Assembly (NCBI GenBank): GCA_009760855.2
Contig: WPIO01000019.1
Location: 2,849,501 to 2,913,500 of the forward strand
Direction: 5' to 3'
Length of the DNA stretch: 64,000 bases
Origin: Cristatella mucedo
Lineage: Eukaryota; Bryozoa; Phylactolaemata; Cristatellidae
The notes below the pieces were generated by a model, which saw only the letters and a program-made list of their open reading frames with translations, was not told where the DNA came from and ran no database searches. Both the position numbers and the translations under genes were made by a program. Shown piece after piece: positions 1-64,000 of this stretch. Position 1 is the stretch's first letter. Each line of letters opens with the position of its first letter.

Positions 1-746
1 AATAAATGATGCCCCAAAACCACTCAACAGGAAGGGCAATGGCAACTTAGTAGGTAGGATTGTAATAAATGTTCATCGAGGATGTGCATGTATTACTATA
101 CACACGGCGGCCGAGAGGCATGTGCTGATCGGTGAGCGATAGGCTGATAACTTGAATTGGGCACACTATTCATAGGTCTTACCGATGGACCGTACTGAAA
201 GGCACAAACACAACAGTACTACTCAGGCAGTTTTCTTGCAGGCACTGTGAAGTTATCAAGAGCAGTGAAATGCTGCCGAATGGTGAGACCGCAATGCACT
301 GTTCCTCCAAGCTAAGGATAGTATGCATGGGGCAAATGCAAGTTAACCGACAGCTTGCAAGACATATTTAAACGGGTAACAACCTGGCAGGGCAGAATAT
401 TGGGGCACTCAAGCCTATCCGAAATGCCTCATCAGACCGCCACCTGTAAGTTTGGCTGTCTGACAACCGGCAGCCAAACGATACAGCCGGCTGGCACCTG
501 CCGTCAGGTCTCCCAGGCTCTTAGGTACAAGCCTGCTGACAAGCTTGATGGCACCCTATGGCTAAGCCATACAGAACCTTAATCTGCCCATCGTGCCTCT
601 GTGCAATAGCAAAGAGCAGCCTGAAAAGACAAGCCCCGAATTCCACTTACAAAGCAGTGCTGGCTACCTAAGCAGGACAGCTGCCATCAAAAGTAGTTGC
701 TGATCAACCTCAGCAGTAACTACTTAAAGATGAGATGCCTATATCA
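1..746. other. No recognised feature
   Basis: I see no gene, RNA or repeat that I can name here. One short plus-strand open frame (355-582) has no recognisable motif. If the SLC36-type transporter to the right runs on, its 3' exon(s) would lie here or beyond the window edge, but I found no matching segment. Confidence 0.4.
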
Positions 747-828
747 GCAAATGTAAAGCGCCTAGAAAGAGATTGAGTTCTCTGAGGGTGTTTTATCAAG
801 TGCATTATCATTACTATTATTATTATGC
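747..828 (+). mobile_element. L2-type LINE 3' end
   Basis: This is the terminal part of an L2-type non-LTR retrotransposon. It carries the recurrent tail motif GTAAAGCGCCTAGAAAGAG, then GAGTTCTCTGAGGG, then an imperfect (ATT)n tract. The same tail occurs at about 4.3, 14.9, 35.8 and 51.3 kb. It is 5'-truncated and carries no coding sequence. Confidence 0.75.
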
Positions 829-945
829 CGGACCAAAGTAATCCGGTTACAGTTAGTTATGCTGAAAAAGGGGTGACAGCAGACAGTGCGATTAGGTACA
901 CCAACAGCGATGCATAGCAGCAACCCAACAGACATTCATACTAAC

Positions 946-1234
946 GGCAGCCGTTGCCAAAAATCCAACTCTCCAAGATCTCAGCAACTGGGTAAAATTG
1001 CAGCGGAAAAGTAAAGATTATGCCAACGATAAGTGTTATGTTAACGACGATGGCTAAAGTTCCATCTTGTGGGTAGATATTGAGGTTGATCGTCTGAGCG
1101 GTAGCTGATCCGTGTCGGATGTAACCAAGGCCACCAAAGACAGCAAAGAGGCAGGTTAGAAGTAGCAGTGACGCATGTAGGAATGGTGAGAAGTACTGTC
1201 GATTGCCATCCATGCTTGACTCAATGGGTATGAT
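946..1234 (-). CDS. SLC36/PAT-like amino-acid transporter, exon 3 of those seen
   Basis: This exon encodes the middle-to-late part of a proton-coupled amino-acid transporter (SLC36/PAT branch of the Aa_trans superfamily). These proteins move small neutral amino acids with protons across plasma or lysosomal membranes. It starts after a TTTTGTGTAG acceptor with residues IIPIESSMDGNRQYF, aligning with the family's LPLENKMKDPRKF stretch. A membrane segment (about residues 18-33), the loop motif GGLGYIRHG (family: GCLGYLQFG), TINLN, and a second membrane segment ending LQFYPVAEI (family: LQFYVPAEI) follow. The acceptor phase is 0, matching the phase-0 end of the exon at 5547-5447, so the two join directly across a 4.2-kb intron. 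The donor is less certain; CTGCC|GTTAGT at 946/945 is my choice. Family-level identity is firm; substrate is unknown. Confidence 0.85.
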
Positions 1235-1663
1235 CTACACAAAAGATGAACTGGCGTGAAATCACATGAGTGAAAGCTATTTCTAATCTGAGCGCAAAAG
1301 TGTTTCTTTAATAAAAGCTGTGTTGAAAGCCAGAACTCAAACTTGGCACAGAAACGGCATAAGGTGTCACCAACCGAACAGCAACAATGATAAAACTGTT
1401 ACGCCTGCAAGCGATGAAGGCTAACTGGATATTATGCCGGAGTTATCTAAGCTACAAAAGCTTGAGCGGCTTTTAGTGCATATACGTACATAGCAAACAG
1501 CAGACTCCATCTTACACAACAAAGAAAAAGTGAGTAGCATAGTAACTGACTTGGGATTACAATCGAAGAAGTAAGTACCATAGGCATAGTACTTCTGGAC
1601 GGCTGGAAAAAGAAGTGCAAAACGGATGGCTGCAAGTGAAGAGATATAGTCGTTTTACAAGAA

Positions 1664-1831
1664 AAAAGCTGATTTGACAGCCTCTTTTGAATAGCGACCG
1701 AAGAGCCTTTACGGCTATCACCACTGCTTCTAGTGGCGATAAAGGATCGCCCACCACAGGATTCGAACCCACGACCTCGGGGCCGAGGTCGTAGAAAGCA
1801 ACTGCCTTACCTAGTGTGCCATCGCGGCTCA
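1664..1831 (-). mobile_element. SINE1 (tRNA-derived SINE)
   Basis: Read on the minus strand this is a near-complete SINE: a tRNA-like head with an A-box-like TGGCACACTAGG and a B-box GGTTCGAATCC, then a body with GTGGTGATAGCCGTAAAGGC and a tail ending AAATCAGCT. Similar copies lie at 7.1, 9.7, 29.2 and 47.9 kb. It sits inside the transporter's large intron and opposes no other gene. Confidence 0.85.
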
Positions 1832-1939
1832 CAAACAGTGACAGTAAGTTTGGTTTGGCAGTCTAGAACCCGAAATGTAAATGCTTCTGTCAGTTAGCAG
1901 AGCTTTGCCACGAGTAGTACCAGCTCTAGCTAGTGCTGA

Positions 1940-2517
1940 CTTGACATCGACATCGATCCAGCAGAAGTATAGATGCATCATCTACCAAACCTTCGAAGTA
2001 TGGGGTGCCCCAGAAACCTGCCTTAGGCCCTCTTCTTTTTGCGATTTACAATCTCCTTCTTGCTGATGTTAGGGTCAAGCTGAATGAATTTAGGCTTTAA
2101 TTTTTAGGCCGCATAGTCGGAATTCAGTAAATTTTGCTGCTGGCTTAAATAATTTTTGCAGCCCCCAAAATGGTGGAATAAATATGCCAGCAGCCCTGGC
2201 ACAAAGTCATTGAACCTGCATGCAGACTTTTAACGACATTTAAACAGAAGCTAAAAACCCACCTGTTTATCACATCATTTGTTGTGTCTTAGTGACTTTT
2301 CCATTGCATGCGAATGTGCAGTGACAGTGTCCATGCTACCACGAGTCATATTTACATGCTGACACTATGCATAGTACCTCTAACCATATTATTCTTGTTA
2401 TGATGTGGATGCAACCACAAACTATTTGATCATGCCTCCTTTACACCATATGTGCACCTAGAAAATGATAAGGTTCTTTAAGGGTGTTATACGAACGTAT
2501 TATTACTATTACTATTG
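1940..2517 (+). mobile_element. L2-type LINE, internally deleted
   Basis: The left part (about 1985-2080) encodes a decayed RT block: KYGVPQ, a broken version of the [13 protein letters not shown] motif, then a LLLAD-like segment. It then jumps to the 3' end, where ACATTTAAACAGAAGCTAAA encodes the usual TFKxKLKTHLF C-terminus. The tail GCACCTAGAAAATGATAAGG and (ATT)n close it. The catalytic YADD region is missing, so it is non-functional. Confidence 0.65.
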
Positions 2518-3152
2518 CTATAGTGGGGGCTAAGCCAGGTCCCCAATAAAAGGGACCACTGCTAGGGCTAATCAGAAAGCTCTGACAAGATACTCAAAGT
2601 AATCATGCCACGTGAGCTAATTGTTACTTTATTTCAGCTCTAGGAGCTGGCAAACAATTAACCTCAGCAACTAACCTTAGGCCTGCCAACCCTATTAACA
2701 ATTAGAGAGCTATCGAAGCGCAGGCTCTCTTTTAACAATTGGTGCAAGTTTGATGAAGACTTATTGCTCGACAGAGTTTCACATCAACAGCTTTGCAACA
2801 ATCAACGTGTCAATCCCCAAAGAATGCCAGCTGAGCGGTCAATTGTCCAGTACTAAACACAGACGAGTAGTCAATTGCTGATTGATTGGTACGAGTGGTA
2901 ATTATAACTCCGTGCAGACCTCCTTGGCAGCCCAGCAAGAGTGCTGATGACCAAATTTGACATGTTCTCCCTGGATCCTGTTGAATTCACCCAGATCTAT
3001 CCATCCGAGATCCAGGAAAATTTCTGGAATTTGTAGACGGTTTTTTAAAGAAAATGCAGCATATGAATTTCTAAAACTGCTGGTTATTCCATCTACAAGG
3101 CTCTATTAACTCTTGCCCGGGCTATTTGCAGGACACCCAAATGCACACATGT
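2518..3152. other. Transporter intron, no recognised feature
   Basis: This is intronic sequence of the minus-strand SLC36-like gene. I recognise no coding sequence, tRNA-like head or LINE tail in it. Confidence 0.4.
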
Positions 3153-3239
3153 GCACCAAACTGGCATTATAAGACCATCGAATTTGGGAGTCCATGCACC
3201 ACACTGGCATTATAAGACCATCGAATTTGGTGAGTCCAT
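3153..3239. repeat. Two-copy tandem duplication, period 43-44
   Basis: A unit containing CTGGCATTATAAGACCATCG and AATTTGG...AGTCCATGC occurs twice in a row with only a few differences (first unit from 3153, second from 3196). It is probably a local replication duplication. Confidence 0.85.
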
Positions 3240-3795
3240 GCGACTGTAGAACTGTCCATACCTCTTGCACCTAAGTCTATCTTGTTTGGCTCCTCTTCTT
3301 TCCAATATCGACTGCAAACGAACTGCCTCTCAAGTTGCTTTTTTCTCAGATAACTTTTGCCTGGCACTTAGTCATGCCTTATCTTACTCTGCTTAACTCA
3401 ACTCTGTTTCTTTTCCGTGGATTTATCTTGGTCTTATCCCAGCAGGGTAAGAGACTCACTCTCCACGATCCATTTTGTTGGTTCCAGTCCTATAGCAGGC
3501 AGTGGCCAATTGCCCAAATAGGTTATTTGCATGGCACTAACGCTGTCAAGTTTCCTGTGCCGATAAGCAAATGAGGCAGTTGAATGTGCTAATATGTACT
3601 TCATTTATTAAACATGCAAGCTGAGTATAAATACTTTTAATACTAGTATGGTACTTTATTGTACCCTACCGGAACTAAATCTCTTTCTGGGCACTTCGCA
3701 TTTACGGTCAGTGACAAGTGGCCTCAAAAGCGCAGATAGTATATATATACACACGAGCTTAGTAAATCTGGCTGACGCTGTAGGGCTACAACGTC

Positions 3796-4035
3796 TAATA
3801 ATAATAATAAATTTGTAAAGCATCCTAAGGACATCAGACCTATACCTAAAACTTCACCGAGGCCGGAAAAAAGTCAATGAGTAATTATCACATCTCAACA
3901 GCAACATGCATGAACACGTCGATTCACACATGGAAAAAGCAAAGGCTGGTTGTATGGTGGGTTTTTAGCTTTGCTTTAAATGTCGCTAAGTAATAGGGTA
4001 TCACAAAGTCAGTCACTAGAGAGTTCCATGCTATA
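3796..4035 (-). mobile_element. L2-type LINE 3' end, minus orientation
   Basis: On the minus strand the sequence runs from a WNS-like codon set (AGTTCCATGC on plus, about 4020) through the ...TFKAKLKTHH C-terminus (about 3950-3990), then GATGCTTTACAAAT and a clean (ATT)n tail at 3797-3812. The tail differs from the common subfamily, so it belongs to an older or different L2 branch. Confidence 0.65.
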
Positions 4036-4326
4036 GGTTAATTGCAGCTAAGTGCATGTCAAGAGAGACAGCTAAGCGACTCGAGTCCGAAGAACACATG
4101 ATTAGATGCATAGATGACTGGTTAGAAACTATTTCAGACAGCTAAGCCAGAGCAACATAATGGAGTTAAAAGTGACCAACGGACCCTTAAACCAGACACG
4201 TCAACTGATGGAAAGACAACAGAGCACGCACTGTCCAATGAGAGGCCACTCACTCCAAGCGCATCACTAAATGCCTTTGCTTGCGTGCTAATGCGTGCTG
4301 AGGCTGTGTATGAAAGCACTTACCAT

Positions 4327-4425
4327 TTTGACATGCTTCTTTTACACCATGTGTGAAGTGCCTAGAAAGAGATTTGGTTCTCTGAGAGCGCTTTACACAA
4401 ATGTACTGCTACTATTATTTTGTTT
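4327..4425 (+). mobile_element. L2-type LINE 3' end
   Basis: A short 3' terminal fragment with the motifs AAGTGCCTAGAAAGAGATT, GGTTCTCTGAGAGCGCTTTA and a degraded (ATT)n tail. It lies in the 4.2-kb intron of the minus-strand transporter, in the opposite orientation to that gene. Confidence 0.75.
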
Positions 4426-5446
4426 ATCGTTGTCATCTTTTTCAGTTAAAAGTAGCCGACGTATGCTCTGCCGGGGAGGGGAACACACAGATCCACTTAA
4501 AACAAGTAGCCACTTGGGAAGGCTCTGCCAATGATCATGGTGTAAGAGATCGGACGAGAATTTAGGATAGTAGTGGCATACAACGGCAGTTGCCATGGCC
4601 CCAATACGCAAGCCAAACTGCAGAGCTTTGCACACAGTCTGTTGGCATCTTGTTGCCCAGTTAGGAAGATTAGTGATGCGATACAGTACCGACAAGCACG
4701 AGGACGAGGTTTGCCATGCTGTGGCAGGGAGATACAACTACTGGACTTCGAATATTGATCAACAGATGTGAGCAGAAGTCGATAAGTAGAGGTACGAGCC
4801 AATCGTTGCTGCTCACGATAGAAAATGCTCAAAAGCAGTAAGTCGAGTTTGCTATGGCCCCTGTCAACTCAATAAATCCTGCCTCAAAATAGTCATAGAT
4901 AAATCGCCTGGCCTACAGGGAATAATTAGTTCAATACCGTACAGCCATGCGTAATAATTAGAGCCGTATATGCTGATTGCATTAAAAAGTGATAAAGTTA
5001 TGCCAACTTAAAGAGTGAAAATATCATGTACCGTAAAGTTTTGGGCATTTTTGTTGTCCTTTACAGACTGCCACACTCAGACTCCAGCACCGCCCAAACG
5101 AGCTCAGTAGTAATTGTCAGCACCTGACCGCAAACGTGCTTCAAAGGCAGTAGCTATGGAAAATGCAGCAGCTAAGGACCAGAAAACTGGCAAAAAAGAA
5201 TGCCCAATCGCTAGGCAATAGATGATGGGATTCTGCAAGTCGCTTCATCGCAGGCAGGGTAAACGAATAAGACTCGAGTGTCATATGCTGCCGTTGTCTT
5301 GAGTCTCATTCAGTTTCGAATACTTAGCCCTCTGGTTATGCTATTTTGGCAATCAAGCGGCTGAAATCGACGACTGAAGAAAAACGACTGCACACAATTT
5401 GCCCCCAACACATTCGAGATAGAAGGCCATACAATAAATAGCATAC
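4426..5446. other. Transporter intron, no recognised feature
   Basis: Minus-strand open frames occur at 4393-4832, but none aligns with the transporter family and exon phases do not need an exon here. I read this as intron. Confidence 0.4.
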
Positions 5447-5547
5447 CAGCCCAATGCCTTCGTAAGCACTTGTCATCTGGCCGAAGAAAACGGGAAAGGT
5501 CTCCCATTTTGCAAACCATTCTATTCCGTCGGATGCTGGTCGAAACC
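5447..5547 (-). CDS. SLC36/PAT-like amino-acid transporter, exon 2 of those seen
   Basis: This 101-base exon has an acceptor TGATCTTATAG and a donor CTG|GTATGC. It encodes GFRPASDGIEWFAKWETFP, then VFFGQMTSAYEGIGL, which matches the family's [20 protein letters not shown], a hallmark helix of SLC36/PAT proteins containing the conserved FFG and EGIG. It starts in phase 1 (needs one base from the exon at 6238-5657, which ends with exactly one) and ends in phase 0, matching the exon at 1234. The intron on its 5' side is 109 bases; that on its 3' side is 4.2 kb. No stop or frameshift is seen. Confidence 0.85.
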
Positions 5548-5656
5548 CTATAAGATCATACGGGCAAATCAAAAAGAAAATCGGAAACAGAACTCTACCA
5601 CGTTGCACGACTTAACAAAGACATTAAAAATTGCTCAAATTCATTAGCAGCCATAC

Positions 5657-6238
5657 CAACTATCATGTAGACCAGTATGCTGAAGAAGCCTCCGAATATG
5701 GCCACGTTAGCTACCGTGCTCAGTGCCGACAGCTTGCGAACCGAATGAATAAATGAGAAGGCCATGAACACTGGAAGAGCAGCCAAAACCAGCACTTCCA
5801 GTGGGGGCCCACGAGACGACGAGGACGCAGTTGGCGCTGGCGACGAGGATGTGCTGTTGTGTTTGCCAAACGCAATAGTGTGGATCGCATTTCCGATAAA
5901 TATACAGTATGACACGCAGAACAGAAATTGAGTTATAAGGAGGCTGAGATCGACAATGAACAATCCGAGCTTTCCATAGCAAAACCTTCCAATGTCGCCG
6001 TAGCTTAACTTGTTCTCAACGTTTCGACGAACTTCCTGGACATTATCGTCGTGCTCACTCAATCCGGTTGCACTTGCGTAATCTGCAACTACTTTCCCAA
6101 CGACGGACCTCTTGCACTTGACGATTAGGTGACAGCAGTGGTCAGTCAAAGCGGCAATAAAAATAAGGCCCAGTATGCCAAGCTGAAACGAGGCGATTAC
6201 AAGCACAGCCGCCGCCACCAGGCCACACAAGCCACCTC
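5657..6238 (-). CDS. SLC36/PAT-like amino-acid transporter, exon 1 of those seen
   Basis: This 582-base exon begins after the acceptor GTGCCTGTAG and ends at ATAGTTG|GTATGG. It codes for about 194 residues with four predicted membrane segments: CGLVAAAVLVIASFQLGILG onward; GLFIVDLSLLITQFLFCVSY; the segment starting LEVLVLAALPVFMAFSF; and ANVAIFGGFFSILVYMIVG. Family landmarks are HxxILVKC (here HLIVKCKR), the VTQLGFCCVYFVF helix (here ITQFLFCVSYCIF) and LRALSxxSxxAN (here VRKLSALSTVAN). The loop after the third helix is Ser/Pro-rich with an NST sequon, so it is probably outside the cell or in the lysosome lumen. The N-terminal GTGLLGLP-containing helix should be in an upstream exon at higher coordinates, which I did not find. 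Confidence 0.85.
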
Positions 6239-6239
6239 C

Positions 6240-6650
6240 TACAGGCACTGAATGCAGGCTGCTGCATGCTGCATGACAACAAATAACATGTTCACGAATC
6301 AATATTCCCGATGTATAGTATATCACCTGCATTGAAACAACAAATATGCTGGCACGTGCAGATTTGTAAGGAGGCGGCAGAAGGATCGTGCACTCAAAGA
6401 TACCGGAGGAACAAAACTGCCAGTGCATAGGAGGCAGTGAGAGGTAGGACCTAGAGCAAATGTGGTCAGTTCGACCACTCAGTCGACAAGCACGAACGAT
6501 TTGCGACTGACAGCATACAAAAATAAAAAGTGATAGTCAGCAAAGTCTAGAGCAAGTGCATCAAAGCCAAAACCTGGCACACAGCGGGAAACTGCCCGGC
6601 AACTGCCGGAAGCCGTCCCACTGACAATGGTGCTGGATTGGGTGCCTGAT
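6240..6650. other. Upstream intron of transporter, no recognised feature
   Basis: Open frame continues on the minus strand to 6428 but lies upstream of a good acceptor (GTGCCTGTAG). It lacks family similarity, so I treat it as intron. Confidence 0.4.
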
Positions 6651-6742
6651 GAGGAAGAGGGAGAGAGAGGGGGCAGAGAAAGAGAGAGAGAGAGAGAGAG
6701 AGGGGGACAGAGAGAGAGCGAGAGAGAGGAGCAGAGAGAGAT
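6651..6742. repeat. Purine-rich (GA)n microsatellite
   Basis: About 90 bases of GA/GAGAGG repeats on the plus strand. The Ser/Leu-rich open frames read through it on the minus strand (6479-6820) are low-complexity artefacts. Confidence 0.9.
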
Positions 6743-7128
6743 CGGTTTTTGACCCGGCAAAGAGAAGTGAAGTCGGACAGACACAAGCCACAGCCTACGG
6801 GGAGAAACAGCTAAGTGCAACTTAGGCTGAACTGTTGTGCTATATGGCTAACGTTTTGTTGACCTTTGAACAGCCTCCTTGGTAATCCGTCGTTACTAGT
6901 GGAACGACGACAATAAGCAGAATACAGCTGCTGAATACGTGCATCGTAGTTTATAGGCGCAATAGGTTTGGCTAGTAGTGCAGGAGCCTTACTAACCGTT
7001 ACTAAGACGACCCACACAACTAACTGCCATAATAGGCCCCACTTGTTATTGCTTGCAACTGGGAATATGCGCAGCAACGGCTGGAACGCACCTGTCAACT
7101 ACAAGCGATAAAGGGGTACAAGTAGAAG

Positions 7129-7302
7129 ATGGCCGTGATGGCAAATGAGGTAAGGCGGTTGCTTGTCACGACCTCGGTCCCGATGTCGTCGGTTCGAATC
7201 CTGCAGTGGGCGATTTGCTAATGCCGATGCAAGCGGTGGTGATAGCCGTAAAGGCTCTTCTGTCGCTATACAAAAGAGGCTGTTAAATCAGCTAGTGTTT
7301 GT
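7129..7302 (+). mobile_element. SINE1 (tRNA-derived SINE)
   Basis: The head carries GTGATGGCAAATGAGGTAAG and the B-box GGTTCGAATCC. The body GGTGGTGATAGCCGTAAAGG and end GGCTGTTAAATCAGCTAGTG match the other SINE1 copies. It is nearly full length. Confidence 0.88.
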
Positions 7303-7499
7303 GATAGCTCCCGTGTGTGGAGGGGCTGGAATCAAGCGATCCTGTTACACATTAACGGTGCTAAATCGTGAAAACAACAAATTTTACAGATCCTAAGTTA
7401 ACACATTCCATGTGATGCTGCAATAGCATATAAATTGACAGCCTCCAAGCCTTGACATCAGTTTTAGTAGTGCGTTTATACACCAACAACAGAGGACCT

Positions 7500-7811
7500 G
7501 TCATCGGGGGGGGGGGGCCAAGGTAATCAAGACCTGCTGCCACAGATCTTACTTAAAGTTTACATACCGTAAAACCACTTTGAGAAAGACCGAATGAAAC
7601 TGACAAGTAGTTTCCTCCAATGAATGCCTTAAATACATTGGCGAAGTCACCACAGTGCTGCCCCAAGGTTACCCTAAAAACAATATGCAGGGTTTCATCT
7701 CACGAAATAGTCAACTACACGTATATCTAGCTGCATTTTGATTTCCATCAATGTAGGTCATTACAAAAAGCCATTCTCTTGGAACCTTATTAATAGCGAG
7801 CACCAAGTTTG
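7500..7811. other. No recognised feature
   Basis: Contains a run of ten G (7507-7516), otherwise nothing I can name. Confidence 0.35.
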
Positions 7812-7885
7812 CAAGTGGTTAACGTGGTCGCCACGACCATGGTCAGGCGAGGTCGTGGGCTCGAGCACGAGACAACTGAGCCAAG
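7812..7885 (+). mobile_element. SINE2-like tRNA-derived fragment
   Basis: AAGTGGTTAACGTGGTCGCC and GAGGTCGTGGGCTCGAGC resemble the tRNA-like head of the copies at 30.9 and 49.7 kb (B-box variant GGGCTCGAGCC). No L2-like tail follows, so it is truncated or decayed. Confidence 0.5.
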
Positions 7886-7974
7886 CTGCGGCAAGGCTGC
7901 ACCATCAACAAGGCCAGATCTTGTAAATTTGACATGAACCATGCGAGCGAACCATCTTTAAATAACCTCTTTTT

Positions 7975-8640
7975 CTTTTAGGGTAAGTTGAGCAGGAAAT
8001 TTGACCGAAGAATGATTACAATTCATCGAGGGACTCCAGAACTTCAGATTGAGCTACGCCTGCCACGCCCCCTACTGCGACGAAATGCTAGGCAAGAGCT
8101 CGCGACGTAATAATGCTACAAGCATGCCATAAGTTTATTACTCGTCGAGCGGTTTCGCAAAGTATAATAGTGATGACGGCAGACGACCTCGCACAACCCA
8201 TTTGCCACCACTGTTGCTAAGGCGGAGTGCCGCTACAAACACGGGATGTACACGAGCGGCACCGTAAGTGAGAGTCCGCCATGTCCATCCATACCTTCTC
8301 CTCGGCGATGAAAGGTCGTCGGTCATCTCTTCAGTGTACTTCCTGTAAATGGTGCGCTGCCGTTCGCTACCTTCCCATAGCGGTGCTCGAATCGGACAGC
8401 CAGTCTGCTCTCGGTTACTCAGCGTTCTGCGACGGGGCCAAGGTCGCAATGGCTGCGCCCTGCTACGTTTGTTGTCGCTGCCTAGCTGCACAGTAAAGAG
8501 CCCGTTAGGACGTCCCAGCGAGTTGGCTTTATGTGAAATAAGCTGCGGGATTGTGCGGTTACCGTAATAGTAGGGGTAGCGATAATAAGCAACGTTTATG
8601 CAAGTCATACTGACCTGGCTTGTAATTTAATTTGTACCTT
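7975..8640. other. Unrecognised region with a minus-strand open frame
   Basis: A 156-codon minus-strand open frame (8608-8138) is the longest here. It is Arg- and Tyr-rich, with no motif that I know and no supported splice sites. It lies upstream of the minus-strand transporter, so a 5' exon is possible, but nothing aligns. Confidence 0.25.
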
Positions 8641-8765
8641 AATGTAACGTATCTCCCTCTAACTCTACAAAGCCACACAGATTAAGTGGGCGTTACGCAG
8701 CAAAATTTTCTATAGTGCACTCAAGGCTTAAGTGGCTTTCTGTATGCATGCAGTAGCCAATAGAC
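8641..8765 (-). mobile_element. LINE-A 3' end fragment
   Basis: Read on minus it matches the 3' end of LINE-A, with an end like GCGTAACGCCCACTTAATCT and GAGATACGTTACATTAAGG. Equivalent blocks lie at 11.9, 12.35, 16.75 and 40.7 kb. It is heavily 5'-truncated. Confidence 0.7.
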
Positions 8766-9244
8766 TAGATCATTCGGCCTGTTTACGGCTTCTTAAGGCG
8801 CTAGGCATCGGCACACTCAGCCACCAACCCAATCGGTCGACGTCAGTGCGGTTTTTCACACCGGTTCACCCCTCAGACTTATGTGTCCGCCTCCTCTCGT
8901 CGCCTCCTCTCTCCAGAAGTCAGAATGCTGGCGTCTGTCCTGAAAATTTACCTTACAATTTAGAACGAACACGAGCCAAGCTAGCGAAATACACGCCTGT
9001 TTGGCAGCAGAGTACTAGATCGCCTGTCTTTGTAAAATATGCATACCGCCATTTTCATCTCGTAGTATACCCCCTCCAGGTGGTGCCCAGAAAACTGCTG
9101 CATTCGCAGAGAATCGTGGTAGGCGCATCCATACTTTCTGTATTGCGCAACAACCTTACCAAAACCAAATCAGCAGACCAATCGCACGAAGAAAAGTCAG
9201 CCAATTCGACAGCCTCGCGTATGTATTGACAGAGTAGCCTACCT

Positions 9245-9330
9245 ATGCTGCTGGTTTCTGCTGCAAGACATGAACCCACGACCTTCTTCTCAGCAGCTCT
9301 TGGTTTACCGGCTTGGGCGCTCCGGTGCGT
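9245..9330 (-). mobile_element. tRNA-like SINE fragment
   Basis: The minus strand reads GGTCGTGGGTTCATGTCTTG after a region resembling a SINE1 head. The B-box is damaged (GGTTCATGTC instead of GGTTCGAATCC) and the SINE1 body is absent. Confidence 0.45.
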
Positions 9331-9734
9331 AGAAAAAGTAGCCGTTAACGCGCGTGCGAACCTAAGACCAAATCGAGTGATTCTTCCGAAACGTAGCGAG
9401 TACGTCGTCCAAATTGCGACAGCTATCCGATAAGAAAAAGGAAAGTACAGCTCGTTGGAGGGCTTTCTAAAGTAACTTTCGGGCTGCGTGCATGTGGGGG
9501 GCCGCAGCAGGCTCGATAATGACCTGTGCTTCGCTAAGTTTATCAACATCATGGCAACATCAACATGTTGGCAAACATCAACAACCACGTGGTGTTTCGA
9601 ATTCGATCTTGAAAAGACAAGTTTTTCCCCAGCGGTGTTGTGTCAATAAGTGTTTGCATGAAAACGGCCCTGGTATATACGTGCATGCAGACGACTTCAC
9701 TCGCGAAGTTGATGCCGCGTAATATCAAAAAAGA

Positions 9735-9898
9735 ACATTGGCTGATTTTACAGCGTCATTTTTGGTAGCAGCAAAAGAGCATTAATAGCTATCACCGCCG
9801 CTTGCAGTTTGCAAATGGGATTGTCCTCTGCAGGATTCGAACCCATGACCTCGGTCCTGAAGAGCGAGCCCCTTACCTGTTGGACTATCGCGGCCGTT
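9735..9898 (-). mobile_element. SINE1 (tRNA-derived SINE)
   Basis: On the minus strand: GCCGCGATAGTCCAACAGGT head, B-box GGTTCGAATCC, body GGCGGTGATAGCTATTAATG and end GTAAAATCAGCCAATG. Moderately diverged from the copies at 1.7 and 7.1 kb. Confidence 0.85.
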
Positions 9899-10021
9899 GG
9901 TGCTTCAAACCTGGCGCTCGCCAAGGAAGCTATAATAGCTGAATGTGTGGCTAGTTCAGACACCCCCGGTGACCAACCACCTGGATTCCGCAAGAATAGC
10001 TGCATTTTCCTGCCATAATCC

Positions 10022-10527
10022 GGCATCCCGACCATATAGCCCTGACAAAATAGCCCCTGACAAGAAAGCCCGGACAATATAGCCTGCACTCAAAACAGCC
10101 CAAGACGAAATTGCCCAAGACAAAGTAGCCCTGACAAATTAAAAGAATATTTTTACAGATTTTTTCTATTTCAATCAGCTTGTAAAATTGAACGTATTCT
10201 ATAACAATAAGGGAAATCAAATTTTAAAATTTATTTTATTGAAAATGTTTGAAAGTAAAAACATTTTGAATTTTTTAAATGCAAATAATTCAAAAATGAT
10301 TTACTAATAATCGATATTTTTCTTATTTACTTGTGTACCCGTTAGCGGCAGTATTTCTTTAATTTTTCCTGTCCATATCGATCAGTCTGTATCGAGAACA
10401 CCCTATTTTTGCATTTTAGGACTTCGTTAGTATCTTTTTATCGCAAAACTACCAGCTTTGTCGGGGCTATTTTGCCTTGGGCTTTTTTGTGTCTGGGCTA
10501 TTTTGTCAGTGGCTATTTGGTCGGGTC
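10022..10527. mobile_element. Inverted-repeat DNA element (MITE) with subterminal repeats
   Basis: About 500 bases with long imperfect terminal inverted repeats. The left end starts CATCCCGACCATATAGCC, and the reverse complement of the right end starts GACCCGACCAAATAGCC. Both ends are built from a tandem motif close to TGACAAAATAGCCC (about six copies left, four right, inverted). The centre (10140-10440) is strongly AT-rich and has no coding capacity. This architecture is that of a non-autonomous cut-and-paste element; the superfamily is not clear to me. It abuts the 5' side of the LINE-A copy. Confidence 0.7.
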
Positions 10528-10534
10528 ACCCATT

Positions 10535-12001
10535 AGTTCTTAGACACTTCCTTTTGAGGTATTAGGTTCAAGAGGAGGTTCAAGAGGCAGCACTCCACTG
10601 AAACTGCTTTCCTCCGTGTTAACAAAGACATTCTACCTGGCAACGATGACGGGAATATCACTAGCTCTGCTAGATCTGTCAGCTGCCTTCGACACCATTG
10701 ATCACGAGGTTCTACTTGAACGCTTGAGAACAACGATTGGTCTGGCAGACAAAACACTGGCGTGGTTCAAATCGTACTTATCAAATCGTGTTCAATCCGT
10801 GTCGTATGGGGTTCAGATCTCACAGACGAGACGGGTCTCCTGTGGAGTCTCTCAATTGTCTGTACTCGGTCCCTTGCTGTTCTCCATTTATACTAAACCT
10901 CTGGGGAAAGTGATTAAGGCCCATGGAGTAGGATATCACTTTTATGCTGACGATACTCAGCTGTATGTGTCATTCAAACCATCGGAATCTGCTGCCACAG
11001 CTGAGAAACTGAATGCTTGCCTTGCCGACATTCGATCCTGGATATTGGAAAACTTCTTGAAACTAAATGACAATAAAACCGAACTGGTGCTCGTAGGATA
11101 CCCTAAGCGTGTGGCTGGATTAAAAGGCTTTGCTCTTCTAACAGGTGATGCTGTTGTGCGACCATCACCGCGTGCTCGAAATTTAGGTGTAGTTTTCGAC
11201 AGCTGCCTCAATTTTAAAAGCTTCATTCAAAAGACTGCCTCGTCAGCTTGCCATCACGTCCGATCCCTATCCAAGATTAGGAGCTGTCTTTCACAATTGG
11301 CTTGCAAAAATCCAACTAGCTCCTTAGTTCTGTCTCGGCTTGATTATAGTAATTCCCTTTTGGCTGGACTACCAAAGAAAGCAGCTAGGCTAGTGCAGCT
11401 GGCCATGAATGTGGCTGCAAGGCCAGTCTTCAAGTCCCAGAGGTTTAAGCACGTGTCTCCTTTGCTAAAAGAGCTAGGATGGCTGCCGGTTGAGCAACGG
11501 ATACCGAGCCAAGTTCTTACGCTGACCAGCAAGGCTCACCACGGCTTGGCTCCTTCGTACCTAGCTGAACTGCTGCACCAGTTTCAGCCTCTTCGTGCCC
11601 TCAAGTCCTGTATGGGGACAATAAATTTTGCTGTTCCATTCCTCCGCTTAAAGACCTTTGGCGACAGCAGCTTTAGCTCTGCAGGTCCTAGACTGTGGAA
11701 CTCGCTTCCATAGTTCTTACGCAAACGACAACCACTCTCCTACTGCCGACTGTGGCTCATCCTTTTCAGCAGTCCTGAGCTGTTACTTTCATGCTACTCA
11801 CTACCTCAACTGCTCTGCAGACTCTGCTATGGTTCCCACTTTCTCTTTGTTGCGTGAGACGAAGTCTGTTGGCTACCGAATGCGTACCGAAAGCCGCTTA
11901 GGCAGTGAGTGCGCTATGTAAAACTCTCCTGCGTAACATCCACTTAGTCTTTAAAACTTTTTGGAGTTACAGACGGAGATAAATAACATACATTACATTA
12001 T
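10535..12001 (+). mobile_element. LINE-A non-LTR retrotransposon, 5'-truncated
   Basis: The element keeps part of ORF2 (reverse transcriptase), a C-terminal region and the 3' end. The 3' end shows GTGAGTGCGCTATGTAAAAC, GGAGTTACAGACGGAGATAA and a terminal ACATTACATTA repeat. No endonuclease domain or 5' UTR is seen. Partial copies of the same family lie at 8.6, 12.3-12.8, 16.7-17.2, 40.7 and 53.4 kb, all minus strand. Confidence 0.85.
10591..11713 (+). pseudogene. LINE-A ORF2 reverse transcriptase remnant
   Basis: This encodes the RT domain of a CR1/L2-like non-LTR retrotransposon, which copies the element's RNA into a nicked chromosomal target. Visible blocks: HSTETAFLRV (10591 onward, frame 1), then after a frameshift near 10640, [19 protein letters not shown] (RT motif A region), GVSQLSVLGPLLF (motif B, with the usual GVPQGS altered to GVSQLS), YHFYADDTQLY (catalytic YADD intact) and FLKLNDNKTE. 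The frame ends PRLWNSLP followed by a TAG, where the copy at 17 kb has CAA and continues. The frameshift, the damaged motif B and the nonsense codon make it inactive. The ATG at 10616 is not a natural start. Confidence 0.88.
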
Positions 12002-12334
12002 ATATTAGGCTTTTCTGACATTTCGAGCCCCAGAGCGTCAAGGCTCCGTAAGTGGGGCCATCAGACGCCGGACCCTTCGCCCATCTGATCTTTAGCTGTC
12101 CACGCAAGATAAAAGTTCGGCCTCTGCTGTGCCTAATTCCATGGACGCCTCTATTACAAGAGGTCAGAGGTCAGTCACCAAAGCTAGTCAGGCTAAGCCC
12201 GCCTGCCAGTAAACAGATACGCGAGAACCTTTGGAGCTATACACCATTAGGCTACTACATTCATGAAAATTCCTAGCTTGCTTACGCAGAAACGGTTGCG
12301 AATTATGTGGCTTGCACGGAAACCCGCGGCTAGT
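12002..12334. other. Spacer between opposed LINE-A copies
   Basis: About 330 bases separating the 3' ends of a plus and a minus LINE-A copy. I recognise nothing else in it. Confidence 0.4.
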
Positions 12335-12760
12335 CCTGATGTGTAATGCTATGCATCTCCGTCTGTAACTCCACGAAGCCACAAACACTATGTGGGTGTT
12401 ACGCAGAAGAGTTTTAAAAAGGGCACTGAGTGCGCTTAGCGGCTTTCGGTATGCATTCTCTAGCCAACAGACTTATCTCTCGAAACAAAGAGAAAGTATG
12501 AGAGCAGTTGAGATAGTGAGTAGCATGGAAGTGGCAACTCAGGACCGCTGAAAAGGATGTGCGATTGTCGGCAGTAGGAGAGTAGTTGTAGTTGCGTAAG
12601 AATTGTCTAGGATCTGCAGAGCTAAAGCTGCTGTCGCCAACGGTCTTTAAGCGGAGGAGTGGAACAGCTAATTTACTGTCGATACAGAATCTTAGGGCAC
12701 GAGGAGGCTGAAACTGGTGCAGCAGTTCAGCCAGGTATGGAGGAACCGTGACCTCGGCCT
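12335..12760 (-). mobile_element. LINE-A 3' fragment, minus orientation
   Basis: On minus the order is a decayed ORF2 C-terminus (the AFSSAG/RLWNS region at about 12600-12640), the LLREx...YRMRTES block near 12450-12500, and a 3' end with GGAGTTACAGACGGAGATGC at about 12350-12375. It faces the plus-strand copy tail to tail. No intact frame. Confidence 0.75.
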
Positions 12761-13059
12761 GCGAGTCAGCGTAATACGATTAGTCTGTGCAAGCTGCTTC
12801 ATTCATTCGCCAGTTCTTCATAGCACATGTTCTACCGTCGTAAGCACGTAATTGAACGATTAAACAAAAACGACAAATTCTCAGCGTTACATCGCCTTGT
12901 GCTACCTTCAATTGGTCGCTCTGCGGTCGCTCGTTCACCTAAACTACGCACTGCATTGCGTAACTCCTTGCCAGCGTAGCTCTCACATGCGTAGCATTTG
13001 TATTTGCAAGGAATTCAACTGCTCAAACTCGACGTATCTAGAATAGTGCAAACAATAAT

Positions 13060-13300
13060 ACTATTAAAGACGTTGCTTGTGTATCAGCGCAAGAGAACGG
13101 GACTCTCCATCCGGGCACTTTGCAGCTCCCTGCAAGAGAACGCAGACCCTAGGGTTCGTGTCATGCATGGGTACAATTACGCAAAGCAGAGGCCAGTATC
13201 GTGCTTTGGCCAGTAGTCTAAAACACGCAGAAGACACTCGTGGCCACCGGTTAGTAAGACCGCTGGCCAGGAACATGCAATGAATTACGTCCCGTTCGCA
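13060..13300 (-). mobile_element. L2-related 3' end, variant subfamily
   Basis: On the minus strand a block ending GCAAAGTGCCCGGATGGAGA, then GTTCTCTTGCGC and a degraded (ATT)n-like tail. The same block, including the upstream CTCGTGGCCACCGGTTAGT region, recurs at 61957-62260 in the same orientation, which supports a repeat rather than a gene. Confidence 0.55.
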
Positions 13301-13379
13301 CGCAAAGCACACCGGAACAAGCAAAAAACAGATCGGCTCAGTGGCGAAACCTACAACTTGACCGTAGCAGATGCATCTT

Positions 13380-14690
13380 CATCTGAAACTTGCGAGATGC
13401 AAGGTCAATCGAAACCAGTGGCCGTAACGAGACGCGAGCTCTGGACTTTCGGCGCATAGGAGCTAAAGGCTAGATTCCCCTAAGATTTCCATTTAGTTCT
13501 CACGCGACGGCTAGATGACCGGACGCTGAGGAGTTGCGGGCTGTGCGACGGCACTCTGAAGGAGCGGGGAGAGCGAGTGGGGTCAGGCTTGTGCAAGCGA
13601 TCGGAAGTGACGCGAGCTACCTGTAAGCGATAGACGAAGAATCGCGAAATCTAGTCGCCAGCGGTGAAACTCGGACAAAAGCGGTGCGACGTAGCAGCCG
13701 AAGACGACCAGACCAGCTCGTACAAGCAATCAAAGGCAAAGGGGCCGGGAAGCCTGGAAAAAGGGAATTGCGACAATCTGGACGTGATGTACCATACGCG
13801 CGAGCTAGTTTGGCTATCGCGCTGTCGTCAAAGCTGGCTCCAATTGGTCTGCTATGCACGTTAGCTGAAAGTAGGCCGACTGGACAGCGAAGGAAAGGTG
13901 CTCTCTCTTGCTGACGACTTTGGCCGCCGATGTCTTTGGCCGCCCTTCTCCTGCCGAACGGACATATGCGAGCAATCCAAGTCGCGAACAGTGCCGACTG
14001 TCACGGCGCTCCTCTGCAAAAGCAGAGCCGCCCTTTTGGCATTTTCAAGCGATTCCGATTGGTCGCTTTGCCCCAGTGACGCGGCGGCGGCGTCGCGTTG
14101 ATTACATCAGCCGGAGCCGTTCGTCTAGATTATGTACCGATGTCACCATCGGCGACCGACGTCCTGAGCACGCGTTGGCTTCGTACGCTTCACCAGGCCG
14201 CGAAGTACGAGTCCCCGCGGTTCATTCGCAACTGTTGCCATTGTATCCGTCTTCGTTTTGCGTGGTTTCGCGCATGAGCGAGCTGCCGCGCATTTATTTT
14301 CGCGCGCCCACGCGTATCTCCGCTCCACATAGCCCAGAGGCGGCGGCGCATGCCGTTCCTGCGCAAAATACCGCCGGTCGTTTGTTGCTTATTGCTTGCT
14401 CTAAGTTGCGTCGTCTGCTCGCTCCATTTTCCATCGATCCATTTTTCACCAGCTGTCCGAACAGTCCACACGGTCGCCGCTTAACGTTCCTCCAATGACT
14501 TTGGCCGCCGTTTTCCGTCCGAAGAAATATACGAGTAGGGTGGTCCGAGCTGAGAGCTGTGCCCCGTAAACGGAGACTCTTGCGGTGCTCCTCTATAAAA
14601 AAAAAAGAAGAAAAAGTGGAGCCGCCCTTTCTTTCGACGGAAACGAGGACGCGGGCATTCTCAAGTACTTCCAATCGGTCTCCTTGCCTA
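13380..14690. other. GC-rich region with diverged internal duplication; no gene recognised
   Basis: Open frames occur on both strands (the longest 13908-14498 plus), but composition alone can explain them. Two related segments, about 13912-14056 and 14497-14680, share GACTTTGGCCGCCG, GGAGCCGCCCTTT (AGAGCCGCCCTTTT in the first) and an end like TTCCGATTGGTC/TTCCAATCGGTC. They look like a diverged repeat pair. No protein family is recognisable. Confidence 0.35.
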
Positions 14691-14973
14691 AGCTTAAAAA
14701 CACACCTATTTAGGCAGCATTTAGTGGGTCCCTGTGATTCCTCCTTCATGTGCTTATGCGTGCTGACGCTATGAATGCTGCCACTAACCAGATTGGCATG
14801 CTGACCCTGTGCATGTCACCTCTAACCATGTTATTCATTTTGTTTGTTTATCAAGCATGATATTACTCACCGTTCAATTGCATTTCCCTTTGCAGCAAAT
14901 GTAAAGCGCCTAGAGAGAGATTGAGTTCAGTGAGGGCGCTTTATCAAGTGCATTATTATTATTATTATATTCG
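14690..14973 (+). mobile_element. L2-type LINE 3' end
   Basis: Starts inside the RT C-terminus (LSLKTHLFRQHL) and runs through the 3' UTR blocks GCTGCCACTAACCAG and GTCACCTCTAACCATG to the tail GTAAAGCGCCTAGAGAGAG, GAGGGCGCTTTATCAAGTGC and (ATT)5. A well-preserved 3' end and a good reference for the subfamily. Confidence 0.85.
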
Positions 14974-15009
14974 GTCCACTGAAATGGCGGCGCGTCAAAT
15001 CAGCCAGAC

Positions 15010-15190
15010 TATTACTACTAGTCGTTGTATACGGTTCCGGAATTATAGCGTCTAAGAACTGAATATGCGGAGAATCCACGGCCAAGACCGGATAAAAGCA
15101 GAAGCCGGATATTACGCTGGCAGGTGGAATTCACGAGCGCGGGCGTCTTGGCACTGGAGCTGAGTTGTGCTGTGCGCCTCTGACTAATGA
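15010..15190 (+). repeat. Dispersed repeat D, left part
   Basis: Shares GGAATTATAGCGTCTAAGAA (compare TGAATTACAGCGGCTAGGAA near 39015) and the ...CTTGGCACTGGAGCTGAGTT stretch with the copy at 39 kb. The element type is unknown; there is no coding motif. Confidence 0.5.
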
Positions 15191-15298
15191 GAGGCATTCA
15201 AGCTTGACTTTTTACCGCTGGGGACCTGGCTCGGACAGGTGTGTATAGTGCTCGTGCTTCCTAATCCCGGGGCCTCTTGTCTTCCTCTTCCTTCCTTC

Positions 15299-15299
15299 C

Positions 15300-15330
<31 letters not shown>
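15299..15330. repeat. (GCA)n trinucleotide repeat
   Basis: About ten perfect GCA/CAG units. On the minus strand it would read poly-Leu, in a frame with no other support. Confidence 0.95.
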
Positions 15331-15331
<1 letters not shown>

Positions 15332-15339
15332 TAAATCTG

Positions 15340-16050
15340 CATTGCCGTATTGCATCTTCCAAGCAGAGTGGTAGCCAATCAAGCTCGTCTGCAGCTATAT
15401 AAAAAGTGTAGTGTAGCCAGCTATCCATTTACTTTTGGACGACCTCCGAGATCTGACATTGTGCAGGCTTGCCCGCAAGGCGCTAACGTTGTTCTGTTAA
15501 TCAACGCAGGCCTGACGCTATGACGCTCCCGGCGATCCGATGTATACGGTTTATCACCCCTGCTACAGTCAAGGAATGCATCCTCGTCGATCTCGTCACT
15601 TTAACTCCAGGAGTGCCATCAGCGTCGATATCTTGTCAGCGCGTCGAAGTTGGACCTCTCTCCTCGAAGCAGCGCGAGATCGGCAAGTGCAAGGAGCACG
15701 CGTTCACGTCGGAGCGCCGCTAATAACCTTCGACCTGCTGCCAGACTCGCCCGAAATACGACCGTTCACCTGGATGGAGGCCACGAGCCCACAAAACGGA
15801 ATCGAAGTTCATGCTGTAGCAAGGTAATATTGTTCATTATAATCTAAATATTAAAATGTAATCAACTACACCTTGACTTGGGCTTAATAAAATCCGGCGG
15901 TGCAATAAGTTTTTGGCTAAGCGGGCGTAAAAGTTGAGGTCATGTAATAGTCGGTCATTTGAGCTCTAGACCTCACGCAGGCGGCAGTCTAGCGGTGCTC
16001 TGGGCGCCGTCCGAGCGTTGACGTACGCTTTGCCTGAAGCTGGACAGGTG
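15340..16050. other. No recognised feature
   Basis: Overlapping plus-strand open frames lie at 15520-15847, but none has a motif I know or clear splice sites. Confidence 0.35.
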
Positions 16051-16054
16051 CAAA

Positions 16055-16290
16055 TCTCTGCGGCTGTCGAATAGATTTCTCAACACGATGGATGGACATG
16101 TAATAATTTATCTTTATTCGTGTGCCTTCGTTTTGTCTTCGCTGCTGCCGCGCAACGCTACCGTCGGAGTGTAATACACGTCACGTGCGTTCGCGTAACG
16201 GGCTGCATCCACAAATCACTTGCCGAAATACAAGGTTCAGGCGCCGCCGGCGTTTGTCGGGCGTCGGAAATGATTAGGACCGTTTCGGGT
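16055..16290 (+). repeat. Dispersed repeat D, right part
   Basis: Contains GCGGCTGTCGAATAGATTTC and TACAAGGTTCAGGCGCCGCC. These align with CGCTGCCGTCGAATAGACTT and TACAAGGTCCAGGCGCCGGC in the 39-kb copy, and with similar blocks at 22.5-22.7 kb. Confidence 0.55.
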
Positions 16291-16559
16291 GCTTGTTTTG
16301 TAACCTAAGGACGTCAATGAGAAGCCGCTGAAGCGCGCTTGTAACAGCGTCGGCAATTTTTGTAAAGTGCAATAACCACAGCTTGATCATGGAGTTCATG
16401 CTGCAAGTCGTGATTCCATTGTCATTCCCTTTTCGTAACAGTAGAGAGCACCTACTTATTCTTTTCAAGATCAACTGTGAAGTGAGAAGAACTGAAGAAA
16501 GTCTTTGCAATCACTGTCAAACGTGACTCCGCAACAAGCTGGAGTGCAAGAGTAGAGGC

Positions 16560-17205
16560 TTTGAAAGCGATCAATGGTGGACTGAATGGAAAATGGTGGA
16601 TCAATTGCGATCGCGATCAATGGTGGACTGAACAGCACTGTATGTTTTTTGGAGCAACTGTCTGAGGACTCGATTAAAAAAAGTTTCTCAAATCCATATG
16701 CCGGCTAGAATGTGGTTTTTGAATTTCTTCTGTGGTGAAGTAGTGTAATGCAATGTATCTCCGTCTGTAACTCCACAAAGCCGTAAAGATTATATGGGTG
16801 CTACGCAGGGAGTTTTGTATAGCGCACTCACAGCCTAAGCGGCTTTCGGTACGCATTCGGTAGCCAACAAACTTCATCTCACGCAGCAAAGAGAAAGTGG
16901 GAAGCATAGCAGAGTCAGGAGAGCAGTTGAGGTAGTGAGTAGCATGAAAGTGGCAACTCAGGACCGCTGAAAAGAATGAGCCGTAGTCGACAGCAGGATA
17001 GTAGTTGTCGTTGCTTAAGAATTGTGGAAGCGAGTTCCACAGTCTCGGACCTGCAGAGCTAAAGCTGCTGTTGCCAACGGTCTTTAAGCAGAGGAATGGA
17101 ACGGCTAATTTATTGTCCATACAGAACCCGAGGGCACAAAGAGGCTGAAACTGGTGCCGCAGTTCAGCTAGGTATGGAGGAGCCAAGCCGTAGCTGGCTT
17201 CAAGG
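16560..17205 (-). pseudogene. LINE-A ORF2 C-terminal fragment and 3' end
   Basis: Minus-strand frame of about 170 codons (17186-16674) starting APPYLAELRHQFQPL and running through SFSSAGPRLWNSLPQFL to LLREMKFVGYRMRTESRLG. It reads on where the 10.6-kb copy has a stop, so it shows the family's true ORF2 C-terminus. The 3' end with GGAGTTACAGACGGAGATAC lies at about 16750-16780. 5'-truncated; no RT catalytic core. About 16560-16680 carries a short duplicated AATGGTGGA-type stretch outside the element. Confidence 0.8.
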
Positions 17206-17229
17206 AGCTACTTTGCAGAAATGTTTGAC

Positions 17230-19640
17230 GATGGTAGGGGTGCCATTTGTAGCATTGTCCCCCGGCGCCGATAGGTCATACAACGCCACAGTTTGGGTGC
17301 ACAATCATTTCACTGAACCTGCTTAAATTAATGCCTCCTTCAGCTCGGATAATTAAAGAAGCCTAATAAAATGATCTATGGCGAGAGTCAGTGCTCGACT
17401 TAGCCACCTCGTTAGGCACTAACATTTGCATACCAACATTTACACGGCGGCGGGTCGTGGGGCTTGTCCGCCAAGCAGATTTAAAAAGCTACCTAGGAGG
17501 CGGGTAAAGCACTCTTTTACGGAGCTCAGAAGGCTGCTTGAGCAGTGCAGCGCTCGCGACCAGTGTCGGTATTTATAGGGACCCTATTTTTAAGGACGAT
17601 CGTAAAGTTAAATTTAGTACATAAATAATTGCCGAACCGGGCCTGCGGAGCGCTGCCTCGTACTAGCCAAAAAACTGGCTCAAAAATCAGACTTGTTCTT
17701 ATCACAAAGAGACTATCTGAGCCTCAAATTCAACTGTTCTGCATCAATTAACGCTAATAATAATATTTGTACACGCATTTTTAGTTCCATAAAAAATTAA
17801 ATCTTTTTCGTAGGCACTTTAAATATTCTTGAAAGAAGGCAAGTCGGTTGGAAGTTTTACCGTGTATCACTTCAGCATAAATAAATGCACAAAAAACAAT
17901 TTACATTTAATGGGACGTGTTCTGAAGTACAGGTGTTGAAGTACAGGGTGCACCAACGTGCAGCCTGAATCGCGTCCAAAAAATTCGATGGTCACATCAC
18001 TTGAAGGGAATTCGGATGACAGATGAAAATCTGTCCCTTCCGGATTACGACGTGCCCCGCCGGCGGAGAGAGTAGCTGACCAAGTCAGCAGGGGGTAGGA
18101 TAATCCCCGCCAGCTCCGCTCACCGGCCGGTCTGTGGCTATGCGTCTGGCTGGTTTCTGTCTTCTCCTACTCTCTTTGAATTCCGCTGAGCCATTGCTAT
18201 CCCTAGCGTAACGCAAGTCTGCTCTTCCTTTTTTCTAGCTCTCTTTTTGTACGCTAAAGGGTGCTGGACGCTTTTGTTCGACATTGCTTACAAGAGGGAT
18301 CTAACTGCCTGTGAAGGTACCGCCTGCAGTTGCAGGGGCCGGCTGTTAAACGCAATGACAGCGAAGACCCAGGCAGCCGCTGAAAGCGTACGAAAATAGA
18401 AATTTCCAGCAGGCATTTTTATTTTGACTGACAGCAGACGCGGAGGAGCACGAGGCTGCGCTTATGATATGAACCATAGCAGTGCCGTGCCAGCGATGCC
18501 CGCGTGAAGCGCTCTAGAACGACTTGATGATCAATAGTCGAGGTGACGACTGAGCTTCACCGACAATCCCTTAAGATTGCTGTCTTTCCTCAAGTTGTAT
18601 TACCATTATTATTTATTAGTATTTTGTATTACTATTTTTATTTTATTACTGTTTATCCCCAAGCTTTCGGTCTGCCTTCTGGGCTTTAACCGACCTCGCT
18701 TCCTGTTGAAGCTCGTCCACTCGCAGTCATGTATCTCGCGCGACTCGCTGTCGTGCGCGATGAGCAGCTTTGCTACACTTTGCCCCTTCATCCGATGCAG
18801 CTCGGGCCCCTCTTACATCGGCACTCGCACCTGCTGTCTCTTACGCCTGAGAGCTGAGCCTACCTAAGCACGACGGCGTCTCTGCTAATTTAAACCTCGC
18901 CTCAATTTCCAAACTTGGATCAAAATGATTGGCTGCCGCAGCTCATATATTTTCCATTCCGTTTGAATCGTCAAGTTACACTATAAAAAAATATCTCAAG
19001 TTTTCCCACGCGGACGCACTTGCCGTTCGACAAGTCTCGGGATTGCACGTTCGATATGCTACGACCGGCAGCGCCATACGCCGACAGTGCATAGATAGAT
19101 GTCCTGCTTACGAATTACAATTCAGCAGACGCATTTTATTTACTTTGATCTTATGCTGACATTTAATAGACTAAATCGTATGGCAGCGGTGGAGCAGCGG
19201 AGAGGGGGCTGGGTCCGCGGTTTCTTTCCGCCACTATTGCTAAACCCACCGCCGCCGCCGCGGCGGAGCTGCGACGGACAGCCCGTGTGTGGCCTACGAA
19301 CGGTGTGCGCTTTTTAACCGCTCTTGAGCGGAGGCAAACTTGCGAGCAAGCCGACAATAAACTCTGCCGTCGTAATAGGTCGCATATTCAATAGGGCTCG
19401 GTGATGAAATTATTGCATACCTGTTCGTAAAACTTAAAAAAAGGAAACAAAATTACACAGAAGATGGTTAAATGGAAACGCGTATTCTACTGAGAGAAAC
19501 TAAGACATTTAGTTGATCTTGCCAAACTAAGTAACCAGCTTAATTGCGTCCGGCTATTGTTCATCTATCTTACCCATAGATTCTCCCAGAGTAGTCAACC
19601 CGGCATTTATGCGATCGATATTGCCGAAAGACGAACACTC
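17230..19640. other. No recognised gene
   Basis: AT-rich to mixed sequence with short open frames only. There is a GCC/CGG-rich patch at 19247-19266. I see no tRNA-like heads, LINE tails or supported exons. Confidence 0.4.
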
Positions 19641-19649
19641 TAAAATTCC

Positions 19650-20430
19650 TCGCAGATTCAATGTATTGCGGACATTCACACTTTTACGAAAGCAAGCTTA
19701 CTCAAATTGAGTGACACTAAAACCAACTTACTTTATATGGGAAAACTTCATAGAATTGCTCAAAACTTTGACAGCCAAGCCCTCGAAACGGGTGCCTCCC
19801 GCATATCTCCTATAGCGTCAGTACCAAATCGTGGTGTCCAATTCCAAAGTGGCATTTCACTAGATGACCACGTCAGCTCCGTAGTCAAATCTCCCTGCGT
19901 TCAGCTACGCAATATTTCAAAAATTTCTGGCCTACTTAGAACAGGATAACGCAGCCAAGTTGGCTCACGCATTCGTGATATCCTATCTAGACTTCTATGT
20001 CTCAGCACTTTTAGGTTTTCCAGTGAATGCAATGAGACACCCACAGCTTTCGCAAAGCACGGAAGCCAAGATTGCCTGTCGTGAACGTCGTTACTGCCAC
20101 ATTTGCAGCACCACTAGTCACCGTCCTCTGCTGGCTCCCCATCAAGTAGAGCATTACTCCGCTCCCCATCAAGTAGAGTATTACTCCGCTCCCCATCAAG
20201 TAGAGTACTACTCCGCTACCCATCAAGTAGAGTATTACTCCGCTACCCATCACGTAGAGTATTACTCCGCTACCCATCAAGTAGAGTATTACTCCGCTAC
20301 CCATCATGTAGAGTATTACTCCGCTACCCAACAAATAGAGTATTACTCCGCTACCCAACATATTGAGCATCCGCTTCTTGGTTCTGACACACACTTTTAG
20401 GTACCTTTCATTTTCTCACTTCATCTTACC
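19650..20430 (+). mobile_element. L2-type LINE RT fragment carrying a minisatellite
   Basis: The left part encodes decayed L2 ORF2: LSDTKTNLLYMGK, RISPIASVPNRGVQFQSGI and LDDHVSSVVKS, equivalent to NDDKTNLLVMGK...SPVESARNLGVIFQSDLSLDDHISSTV in the 52.8-kb copy. Then a frame break gives AKLAHAFVISYLDF and CRERRYCHI. Where other copies read CACTGGCTCCCAGTCAAG, this one enters a 27-bp tandem array, leaving into TCTGACACACACTTTTAGG, which matches the following LINE codons. Confidence 0.8.
20134..20375. repeat. 27-bp minisatellite, about 9 units, LINE-derived
   Basis: The unit is close to GCTACCCATCAAGTAGAGTA + TTACTCC. Nine units are visible, the first three with GCTCCCC and later ones with GCTACCC, and the last two drift (CAACAAATAGAG, CAACATATTGAG). 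Because 27 is a multiple of 3 and the unit lacks stops in some frames, both strands stay open (plus repeats APHQVEYYS, minus repeats MGSGVILYL). I do not regard these as genes. Confidence 0.95.
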
Positions 20431-20734
20431 TAGCTGAAATACAGCTTCACCAGTATTCGCATCTAACCGCCCACTCTAGTTACTGAAGTCGTTTAGCTGC
20501 ACCTCGGACCAGCCTCGAATCTTTATTAAACGTGCCTTCAGTGTTCGCATGACCCCAAAGCCAGGAGCTCGCTCCCGACTGAGATCGGGGCGTCGAAAGA
20601 CTTTCCGGCTGTCAAAAAGAAAAGCTAAAAAGTGCACGCGCTCCTTTTCAGAATTTGCTTCTTCCGTTTGAATGTCTTCTTTTCCTCTCACGCGAGCTAA
20701 GGTCGTTTTGCACATTAGCACGAAACCACTGGCT

Positions 20735-20830
20735 CGCTTTATTTCGAGCACCTGTAAAGTGCCTGCGAAGAAATTCAGATCGCTTAGGGCGCTGAAAATA
20801 GGGACGTTTGTTACTATTGTAATTCTTAGT
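20735..20830 (+). mobile_element. Degraded L2-like 3' end
   Basis: GTAAAGTGCCTGCGAAGAAA, TTAGGGCGCTGAAAATAGG and an AT-rich end resemble the L2 tail with many changes. Confidence 0.45.
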
Positions 20831-20839
20831 ATTCCAGCG

Positions 20840-22365
20840 GACAGCTACGCTACGCTGAAGCAGTGGAATGCATATTGCAATTGAAAACAGACACTAAAGG
20901 CAGAGCGCGAGGCTGCCGGCTTGGGTTTCCGGCTTGGGCTGCCGGCTTGGGCTTCCGGCCTCTTCGCCATCGGCGCAGATGCGCGAGAAGAAGCTGCCAG
21001 CTCCAGCCAGCGCCGACTCCTGCGCCCATCACGCCTGTCGCGGCGCCTGTCACGTGACCCCCGCGACCGCTGCTGCGCTTGAGCCACTCGAGCTGGCTGG
21101 AATTCATCGCAGCAGCTCGCCTGGCGTCGCGTACACGTTCGGCTTGTGACGAACGGTCGACTCGTGTGGGACACTAGGGCACTAAGCAGCGTTTGCCTAC
21201 CTGTAATTGATTTAGCGTCCTAAAAGCCTAATGAAGCCTACGGGCGGACGCGAGCACCGATGCACCATCATCGCTGCGAAGTAGCTACCTATCGGCACAT
21301 CGATACGTACATAACAAAGACCTAACGAAGCCGTATATCGCGGTTAGAAGAATGATAATAATAATGATAATATTAATAGGGTCTTTTTAGTTCCGGCTAC
21401 CTCTCGGCACGAACGCCAGCCAAGGTCAGGCCCCGTCTAAGCAGTAAGTGCACGGCACTAACAAGCTGGCACTGTTACTGGTGCGCTGTAGCGGACTGTC
21501 ACGGAAGTCACGTGCAATTGTGTCGCGGAAGTTCTTAGCCCGCAGACGCTGCGCTCGTAGCCGGGTTTACCCAGTGAGTCCGGCTGCCTACGTGCTTCCT
21601 ACCTACCTCTGTCTTACTTCGGTCATTCATTTTTTAGGAAGTGTACGCGGTCGGTCTTCCTTTAAGTCTTGCTTCCTACTCGCTCCACCCCATGGCTATC
21701 ATTGAAAAATTGCCTTTGTTATGAAGGTAGGAAATGGCCCTCTGAGACGCACCTACCAGTGAATGTTAACCTTACACGGTTGCATTTATCGCCCGCCACC
21801 TCAATATCGGATTCCCGTGCGACTAGCCCATAGATTCTCGTGAACAGGGACTCTCGAAGAACGCTTAGATGATTTCACCGGTCGATTCATCGGCCATACT
21901 TTTTTAACCGACGACAAAGGCGCACCAATGACGGTGCACACTATTGATCGTTTGCCAAGTCCTGCTTAAGCCTTGGCCAAAAAGTAGACTCGCGTTTGGC
22001 TGACGAGTCTTCTTCCAGTCTTACGCAATTATTGGACTGCCGGGCAGTATTGGTAGCGTATATAACGAAGACTCGAGTAGGTAGGGAAGCTAGGCTAGCC
22101 GTGTATCTGGTTTAGGGTTTATCTCGCGACTCGTCCGTGCCAATGGGCGACAAATACCAGCGAAGCTGGGCTTCAAAGCGCAGCTGGCGAGTCGAAGAGG
22201 CCGTCTCGATACATGCAGATATTTCCCCGCTAGTGACTGAACGCGCGGGAGTGAAGGTGCAGCGCGACGTATCAGCCAGCCACGATGGCTTCTGCAATCT
22301 TTCTTATTCGCAATTCCTTAGTTACAACGGCTTGCAAACGGTCATGCGTTAATCCAAGGCTCCGC
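20840..22365. other. No recognised gene
   Basis: Contains short near-duplicates of GGCTTGGGCTGCCGGCTTGG at 20915-20960 and a short AAT-rich tract at 21350-21385. The open frames on both strands in the GC-rich part (20845-21174) are not supported by motifs. Confidence 0.35.
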
Positions 22366-22369
22366 ATTA

Positions 22370-22784
22370 TAAAAGCTGAAGCCTAAGATACTGCAGACCA
22401 CCCTTATAGGCAGCTGGTGATGCCTCAGCAGTTCAGCTGAGTTGTGCTCTATGCAGGCTCTCATCCGCAGGAGATTCGATGTGTAGGCCGCGGCTATTGG
22501 ACCTCTGTTACTCTCCCTCACTGTCGAATTGACTTCTCTACACCGTGGAGTGGATATGGACTTAACATATTAATTAACGGATGTTTATCATTGCTGCCGC
22601 TTTCCAGTCTTGCGGGCGTACGCGCATTTGACACGGCATCTACAACTCAGTAGCAGCGGTACAAGGTTCGGGCGGCGGTGCTGTTGGTCGCGTATAGGCT
22701 GGGATGGTCACCGTTACGAACGCTTAGCGTGCGGCCTATTTCTGTTCGTGCATGGAAGCCGCGGCAGCCCGTTATAACAGCTGA
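22370..22784 (+). repeat. Dispersed repeat D
   Basis: Blocks CTCACTGTCGAATTGACTTC, TACAAGGTTCGGGCGGCGG, GTTACGAACGCTTAGCGTGC and TTCTGTTCGTGCATGGAAGC match CGTCGAATAGACTTCCC, TACAAGGTCCAGGCGCCGG, GTTACGAATGCTGTGCTTGC and TTCTGTCCAAATGTGAAAGC in the 39-kb copy. It ends exactly where the truncated LTR begins. Confidence 0.6.
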
Positions 22785-23119
22785 AAAGGAATGACTACCG
22801 TTCCCAGGCCACTGGCAGGGCACCTCCGTCCAGCTTGAATGGCGAAAGGGTTCCAGACGCTTCTTTCTTGGGAAGAGGGAAGGCGGGGGTTGACAGGCCA
22901 GCCAACATCTATCAGCAGCTTCCGCGAGTATCGGACCAATTCTAAAGGCCGAATCGCCGCTGCTCGTCTTCGAGCTTCCTGGCCTGCTCCTAAGCGCTTC
23001 CTCTCTAACCGCACTGACGCTCCTCTCTGGCTCACTGCTCCAGGACAAAGGGGCTCTAGCCCGCCGCCGAACAGCTCTTGTTCGCGCTAAAATTCAGCCA
23101 AAGCCAGCAGGGCGCTACA
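22785..23119 (-). repeat. Truncated 3' LTR
   Basis: Matches the first 335 bp of the 5' LTR with three substitutions (near 22827, 22847 and 22913). The rest of this LTR is absent, and repeat D sequence lies beyond the break. Confidence 0.75.
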
Positions 23120-24145
23120 AACCTATCGACCACGGGAAGATCCGACCTCGGATCTGCCCTCTAAACTACCAAAGCTGCCAAGCCCACACTTGCACACAAT
23201 CAACGCAACAATCACTCGTAATTATGCATAACCTAACATCGCGACGTGCCAGTGATTCATTGGGCGGCGCACCAAAAAAAACTCCGGCCCCTTCCTTAGC
23301 TTTCAGCTTTCAATTTTCCGGAGAAAAAAAAAAGCGGAACGCCCTCGTCGAGTCACTACCTAGAGCTGAAGCCGCGCGCTAGGTTGTGGTTTGTCTTGAG
23401 CCGTTCATTTCGGTAGGAGCGATCGCGGCGCTCCACTTCTCTCCTTCCCAACGTCGTCGAATGTCTGGCCACAGAACGAATAGCATGAAATCTCAGTTGG
23501 GCCATTCGGTGGTTGGCGTTCGTCTACAAGAACATGCATGTTAGTGCCCGCTCTTAAACGGAAAGTGCCACGCAAACGATGTTGAACCTCAGTCTCCTTC
23601 CGCAAAGCGGCCTTTGGGGAGATGACGTCTCGTAGCTTCTTCCGTCGACGCCAGCTCTTCGTGACCACCGACAGCTCCTGTGATTTATACTCCTGCAGAC
23701 ATCTAATCGAAATTCCGGTTTCTCACCGAAGAAACACAGCACAATATTGGCAGTACTCACGCCAATCATCTCGGCGAAGAAATTCGGAGGAAACAATTTG
23801 CGGCGCAGCTTGGTGCAGCGGCTGCTGCCGAGCGTTCGCGTCCGCGCTAGCTTTCAGCAGAGCGATTTTTACCATCTGCTGCACGCGTCCATCTACATAG
23901 CTGCGTCAGGTGCTTCCCTAGCGCCTGCTGCCGCGCTACTCCCACTCGCTACAGCCTGATGAGAATGGCTCATTTTGGGCGTTTCGATTTACTTGCGCAG
24001 AAAATGTCCCTACCTCTCACGTTAAAACTACACTCTTTTGCTCGATCCAATTTACACGCCTACAAGTCTAATTCAGGAGACCTACTCAAGCAAGCCACCT
24101 CCTGCGGAATTTCTCGTCCTAGGATCCTACCTGCAATTTGACAAT

Positions 24146-24162
24146 CCCCACGTTGGGCGCCA
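24146..24162 (-). promoter_or_regulatory. Primer-binding site of LTR element
   Basis: TGGCGCCCAACGTGGGG on the minus strand, three bases inside the LTR's terminal CA. It would pair with a tRNA 3' end to prime minus-strand DNA synthesis. Confidence 0.75.
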
Positions 24163-24165
24163 AAA

Positions 24166-25495
24166 TGTAACGCCGAAGGCTCGGCGGAGTAAGCTTGACC
24201 TGCCGCTTACCTAGCGGCGTAGCCTATCGCCTAATGCCGTTCAGTGCGCGCCTCCGCGCAATAAGCTGGCCGCCACGAAACGAGCGTTTCTGGCGCTGAC
24301 CTGCTTACCGTTACTAAAGGGGGTCGTGAGTCCGCGGCGTGAATTGGAAGCAAGACACACAAATTGGGGATTTTACTGAACTTTATTCGCAAGCGCACAA
24401 AGTCGCTGCGCGTCTAGTTCAGCTTTTATCTCCACACTCCTCGCACGTTCAACGCTCTTGCGGAGGGAATACTCCTCTACACTAAGCGCGACCCGGACCC
24501 TAAACCCTAACCGGTGAACTAGGAATCCGTTCCCACCTGTGCCGAGGGAATACCCCAAACACGCCAACTTAAACACTCGAGCGGAGGGAGTACTTCTCCA
24601 CACTGAAGTGCGAACCGGAGTCTAAACCCTACCCGGTGAACTAGAACTCGGTTTCCACCAGTGCGACCGGAATACTCCACACACGCCAACTCAAGCACTC
24701 CTGCGGAGGAAATACTTCTCCACACTGAAGCGCGACCCGGAGCCTAAACCCTACCCGGTGAACTAGAGCTCCACACACGCCAACTACGCCTAGCTCGCGC
24801 CGGCAAATCCCTATGCCGAGAGCACATGCTAGCGCGCACACACACGAAACAAAAGAAACACAAAACACGAAAGAACACACAAAATGCCAGCTCGGGCGCG
24901 ATACGACCGTATTCGGTGGGGTTCCACCGAATCCTCCTAGCGCTGTCTCGTCTTGTTCCGTCAATCGTCAGCGGACAGCCCGCCCTCCTCCCTCGCTTTT
25001 AGAGAAACGAGTGCCCGACGGCGTCGAGGCGCAGAGCCGGACCAAAGACAAAAGACACGAGGCAAAAGACCCAGAGCGAGCGTCGCTCGACTGTTAAATA
25101 CTTGGCTGAGACAATGGGGCAAGAGCTTAGTGGTATTGGGCCCGGACACCTTGGCCCATTACGGAAAGGAATGACTACCGTTCCCAGGCCACTGGCAGGG
25201 CACCTCGGTCCAGCTTGAATGGCGAATGGGTTCCAGACGCTTCTTTCTTGGGAAGAGGGAAGGCGGGGGTTGACAGGCCAGCCAACATCTATTAGCAGCT
25301 TCCGCGAGTATCGGACCAATTCTAAAGGCCGAATCGCCGCTGCTCGTCTTCGAGCTTCCTGGCCTGCTCCTAAGCGCTTCCTCTCTAACCGCACTGACGC
25401 TCCTCTCTGGCTCACTGCTCCAGGACAAAGGGGCTCTAGCCCGCCGCCGAACAGCTCTTGTTCGCGCTAAAATTCAGCCAAAGCCAGCAGGGCGC

Positions 25496-25499
<4 letters not shown>
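24166..25499 (-). repeat. Complete 5' LTR
   Basis: Runs on minus from TGTAGCGCCC (25499) to GGCGTTACA (24166). It holds a candidate poly(A) signal AATAAA (24382-24387, minus) and a 121-122-bp internal tandem repeat. The open frames across it (for example 25415-24999 minus) have no known motif. Confidence 0.72.
24450..24790. repeat. 121-122-bp tandem repeat inside the LTR
   Basis: Landmarks TACTCCTCTACACTAAGCG (24470), TACTTCTCCACACTGAAG (24591) and TACTTCTCCACACTGAAG (24713) recur at 121- and 122-bp spacing, with shared TAAACCCTA and CGGTGAACTAG blocks. About 2.7 copies. Confidence 0.85.

Positions 25500-25584
<85 letters not shown>
25497..25584. repeat. (TA)n microsatellite
   Basis: About 85 bases of TA repeat with one interruption near 25535, directly next to the LTR's 5' terminus, so TA repeat DNA was the insertion target or expanded afterwards. 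Confidence 0.95.
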
Positions 25585-25586
<2 letters not shown>

Positions 25587-25672
25587 ATCACAAAATGCGT
25601 CTATATATATACCGTATATATATATATATATATATATATATACGGTATATATAGACGCATTTTGTGATCCAT
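25583..25672. repeat. 90-bp inverted repeat (hairpin-forming)
   Basis: The left arm begins ATGGATCACAAAATGCGTCT and the right arm ends AGACGCATTTTGTGATCCAT. Both continue through TATA(TA)ACCGTATATA to an AT centre, differing by one TA unit. Consistent with a tiny foldback/MITE with TA-rich ends. Confidence 0.85.
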
Positions 25673-25679
25673 GTATACC

Positions 25680-26495
25680 TATATCATCGTTGGACTCTTT
25701 TTCTTTTGATTCTCTTAGCAGCTGCTGGATCCACATCGCTTTGAATTAATGTAGGTTAAGGCACCAGTTGGACAAACAAAGGGGCGCTGCTGATGGAGGT
25801 AGCTGCGGGCCGGCCGGTCTTGGATACTACGAAGGGGCCGATAATAGATATAAGATACGCATGCGCTGTGACGTCAATGTGGGGGGTCGCCAGCTCTGTT
25901 GTAGCAATTCCGGGAAACTAGATGAGCGCTGAAATTTTAGCACCTAATTTGAATAAATACACGATATGGAATTTGTTAATGGACCCTTAGTTCAAGAGAT
26001 GCTCATCTACTAGGAGGCGAGAGTGGGCGCCGCACTCCGGAAGCGGAAAGCCCACCCGTATTGCGGCGCTGAATTTTGAGTTGCGCGAGAACGTAACGCT
26101 AGGTTGTTGAAGCTTGAGCTCTCGATCATAACGTACGCCACCGTCGGTGCGGTTCACCTCCTGCCTCAGCGAACACCTTTGTTGGTTAGTATGGGTGCTA
26201 TCTTAGGTGTTGGGGCCTAAACAGGAATGCAGACTGTTTTCTGATGGACGCCTGACGAACCCAGCTGCTTAACCAGATGATGAACCCAGCGAACCCAGCT
26301 ACCTGACGTTGCTACTTGTCTGAATAGATTCAGGTGTTGCAATGACCGGAACCTCTTTTGCGAAGTTAATAATGGCTGCGATTTGCTACAGAGATTCTAA
26401 ACAGAATATCAAGAGAGGAAAGGTTGATCGCTAGTACTCCTCATGAGCGAGCTAAAGTCTTAACTCTTAGTTCAATCTATCCTAACCCGCCGGTC
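25680..26495. other. No recognised feature
   Basis: Unique-looking sequence with no long frame, tRNA-like head or LINE tail. Confidence 0.4.
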
Positions 26496-26499
26496 TTGT

Positions 26500-28230
26500 C
26501 GTGTGTGCGGCCTGCGGCTTTCGTTCAGCGTGACTGGCATCGTGCTGTTGCCGCAGTGCATGGGCTGCACACGTTGCAGCCGTGAGCGACAACTGTTGAG
26601 TCACGACACAACCGTGTGGGCATGCTGGTTAGGACTTGCGAAGAACCTGCTGTTGCTAGCTTTCACCACGCCTTCCTATGCTTGTCGAGGTCTGTCCCGC
26701 GTGTAGGATGAGCGCTTGCGTACGACTCGCTGGCTGCTTGCACACTTCAGCAGACGCCGCTCCGTCTGACTGCGCATCATTGAAGAAAGACGGCATTTTT
26801 CCTTTTTTGAGATGGTCGCGAGTTGCTGCTGCGGCGGCCTGCGGTGCTCAGCAGAGGCCTTGCAGGCAAAGATCGGACAGTTGTCCGATTCGAGCCTTTG
26901 CGACGCAATGCAATCACGTGAATCACTTCGTTTCAGTGCTCTTCACTCGGGCCCCTATTTTCTCTGCTCGCTCACTTTGAGGCTGGCGGATCGGCGGGAG
27001 ACACCTGTAACTTCAAGCTTGGAAGTGCCAGACGGCCATCGACTTTCGCGGGCCGACAAGCTAGCTCTGCTGATCAGTAGGAAAACAGTCTCGGCAGGAT
27101 AGATTGTCGCACTTGCTTAATGTTGGCAGACAACTGCTCGTGCTGGACGTTTGGTGGCTGTCAAGTCTGCTACGGCTATCGCGATCAAGCATTGATTCGT
27201 ATATGGAACCGGAGCGCTGCCTATGTCGAACGCGAGTACGGGGCTTAGTTCGACAGTGGCGCCGGCCTTCCGAGCAGCCATGTGAATGGTGAGGTGTTGG
27301 CTAGCCAGAGTGGCCGTCAAAGCAGCAAAAAATCGGGCTGGCTCGTATGGACCTTGTGTGACTCACTCGAGCCGCTGGCCTCAGATCGCGCGGCTCGTCC
27401 GGTCTGAAGCGAGCGGAAAAAACCCATCTAATTGGTCTCAATTTCCTGTTTTCTGCCTAGATCTTAAGCTCGGCATGCCGAGCGAACGATCCGAATGGAT
27501 TTTGCCATATGGCAGTTCAGCGGGGCTGGCGCCGGATCTCTCAGTGGAAGCGCCAGTCGGAGGTGCGCAGCTAATCGACTTCGCAGCTGGGAGCGCGGTG
27601 ACTTTTGACTTCAATACACATCCTTCTGCCGGCCCACTGGCCCGCGGGAAGGGATCCGCTGACCTGTTGCTATCCCCCCCCCCGCCCGGCCGACGGGCTG
27701 GCAGCTACTCGGTAGTCCATCAAAGGGCATATCTGCAATCGTGGGATGGAGACGGTGGCTGCGGGCTGGAATCCCGTACTGGCTGCGCGTGAGCGGCGCT
27801 GCCTCCTTTCACCCATGGCCCTTGCGATATCACTTTTCAGACGCTGCAGTCCGCAGGCAGCAGCTGCTTGGTGTCAGCATCTGCTGTCGCGCGGCTGCGG
27901 CAATCGACGAGTCGAATTAATTGCTGCCAAAATATGCCACACAGAACCCTCTTGTTCGGTGTTTGCTCGCTGGTCTCAAGGGTTAGCCGCGGTCCAAAGA
28001 GTGAGGATGACTCATCGAGGCTTCGCTCGTGCTTGCGCGCTTAGCGGCAGCTGGGGAGAGGAAATGCCCGCTTCTGTCGACGTCCTCCTTGGTCGGCATA
28101 AGGGAAATAGAGCCTCTTTCAACGAATCTCGAATCCTACCAAATTCGCTCGAGTTGGGCACGCAGTCAAGGGGTTCCTTAACGTCACGCTTGCTCTTTCT
28201 TTTGTGAGGCCGTCTAGCGTGCAGGTGGCC
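26500..28230 (+). other. GC-rich region with long plus-strand open frames, function unknown
   Basis: Plus-strand open frames of 100 (26678), 96 (26812), 168 (27286-27792) and 153 codons (27746-28207) lie in different frames. They are rich in Ala, Gly, Ser, Arg and Cys, with no domain I know and a C8 tract at 27676. They could be exons of an unknown gene or chance frames in GC-rich DNA. I cannot place splice sites that join them into one protein. Confidence 0.2.
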
Positions 28231-28689
28231 CTGGCAGGATTTGCTGCTCCAAAGTAGCTTGCAGCCAGCTACGCAGGCCACACTTCGGCTTGGTATAAGC
28301 TAACGGTACCTGAGTATTGCGTACCTCCTTAAAGACGCTGCCAGCTCAAGAGCTATGCCCCTCCATCTGCTAGCTGTCCTGCGATGGTCCGTGCTTGGTG
28401 GCAGAGAAAGCGTTGCAGCCTACATGGGATTCGCATCAAAAGGAATCGCATTTACCTGTCTAGAGCGATTCGAGTATGCAAAGCACTCGTCTGTGAAATG
28501 GGCAATAGAAGCAGTAGTGGGAATGAGATGGTGAGAGCAGTGAGGATCAAGAGAAAGCTGATGTAAAAAAGGGCAGTTGAGTGAACTAAGTAATGGTTAA
28601 GGAAGGAGGAATTAAACGTTAAGACTCGAAAATAAGGCAAGAGGCAGGCAGGGGGAGATACAACAGATGACGAATGTGCATGGGCCGAT

Positions 28690-28885
28690 ACGTATCTGAG
28701 TGTGGGTGCACGTTCATATGAACTCGTGTTCGTGTATGTGTTCGTGCACGAGCGCGTGTACACGTATGCGTTTTCGTCCAAATGGGAGTGCGCGTGCATA
28801 GGTGCCTGCATGCGAACGCTGGCGGATGTTCGCATGCATGCCCGTGCACGTGCACACTCGCATACACAGGTGCATGGGTGTGCGA
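28690..28885. repeat. Alternating purine-pyrimidine low-complexity tract
   Basis: Stretches such as GTGTATGTGTTCGTGCACG and GTGCACGTGCACACTCG dominate. Open frames on both strands (Arg/Thr/His-rich) follow from composition. Confidence 0.7.
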
Positions 28886-28889
28886 AGAG

Positions 28890-29158
28890 AGGGCACGAGA
28901 TGAGGGCAGTTTAGAGGAGTAGATAGGACAGACGGAGGGTGGATGAGGTGAGTGATGCAGTGAGCGAGGAGAGAAGGGGGAGAGGCACAGGCAGCTAGAC
29001 TGACCGAGAGGGTCGTAGAACGTGGGTGACCTCGATAGACTGCTTTTGCTGCCTGTGTGTGCACGAGCTCGTGCTAGAGTAAGTGCGCATAGAGGGTATG
29101 AGTGGAGATAGTTCTAGAGTGATGACAGGAAAGATGCAGAGACAGTCAGGTAGGACTG
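28890..29158. other. No recognised feature
   Basis: Purine-rich flank of the SINE; nothing else seen. Confidence 0.35.
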
Positions 29159-29354
29159 GTGAGCCATGATGGCACACTAGGTAAGGCGGTTGCTTCTTAC
29201 GACCTTGGTCCCGAGTTCGTGGGTTCGAATCCTGCGGTGGGCGACTCTATCGCTGCTGTAAGCAGTGGTTGATCGCTGCTGTAAGCAGTGGTGATAACCG
29301 TAAAGGCTCTTATTTTGCTATACAAAATAGGCTGCTAAATCAGCTAGTATTTTT
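29159..29354 (+). mobile_element. SINE1 with internal 23-bp duplication
   Basis: Head GCCATGATGGCACACTAGGT, B-box GGTTCGAATCC and end GGCTGCTAAATCAGCTAGTA. The block ATCGCTGCTGTAAGCAGTGG occurs twice (29249 and 29272), a feature not seen in the other copies. Confidence 0.9.
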
Positions 29355-29359
29355 TAGAA

Positions 29360-30885
29360 TATACGATGTGCACATAGAGAGACCGACAGAGGGGGAGGAG
29401 AGTGAGAGAGCAAATGGATTTGAATAATGCCAGGTTCTGCTGAGCACTCTCTCAACTTAGGGAAGACGTGTCTGGTTTAGCGGATAAAGTCGAGCACGCG
29501 CCTCAGGAGTGGCTGCCATAGTGGTCACTGTCAAGGTTTGGCATCCTCCTTCGCTTCACGCTGGAACGCCACTGCTCTCGATATCGATCGCTAATCGAGC
29601 GACGCGAAGCTTCAGTATTTCTTTACCAGAGCACGTGGTGCGGGCAAACTTCCTGCAACTCTTCAATGCTGTTTTGAACGCCTGTCTCTAGGGGCTTGCT
29701 TACGCATGTTGCCTATCGCATGCCATTGCATGGCCAAGATTGAGGGCCGGCAAGCCCACGAAGACGCTATAGCTGGCCTACATAAGGAACTGTGCTAAGA
29801 GCAAAACGAAAAGGAAAGGTATGCAATTGGAAATAATGTATGAAAAAGCACAAAATTGATAGATATGACACTCAATAATTCTATATCGCCTGAATAATTC
29901 CCCTTTCAACAACATGGTTTGTGAACAGGGTCGGACACTATCTCGGGTTACAAGATTTAGCTTTCGCTGACATTACACGCTGCCAACTTCAACAGCCAGC
30001 TAGCCGATGCATTTGTTGCCATAGCTGGTTTGGTCCGATCGCGTTTGGCAAACGTCAGCATTTGACGAAACAGTGGTGCTACGTCCCAGCCCAACTGATG
30101 GCATTCGCGTTCGATGAACTGGAGGAAGCGAGTAGGCGGAGGGGCTAGCTCAAATCAAACGTAAAAAAATAAATGAATATTGTGGTGATAAAATGTGTTT
30201 CATGCGGTCATTAAATTCGTGCACTTGTTCGTCAGCATGGTTGTATAACATCACATTATCAAGAAAACGATGCGACCGACGAGCTCTATTCTTCCCGGCC
30301 AATGGATGAGACGAGAGGGCAGTCGAGCTCGAAGCTGCTATCGCGTTCGCTCAGCTCAGATCAGGCTGGTGGCTTAATTAAGCCTCAGCTGCTCCACCTG
30401 CGCCCGGAAACTCCACAGAGCCGCAATGACCTCGTCCGCGTTTTTTAAATGAACGATCAGGGCAAAGCTTTTTGCTGCTAAGCTGCTGGCTTTCATTACA
30501 GAAGGTAGCCATTAGTGTAAGGATCGCGTGGCAAACATCAGCAGCTTAGTTGAAGTAAGACCGTGGAGTCAAGCTCGACATTGACTAAGATAATGGCAAA
30601 GAATCCCGATGATGTAGAGCAGCATCGTTGACTTGTGCCAAGAAGTGGAATGAGTGCATTAAAAGTGCGAAAGCAGGATCAAATTCGGCATCACTGGATT
30701 AGGATTGTAGTCTATGGCTTCCACTTTCTAAGAACCTGCAAGGCAAAAGTATCGGTAGCCTAAAAGTCTTTAGCAGTCTAGGCAAAACAATTGCCCAACG
30801 TTGATTAAAAGCACGCCGCAGCCCTCTCAAAACTGATGGGCATGTCCATTCTGGCGATTCCCTGTCCCATCCATAAGCGCAGGAT
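29360..30885. other. No recognised feature
   Basis: Short frames only (29509-29691 and 29921-30148 plus), no motifs and no repeat tails. Confidence 0.4.
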
Positions 30886-31022
30886 CGGCCCAGCGTTTAA
30901 GGCGCTCGCCCCTGCCAAGGTCTGGCCGAGGCCGTGGGCTCGAGCCCCGTGGCATATGTCAAGCGCTTCAATCGAGATGTAAGTTCTCTTAGAGCACTAT
31001 ACAAATGATTATATAGTAATGA
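30886..31022 (+). mobile_element. SINE2 (tRNA head, L2-like tail)
   Basis: Head with CAGCGTTTAAGGCGCTCGCC and B-box variant GGGCTCGAGCC, then TCAAGCGCTTCAATCGAGAT, TTCTCTTAGAGCACTATAC and a TATATAG end. The tail is laid out like the L2 3' end (GCGCCT...GAGATT...TTCTCT...GCGCT). Confidence 0.8.
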
Positions 31023-31735
31023 TAAGAAAATTCCCTCCACCAAGTACCACTTTATTTTAGGTCAGCAACCAAAATTCACGCAGCATTAATGACAACGATA
31101 AGCTGCTGTCCGCTACGTAAGAGAACACAATCGCTCTGCGGTCGCTTTACAACTCGGCGCACGACGAGCAATGACCAAGTGTTACAGGCAAGCAAGGTAT
31201 CATGCTTAGACAAACGTGCAAGAGCACACATTGATCATGCCCTTTGAACCACTTTAATCGTATGCCTTTTATGAATGGACGCTGAAAATCACTTCGACGT
31301 AGGTCGGCACCAGCGGCCATTGCGGGCGTCCGTCGCCGACGCCGAGCCTTTACACATTTTAGACGGCGATCGTCCGTAAATATTGCGACGGGGAAGTCTC
31401 AAACAGACGAGCGAGTGAGTGTATGTTTACGAGAATCGGTCGCCAGCTGACCTCGCTGACCTCGTTCACAACCGTAGCAAAGCCTTTTTGGGAGTAGCGT
31501 GCTTAGCGCGGCGTGAGCAATGAGCAGCCGCCATGGCAACATCAGAGCTTGTAATAATCGCCAGCTCTCCAGGACAGGAGGGTAGGAGCGAATGAGGAGG
31601 TTCGATAGTTTCTATTTCTCTCTAATGTCCTCGGAGTGCGGAAAATTCGATTCGATTCGCTGAAATTAAGAAGATAATACAAAACGCTTGATTTGCCTAA
31701 GGCTGCTCATGCTGAGAGCCTTCGCTCGGGAAGTT
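31023..31735. other. No recognised feature
   Basis: No frame longer than about 60 codons and no repeat motif noticed. Confidence 0.4.
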
Positions 31736-31739
31736 TTGC

Positions 31740-32284
31740 TATGGCTGGGGGGGGAGATGATTGTCGGAGTTCTTCCGATCGTGGGGTGCGTTCTCACTCC
31801 CGGATACGGAAGCCTCTGTGGCTCTGGCCGTCTCCTGGGCGCGGACTTGGCGGCTCTAGTGGTCAAACTCTAGCGCGTTGGCGCGCGCAGCCAGCGCCGC
31901 ATTCGAGACGCTCGCTGGCAAAGAGCTCCGAAACGCTTCCGGCGCGGTGAGCCTGCTGCTGGTGCTCGGTAGCGCTTAGCTTCCCAGTTCGCATTGTTTT
32001 TTTCCGAAATTCCACGAGCGCTCGTAATGTTGCGGCAAGGGCCCTCGGCTGCTGACACTCTCACGCGGAGCGAGTAACCAGATACTGGCATCCGGACCGT
32101 TCGACCGAGCTCTGCCCCTCGGATGTTTGTGCCGCCGCTCCCGAACGCGCACCTGTTAGCACCGCCCGGGCTCCGGGCTCCAACCGCTGCAAATACACCG
32201 TAGCCGCCGCCGCAGCCGCCACCGCTACTGTGTCGTTGAGGTGGCTTTTCCTAGAACCTCTCAGAACCGCAAGGAGATGCGAGC
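31740..32284. other. GC/CpG-rich segment
   Basis: Rich in CGC/GCC and CpG, with open frames on both strands. It could be a promoter or 5' region of a gene, but no exon can be supported. Confidence 0.3.
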
Positions 32285-32324
32285 CGCCTCTCTCCCTCTC
32301 TCTTTCTCTCTCTCTCTCTCTCTC
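32285..32324. repeat. (CT)n microsatellite
   Basis: About 40 bases of CT/CTC repeat; the Ser-Leu run in the plus frame comes from it. Confidence 0.9.
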
Positions 32325-33000
32325 GCCTGATGGCGCTGCACGTTTGCTCCCAGCGTTCCGTGTTCGCGAGCGTCAGCGCCATCCGGCAGTTTTAACGGCG
32401 TTTTGGCGAGACTTCTAGCGGCTATGCTGTGTGAGCAGCGGACGACAGTGCAACTCGCCTCCACACTTTGTCTCGGCTTCCGGTGCCGCCGCTGCCGATT
32501 CCGGCAGTCCTTCAAGCCTTGCTTATGATCTCTCTGCAGCGTACTTTCTTGACTTTTCTCGAAGCTTCTGAAGCTGTTGATTTTCTCAGCAGTCTGAAAA
32601 TTTTAGGCCACCTGAGGCCGTCGAGTTTTGGCACCGAAAGCTGCCGCGAACGCTTTTTCAAGTGCCAAATGCTACGCCCTAGCATAGCAGTCGCACTTGG
32701 ACGCTGTTGCGGACTGAGATTCATAAACCTTCAGAAAAAGTTTGAGCGAACGCGGGCGCGCGACGAACGCAGGCACGTGCACGCATAAACACACTCGCCT
32801 GCACTTTCGCCTGCTTGCTCACAGGGAGCTCTCGAACCAGAGAGAGAGAGAGAGTGCGGGCACACGAAAAATACGTGTGCACCTACGTATGTATCTGACA
32901 TGTTGCTCAGCTATAGCCTTGTCAGTGCTTGTCTGACCCGGAGCGCTGATCGTGCCCCTCGCTTCCAAGCTGGCTCCAATCCTAGCTCGACTTAAGACCT

Positions 33001-33228
33001 GCCACACCTAGGACATAGGACGTCCTAGGTGTGGGAACTGGGCATTGAAGCAGGAAGGATCCGCGGGAATCCCCAAGGAAGGATCCGCGAGCGAGCGGCT
33101 CCTCAAACGGTCTGCGGTCCCAGTTGCCACACCTAGGACGTAGGATGTCCTAGGTGTGGCAACTGGGCTTTGAAGGATCCGCCCAAGGAAGGATTCGCGA
33201 GTGAGCGGCTCCTCAAACGGTCTGCAGT
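33001..33228. repeat. Two-copy tandem repeat (period 125), each with a 33-bp palindrome
   Basis: Each unit starts GCCACACCTAGGAC, followed by a 7-base loop and GTCCTAGGTGTGG, then AAGGATCCGC/AAGGATTCGCGAG and CGGCTCCTCAAACGGTCTGC. The loops differ (ATAGGAC and GTAGGAT). In the second unit the arms extend to GTTGCC...GGCAAC. Confidence 0.9.
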
Positions 33229-33282
33229 GAAGGAGGCATCATGAACATGAACAAAGTGGATCGGCTCTGTCCAGCTGCTGTC

Positions 33283-33318
33283 GCGCTAGCTTCACCGAAC
33301 GCGCTAGCTTCACCGAAC
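33283..33318. repeat. 18-bp perfect tandem duplication
   Basis: GCGCTAGCTTCACCGAAC occurs twice in a row. Confidence 0.95.
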
Positions 33319-33835
33319 GCACCTCGAACTTGGAGGCCGAGACAGCTCGCTATTAACAGCTTCAATGAGCAAAGTAGTGAGTTACGAATACGGCCCTAAG
33401 GTGGCTTCTGCAATAGCATGAGCGAGGAGGCCTAGTTCGCTAACCCTAATCAGCAGGCGAGTGACAGCCGTTCGGACGAGGCGCTCTGGTGCTTGTCTAG
33501 TGTTTGCAACTTTGATCGCCAGCTAGGAAATATGCCTTAGGCATGTAGGAGGAATGGGCTGTGCAGTTGTCTGCTTTTTTTCCAAGTCACCGACGCAGCA
33601 GTCGCAAGGCCGAGTCGCTGCGAGTCTGCACTCTGTTCGGCCGCTGAAGGGGCGGCTCTGTGGCTCAAGCGAGTGCGACCCTGGCTCCGCGGCGATCGGC
33701 GGCTTCCGTTTGACAGTATGGAGCCGCAAATGAAACCCGGTTATTTTCCTTCAGGTGCGATGAGTTGGATCGATGTCGCAGATGGAGCTGGTGCACCGAC
33801 CGACTGGGCCTTCTTTGTTGGATGGTGGCCGCTGC

Positions 33836-33945
33836 GGCTGCCAGAGGTCGGCGCTGTGGCTAGCATAGGGTCTGCACTGCGGCTGCCAGAGGTCGGCTGC
33901 GGCTGCCAAAGGTCGGCGCTGTGGCTGCCAGAGGTCGGCGCTGGG
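33836..33945. repeat. Imperfect 24-bp-type minisatellite
   Basis: CGGCTGCCAGAGGTCGGC or close variants occur four times, separated by CTGTGG-type linkers. Confidence 0.8.
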
Positions 33946-34372
33946 TCAGTAAGCGTCGGCCGGCGTCGCTGGATCTGTCAGCTGTCGGCGGCTCCGGCGG
34001 CTAGTAGTCGTAGTCACTGTCGCTGCACTTAACTTGGCCTTTGAGTCTGGAATGGCTAGTAGCTCGAAGTCTCTGATCATTTCAATTAGCACGGCGCTAA
34101 TCACCTGACCCAGTTCTGTGTGTTTATTGCCCTCGGCCTTTATTACAAGGCGGGATGGTGCCTAGAGCACCTTCGCCTGAGCATGCTTGTAAGACATCGC
34201 TCACCATCGGCAACCCTGACTGCTTGTATGCATTCGAGCAGTGCTTGTGCTTGGTCACTCACAGTCCGAGCCGCTTTGAGTGTGATCCTTCTCAGGTTAG
34301 GAATGCGTGCAATGCTATCAGTGCCGTTGTCTTGGCAATTCACTAGGCTGTGTAGGCCCCTGAGCATGTGTG

Positions 34373-34440
34373 TTTGTTGGTGTGTGTGCATGCGTGCGTG
34401 CGCGCGTGATGTGTGTGCGTGTTTGTGTGTGAGTGCACGT
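34373..34440. repeat. (TG)n/(CG)n alternating tract
   Basis: GTGTGTGTGCATGCGTGCGT and following sequence alternate purine and pyrimidine for about 65 bases. Open frames through it are Cys/Val or His/Thr rich and not gene-like. Confidence 0.85.
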
Positions 34441-34960
34441 TCGTGCCCAAGCGTGAGCTCAGCCGACACAAACAGGCAGCCTATCGCTCATCGAGTTGGT
34501 CCTCCACAGGACTCGATTCAAGCAGTCCAGCTCGTGCCCCTACCGAGCCCTATCCGACAGCGAGGATTGGCAGACAGCAGGAGCAACGGCCTCGTGGTGC
34601 TGTCGCGTGGGGATTAGCTGCCCCTGCACTAGTCTATCATAAGCTTACTTGGACAGTAAACACTGCTGGGTGAGTCAAGGGCTCAGGTGGGGTTTCTACG
34701 TGGCTGCCTGCAGACTCGACCTCTGAGCTCCTACAGATGCTTGATCGTCATTGTCTGCTTGTCTCTTCCACCTCAGATTTTCATCTGGCAGAAAGATTGC
34801 AGCCAATGGGAGACGATCTAATACCTTCCCCCCCCCCATCCACGAGCATGACATGAACTGACTGCACTTACTAACTGGCAGTAACGACGTTCAGATTGTT
34901 CATACTCATGCTGCAGGCTTTTCAGGCAAAGCCAAAATTCACACCAGCAGCAAGAGGTTC

Positions 34961-35231
34961 TGCTCCTACTCTGCTGCTCCTGCTCTGCTGCTCCTGCTCT
35001 GCTGCTTCTGCTCTGCTGCTCTTGCTCTGCTGCTCTTGCTCTGCTGCTCTTGCTCTGCTGCTCCTGCTCTGCTGCTTCTGCTCTGCTGCTCTTGCTCTGC
35101 TGCTCCTGCTCTGCTGCTCCTGCTCTGCTGCCCCTGCTCTGCTGCTCCTGCTCTGCTGCTCCTGCTCTGCTGCTCCTGCTCTGCTGCCCCTGCTCTGCTA
35201 CTCCTGCTCTGCTGCTCCTGCTCTGCTGCTC
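34961..35231. repeat. 15-bp minisatellite, about 18 units
   Basis: The unit is CTGCTCTGCTGCTCC with variants ending TTC, TTG or CCC. It makes all plus frames open (Leu/Cys/Ala/Ser repeats); I do not call a gene. Confidence 0.95.
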
Positions 35232-35677
35232 ATGTTCCTCACTGTTCTAAATGACTCGTCGCTTTGAGATTAGTATAGACAGCACCTGCTAACACTTCTC
35301 ATGGCTCCTCTGCACGGTTGACTATTCCTATTAGTAATACAGCAAATGGCTGCTATAGAATAATAAATTTATGCAATGGGTGTGATATCTTGTTTCTTTT
35401 ACATTCTTCAATCAGATCAGACCTTTTTCACTGAAATTCGCGGTAAGTGGTGCCTGGAAATGCTAGCAGGGCTGAGTGTGGCAGGGCAGAGAATTCGCCT
35501 GCCGTAAGTGACTTAGTAAGTCACTTTTAATATGTAATATTATTGTAGCATTGTTAAAGTGCCCTACATGAGCTAAATCTCTTTTTTATGCAATTACCAA
35601 AAGATGGAAACTAAGCATAACAGTATAACAATTAATAACTAAATTTAGACACAGTAACATGCACAACTGTAGAATGC

Positions 35678-35828
35678 ATACCAACATACGTGTCACCCCT
35701 AACCATGTTATCATGTTGTTTATCAAGCATGATACCACTCACCATTCGATCGTGTTTCCTTTGCAGCAAGTGTAAAGCGCCTAGAAAGAGATTGAGTTCT
35801 CTGAGGGCGCTTTACTGGATGTATTATT
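35678..35828 (+). mobile_element. L2-type LINE 3' end
   Basis: Blocks CATGTTATCATGTTGTTTAT, CACTCACCATTCGATCGTG, GTAAAGCGCCTAGAAAGAG and GAGGGCGCTTTACTGG, then ATTATTA. Close to the 14.9- and 51.3-kb copies. Confidence 0.85.
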
Positions 35829-35847
35829 ACAGCTGTTCTTTATACTC

Positions 35848-35905
35848 TACTGCAAGCGATGGTGATATCCGTAAAGGCTCTTCAGAGGCTGTTAAATCAG
35901 CTAAG
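35848..35905 (+). mobile_element. SINE1 3' fragment
   Basis: CTGCAAGCGATGGTGATATC, CGTAAAGGCTCTTC and GAGGCTGTTAAATCAGCTAA match the SINE1 body. The head is missing, and the central CTATACAAAA segment is deleted. Confidence 0.75.
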
Positions 35906-36342
35906 TATAAGACCCGTGGGTAATGCATGCGTAGCAGATTGCATAACTAAATTTAAATATTACATAGGCTGAAAGTACCGCGGGTGGATGTATAGAAATA
36001 CTATCAACTCTACCCCGCGAGATCATCTTTGGAGTAATCTGGAAAGGCTCTTTACAAGCCCTTCAAGCCTAGTAGCCAAACCTAAGAGGTAAGGGTGTAG
36101 CTAGGATTTTAATATGCGGTTCAAACTTCACACCTGAGCCGGCTAGCCGCTCTAAAAAGTTGTTATTCAACATTTGTTGCTATTTTAACTGTTCGCGTGA
36201 ATTTGTGGTTGTGTTTTTAGCAATTTTGAAAATGATTGAGCTCCTTGGCAAGGGCGCGCCGCCAGGAAGCTTCACGCCAAAACTAAGAAGAAATTCTTAC
36301 TGCTACTCGAAGGCCTCTAAGGTGGCGCTCGCCCATGCCTCT

Positions 36343-36401
36343 TTAAATCTGTCCAAACAGGATAACCTGCTTAGCAGGTTATTCTGTTTGGACAGATTTA
36401 A
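36343..36401. repeat. 59-bp near-perfect palindrome
   Basis: Arms of 29 bases (TTAAATCTGTCCAAACAGG..., ...TCTGTTTGGACAGATTTAA) with one mismatch and a single-base centre. TA dinucleotides lie at both ends, as in foldback elements with TA target sites. Confidence 0.95.
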
Positions 36402-36889
36402 CAAGATTCAACAGCTTAATTACTGCCGCGAAGCCTCTCGGACGCCGGCACATCGGCTGCTACATCCTCTCGCCTGAACTAGACGCCACTGGAGTAATCA
36501 AGACAATCGACTGGACGGCGGGCGCTGGCTGCAGTCGGGCACCGCGGCAGCCAGGAGGCGTAGTCGGGGGGGGGGGCTGGCCGTACCTCACGCGATTGCC
36601 TCCGGATCAGGAGAGGGCGACCTCGGCCAACCGAGCGGTGACATTCGGAGGCGTGGCGCGGCGGAGGCAATGATCGATGCTTCCCGCTAAGGAAACCCCG
36701 GCCCGGCCCGCCCAAACCGCTCCGCACTTCTTTCATCACCGCTTGCCGAGCCAACCAAGTCGTTCCTTTAGGCTTACCACACCCCATTTCGGCTCGAATT
36801 TCCGACCGGCAGGTGGCGCTACGGTCACCACCTGCCTCTAACCGTTTTTAAGCGAGCTACGGATCGCCGCCTAGTCAGTAGCCGCCGAG
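36402..36889 (+). promoter_or_regulatory. GC-rich upstream region of the 36.9-kb frame
   Basis: GC- and CpG-rich, with a G9-10 run near 36567. It leads to a CCGCCGAGATGG start context. No TATA box seen. It may be a promoter/5' UTR by position only. Confidence 0.3.
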
Positions 36890-37780
36890 ATGGCCTGCCT
36901 AGACGCACTGAAGGTGTACTTGACGCTGATGGTGCTGCTTCCGGCTATCCTCACCGCCTACGTCCTGGCTGCTGGCTCCGAGCTGCCGAAGGTGGCCTCG
37001 GCGACGGCGGCCACGACGATCCGCGTCGGCGTGCAGCCGAAAACCGTTGAACGACCGAAGGGGGCCGATTCGAAGCTCGCCGAGGCCAAAGGCCCAACGA
37101 CAGCCAGCGTCTTCGGCTTGGCAAGAGCTCTCAACGAAACGAGTGGCGCCGACGAAAGATGCAGGATGCCGGCAGCGACGACCACGACGACCACGAGCCT
37201 TCCGCTGCCGACCACTGGCGCCGCTCTCTCCAAGCCGCCGAGAAAGACCAAGTCGAAGAGCCAGCCTGTCCCGATATGTCCCAAGTCTCAAGCGGACGTC
37301 GTCACCAGCCTCCAGCAAAATTATCGGCTCTGTGCCGACCGCAGAACGGGCGCCATCAAGTCGGCAGCTCGAGCTCGAATCTCGGCACTGAAGGCGCTGT
37401 CGGTCGCAGACGCCATCGCCAGGCGTATCGCCAAGGGTAAAGGCAACGGCGGAAAAAATGTAGAAGCGATCGGCACCACAGTCAACGGCCAAGGCTACGG
37501 CGGCAAAGTCAACGGCGACATCAGCAGTGGCAACGACGTCAACGGCCGGGGTAAGGGTAGCGGCAATGCTGTTGCCAACGGTAAAGGCAAAGTCGGCGGT
37601 GCTAAAACCAGACGCATCGACAGCGCTAAAGGCAACGGCGGCTCTAGCAGCAAAAGTGGCAACGGAGGTGGCCGCAAAGGCAGCAGAGGAAATGGCAAAA
37701 AAAGTGGCAACGGCAGCGACAACTTGGCGAGCTCGAACCTGGTCGCGTTGAACTACTTACCAGGTTCTCGAAGGGGCTAG
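36890..37780 (+). CDS. Putative secreted Gly/Lys/Asn-rich protein
   Basis: A single open frame of 296 codons with a good start context (GCCGAGATGG). Residues 1-28 (MACLDALKVYLTLMVLLPAI then LTAYVLAA) look like a signal peptide, so the product should enter the secretory pathway. Residues 30-125 are Ala/Thr/Lys-rich. Residues 126-185 (PICPKSQADVVTSLQQNYRL, then CADRRTGAIKSAARARISAL) look helical, with two cysteines. From about 186 to 285 it is a repeat-like Gly-Asn-Lys tract (GKGNGG, NGKGKVGG, GNGGGRKG). The true end is uncertain, because GGTAAAGGC repeats and CAAAG|GTGAGG (37800) look like splice donors. I do not recognise the family. Disordered matrix-type proteins and a diverged secreted ligand are both possible. 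Confidence 0.5.
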   Translation: MACLDALKVYLTLMVLLPAILTAYVLAAGSELPKVASATAATTIRVGVQPKTVERPKGADSKLAEAKGPTTASVFGLARALNETSGADERCRMPAATTTTTTSLPLPTTGAALSKPPRKTKSKSQPVPICPKSQADVVTSLQQNYRLCADRRTGAIKSAARARISALKALSVADAIARRIAKGKGNGGKNVEAIGTTVNGQGYGGKVNGDISSGNDVNGRGKGSGNAVANGKGKVGGAKTRRIDSAKGNGGSSSKSGNGGGRKGSRGNGKKSGNGSDNLASSNLVALNYLPGSRRG

Positions 37781-37799
37781 TAGCACCTCCGCTCAACAA

Positions 37800-38984
37800 A
37801 GGTGAGGTCGAGCGCAGCGCTAATCGCGAGCCGCCAAACAACGACCTGGGTCGTGAAGAGCCAGCACTTTGCTCATGGGCTAAAGGCGCTTGAACGTTCA
37901 CGCGAGTCTCGTTTTGTCTTTTACAGCTCCTCGCCCAAACGAGCGTCAATTGTGCTCCCTTTAGCAACACCGAGAGAAGCAGACGAAGCGCGGCGGCGAG
38001 GAAGCAAAGGATGACAGCGATCGATGATGGGCGAGAGAATCGCGGCTCGACGGCGAACGCTCGCGCCCATGACGGCCTGATCCGCACGTGATGTCCATAC
38101 GTGGACTGCAGGCATGATTTAGTTGCACTGTAGCAATTCTGGTTCCGTAGATTAAACTGTGAGATTAGAAATGGCGTCTCAATATGCTATTCGCACGCGT
38201 TTCTCGAAGCCACGCCGATCGAAGCAGCATCCGCTCGTAGCCATAATGATACTGCAATCAAGCGGCTGGACACCTTGCCTGCCGCGCGTGGAGTTTTTCT
38301 ACCGAAACCGAGTACATATGGCATTTACTTCTAGACTATAAGAAAAAACCACTGCATTCAAAAAGTTTCTGCATTGCTCGGCGATCTCTTGTAGCCGCGC
38401 TGGAAGTGTTGCCTCGGAGGGACTGACCAAAGACGTCTTTCGGTAGCCAAGATTTTTGGTTAGAAAGAGGCATAAACGAACCTTGCTCCCAAATCCCAAA
38501 AGCCTATTGGCGGCCAATCTTATCAGCGCCCTTTCGTGGCCAGTCGAACGGCGACGGAACTGCTCCGAGAGCTGGCTGTGGCGCTTGCACTGAAGCAAGC
38601 GGCGGGGGGGGGGGAGAATCGCTTGAGCAGCAGAGCCATTATTCAAGCTGTCGAAGTGTTGTATAGCTCGTTTGTAGCTGTTAGCTTCGCCGCCGAGTTT
38701 CCACCGCCTAGCAGAGTAGATACGTGCTCGTTTGACCTCAAAGCCCTGCTAGGGTTGGCGGCATCCCTAGCGAGTTAGGCGACAGTGGCTCTACCCTCGA
38801 CTTGGGCAATGGAAACGCTAAACCCACCGTGAAGGTGGCGTGGTCTGTGCACCGCTATAGCGCTTTGAGCGGCCGAGCTCGACAGAAAGCGACCGTGTTA
38901 GCAGCCATGCGTGCGTTTCTCGCCTGCGTGCATGGGTTCGTGGGTATGATTGCATAAAACGTCGCTTTGGGCTAAATCGGCCAG
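37800..38984. other. No recognised feature
   Basis: Possible intron or 3' region of the preceding frame, with a G10 run at 38603. Open frames on both strands have no motif. Confidence 0.35.
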
Positions 38985-39440
38985 ATTGCGACTGACATTC
39001 GTCATTCGAGGTTCCTGAATTACAGCGGCTAGGAACCGATAATGCGATGACCTACAAAAGCCGACGCTATGCAATAGGCAGGGAGTTTTGCTTCCGGATT
39101 TGGCATTAGCACTTGAGTTGAGTTTAGATCTAGACTGCGGAGCCGTTGGTGTGCGTCATGGCCGTGGCCGCTGCTGAATGCCCGTAACCCTCCGCTGCCG
39201 TCGAATAGACTTCCCACGTTATGGATGTGGACTCGTTATGTTAAGTCTTTTGGCGATCTTTGTCTCGGCCGTGCTCCCCCTACAGACAGTCAACATACCA
39301 GCGTGCATTAATGCTGCACCAACAAGCCGGTACATGCGATACAAGGTCCAGGCGCCGGCAGTATTCGTTGCTCGTCGGCTGAGACTAGCGCCGTTACGAA
39401 TGCTGTGCTTGCGGCCTAGTTCTGTCCAAATGTGAAAGCC
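38985..39440 (+). repeat. Dispersed repeat D, longest copy
   Basis: Contains, in order, TGAATTACAGCGGCTAGGAA, CGTCGAATAGACTTCCC, TACAAGGTCCAGGCGCCGG, GTTACGAATGCTGTGCTTGC and TTCTGTCCAAATGTGAAAGC. Similar ordered blocks occur at 15.0-16.3 and 22.4-22.8 kb. No coding motif or terminal structure recognised. Confidence 0.6.
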
Positions 39441-39544
39441 GCTGACCATATTTGTAGTATCCATGACTGTGGAGAGCCGTCTACACGACAAGCGTAGCGT
39501 CTGCAGTTCGCTAATCGCATCGTCGATGCAGTGCAGCTCACGTA

Positions 39545-40395
39545 AATCTTTTTAGGTCAATTTGAGAAAGTTTGTTGCCACCATCCGAAAGCGAATGTCA
39601 GAAATACATGCCACAAGGGGCTTGAGAGATGTTGAAGAGCTGGTCGGCAGAGAGGTATCAAAGCACTCGTTCAGCCACATGCCATCTGTATAAAAATTAA
39701 AGCCTAGATTGTGCCTGGTGATTGCATCGGCAAAAGGGAGACTATAAATTGTAAAAAAATCGGGATCAGGCATATTTCAATAGGTAACTCATACTTTAGA
39801 GACCCCTCAGATGACTGCTGCCCGTTGACATCGATGCTCTTGAATTTCTTACTGAGATTTGACCTAAACTATCATGATGCGATACCATTGATGTACAGGC
39901 GAGATTAAAGTCACTCAATAAGGATTGCATGATCAGAGGTATCAATAGCTGCCTAAAGACCAAGAAAAAAGACTACCAAAGTCAGCATTCGTGATAAGTT
40001 CGTCATGCACTCGAAGCAGTGCTCACTCTTTTGAGTGATTAGCTCCACAACCTGGCTGGAACTTGCTAGGCAGATATGAAGTTAGACGTACAAGTTCAAC
40101 TGGTCGGTCACTACTCCATCGAGCATCTTCGAAAGGAGATTGTGCGGAAGTTGCTTAGACTCTTCTGGTCTACTGTTTCTTTCGTAATGAGTGGCCCTAA
40201 CAGCAAACCTTGCATGCTATTTATGCAGAGCAACAGCAAATACACGAATCTCAGACGAATAACAGTGAGTTTAAGGTCTGGAGGACTAGTAGTCTTCTTA
40301 GACCGGAAGATAAACTTCAAAATGAGCTCATCAGAGACTGGCTTTAAGATAGACATTGAGGGAATGCAATTAACTGTGGGCTTTGAGGTCATTAG
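39545..40395 (-). pseudogene. L2-type LINE ORF2 (RT) remnant
   Basis: On minus, the upstream end (about 40200-40120) encodes SLSNFRTISF, equivalent to the SLKNYRPIS entry to the RT domain. Further along come a YSLPFADAITRHNLGFNFYT stretch (39745 downward; other copies [20 protein letters not shown]) and VACISDIRFRMVATNFLKL. The catalytic YADD is replaced (YTDG), and frames are broken in between. No endonuclease or 3' tail seen. Confidence 0.75.
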
Positions 40396-40399
40396 GATT

Positions 40400-40704
40400 G
40401 TTACCTTGGGGATGACCTACCCGAACTTACCAGTCTTTCTGACAGATAAACTATCGAATCGATCTACTTTATCGCCACAAGGATCAGATCGCTAGGTGCT
40501 GAGGTGCTGACCTGGGATTGGTGACGGAGATAGTCACTGCTTATTATTATTAGCATTTTTAGGTTGTGTATCTGTGATTCCACTATTTTATTTATTCATT
40601 CTAGATTAAGTCTTAGCTGGGATAGATTGATGCGACCTACCGCAGTCCTCGTATGCCAGTCGATGGACAGTCGCTCCTGATCTTTTGTGTCTTTCTCAAG
40701 CTCT
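40400..40704. other. No recognised feature
   Basis: Short stretch between LINE fragments; nothing recognised. Confidence 0.4.
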
Positions 40705-40965
40705 TGCTTAGTAATGTACCTCCGTCTGTAACTCCACAAAGTCATTAAGACCATGTGGGTGTTACGCAGGAGAGATTTGTATAGCGCACGCACAGCCTAA
40801 GCGGCTTTTGGTACGCATTCGGTAGCCAACAGAATTCGTCTCACGCAACAAAGAGAAAGTGGGAAGCATAGCAGTCAATCAGGAGAGCAGTTGAGGTAGT
40901 GATTAGCATAGAAGTAGCAGCTCAGGACCGCTGAAAAGGATGTGCCATAGTCGGCAGTAGAAGAG
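40705..40965 (-). mobile_element. LINE-A 3' fragment
   Basis: On minus: the ...YRMRTE-type block (about 40800-40860) and the end with GGAGTTACAGACGGAGGTAC at 40715-40735. 5'-truncated, no RT core. Confidence 0.75.
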
Positions 40966-40969
40966 TCCT

Positions 40970-42765
40970 AACTGGTTTAATTTTTGAAGGAAATCACAGG
41001 CTATCTATGCGAGGAAGTATTGTGGGCTTAATCAGCCGCGAAAACTTGTTTACAACGTCGGCTTGTGTGGTGTTGTAGCATTCTATCAGTGAGGGCAGGT
41101 TGGACAGTGTATTATGAAGCTATGGCAATGAAGATATTTTTGTTCAGACTGCTTCAATGTCAAAGCCTTGTAGACTGAATGAGATCGCATGCGGTCAGAC
41201 TTGCTGACTTTGGTAAGAATAAAATATTATTAATTTGCATACAAATTAATTAAATAATAAGAGTTGACGCAGTACAATTGCGGGAGAATCGTGTTTGTGC
41301 ATTTATGTGAAGTGAGCCATGCACAGAAGCCACTGGAGAAAATGAATCCGTCACTGTACGTCATTAGGCACACTTTGGATCAATGTTCTAATAGATATGA
41401 ATGCTAGTTAAAATCACCTGCAACAAGAAAGGGGCGATTTATGGAGCACAGATTCAAAAAAGCGTCGGAAAATTTGAAAAGAAGTAAGACTTGGTACCTG
41501 TGGGGTTATAGATTATCGCTACTATTGGTAACTTGGTGTTGGAGGGACTCAAAACATGAGATTCGTAGGAGAGTTCGCTCCGAGGAGATTGCAAACGGCT
41601 TGAAATTGCGAGCATGTGACAGTAGCTGCTTGCTCCCCTACAAGTTTCCATTGATCTCCGGGTATGAAAGGGCGTATGTTGGAGTGGCGTCGGTTAGGGT
41701 TGGTCTGGAAGTGTGTCCATTTCAGCCATGTCTTCTCGGTCAAACCAAAAAGGTCAAGAGCGGCGTCAAGAACGATGTCTGGTATTGCTGGGAATTTCTT
41801 GCACATTGAACGCGAGTTCGATAGGCACAGCGAGTGGCCTCCTTGGTAGGCCTGACGATGACCACCACGTCAGAATGGTTCACAGCAGTGCTTGAGCGAG
41901 AGCTGTGCGGCTCATGACGATGGCTGAAAATATCGAAACAGCTGCTTTTTACCACCCACCCCCTCTCTTGTAGCAAACAGAGGGAGATTCCCATCTCACG
42001 AACCTTCGGAGAAGCCGCAGCAACCAACAATGCAGTTCAACGGCAATAGCGAAACGAGAAAGGTATATGAGACTGTCCCGAATAGTAATGTCACTAAGAT
42101 TTTGCGAAGTCAAGTTAGTGACACCGTCTTGGGTGCGTGAGTATCAGCCGAAAGGGCGGCAGATCACGTGAGGTGGAGCTTACCGACTGGACCGTGGGCC
42201 CAAGTGGCGAGCGTTTAGATATCAGATGTACGCAGGCACACAATTTCTTACGCACTATGTTCAAAATCAAATAGATTTGTCTGAACAAGGTCTTAGCTGT
42301 ATCATTTTCAGCGATCGACGCCCGTAAGAAATAGGATTTTTGGAAAATTCTGCTATGGTCATTTGATGATAGCAGCGCTTTGTGAATCCGTTGTCTTGCT
42401 CCGAAGAAATGTATCAGTGGTCGACCGTATCAGCTCAGGTATATGTTTGGGGTAGGCTAATGCAGATGCGTAGTAAGACCTTTCGGCGCCGGGGACTGAG
42501 CTAAAAATGGCGCCCCCTCCCGTTGTCAAAAGTTGCTGCGAAATAGCCCCACCACGGCATAAATGCAAAGAACACACGCTAGCAGGCATAATGAGTCGAT
42601 ACAGTTGTATTTAATGGTAGTAAAGGAACAAGGTAGCTATCTCGGCTATAACTCATGGGAAAATTCTTCTGGCCTTGAATGTGGCAAACTGGCCCATTAC
42701 AATTTGAAAGTCGATATTTTCCAATTTTCTTTCTATATACTTACTTAACAAGGATGAACCATAGA
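40970..42765. other. No recognised gene
   Basis: Several short frames on both strands (for example 41441-41809 plus). None carries a known motif. The right edge lies just beyond the decayed C-terminus of the hAT relic. Confidence 0.35.
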
Positions 42766-42769
42766 GTCA

Positions 42770-43950
42770 ATTTTACCCCATGGATGCTCTCAGATAAGAA
42801 GGATTATCTTCAGCTTACTTTAGGGATGTTCACAACTGACAACTCATATTGCTACTGTGAGAAGTACTTGCAAGGCAACTGTAAAATCAGGAAACACATA
42901 TTCTGATAACTGATCATGAAAGATATGAATTCCAGTCCTTAGTGCCGACTTGTGAAGTGCGGCAAGAAGCATTTTGAAGTCACATATTTCGTTGTACAGC
43001 TCTGTTTCGTCAACGCCTGAACAATGGAAGCATCCACGATCTAGACATCGCAGGCGGAGTCTGCTCTGGTCAAGTGTCTTCAAAAGCTTCTCAACTTCCA
43101 TAAAGAAACCAAATTTGGCATTAAGATCCGTGACCCTGGATAAAATGGCTGTAATTTCTTTTCGGAGATAGTCTATGCTTTCCTTTACGAGCCTTGAAAT
43201 CTCCTCTGCCGCCAGGCCAACATCCTGAAAGAGTTCTCCATCTGCATCCTTCGGTGGATTCTTTGTTCAACTAATTTGAAATTAGTATTTTATTAAAAAT
43301 ATATATTAGATTTAATTAATTAATTATTATATTATATATATATAATAAATATAAATTTAATTTAATTTACTATTTTAATTAGTAGAGTAATTACAATTTG
43401 TAATTAACATAACTAATAGTAATTCCCCACAATTCACATCTTCTTTTGGCATCTAGTAGTGATTCTTGGCACAGATCATCTCGAAGTCTTGACCACCCAA
43501 TCTCAAGAGACTGAAGGTCACAAAAGGTGTCTTTGAAGTTCATCTTTGGATCTTTTAGTCTTTTACGAACGCGGTCAGTCTTCCTTAAGATGCCGTGCCA
43601 AAATGACGACAGAGCCAAAAGGTAAAAGTTAAAAATACAATGTCGGAGACTGACAGCTTCGCTTCTTGTTTCAAGAGTTCCACCTGAGTCCTCAGACAGT
43701 TGCTCCAAAAGACCCACAGTGCTGTTCAGTCCACCATTGATCGCGTTCAGAGCCTCTACTCTGGCGCTACATTTTTGCAGAGTCACCTTTATTCGCTGCA
43801 GTCAGTGTTGTAGACTAGTATGAGAAGAATATAAAGAAAAGGAGATAAGCATATTACAGCTTTTCGGGAAAGTGCATAGTACGAAGTAATGTGCACCTTT
43901 ATGAGTTTGCTGGTGGATTTCATAAGAAGGTCTACGGCGTCTTCTGTGGA
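42770..43950 (-). pseudogene. hAT transposase / ZMYM1-like protein, broken
   Basis: The minus-strand reading resembles the zinc-finger MYM1-like, hAT-derived transposase family. Order: DAVDLLMKSTSKLIK (43940-43897); a 101-base intron (donor AAAG|GTGCAC, acceptor GACTGCAG); KCSARVEALNAINGG, LLEQLSEDSGGTLETRSEAV, SFWHGILRKTDRVRKRLKDP, KMNFKDTFCDLQSLE and KRRCELWGI (to about 43425). An AT-rich insertion follows, then EEISRLVKESIDYLRKEITA, LNAKFGFFMEVEKLL, and the hAT C-terminal block FPDFTVALQVLLTVAI. After that the expected SVASCERSFSKLKLI reads with stops (VVSCEHP, SKLKII). The N-terminus was not found. Two in-frame stops and the insertion make it inactive. Confidence 0.82.
43262..43420. repeat. 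AT-rich insertion inside the hAT relic
   Basis: About 150 bases, almost all A/T, with short palindromes (CTAATTTGAAATTAG, AATTACAATTTGTAATT). Minus-strand coding resumes on the far side, but an in-frame TGA at the boundary argues against a simple intron. Confidence 0.7.
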
Positions 43951-44267
43951 GAAAAGGGTCAAGGCGTGGCTATGACTTATACAGATCTCATATTTAGGGA
44001 CTTGCTCTGAACTGCTCAATAAAACGCGAGCCTACAAACGTCAGCCGAATGTCAGTCATTTTTTCTATTTTGGAATTGGGGTGTGTTTGCGTGCGAGCGC
44101 GCATGTGACGAGCCCCAGAGTTTCGATTGGTTGGCTGGTACACCTGTGCGACATTGAGTAGAAGCAGCTTCTCCTTCGTGACGGTCGCCCGATTTTGCTC
44201 CTACCCAAGACTAGGTGACGTATTAACCCTAGCCAGAGTGAAAGCTGCACAAAACATTCGCCAATTT

Positions 44268-44340
44268 TAGGAGGATATAGGAGGAAAGGATTTTTTTTAT
44301 GAGGAAAGGATTTATTTTAAGAGGATTTAGGAGGAAAGTC
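44268..44340. repeat. Short GAGGAAAGGATTT repeats
   Basis: AGGAGGAAAGGATTTT, ATGAGGAAAGGATTTATT and AAGAGGATTTAGGAGGAAAG form three loose tandem units upstream of the coiled-coil gene. Possibly regulatory, but nothing beyond repetition is visible. Confidence 0.6.
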
Positions 44341-44524
44341 GATAGTGTAAACGCAGCATCAGGAGCGGAGCAGATCGACTAGGAAACCTACCGGAAGCGA
44401 CAGAACGCCATTTCGTATGGGAGCTGTTGCTGGCGTCCTGGCACCGGATATCCGGATAAAGTGCCGGCCTTTTTGAAGTCCCGTCGATGTTTATCTGAGC
44501 TGCGGCGTATTCCAGGCTGAACTC

Positions 44525-44766
44525 ATGGAAACGACCGACAGCAGTGTAAACGAGAGCGTTAGTCTGTGTCAGGATTTTGTGGCCACGCTTAACAGCGCGA
44601 GTCAAAGCGAAACCAGCGTACTGTGCCAGCTGAAATCTCTGTCCGTCGACGCCGACGATCTGGCAGACCAAGCGCTGCGTCGCGAAGAAGAAGAGTGCAA
44701 GGAATGCATCGAAGGTGATGGTCCTGAAAGAGCAGCTGACGCGCGTGCGCCTATTTTGCCCGTCAG
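44525..44766 (+). CDS. Coiled-coil protein, exon 1
   Basis: Starts at ATG in AACTCATGGAAA. Residues 1-63 in the first frame read METTDSSVNESVSLCQDFVA, TLNSASQSETSVLCQLKSL, then DLADQALRREEEECKECIE, an acidic, helical, heptad-like N-terminus. From about 44715 the helix continues in a second frame (VMVLKEQLTRVR), so there is a one-base frame change at about 44700-44715 (sequence error, polymorphism or true lesion). The exon ends at CGTCAG|GTATGC in phase 1, which fits the next exon. I cannot name the protein; the length and pattern suit a structural or kinetochore/centrosome-type coiled-coil subunit, but that is a guess. Confidence 0.6.
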
Positions 44767-44803
44767 GTATGCCCCGTCGCTACGAACGTGCGGCCGTTTG
44801 CAG
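44767..44803 (+). other. 37-base micro-intron
   Basis: Donor CAG|GTATGC, acceptor CCGTTTGCAG|AG. Removing it joins TCAG to AGCTGCTGCG and opens a coiled-coil frame (SELLRRQTVSGG). Such very short introns are frequent in flatworms. Confidence 0.6.
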
Positions 44804-44931
44804 AGCTGCTGCGTCGACAGACCGTGAGCGGCGGCGCTGTTGCTCAGCAGCGGCAGGATATATTAAAGCTGGAGGAAGAACTAAAGCAGCTGGAGCAGGC
44901 GTCTCAAGTCAGCTCGAATGCGAGGGACGAG
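44804..44931 (+). CDS. Coiled-coil protein, exon 2
   Basis: Reads ELLRRQTVSGGAVAQQRQDI, then LKLEEELKQLEQASQVSSNA, then RDE, with clear a/d leucine spacing (ILKLEEELKQLEQ). The donor GACGAG|GTAGCG ends in phase 0. The next exon (45124) starts in phase 0 and continues the same amphipathic character. Open frame past the donor becomes Arg/Ser-rich and loses the heptad pattern, which supports the splice site. Confidence 0.6.
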
Positions 44932-45123
44932 GTAGCGTACGCTCGTCGATCGAGTCGCCCCGGTGTCGCTCGCAGGAGCAGCCTCGTCGGGCTCGCTCCG
45001 ACGAGCCCACTTGCCTAGCGGGGCTTCGGCCGTCCGATTAGTGATGGCATTTGACTCGCCCAAGCCAGCTACGCCTCTCGTCTCCATTCACCCGCCCGAG
45101 CCCATGCGGGATTCTCCTTCCAG

Positions 45124-45245
45124 TGTTCAGAGTCGCTGGCCGAGTGCAGACGGCGCTTGCAGCTAATGAAAGACGAAGAAGCGAGGCTCAAGGCGGAGGC
45201 GAAACGGCTAGGCGACGCAGTCGCCCACGATCTGCCCTTTCAAAG
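45124..45245 (+). CDS. Coiled-coil protein, exon 3
   Basis: Acceptor GGATTCTCCTTCCAG, donor CTTTCAAAG|GTGCCG. Encodes CSESLAECRRRLQLMKDEEA, then RLKAEAKRLGDAVAHDLPFQ. Highly charged and helical, in line with exons 1-2. Ends in phase 2, so at least one more exon must follow, which I did not find. The intron before it is 192 bases. Confidence 0.6.
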
Positions 45246-47892
45246 GTGCCGCAGTGCGCGCGCTCAGCGCAGCTGAGCCGGCGCTTCAGATCTCTCTGGC
45301 TCTCGCGTGCATTGCCCGCTGGCCGCTGTGTGCTGGCTCTGCAGGCTGTCTTTCCCTCTTTCTTCGCTATTCGTGGTGCTAAAAGACGCCGCATCGCGTG
45401 CTCAGCACTCCGCCCGAGCTCTTCCGATGCGCGGTGCTCCCGCCGGTGTTCTCGCATCCGTGACTTGCGAGCCGTACTCCAGTTTGCACCCGAGCTCGAC
45501 ATGTACCCAGCATTTCCTTGGCATTCACTGGCTCACGTGATCGAGACCCGAGAGTGTGCTTGTCTGTGCGAACTGCACTGAGATGGGCGTGACCCTGAAA
45601 ATGCCCTGGTATCAAACAAGAGATTTAGATTTTTAGCAACCTTCTGGTGCCCCAGCAAGCCGATCGGATAAGGCCTCCGCCCTTTTGGCAAATGCCTCCT
45701 ACCATCTGCTCACTCTGGCTCTCACTGTACAGAACGTCTCATAATCGTGCCAACAACGCTGGTGTCCACTGGTGGTATTCTCACTTGGCAACCCAAATTA
45801 ACCTCGGTGGTTAACAAAGAGAAAAATAAATTATTTGTCTTCTCTTCAAATCGGACTGTGACTATCCTCAATACTGCAGCTGAGAAAAACTGGCAGCTAT
45901 GTCGACCGAAAGTCGGTGCAGCATGATAATAAGAGGAAATTAAATGATGTGTTGCTATGCCCGTAAATTTTGGAGAGTACCTCGTTGCCAACGCATTCCA
46001 TGCTGCTCTTTGTCCGCTAGTACATTGTATGTGATAAATAGTATTAACCACTGACTGCGAAGGGAAGGCACTGGTGTTGAAGCAATTTGAAACTGCTGGT
46101 GCTACAGATGCTGAGAGAAAGGCCGTTTGACCTTGCCCCCAACAGACTACCGCTGTTTCGTGTCTCGAGCAGTTACCCTTAGCACCACACATTTACCAAG
46201 TTGATTTATTGGAACAGCTTGTACCGGTTGTTAGGTAACCCTCTGAAATTCTAGCAAGCTTCTGCAGAGCATGTGAATGTTACCCATTTCAAAGCGTTCC
46301 GAAGCCTTTGCTTAGCAGAGCAATCTCTCGTGCATTTTTGCATAGAGGAGTATTAAGCTTCTGGCTCATCTGATTGACCGAACCCCGAATTGCCTTTTGT
46401 AAAAAGTAGGCTGAGCTATCAATCTATCTATGCCGCTAACTGCAAGGGTACAGCACTACAGAATGCAAGCGTAGAAGCCAGCATGGCCGAGCAACCTGCT
46501 TGCAAATCCTGCAGAGCTAATAATAAATCGTGATTTTTTCATCGTCTAGAGAAGGTTCACTGCTGTGCATGTGTGGTGTGTCGGTACGATTGTGCCAACT
46601 CTCTGCTGCAATGTGACATACTCAGCCTGACGTGAATGCAGATGCTAATCTGACTGAAGCTCTGACCGCATGTTCCCGTTCTGTTTTGGGAGTTAAACCG
46701 ATGGCTTCCAACAGCAGACACGTAGACAGAATAGTCGTGGCAATTTGGCATGCCCTCTAAGTACTTTATTAGGCAGCAGCCTTGGGCTTCATATTGGGGT
46801 GTAGTGCTACTGCCGCTTGATCTGCATCTTGGATGGCTTGCAAGCAGACACATCATAGCTGGTAAAACAAAGTCTTTCAAGAGTTGAGCTCTTCTTTGCA
46901 GCTCTGCCGTACACGAGGAGGAAATGTTAAGATTAGTCATACCTCTCTGCACTGAGCCGATACAGCGGTTGCTCATTGTTTCAGGGTGCTGTAAGGAATG
47001 TAATGCTGTAAGGAATAAGTGGACAAATGAGTGGAATGCCTAGTTTATGCTATCGCTGCTTTTGCTGCCACCGCTGCTACTCCTACTATTTTCTGTGGTG
47101 AAATACTGAGATGATCACCATGCTTACCATGCCGTGCTTCAAGTGTAGTGAGTATTTGGCCTTCTATCCTGGAGCCATGTGTGGGTGTTGGGTATGCATT
47201 TGTCGCGTTTAGCACTAATGCATCAGCCGCTGCATCTTGCCTTCTGAAGGACACTAGCTTGGAGACGCCGGTGGTGCTTTATGTGCCCTGATAGGCACCG
47301 AACTGTGGCCATTTCACATTGCCCCAATGGTCGCTACCATTGCGTATTTATGGAACGCTCAGAGGATCCTTTCTCTTTCTTTTTTTTTTACAAACTCCAG
47401 CCAGCTCATGAAGCTTTATCTGTCAGCAACCAAGGTCAAGTTTGTGCCAGACAACTCGGCTTCCTCGTTGGCGCGTGGCTGTATCCTTTACTGCTAATTT
47501 ACTGCTAACACTGCCTCTGCGCTGGCTGGCGCATCGATGCCTCGCTGATGCCGCAATGTGTGCGGTTTGAAGCATCTGTCCGCTAGCATGGCAAAAAGGC
47601 CGTCAGTGGATGCTGGCTTGCGTGGGCCCTGAGATCAAACAGCACCTGCAGCTCTGGCCAGCGAACGTCCGGTTAATGTCTCTATTCGTGTTCCTCTCCT
47701 CGGTCGCACACGCCTCGAGCCTCGCTCCCCATCGTCTCCTCTCTTGACTTTATGCAGAGACGTCATTGTCCCCGGTCATTTTTTCTGTCGGCTGTTTGTG
47801 CCCGTTTTCGAGTTCTGCCGAGAGAGCTTCGTGCATAGGCATCTTCGTGCATCGATGGATTTGGCACTCTTCAATCATGGCATAAGGGTAGT
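45246..47892. other. No recognised gene; a few minus-strand frames
   Basis: Minus-strand open frames at 46192-45722 (156 codons), 46976-46557 (139) and 47254-47045 (69) are longer than expected for AT-balanced DNA. However, I recognise no domain and cannot connect them by splice sites. ACGGCATG|GTAAGC on minus (near 47128) is a possible donor for the last one. Further exons of the plus-strand coiled-coil gene may also lie here. Confidence 0.25.
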
Positions 47893-48055
47893 GTGCTCGA
47901 ACTTAATCTACTTGGGGCAAGGTCCTCACACCCTACGACCCAGGCCGTGGGTTCGAGTCATGCAGCAGACAGTCCTTCATTGCCTGCTGCAAGCTGAGTG
48001 ATAGCCACAAAGGCTATCCTGCCGCTATAGTAATGAGACTAATGAATCAGCTAAT
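47893..48055 (+). mobile_element. SINE1, diverged
   Basis: Head with GGGGCAAGGTCCTCACACCC, B-box GGTTCGAGTC, body TGAGTGATAGCCACAAAGGC and end ATGAATCAGCTAATG. More diverged than the other copies. Confidence 0.75.
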
Positions 48056-48059
48056 GTTT

Positions 48060-49495
48060 GCTTTACTGAAGATGTCCTACTATTTGTCAAAGTCACTGCC
48101 AGCTGGCTGAACACAGCCACAGCAAAGCGTAGACCTGTCTTGGTCGTCGTCAAACTTCTTAGACGTGCGATTCAGTTGTCCCACCTATTCAGTTGGCTCA
48201 CTCAGCCCAATGGAATCCCGTCGAATATTTTCTGATTTATTCCAAACTTACGTCTCGTGTTGCACTGCCAGTGCAGACATTGGTACTCACTTATAGAAGC
48301 CTAATTAGATGCAGTTGGCGATTCTAATAACTTCCGCACTCATGATCCTGCTATCGATGCCTTGACCTAGTCGATGTAGTCGTTTCAAATCCAGGATCGG
48401 TCGTGCCGTTTTCATTTGATACGAATGATATCGACCGGGTTGCCATCACTCGTCAGCTGTGGGACATGATGGAAGAGGAGTGGTGACGGTTATACCCACG
48501 TCTCATGCTGCCATGTGATTTGGCACCTCGTCAGCCGAGAGCAAACACGCTTTCCCATGCAGCATTATGCATGCAAGTAGCCTTAAGTCATCTTGGCAAG
48601 ACTACCTGCTGAGTGGACAACTAAATGCACCGGTCGTCCTCTTTTTGTGGTGAGCCGCTGTGTCAACTCACTCCACGAGTACTCCATATTAATCTTCGCT
48701 GTCCAGATTTTTGCTAGTCGTGCTTGTTACTAACATATGACCGCTGGCGTCATCTTTTTTAAGTGTGCGATGTTTGCATTTCTCCCATCTCTTAATATAA
48801 TCTGCTTAACGTGTCATCGGTTGTCTCATATTTACTTTTCTATCCGTATTGATTGAGCTTGGAGCAGTGATTGCTTTTTGCCACACCACTCCCACGAGGC
48901 TTTCAGGAGTGGGTGCTACTTGGAAGAACTTACGTTAGCAACCAGTTACATATACTTCTCAGGGCCAGGAAGCAATTCCCTAAGGTTTAACTGAATTTGG
49001 AAACTTATGGATGCAAGTATTGGAAAAGAAAATTGGCCATCGTTAGAATATCTGAGAATCTGTCTAGGTGCAGAAATGCTAAATGTGGAAGACCAAGTAG
49101 ACATGAGTACATGCGCAGCAGATTTTGGTAACTATCTCCGGTTTGAGCAAGCTCAGGATGAGAATACAGAGGTTGAGTTGAAATTGTCTCTATTACCGTG
49201 ACTAGCAGGGCAAATGGAGCAGTCACCAACTCTATATAAGGAAAAAGAAAACGGTCGTTAATATGTAGTCCTAAAGGTACGAAGAGTCTGCTGCCGAAAA
49301 AGTAGCTCCACTGAGTAAAGGAGTCAAGCTGTAAGAGTTATTGTCTGAGTAGTTTGACCCTATACTGGTGCTCAATTGAAACTGTCGTGGTTTCTTCCAA
49401 TACAAGTGTGCAGAGGGGCTGGGCATAACTGATGGCCCTTCCTGAAGGCATGCTACGACCCAGTAATTAGAGATGTAGTCAAACCTACTTACTAC
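48060..49495. other. No recognised feature
   Basis: Two short frames overlap at 49005-49229 on opposite strands; neither has a motif I know. Confidence 0.4.
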
Positions 49496-49499
49496 TATT

Positions 49500-49935
49500 T
49501 AGTTTGTATGCTCCAAAAGCTTGGAACTCACTCCCGACTTGCGTCGCGACATCATTTGACTTGACCACATTTAAAAAGAACTAGAAAACGCACCTATTTA
49601 GGACAGCATTTAGTGGGTCCCTTAGATTCGTTCTTTATGTGCTTATTCGTGCTGACACTGTGCATGCTGCCACTAACCAGCCGAGCCGGTTTGATCCAGC
49701 GGTTAAGGTGCTCGCCCCGACCAAGGTCTGGCTGAGGTAGTGGGCTCGAGCCCCCAGGCAAATGTGAAGCGCCTTAAGAGAGATTAGATTCTCTTGGGCT
49801 GCTATACAAATGAATTATATGACCACACTTGTGTGCTGCCACTAACCACACTTGCATGCTTACCCAGTGCATGTCACCTCTAACCATGGAATTCTTATTG
49901 TTTATCGAGCATGCTATCACTCACCATTCAATATG
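49500..49935 (+). mobile_element. L2-type LINE 3' end interrupted by SINE2
   Basis: Left part: codons for AWNSLP-type and TFKKN C-terminus (TTTAAAAAGAACTAGAAAAC, already with a stop), then CAGCATTTAGTGGGTCCC and GCTGCCACTAACCA. After the SINE it resumes with CACTTGCATGCTTACCC, GTCACCTCTAACCATGG and CACTCACCATTCAATATGG, then ends before the usual tail. Confidence 0.8.
49680..49833 (+). mobile_element. SINE2 nested in an L2 copy, with target-site duplication
   Basis: Head GATCCAGCGGTTAAGGTGC with B-box variant GGGCTCGAGCC, then GTGAAGCGCCTTAAGAGAGA, TTCTCTTGGGCTGCTATAC and AAATGAATTATATG. Flanked by the 15-base direct repeat TGCTGCCACTAACCA (49665-49679 and 49834-49848). Confidence 0.88.
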
Positions 49936-49989
49936 GTTTCCAAGTTGCCCATCTGTAGCCTTTCTGGTATTGGAATCGCTCGATCGCTG

Positions 49990-50429
49990 GTCGCGGGATG
50001 ATTTATCGTAACCAATTACTAGCTGCAAAGACCTTTAGTAACAGAGAGCATTGATCGCAACGAAGCCTGATGTAGTGACCATAGTTGATGATAAAAGGAT
50101 ATCACAGCCAATATTTTGCCGGTGGATTGATCCCACGGAAAAGAAAGATAGCTGAGCAACACAGCAGCGGCCCCCACGATAGGCATGGCTGAAGGAGCGT
50201 GGCTCTTTGGCGGCAACCGAAATTACCACCGTTCGATCCCTATTTGCCAAAAAGGATCGATTAGTCCCCTAGGAGGCCTCGCAAGTCTTTCTACGAGAAT
50301 ATTATGCTTCCGGGAAGAACTTCCGGGTTTAGGGAGCGGCTCTAAAGGTTTGTCGGGCGGCGATACTTAGGTTCGAAGATTTACGGTCTTTCTCCAGAGA
50401 CGATCTACCGTTTTTCATACCTGCTGCTA
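49990..50429. other. No recognised feature
   Basis: No repeat or coding motif noted. Confidence 0.4.
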
Positions 50430-51370
50430 AAAAGGATTACTACAAAGCTAACTCAATAGTTATGGGCAGACCAAGTGCGATTCAGTAATTGGAAAGCCAA
50501 ACGCTCGCATATCTCCTGTCGCATCTGTACAAAATCTAGGCGTCATGTTCCAATGTGACTTTTCTTTAGACCATCACATCAGCTCCAATGTCAAGTCTGC
50601 CTACTTTCAGCTACATAACATGGCTAAAAGTTTCGGGTGTGTTTAGACAGGCATACTAAATCTAAATTGATTCATGCGTTTGTGGCATCTCGTCTCGACT
50701 TTTGTAACTCACTGCTTGCTGGTCTACCGGCCTGTGCAATCAGGCGCTTACTGATGGTGCAAAACTATGCAGCTAGGCTTGTCTGTCGTGAGCGTCGCAG
50801 TTGTCACATCACACCACTTCTCGCTTACCTGCACTGGCTCCCAGTCATGCAATGCATGCGAATTCAAGGTTTTGTCACTCACTTTTAGGTCTCTTCATTA
50901 TTTGACTCCTGACTATCTATCAGATCTACTTCCCCACCAGGTTAGGCATCGTAACATTCACTTTTCTGAATTAAATTATTAAACTAAACGATGTATGAAT
51001 CCTCAAATTCTTTGGAGACCATCCCTTTAGTTCATATGGTCCAAAAGCATGGAGCTCACTCGCGAGACTGACGTGTGACATCCCCTGAATTGACAACCTT
51101 TAAAAAACCTAATGACGCAGCTATTTATCGCAGCATTTGGTGGGTCCATGTGATTCGCCTTTGTGTGTTCATGCGTACTCACACTATGCATGCTGCAACT
51201 AACAGTATCTGCATGCTGACCTTGTGCATGTCACCTCTGTTGCTTTTATCAAGCAAAACACCGCTCACCATTCGATCGTGTTTCTTTTGCAGCAAATTTA
51301 AAGCGCCTAGAAAGAGATTGAATTCTCTGAGGGGGCTTTGTTGTCAAGTGTATTATTATTATTGTTATAA
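50430..51370 (+). pseudogene. L2-type LINE, decayed RT C-terminus plus 3' end
   Basis: Codons for VMGRPSAIQ-like sequence, then LDHHISSNVKSAYFQLHNMA, SKLIHAFVASRLDFCNSLLA, GLPACAIRRL and CRERRSCHITPLLAYLHWLP. Frame breaks lie between the blocks. The 3' UTR and tail (GCGCCTAGAAAGAGATTG, GAGGGGGCTTTGTTG, (ATT)n) are complete to 51368. No RT catalytic motif remains. Confidence 0.82.
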
Positions 51371-51374
51371 GTTT

Positions 51375-52415
51375 TTTAGAGGAGTTATCATTGTTCTTTA
51401 ATGGGAAACTTTTAGAGCTGATGGGAGATGCATACTCTTTACCCAGCTCTAAAGAGGCCAGCCGATTGGAGTGTCGTTGTGAAGCGCCAGGATTGTGACT
51501 TGGTAAACGTGTTTTAAAAGGATATATCATTATTATTGTTATAGCATTTCTCGTAAGCCGGGCTCTTGATGGCACGTGTCCCTGTTACCGGAGCTTCAGA
51601 CTATTCCAAAATAGGGAATCACATTTTTTTGAGGGCTAGAAGAACTTGAAGACGTTTCTACCTAAGCCTACGAGCAGGTAACCCTTGGATTACAACTTCA
51701 TGCTCAACAAATAGACATCCCAATCTCTTTTTATAGATGGCGTGGCGGTGACGCCTGGCGCCGCTTTTTTCGCACTTTTTCAAAGTGTGATCTAGAATTT
51801 TTTTACCGGGCTACAAAGCCCATCTGTAAAGGTGCTTCCTCGACCGGCATAGAGTGCTAACAGGTTAAAAGCCTACCATTTCTCTTTACAAGAAGCTGGA
51901 GAATTTTTACGGAGACGAAAACGAGGCCTACCGATGCAGATTATCGTAGTCAGCCTCCAGAGGAAGCCATCGAGGTTATAAGTCAGCTACAAAGGACATT
52001 TCATGCAGCCTATAGAGCTCCGCTTACAAATCTGCCTGTTGTAATCACATCCGCTTAATGAGTTTTTACAAAATTTAACTTTTGGAACTTGTTTAGTGTG
52101 CTGATAAACCGTGAAAACCTGTGGTTAATAACCGTAACAAGTCGCCTAAATATTAATATTCAGCCAGACCTACTTCAGGGACCCCAAAGATCGCGTCAGA
52201 AGTATATCTATTAATCCTTTAGCCCCGTCCCCCTCCAGGGAAACCGGACAGACCTCCCCTGTGGCCACCATTATTATCGGTGAGGTGTACCAAGTTTCAG
52301 GCCTTAGAGTTAAATGAATAAAATCATTAACATTAAAGTTTTATATAGTGGCTGTTAGCTGGCTTCTTAAACTCAACGTGTTTCTCAAGAAGTATCCACC
52401 ATTTTTTATAGGCAG
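51375..52415. other. No recognised gene
   Basis: Mostly AT-rich sequence between two L2 copies. A stretch at 51960-52060 may be decayed element sequence but does not match the L2 blocks I can see. Confidence 0.35.
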
Positions 52416-52419
52416 GGCT

Positions 52420-53360
52420 ACTTAGGAATGCAGACATGGGTAGAGTGTCTCTGCTTGTTTTGCTCGATCTTTCGGCAGCTTTTGAGACCATCGATCACAA
52501 AGTTCCTCTAGAGCGCCTCTCATCTCGCCTGAGCATCACTGGCAATGCTCTGCAGTGGTTCAGGTCCTATCTCAGTAGGAGACTCTAGAGTATTGACGTG
52601 AATGGACAAAGATCATCTGAAGTACCTCTGAAATATGGAGTACCTCAGGGCTCCGTGCTAGGTCCGGTTCTTTTCACGGTTTATACTCTCCCTCTTGCTG
52701 ATGTGATTGCCAAGCACAATCTAGGCTTTCACTTCTATGCGAATGACACTCAGTTGTACCTTTGCTTTGATGCCTCTCAGCCTTGAAGCACCTCAAATTC
52801 TCTCAACTCACTTACTGCATGCATTGATGACATCCGCAAATGGATGGCAGCAAATTTTCTAAAACTAAACGATGATAAAACTAACTTACTAGTTATGGGC
52901 AAACCCAGTGTGATTCAGAGATTGGAAAGGCTGACTCTCAAAATTGGCTCTGCCAGCATATCTCCAGTTGAATCAGCTCGAAATCTAGGTGTCATATTCC
53001 AAAGCGACCTCTCGTTAGACGACCATATCAGCTCCACAGTCAGGTCCGCCTATTTTCAGCTTCATAACATTGCTAAAATTCGGGCTTGTTTAGATAAGGA
53101 TACCACGTCCAAGTTGGTCCATGCATTCGTGACATCTCGTCTCGACTTCTGCAACTCACTGCTAACTGGCCTACCAGCATGTGCGATCAGGCGATTGCAG
53201 CTGGTGCAAAACTCGGCAGCTAGGTTTGTCTGTCGTGAGCGTCGCGTTGCCACATGACTCCACTTCTCGCCGACCTGCACTGGCTACCAGTCAAGCAACG
53301 GATTGACTTCAAGGTCTTGTCGCTCACTTGTAGGTCCCTTTATTCTATGGCTCCAGCCTA
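52420..53360 (+). pseudogene. L2-type LINE ORF2 (RT), best-preserved copy
   Basis: Reads [20 protein letters not shown] (motif A), then a stop, [20 protein letters not shown] and [14 protein letters not shown] (motif B intact), [14 protein letters not shown] (catalytic YADD changed to YAND), a stop, then LTACIDDIRKWMAANFLKLN, LGVIFQSDLSLDDHISSTVR and FVTSRLDFCNSLLTGLPACA to CRERR, with a frameshift and HWLPVKQRIDFK. It ends abruptly in the AP...L region at 53360 with no tail. Inactive because of two stops, the frameshift and the lost catalytic aspartate. Confidence 0.88.
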
Positions 53361-53515
53361 ACTCACAGCCTAAGCGGCTTTCGGTACACATTCGATAGTC
53401 AAAGTGAAGTAGCAGCTCGGGACCGCTCAAAACAATATGCCGTAGTTAGCAGCACGAGAGTAGATGTCTTTGCGTAAGCATTGTGGAAGCGAGCTCCACA
53501 GTCTAGGACCCAGAG
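53359..53515 (-). mobile_element. LINE-A fragment fused to L2
   Basis: On minus it reads LGPRLWSSLPQCLRKDIYSR, the LINE-A equivalent of AGPRLWNSLPQFL. CTCACAGCCTAAGCGGCTTT marks the 3'-UTR side. It joins the plus-strand L2 copy without a recognisable boundary motif. Confidence 0.72.
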
Positions 53516-53519
53516 GTTC

Positions 53520-54976
53520 GCCGTCCGTGTCTAGCTCCGAGTCGCTTCCAGAGGCCTTCCTTCCTAGACTATAGTAAGGGAGACCATTTTTTTTAGAGTT
53601 TGTAGATAGCTCATTATATTTTATAGTGAGGATTAGAAAGGCGCTTTCCGAGAGGGACAGGCTCAACGTGCACGGCCTACGGCTCAGCCTCCAGATTGGT
53701 GCACGGCTTGCTGGTTTCGGCTTGTCGAATGAATATGGCTTCAGTGGTGCGATTTCGGAGCAAGACGCTTTCCGAGTTTTGTAAGACCCAAACAAAGATT
53801 GAACTAGATGAGATAAAGATTGAACATCGAAAATAACAAGTGGAGCTGTGTGCAAGAGCTAGACTGGAGAGTAAGGGTTCGTTAGCTTTTCTGGGCAGAT
53901 TTTGAAGAAAATCTCCCGGACCTTATCTCACTTCCGATGTCAAGGTTGAGGTTTAGCCTCCAGACTACGTCTGTCCTGGCTACATCTTCGTCTGGTGGCA
54001 CATTCCTTCGGGCAGTCCTGCACGGCTAGTTCTAAGCTACGCACTTCATCCTCTGACTTTGACATGCTTATCTCACCTTCCGCGTGTTGCGTGAAATGAA
54101 GTCTGTGAGTGACACGGCATGCATACCGAAAGTCACTTACTTTAGTTCGCATAGCTGACAGTTTAGTGTAATAAGTACCTATTATTTCCGGCTTTGAAGC
54201 GTTATATTCAGAGATATATAAGTATAGATCTTTTACAGCAGCATTTAATTAACACTAAAAATTAATCTAAGACAGCATTCCGGCGATCGCTAGATTATGT
54301 GATCACCGGACGATCCCGATAGCGCTGCGGGGGGCCCCCCCACATACATTTGTTCAAAGACGCGTTTGTCCATCCGGTCTGCCTGCGGTATTAATTCTGC
54401 TAGTTCGAAGACCTGCTATTCCTCTTACTCACAAGTTTTTTTCAGAGCCAGATCATTGCTAGCGCTACACTGCTTCGTTCCGGCTCTGATTCCTTCTTCT
54501 CAGTTGTACTGACAATTGAATGGGCTCTATGACGAACCTGTTCGAACGTAAAACCAAGCATTGCCGAGGGGGGCTCTCCAGGGGTCTCAAGGTAGCAGTA
54601 TCAAAACACAGTCAAAACCATTGCAGACTGTGTCCATAAGAAACACATTTCTTATTCTTTTGAGTTAGCAGATATATCCAACGCTCATTTTTCAAGAAGT
54701 TTACAATCAGCAGCAGCTGAGTTGACAATACCAGCAATCTTAAGGACAACAGTTCGCTGGAGCGAAAAAACTCGGGAACCAAGGGGGAAAGTTCCACTGA
54801 TGGCTAATGGCTACCATTGGCTCTAAACATCCTGTCAAAGAACTCGTGAAGACCCACGATTACAGGAGGTTAGCTATTAGTGTCAAAATCATGCAGTACG
54901 AAATTGATAGCATTGAGAAGACGTGGGCATGGAGGAATCGTTTATATCATGCCATCTGATACTAATATCTTTTTCT
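53520..54976. other. No recognised gene
   Basis: A minus frame extends from the LINE-A piece to 53855 but has no LINE similarity beyond about 53515. A plus stretch at 54060-54150 weakly recalls the LINE-A LLREMKSV...RMPK-type end. C8-G6 runs lie at 54330-54341. Confidence 0.35.
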
Positions 54977-55069
54977 TACCGCAATAAAAAACAGCAAAAA
55001 TAACCCAAGGGCTGTTTTGTTTTTAACAAAACAGCCCTTGGTTAATTTTTGCTGTTTTTTATTGCGGTA
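54977..55069. repeat. 93-bp foldback element
   Basis: Arms of 45 bases: TACCGCAATAAAAAACAGCA at the left and its complement TGCTGTTTTTTATTGCGGTA at the right. There are two mismatches and a TTT loop. TA ends suggest a Tc1/mariner-like target site; AAAAATAACCCAAGGGCTG forms the inner arm. Confidence 0.92.
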
Positions 55070-56060
55070 TTTTTACACTTTTATAAACAAAGCTTATTCC
55101 GGAGCTATATAGCCTGCACTTTGGTATTACAACGACGATGCCTCCACAAGTCGAATCCTTGTAATGGACTTTATCTGACAGCGCGTATGATTTGCATATG
55201 TAACTTATATGTTGACTGGTATTGTATACAGAAAACACGTATTTTAGGGAGTCATTACGTGCAGTTGGTACATAAAAATCCTCTTTTCGAACGGGAAGGG
55301 TGAGCTGTCTCGACCGTCAACCGCCCTTGTAATCAACTTTGACTGCTCGTCGTACGGTCAACTTTCTTATAATCAAACATTATAGTTCTAAATAAAGGAA
55401 ATTGTAGTAATTTGTACGCAATGTCTCAGACTCGTGAACTAAGTTGGCTGTCGTAGTCTTTTTCTTTTTCTCTGTCGAGTTTTTTGGCTGATTGCCCAAC
55501 TGATTGATGTCTGGCAACCTGTAAAGAGGATATGTGCCTTGCGGAGGACCGAAGAAACCATGGAAAACCACTGCCAGGCTTTCGTTCATCTCTGCATCTG
55601 AGTACCATTGAGCCGTGTTTTGTTTATGAGGACTCTCTTACCTATTTCACGGCCATGGATGTGAAGTTCCAACTAAGTAGACACGATATTGGCTTCTCTT
55701 TGTGACAAGAAGCTGCAAAAACATTATCAGCAGGCGATAGGTTCTTGTATGCTGAAGGCATAGAGCATTCCTTTTGAGTTTCATGTCTTGATTTCTCAAC
55801 TGGCCCGCATCCTTTGGATGGTGAAAGGAAAGTCTTGCAGTCGCGCTACTGTATTATGGGCGGTTAGCGTAGCCTATGCTTTTGCCTGTAGATCAGCGTG
55901 CCCTAGGAGAATTCCAGAGTTGTCTAGCACGTAAGGTCTTCGTTTCTACAGAGAAAAATTTGTGTGGAGTGAGTCAACGGAAGTTGACACTTGAGCTGTT
56001 AGCAAGCAGCAGCGTCAATAAGTAGAGTTAAACCTTCATTATGGAGTGCCTATGCCCAGG
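55070..56060. other. No recognised feature
   Basis: Short frames only; no motif or repeat tail recognised. Confidence 0.4.
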
Positions 56061-56063
56061 ATC

Positions 56064-56352
56064 TCAATCTACGTTCGCACGTAGATCAGAATCAACTCCT
56101 CCTAGGTCCGGCACCGACGTATGTTCGAGTTTGTTTCTCATAAAGACAGATACCGAGTCCTTGTTTTGCTCCGAGACCGGACGGCGGCATGCTTCTTGCG
56201 AGTGCAGGCCATCGATTATGCTCAGCACTTGCTGGGAGACCAGTTCAATGCATTTCCTAATTGCATCTACAACAGCGCTTCGCCTCTCGTGCTGCTCAAC
56301 CAAAGCCCGGCTCTGGTTTCTAGCAGGCCGAAATCGATCGCTGCTTAGCACA
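56064..56352 (-). CDS. Possible exon, unknown helical protein
   Basis: On minus, after a pyrimidine-rich acceptor (CATCTCTGCTGTGCTAAG at about 56352), the frame reads SDRFRPARNQSRALVEQHER, then RSAVVDAIRKCIELVSQQVL, SIIDGLHSQEACRRPVSEQN and KDSVSVFMRNKLEHTS. The composition is balanced and helical, unlike the low-complexity frames nearby. No donor is certain (ACGTCG|GTGCCG is one choice), and no family is recognised. It may be an exon of a gene otherwise not visible here, or chance. Confidence 0.25.
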
Positions 56353-56759
56353 GCAGAGATGACAATGGTGGCAAGGTGGCAGCAGCCAAGCGTGGTAACA
56401 AATAGGCAATCAATGCAATAGTGTAGCCTCCTCGAGGGTGAAGGTCGTTCTCCACTCACCAATTAAAGGAGGGCGTGGCAAACGGTGAGATCGTTTCCGC
56501 TTATTTGCCCTCTTCAGATTGTCAGCTGCGGCTAGTAAGCATCCGATGCTAGCGAAGACGACCTAGGGTGGGCATCTAGTAGCAGACATTCAGGAATACA
56601 AATAATCGAGAATTCGATATGTATCACGAAATGTATCGAGTACCAAATGCAGCCCGGGAGGTAGCTCGAAGAAGCTTTGCCTCCGCGATGGTGGAAGGAG
56701 CAACAGCCGAACGGTAGCCTAAACTTCTCAGTGAGAGAAGAAATTCTTTGACCCTGACC

Positions 56760-56812
56760 TCCGATGGAGATATACTCGTGAGAGAGAACTAGAGAGGGAG
56801 AGAGGGAGGGAA
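56760..56812. repeat. Purine-rich GA tract
   Basis: GAGAGAGAACTAGAGAGGGA and following GAGGGAGGG-type sequence. Confidence 0.75.
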
Positions 56813-56834
56813 AGTTATACCGTCTGGTTTTAGC

Positions 56835-56910
56835 CCAGAGGTAAGCTAGTCGCACTTCACCACCCAGGTCGTGGGTGCGAGTCTTAAAGGAAGCAATCCT
56901 AATGGCACGT
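56835..56910 (+). mobile_element. tRNA-like SINE fragment
   Basis: AGAGGTAAGCTAGTCGCACT and CAGGTCGTGGGTGCGAGTC resemble a SINE1 head with a changed B-box. No body follows. Confidence 0.5.
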
Positions 56911-57410
56911 CTCAAGCTCACTCTCGCGGATGCTTTTTTGAGCCAGTTTTCCGAACCAAGTTGGAGCGGCTGAGGCGATGGTAGAGTCGTGGCAGAGCTC
57001 GGTCCGTAGCCCAGATAGAGCGCTTTATCTCAGGACGGCGACGCCGTTGCGTCTTCATGCCGCCGCAAGCCGACCGCATCCCCTGAGCCTTGACGATCGT
57101 TCGCCGAAACACTCGCGGCGACCCACTAGACTCCGGGCGAGACGCCCCGAACGTCGGCCGCCGGCCACCCGTGGGCGGTGGGCAGAAGTCGGTGGGCGGG
57201 ACACTGATCGCTCGGCGGCCAATGATCGGTGACCGCCGACGAACGCCGCTCTCGGCGGCGCCGGCGGCTGCTCTTTACATAGGCGCACACAGCGCCGCTC
57301 GAGTCCGGCACCGCTAAGCGGAGCCGCCGCCGTCACTCTGGCAGCGCCCGGCGGCGGAGGAGCTGGCTGCGCCGGCGGCCGCCACTCCGGCCTTGCTCCG
57401 ACGTGCGCCG

Positions 57411-58114
57411 ATGCGCAAAGAATCAACTGCTCTCGGCCCAGATCAAATCTGCAGCGCCGACCGGACACCGACCGGCGGCTGCGGCATCGGCTCGACCTTG
57501 CGGCTGCGCCCATCCTGCGGCAGCGGCGAAGGCGCGGCCGTCGGCTGCTGCGCTATTAGCCGTAACGCCGTGCTGTACTCGCTGACCAAAGAAGCTACGG
57601 CGGTCGTCGGCGGCCGGCGTTCGGAGGCGTGCAGTCGTTGGCCACGGCGGCTCCCGCCTGGAGTTGGTGCATTCGCTTCGGCGTGCAACGGCGACCACTC
57701 GCCTGCTCCGCGACCTACTGCCCCGCCGCCGCCGCCAACGCTGCTGCCGCGCGCTCGAACGGAGGCGCGAGCATTCGACGTCGGCTGCTGCTCGTTGAAC
57801 TTCCTGTCAGCGGAGGACGCGGGGGCGGAGCGGCAGCCACTGCCCACCGTGCCGAAAACTAGTTACCGCCTCAGCCAGAGGACGATCGGCGCCGCCTCAA
57901 AGGTGTCGCCGGAAGTCCGCCGCGATGCGCCCGCTGACGGCGGCCGCCTGCACTCGGGAGACGACGACGTGCCGGCAGCAGACGGACTCACGATTCCTCT
58001 GCCGCGGGCCTCGACACCGCCACCTAGCGGTTCACGACGCGGCGGCGAGCCCGAGAAGGCTGCCGAGAGCTCTTCGTTGCCGAAATCGTCGCTGAAGTCG
58101 TCGTCGCCGGAGCG
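57411..58114 (+). CDS. Possible first coding exon in a CpG-rich region
   Basis: An open frame from ATG (CGCCGATGCGCAAAG) to a good donor GAGCGAG|GTGAGA at 58115. It encodes about 234 residues, mostly disordered: Ala/Pro/Gly/Arg-rich, with a proline run APRPTAPPPPPTLLPRART and a Ser/Glu/Lys-rich end (AAESSSLPKSSLKSSSPERG). The whole region 56960-58200 is GC- and CpG-rich and opens many frames on both strands, so composition alone could produce it. The donor placed exactly at the change from acidic/Ser-rich to Arg-rich sequence is the best argument that it is real. No domain recognised. Confidence 0.35.
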
Positions 58115-58297
58115 AGGTGAGAGACAGCGGCGCTGGAGAGTCCGCAGAATGCTACAAGCAGCCTATGCCTAAGACGCGAGCACTCGAGGCAGGTTCTCAG
58201 CGGCTGCCTCTCGCCTTGGCTCCCCGTCCTTTGCGTCCTTCCGCCCATCCTCTGCGAAGAATTTTCTTCGAAACGGAGAGCTGCTGCCGCCCGGGAC

Positions 58298-58298
<1 letters not shown>

Positions 58299-58338
<40 letters not shown>

Positions 58339-58392
58339 CATATATATATATATATAGATAGATAGATATAGATATAGATATAGATATGATAT
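58299..58392. repeat. (TA)n and (GATATA)n microsatellite
   Basis: About 50 bases of TA repeat with a CATACA interruption, then GATAGATAGATATAGATATA-type repeats. Confidence 0.95.
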
Positions 58393-58559
58393 GTAGGCCT
58401 TCCTACATCTCTTTCCATAGACGCTTCTGGCCGCAGCACCGCTGTACGAGCTTATACCTGCGAAAAATCGCACGGAATTACAGAGTTCCACTAGAATGCG
58501 GGCCCGAGCGTCCGCTAAACAAGCGGTGAGCCCAGCCTACTTATCGAGCCTGACCTACT

Positions 58560-58622
58560 GCCGGGAAAGGACTGGAACCCACTCCCTAGGCGGTGAAGTG
58601 CTCGCGCCTTACCTTGTGTTTC
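58560..58622 (-). mobile_element. tRNA-like SINE fragment
   Basis: On minus CACAAGGTAAGGCGCGAGCA, then GGGAGTGGGTTCCAGTCC, resembling a SINE1 head with a damaged B-box. No body follows. Confidence 0.5.
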
Positions 58623-58624
58623 TT

Positions 58625-59840
58625 TCAGCGTCGACTTTGTCGTAAGTGAAGCATTCGCTGAGCTTTGACGCTTCTTCTTCTTTAGTCTCTTCCTGTTGTG
58701 CAGTTTACTGCGTGTCACTTTTCCGTTGACTTGCGGCGGTGCGACAATGAGTAGCTTACCTGTTGGCTTTTCTCGTTTGCTGCATTCGATTCGCTAGGTA
58801 TTCTGCTCGCTGTGCTCCCTTCGTTCCCCATCCATGGCTACGAAAGACCAGCCCGTCCACAAGGTAGGCGGGCAGATACCGCAGGTTTTACACGAAATCG
58901 CGGGGAATTTTGTGAAGCCCTTCGGACGCATTGAAGTTGATAGTCCTTTGCAGCTCTCCGAGCTACTATTGCCTTCAGCTTAGGGATCTTTTAAGGACTA
59001 TATTGCTAGATTTGGGTAGATTTCCTATGAAGTTTGCGATAGTTCAGCATATATTCGGCGTGCTTAAGCTTCGTCTACACTGACGATCGGTCGGAGTCAA
59101 GAAACCCGAGAATATCGAGTTCGGACTCGAGTGGGAACTGGAGCGTCGTGCGAGTAATGTCGACACTGCGTAAACAACATTTCACTGTAACTTTTCGGGC
59201 CTGTTCCTGATTGGTTATCTGCCTCAGAAGTCTCCAAACTACAGTCAAGACGTACACCGCTCGGCCGATTCCTCGAACCCGGCCCGCGAGAGACTCCCGG
59301 GCTTCCCGTCAGCCACCTGTGCTTCCCGTCAGCCACCTGTACCAGCCCCTTTGCAGTCAGAACTTATGGCGTAGCCTCATTGAGATCTCTCGTGCCTGGA
59401 ATCCGAATGTTCGCCCGTGCAGACGCAGATTTAGATTTTTTCTCGGAATTCATTCCTATCAAAACGGAGAATGTTTATTCGCCATGTTTTTTCGTGCTTT
59501 CCGTAAGCACCATTATATTAAGGTCTTGCAAGTTGTTGTACCCGTACGTACCCACCGCATGCAGCAAGCTTTCTCGCAGCGCTATTGGCTCTTTCCTCCC
59601 TTCACCTGATAAGTTAGGGGTGCAGCATGTATCCTGTAGAAAACATAAAATTTGCAAGCAATTGCCGCTGTGCTACTCCCCGACATGTGTACTGTGTGTT
59701 GGTAGCTCACATGTACTGTATGCTAACGTGGGTTTCGACGGTGGCTCAGACTTCGCGATTTCGTGGTACACTGAAGGCATCGGGCATGGCACTGGACTCG
59801 CATGCTGCTTCCTTAAGTTCCACCGAGTAATCTATTAGCT
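58625..59840. other. No recognised gene; one short duplication
   Basis: GCTTCCCGTCAGCCACCTGT occurs twice in a row at about 59301-59340. Plus frames at 59211-59838 carry no known motif. Confidence 0.4.
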
Positions 59841-59849
59841 TGAGGTTTT

Positions 59850-59892
59850 CCTTGCAGCACGTGCAAGGTGCCTAGAAAGAGATTGAGAATTT
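59850..59892 (+). mobile_element. L2-type tail fragment
   Basis: TTGCAGCACGTGCAAGGTGC + CTAGAAAGAGATTGAG, cut before GAGGGCGC. Confidence 0.65.
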
Positions 59893-59949
59893 GCCTGTCT
59901 AAGCAAACCCGAAACTTTTAGCCATGTTATGTAGCTAAATGTAGGCAAA

Positions 59950-60545
59950 TTGACTGTGGTGCTGATGTTGTCGTCTAATGAAATGTCTTTTTTGGAACAT
60001 GATACCTAGATTTCGTGTAGATTCAACAGGATATATTCTGGCAGAGCCAATTTTGAGTGTTAGCCTTTCCAATTTCTGAATCATGCTTGGTTTTCCATAA
60101 CTAGTAGGTTGGTGATATCTTCATTTAATTTAAGAAAGTTTGCTGCCATCCATGCGCGGATGGCATCAATACATGCTGCAAGGAAGTTGAGAGAATTCGA
60201 CGTGCTGGAGCGCTGGGTGGGATCAAAGCAAAGGTACAACTGAGTGCGATCTTCGTAGAAGTAAAAGCCTAGATTGTGCTAAGCAATTACATCGGCAAGA
60301 GGGAGAGTATACATCGTGAAAGAATGGGACCAAGCACAGATCCCTGAGGTGCCCCATATTTCAGAGGTTCCATCCGGTGATCTTTGTCTATTCACATGAA
60401 TACTCTCGAGTCTCCCACTGAGATAGGACTTGAAGCATTGCAATGCAGTGCCAGTGATGCCCAGGAAAGATGAAAATCACTCAAAAAGGACTTGGTGATT
60501 GATAGTATCAGAAGCTGCCGAAAGATCAAGCAAAACAAGCTTACT
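59950..60545 (-). pseudogene. L2-type LINE RT fragment
   Basis: On minus, from [19 protein letters not shown] (motif A, about 60540) through [11 protein letters not shown] (motif B) and FYEDRTQLYLCF (YADD damaged) to the DDNISTTV end (about 59960). Frames are broken several times. Confidence 0.8.
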
Positions 60546-60596
60546 TATCTAAAAGTTGTTTATATGCGTGGTGTTTTGTACTCGAGTCATTAAATA

Positions 60597-61310
60597 GAAT
60601 AATAATAATAATAATATTAATAATTCACTTGATAAAGCGCCCTCAGATAACTTAATCTCTCTCTAGGTGCTTTACATTTGCTTTAAAGTGAAATGCAATT
60701 GAATGGTAAGTAAAATAATGCTTGAAAAACAAGCGAAATGAATAATATGGTTAGGGGTTACATGCACAGGGTCAGCATGCAAATGTGGTTAGTGGCAGCA
60801 TGCACAGTGTCAGCACTCATAAGCACATCAAGGACGAATCACATGGACCCACTAAATGCTGTCCTAAATAGGTGTGTTTTTAGGTTCCTTTTAAATGTGG
60901 TCACGTCAGGGGATGTTCTGACGCAGGTCGGGAGGGATGTCCAGGCTTTGGGAGCATATGAACTAAAGGCACGGTCTCCAAAGGATTTTAGATTTGTACG
61001 AGGTATTTGTAGACTGTTGGATTCCGAAAAGCGGGTGGTACGATGCTTGGCCTGATGGGGTAGAATATCTGACAGATAGGCTGGAGCCATAGAATGAAGG
61101 AACCTAAAAGTGAGCGACAAAACCTTAAAGTCAATCCGTTGCTTGACTGGGAGCCAGTGCAGGTCGGCGAGAAGTGGAGTAATGTGGCAACTGCGACGCT
61201 CACGACAGACAAGCCTAGCTGCCGAGTTTTGCACCAGCTGCAATGGCCTGATCGCACATGCTGGTAGGCCAGTAAGCATTGAATAGGAATACATCTTCCA
61301 GAGCAAGGCT
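60597..61310 (-). pseudogene. L2-type LINE RT C-terminus and complete 3' end
   Basis: The 155-codon minus frame includes LTGLPACAIRPLQLVQNSAA, RLVCRERRSCHITPLLADLH, WLPVKQRIDFKVLSLTFR, FGDRAFSSYAPKAWTSLP and FKRNLKTHLFRTAF, the best-preserved ORF2 C-terminus in the window. The 3' UTR and the tail (AATAATAATAATAATATT on plus, 60599-60625) are complete. 5'-truncated. Confidence 0.88.
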
Positions 61311-61950
61311 TGTGGGCACGGTCAGTCGTGTAGTGAATTAGTTCTAATCCGGGACAGCATTTCTTAGCGAATGTCTGCCAGTCGGTGGGTCATCTTGGAT
61401 AAGCTTTTGAACAGCTATACGCTTATGTGAAAGGTCTCAATTTTTCAAATTGAATATAGCATACGCGAAATTGTTTCCGGGTGCACGTCAGTATATATAT
61501 TAAGTGAATGTGTATTTTTCCCACATATGAAATATAACTTAGTAGGCAAATTGCTGTACTTGGTTTATTTCGATTTTGGCTACGGCTGCTAAGGCTACAT
61601 TATATGCCAGCTATCAATATACACGCTACAATCACAAGTAGATTATAAAGGGTGACGATGACGATGAGATCTTGTCTCCGGGCGGCATTGAAGTGAAAAC
61701 TGAAGACGTAGCTTGCAAAGCAGCACTAGCCTGTGCTCTACCGTTCGCGTTTCAACTGCAGCCGCTGGAGCTGGAACACTTCGCTCCGGCGAAACCTGCC
61801 GCCGCTGCCGGAAACTCACATATGCATATGAAACTGGTAAGGCATAGCATCCATCTCGGGTAAATGGGGTAGTTCTTGCAAACTTTGAATAGCAGTAATA
61901 ACCTAAAGATCTCAGGCACAAGAACAAATAACGCTGCAAATACTTAAGTT
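61311..61950. other. No recognised feature
   Basis: A plus frame at 61672-61863 (SPGGIEVKTEDVACKAALAC...) has a signal-like hydrophobic patch but no other support. Confidence 0.3.
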
Positions 61951-61956
61951 TAAATC

Positions 61957-62260
61957 GCTAATAGTAATAATAATAATAATAGGTCATTGTGTAGTGTCCT
62001 GGGAGAACCAGATTTGTATCCAGGCGCTGTACAAAGCTCTGCAAGAGAGTCAATATTCAAGGGTTAGTGACGTGCACGGTATCGAGCATGCAAAATGTAA
62101 AAAAAGTGTCACACTGAAGCCAGCATGCAAGAGCATGCTTGAAGACTCTCACGGCCATCAGTTAGTGGACCTCTGGCTAGGAATGCGAAACGCATTGAAT
62201 CATGCCCAGATAATCCCGCAAAGCACCAAAGAACGAAAAAGACAAGTTCACTGTAACGAA
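61957..62260 (-). mobile_element. L2-related 3' end, variant subfamily
   Basis: On minus it ends GTACAGCGCCTGGATACAAA, GGTTCTCCCAGGACACTAC and a clean (ATT)n (61960-61981). The body shares CACGGCCATCAGTTAGTGGA-type sequence with the copy at 13.06-13.30 kb. Confidence 0.65.
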
Positions 62261-62544
62261 GGGAAAGCCGTCTCGGACTAGATGCGTATTAGCTGAGAAT
62301 TAAATGACGCATGGTCATTGTAGTTAGTCACCGTATCAGGAAGCAAGTTCAAGACTTATGGTGCAAACGAGCTTAACGCTCAGTCCCCGAAAAAATTCAA
62401 ATCAGGGCAAGGAGGATAGGTGGAGGCTGGTACGAGCGAATGGTGAAATGATCTGTAATCCAGAAAGGGGATCTTAAATAAATAAGTACTAGCTGATTGA
62501 ACAGCATTTTCTGTTCTTAATCTCTATCTTATTTACCATATATA

Positions 62545-62699
62545 TTCGCCCACCAGGCTAAGCATCGTACCAATCGCTTTTCGGAATCTAAGCGTTTAAC
62601 TATACCTTGCACGAACCTGAAATCGTTTGGAGACCATGAATCTGAAATCGTTTGGAGACCACGAACCTAAAATCGTGTGGAAACCATGCCTTTAGTTCG
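62545..62699 (+). mobile_element. L2 fragment with 25-bp triplication
   Basis: CCACCAGGCTAAGCATCGTA and CTTTTCGGAATCTAAGCG match the L2 C-terminal codons (PHQAKHRTxxFSES). Then AACCTGAAATCGTTTGGAGA-type units repeat three times at period 25 (62615, 62640, 62665). Confidence 0.75.
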
Positions 62700-63345
62700 T
62701 TTAGCTCCCCAAGCACGCTTGACTTCGATTCTGTGCTTGATTAAAAGCCAGCGAAGCTCAGACTGGCGTGGTGTGTTTCGGCAGCTACACTGTATATGAC
62801 AGATCAGACGAGCTCCTGAGTAGTGCACCAGTTGAAGACGACTAAGTGCACATGCCAGAAGTCCTGAATAGAGGAAACTTAGACTCGACGTCGAAAAGCG
62901 AGAACTAGGTTGGGGGTCGCACTCTTGCCTAAGCAGTCTCTGATGTCTTTTAGCTAAAAGTAGGCCGACTCGACAGTGGAGTAAATCTTTAAATTCAATG
63001 ACAAGTCCTCGTGGAATAATATGCCTAGATTGTGGGGCAGATGTCAAGGGGCTATGTGAGATACATTAATCTGAAGGGATATGTCTTCCATTACCTGGGC
63101 GATACTGGATCAGCTGTAACTATTAGCTTGGTTGAATCTTTGCTAAGCTTCAGGGTGTGTGAGTAGCCATCCAAATGCGAATGTCATCAATGCATCGTTC
63201 TCGTAGGAATTAAGAGAGTCTGCTGAGGAGTGAGGCTTAGAATGCATTCGAAGGAGAGCCTAGAGCTGAAGGTAATCAGGATGGAAATGAACGGTAAGAT
63301 TGCGTTTGGCGATATTATCTGCCGGAGGGAGACCATAGATAGTGA
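62700..63345 (-). pseudogene. L2-type LINE RT fragment, minus
   Basis: On minus: YGLPPADNIAKRNLTVHFHP (catalytic YADD lost) at about 63340-63270, then FLYSGLLACALSRLQLVHYS, GARLICHIQCSCRNTPRQSE and LRWLLIKHRIEVK to 62715. Equivalent to ...HWLPVKQRIDFK. Older and more diverged than the 52.5-kb copy; no 3' tail. Confidence 0.75.
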
Positions 63346-63349
63346 AAAG

Positions 63350-64000
63350 AAGGAGGCCTAAAGTCGAGCTCTTGGAGCTTCATTCGTCCGCATGCGGTAA
63401 CGAGGGCCGCGAGCCGGAGGGTCGAAGTCTTGGCTTCGCTGGCTTTCTGCTCGCCGGTCGCGTGGCTTGTTCGGCGATCGTGAGATAGAAAAGAAATTCG
63501 TCGCGATATATTGCGACCACTACGAGCTCCCCACAGAGCAGGCGGGAGATTGCTGTGCGCTTGTTCTTTCCTGGCTCGAGGGCCGTGAGACGCGCCAAAG
63601 GTCATGGTCGGGAAGCCGGAGCCGCCAGGTCTCGAAGCCGCCACTACGGACGGAAAAGCCGCATCTGCGCCGCTGCTGAAAGCAGTCGCTATAGCCGTAT
63701 TCAGCACGGATTCTCGTGATCCGCTTAAATTCTGATGCTGCTGCAAAATTACGGAAGGACGTACGCCTCACTATCAGCGTGCTCTGACACCAGACCTGCG
63801 AATTAAAGCCATCGATACTGTCAGACGCTGGGAGCGGATGTCTTAACGGATGCGATGAAAGGCGGTAATTTGCTGCATTTTTGCTTGCACACACTGTTTC
63901 ATCGATTGGGACACTTTCGTAATCGTGCTGTCGACGGTTGCACGAAGCAGCTATCCTAAGCAAGTATTGTGGCGAGGCCCTGCACATGCGCTCTTTCGAT
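63350..64000. other. No recognised gene
   Basis: A minus frame of 143-155 codons (63746-63315 and 63987-63520) runs to the window edge. It contains no motif I know. Confidence 0.3.

Follow-up and report, generated by a model that had tools for sequence, protein, structure and literature searches.

A nine-unit array inside a LINE copy

The window, a stretch of 64,000 nucleotides from the genome of the bryozoan Cristatella mucedo (contig WPIO01000019.1), contains at positions 20134-20376 a run of nine head-to-tail units of 27 bp, which a unit-by-unit reading resolves into eight full units and a diverged ninth. Tandem Repeats Finder reports the array at 20134-20357 with a period of 27, 8.3 copies, 94% matches, no indels and a score of 385, and the original prediction of about nine such units is borne out. 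A 27-bp unit repeated nine times falls within the minisatellite range. The array sits within one decayed copy of a non-LTR retrotransposon (LINE) spanning approximately 19625-20789, with one alignment at 60% identity extending to 20828. The locus is laid out as follows:

19625..20133, + strand: 5′ part of the host LINE, decayed, from the C-terminal region of the reverse transcriptase (blastn to related loci; tblastn to copies in the window)
20134..20160, + strand: unit 1, its first 21 bases LINE sequence in register, with the likely ancestral C kept at unit position 19
20161..20349, + strand: units 2 to 8, with T at unit position 19 throughout and, in units 4 to 8, A at position 4
20350..20376, + strand: unit 9, bases 1 to 21 (to 20370) aligning to the unit and followed directly by LINE sequence
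20371..20789, + strand: 3′ part of the host LINE (blastn to related loci)

Pairs among units 1 to 8 show 0 to 4 base differences. For unit 9 the count against these eight is 9 to 13 of 27, of which six fall in its last six bases, where the sequence has already left the repeat; the TACT that precedes CCGCT in the other units is absent from it. DNA folding of the array gave a z-score of −3.36, a value to which we give no weight as evidence because the shuffles used for comparison do not preserve the 27-bp period.

Other tandem repeats are present in the window as well. A 14-bp array at 34960-35231 (19.4 copies of CTGCTCCTGCTCTG, 94% matches) outscores the 27-bp array studied here, a 122-bp unit occurs in 2.6 copies at 24451-24772, and a 13-bp array of 3.8 copies lies at 20911-20959, about 120 bp past the end of the host LINE. 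Related LINE reverse transcriptases are present as truncated copies at 10616-11713, 50485-51065, 52481-53349, 59877-61306 and 62290-63376, the first of which retains a 365-aa open frame with an RVT_1 domain. On the − strand, at 5595-6428, a 277-aa open frame carries an amino acid transporter domain (Aa_trans, E 1.2e-18).

Identification of the host element comes from a long relative in the same genome, locus L058, which contains an RVT_1 domain (E 1e-31) and, among solved structures, matches LINE-1 ORF2 chains (best E 4.4e-13) and R2 (best E 2.3e-10); it is therefore a non-LTR retrotransposon. The assignment of the host LINE to the L2 clade, made in the original prediction, is putative.

The left flank of the array matches LINE copies of the window at 53056-53304, 50607-50857 and 61240-61133, in register, and the right flank resumes at 50854 and 61124, about where the left matches end (50857 and 61133). 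We joined the two flanks at GAGCAT, leaving out the array, and aligned this collapsed site to 59 related loci from the same assembly. Of 39 other places scored with the left flank we took 29, and of 150 scored with the protein from the copy at 60839-61306 we took 30, that copy among them. A locus was counted as crossing when at least one alignment ran through the join with at least 20 query bases on each side. All 59 loci crossed it (best E 2.5e-100), with identities of roughly 60 to 68% in the crossing alignments. Against the LINE consensus, the collapsed site shows no gap at the join and neither lost nor extra LINE bases.

The unit, too, is LINE sequence for most of its length. As predicted for its start, bases 1 to 21 align in register to the LINE consensus at the site of the array; placing the last six (TACTCC) on the LINE requires a gap and mismatches. 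The predicted exit of the array into LINE codons was likewise seen, the codons around ACTTTTAGG being those of the consensus.

Unexpanded seeds across the genome

Searching all 572,011,866 bases of the assembly with the unit pattern at up to three mismatches yielded eight matches, which are units 1 to 8 of the array, and none elsewhere (backward control, 0). No genome-wide satellite with the same unit and independent of the LINE thus appeared in the 572-Mb assembly, and the whole array used as a query found one place. The original prediction had also proposed looking for the seed in other LINE copies; here the exact seed pattern with its LINE continuation is present, single-copy and unexpanded, in at least 10,055 places (5,053 forward and 5,002 reverse; control, 0). 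Counts of large families such as this are lower bounds, and stretches read as N or left unassembled could hide copies. With the unit found, at up to three mismatches, in the array alone and the unexpanded seed elsewhere, a mobile or genome-wide satellite is excluded in this assembly.

An exact second seed core 3 to 33 bp after the first was found in five places, the studied array and four others, none of the latter an array of its size. At locus L074 there is a perfect two-copy duplication of 27 bp in another register (Tandem Repeats Finder, 2.0 copies), and at L070 one of 16 bp (1.9 copies). L072 has a duplication of about 46 bp, for which Tandem Repeats Finder gives only a weak 23-bp row (3.0 copies, 60% matches), and L073 an irregular one with no row at the site. 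The LINE context of these four was judged by eye from the letters, and one of them could be due to chance because the control search itself had one match. The L074 duplication (L074:1491-1544, GACCTGCACTGGCTACCAGTCAAGCGA) overlaps the LINE stretch of the seed and by eye has no homology at its ends.

Extending the distance to 34 to 64 bp gave three matches, the studied array included (control, 0). Inspected by eye, C110:1843121 has LINE-like letters and C51:146898 is a repeat of another kind. Diverged duplications escape these counts because the patterns were exact. Tandem Repeats Finder returned 92 rows in the 59 related loci. Three fall within LINE alignments, which total 46,240 aligned bases with overlaps counted twice, and these three have 2.0 to 2.4 copies each.

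As a further set of mostly older relatives, we assembled 23 rows, comprising 21 places found by the right flank plus L024 and L078, both of which repeat places among the 59 loci (L078 within L011). Nineteen of the 23 rows cross the site without an array; the other four, whose alignments start either beyond the site or no more than 28 bases from it, were left uncounted.

These surveys bear on where the array came from. Insertion of a pre-existing satellite into the LINE copy is very improbable: apart from the absence from this assembly of any other copy of the unit at up to three mismatches, for which we rejected a foreign insertion, the unit aligns with LINE sequence at that very site, and the collapsed site closes without lost or extra LINE bases. 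The array might instead have been present already in a LINE source copy and have been spread by retrotransposition, and the family is certainly large, with 139,134 first-look candidates (150 of them scored). Yet the 59 of 59 related loci and 19 of the 23 mostly older rows (the other four uncounted) cross the site without an array, and by exact pattern only the four other places have a second seed core within 3 to 33 bp, none of them an array of comparable size. We accordingly rejected carriage by the LINE family, to which we assign next to no likelihood.

Maintenance as a protein-coding repeat, with units reading APHQVEYYS or GSGVILYLM, has in its favor that open frames of 146 aa and 127 aa cross the array. 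Neither has a Pfam family match, the sole listing being PGM1_C at E 0.93, under the cut-off and at chance level. The original prediction held that the 27-bp period keeps frames open on both strands, and two + frames (one broken in unit 9) and one − frame indeed run through the array. The LINE's own reading frame does not, being closed by a TAG in each of units 1 to 8, so the array is not coding in the LINE frame, and the frame of the supposed repeat differs from it. Nor did a meaning of the open frames find support, since unit 2 taken as a tandem leaves four of six frames open and 5000 shuffled units average 3.65. Open frames need no further explanation here because the period is divisible by three and the unit is stop-free in those frames. 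With no Pfam family match and frame openness at shuffle level, we rejected a coding function, which we regard as scarcely credible, and saw no sign of function for the array.

Variants, timing and the first duplication

Differences between the units retain some history. At position 19, units 1 and 9 have C, as do 13 of 22 old rows, and units 2 to 8 have T, found in 3 of 22. At position 4, units 1 to 3 have C (14 of 21 old rows) and units 4 to 9 have A, which is the predicted 5′-to-3′ shift from GCTCCCC to GCTACCC. Its direction agrees with the older relatives, although A predominates (54 of 68) in a set that favors younger copies; A as the ancestral state, taken from that set, was withdrawn in view of the older rows. 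T9A and G13A occur only in units 8 and 9. An old state at the edges with a change across the inner units is probably the trace of local slippage or unequal exchange.

The C19T change gives each of units 2 to 8 a GAGTA-N-TACTC inverted repeat, which units 1 and 9 are without. One could speculate that the HWLPVKQR stretch of about 30 bp, the only LINE stretch surveyed in this way, acts as a weak hot spot of short tandem duplication, that the studied array is the one that grew, and that the inverted repeat may have aided its growth; we consider this a long shot.

Differences of the local copy from the consensus of the older relatives number 53 in 173 positions on the left (0.306), 4 in 21 in the seed and 47 in 209 on the right (0.225), figures that depend on the choice of relatives because these were picked by similarity and that are biased in that most rows were picked by the right flank. 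They replace an earlier flank divergence of 0.31-0.35 from a consensus weighted to young copies. The 23 rows themselves each lie 10 to 24% from the consensus of the others. All nine units have in common the four seed differences (positions 7, 8, 14 and 17), and units 1 to 8 differ pairwise by a mean of 9.5% over their first 21 bases. Because of these two observations, we suggest that the array, or its latest round of homogenization, is younger than the LINE insertion; the four shared differences suggest that amplification came after part of the LINE decay. Some of the shared changes may be subfamily states and not local decay, as they also occur in old relatives (position 7 in 6/21, 8 in 10/21, 14 in 5/22 and 17 in 4/22), and changes common to all units could also have spread after the birth of the array.

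As for the first duplication, the longest exact word shared by the two array ends is 4 bp, although later mutation could have erased flanking direct repeats. A guided first duplication, itself a compatible variant of birth in place, would have used the short repeats GCTCC and GCTTC, 23 bp apart. The unit so created would have been 23 bp long, with TACT added later, in the manner of the noncontiguous-repeat slippage model. Such an origin would account for the 4 bp missing from unit 9, which has no TACT and then continues with CCGCT, in common with the start of a further unit; a shorter terminal unit is given as the key feature of that model in the part of PMC3389668 available to us. However, GCTCC and GCTTC agree in only four of five bases, with no exact direct repeat above 4 bp, and the terminal units counted in that part of PMC3389668 are at most 10% shorter, which 4 of 27 exceeds. 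The sequence is explained about as well if some 28 LINE bases were duplicated bluntly and one base was lost later. We therefore treat the guided duplication as a tentative option, somewhat short of an even chance.

Birth in place and comparison with known arrays

Taken together, a unit restricted to a single locus, flanks that belong to one LINE copy and a seed that is unexpanded elsewhere make it very probable that this single-locus minisatellite arose in place within one old, dead LINE copy, in agreement with the original prediction of birth from LINE sequence. In outline, the LINE would have inserted first and its copy begun to decay. About 27 bp of the HWLPVKQR segment (CTGGCTCCC...) would then have been duplicated once, via slippage or end-joining repair, and the longer homology between the two copies would have permitted more rounds of slippage or unequal exchange until nine units were reached. 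A variant that arose in one unit would have spread to adjacent ones, with the two edge units keeping C19. Duplications resembling the first step do exist elsewhere, as the perfect 27-bp pair in L074 and the 16-bp one in L070 illustrate. This is a clean case of minisatellite birth, with the starting state still present at some ten thousand places of this genome, and it is this preservation that renders the order readable in outline, from LINE insertion through decay and first duplication to growth.

An origin of tandem repeats from transposable elements has been described before (PMC6947457, PMC3389668 and PMC9659126, in the portions available to us), and the array studied here has what defines such a minisatellite, namely a unit from the element at the site and the same element copy on both sides, contiguous without the array in 59 of 59 loci. 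The available portions of the reviews PMC6947457 and PMC9659126 name Alu, B1, MaLR and Gmr9/GmOgre as sources of minisatellites. In all of these, as here, a short piece of a dispersed element was amplified in tandem; those listed are SINEs and LTR elements, whereas here it is a LINE reverse transcriptase, a difference in source and not in kind. Closer still are the satellites derived from LINE ORF2 in the same portion of PMC9659126, chicken HinfI (CR1 3′ UTR plus part of ORF2) and seal Pvc 20 (LINE-1 ORF2). Their units likewise come from LINE coding sequence, but they are listed there among satellite repeats, while our array consists of nine 27-bp units at a single locus. We found no report of an array from this LINE segment in the literature searched, which is weak evidence of absence.

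For the human genome, the available part of PMC3389668 gives 7,276 tandem repeats derived from transposable elements, 159 of them with a shortened terminal unit and 300 with flanking direct repeats of 5 to 20 bp. A shorter terminal unit is also seen in our array; in contrast to the 10% limit used there, it is 4 of 27 bases short, and no flanking repeat exceeds 4 bp. The birth models of Haber and Louis (1998) and of Taylor and Breden (2000), as represented in those portions of PMC3389668 and PMC6947457, have a first duplication followed by growth on the longer homology, an order like that proposed here. The Haber and Louis model, as given there, requires flanking direct repeats of 5 to 10 bp, whereas here the longest exact shared word is 4 bp. 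The birth of this array leaves existing knowledge of how such arrays arise unchanged. Because tandem repeats derived from transposable elements, LINE ORF2 included, have already been described, the array is an ordinary, well-preserved example of a known route by which repeat arrays arise.
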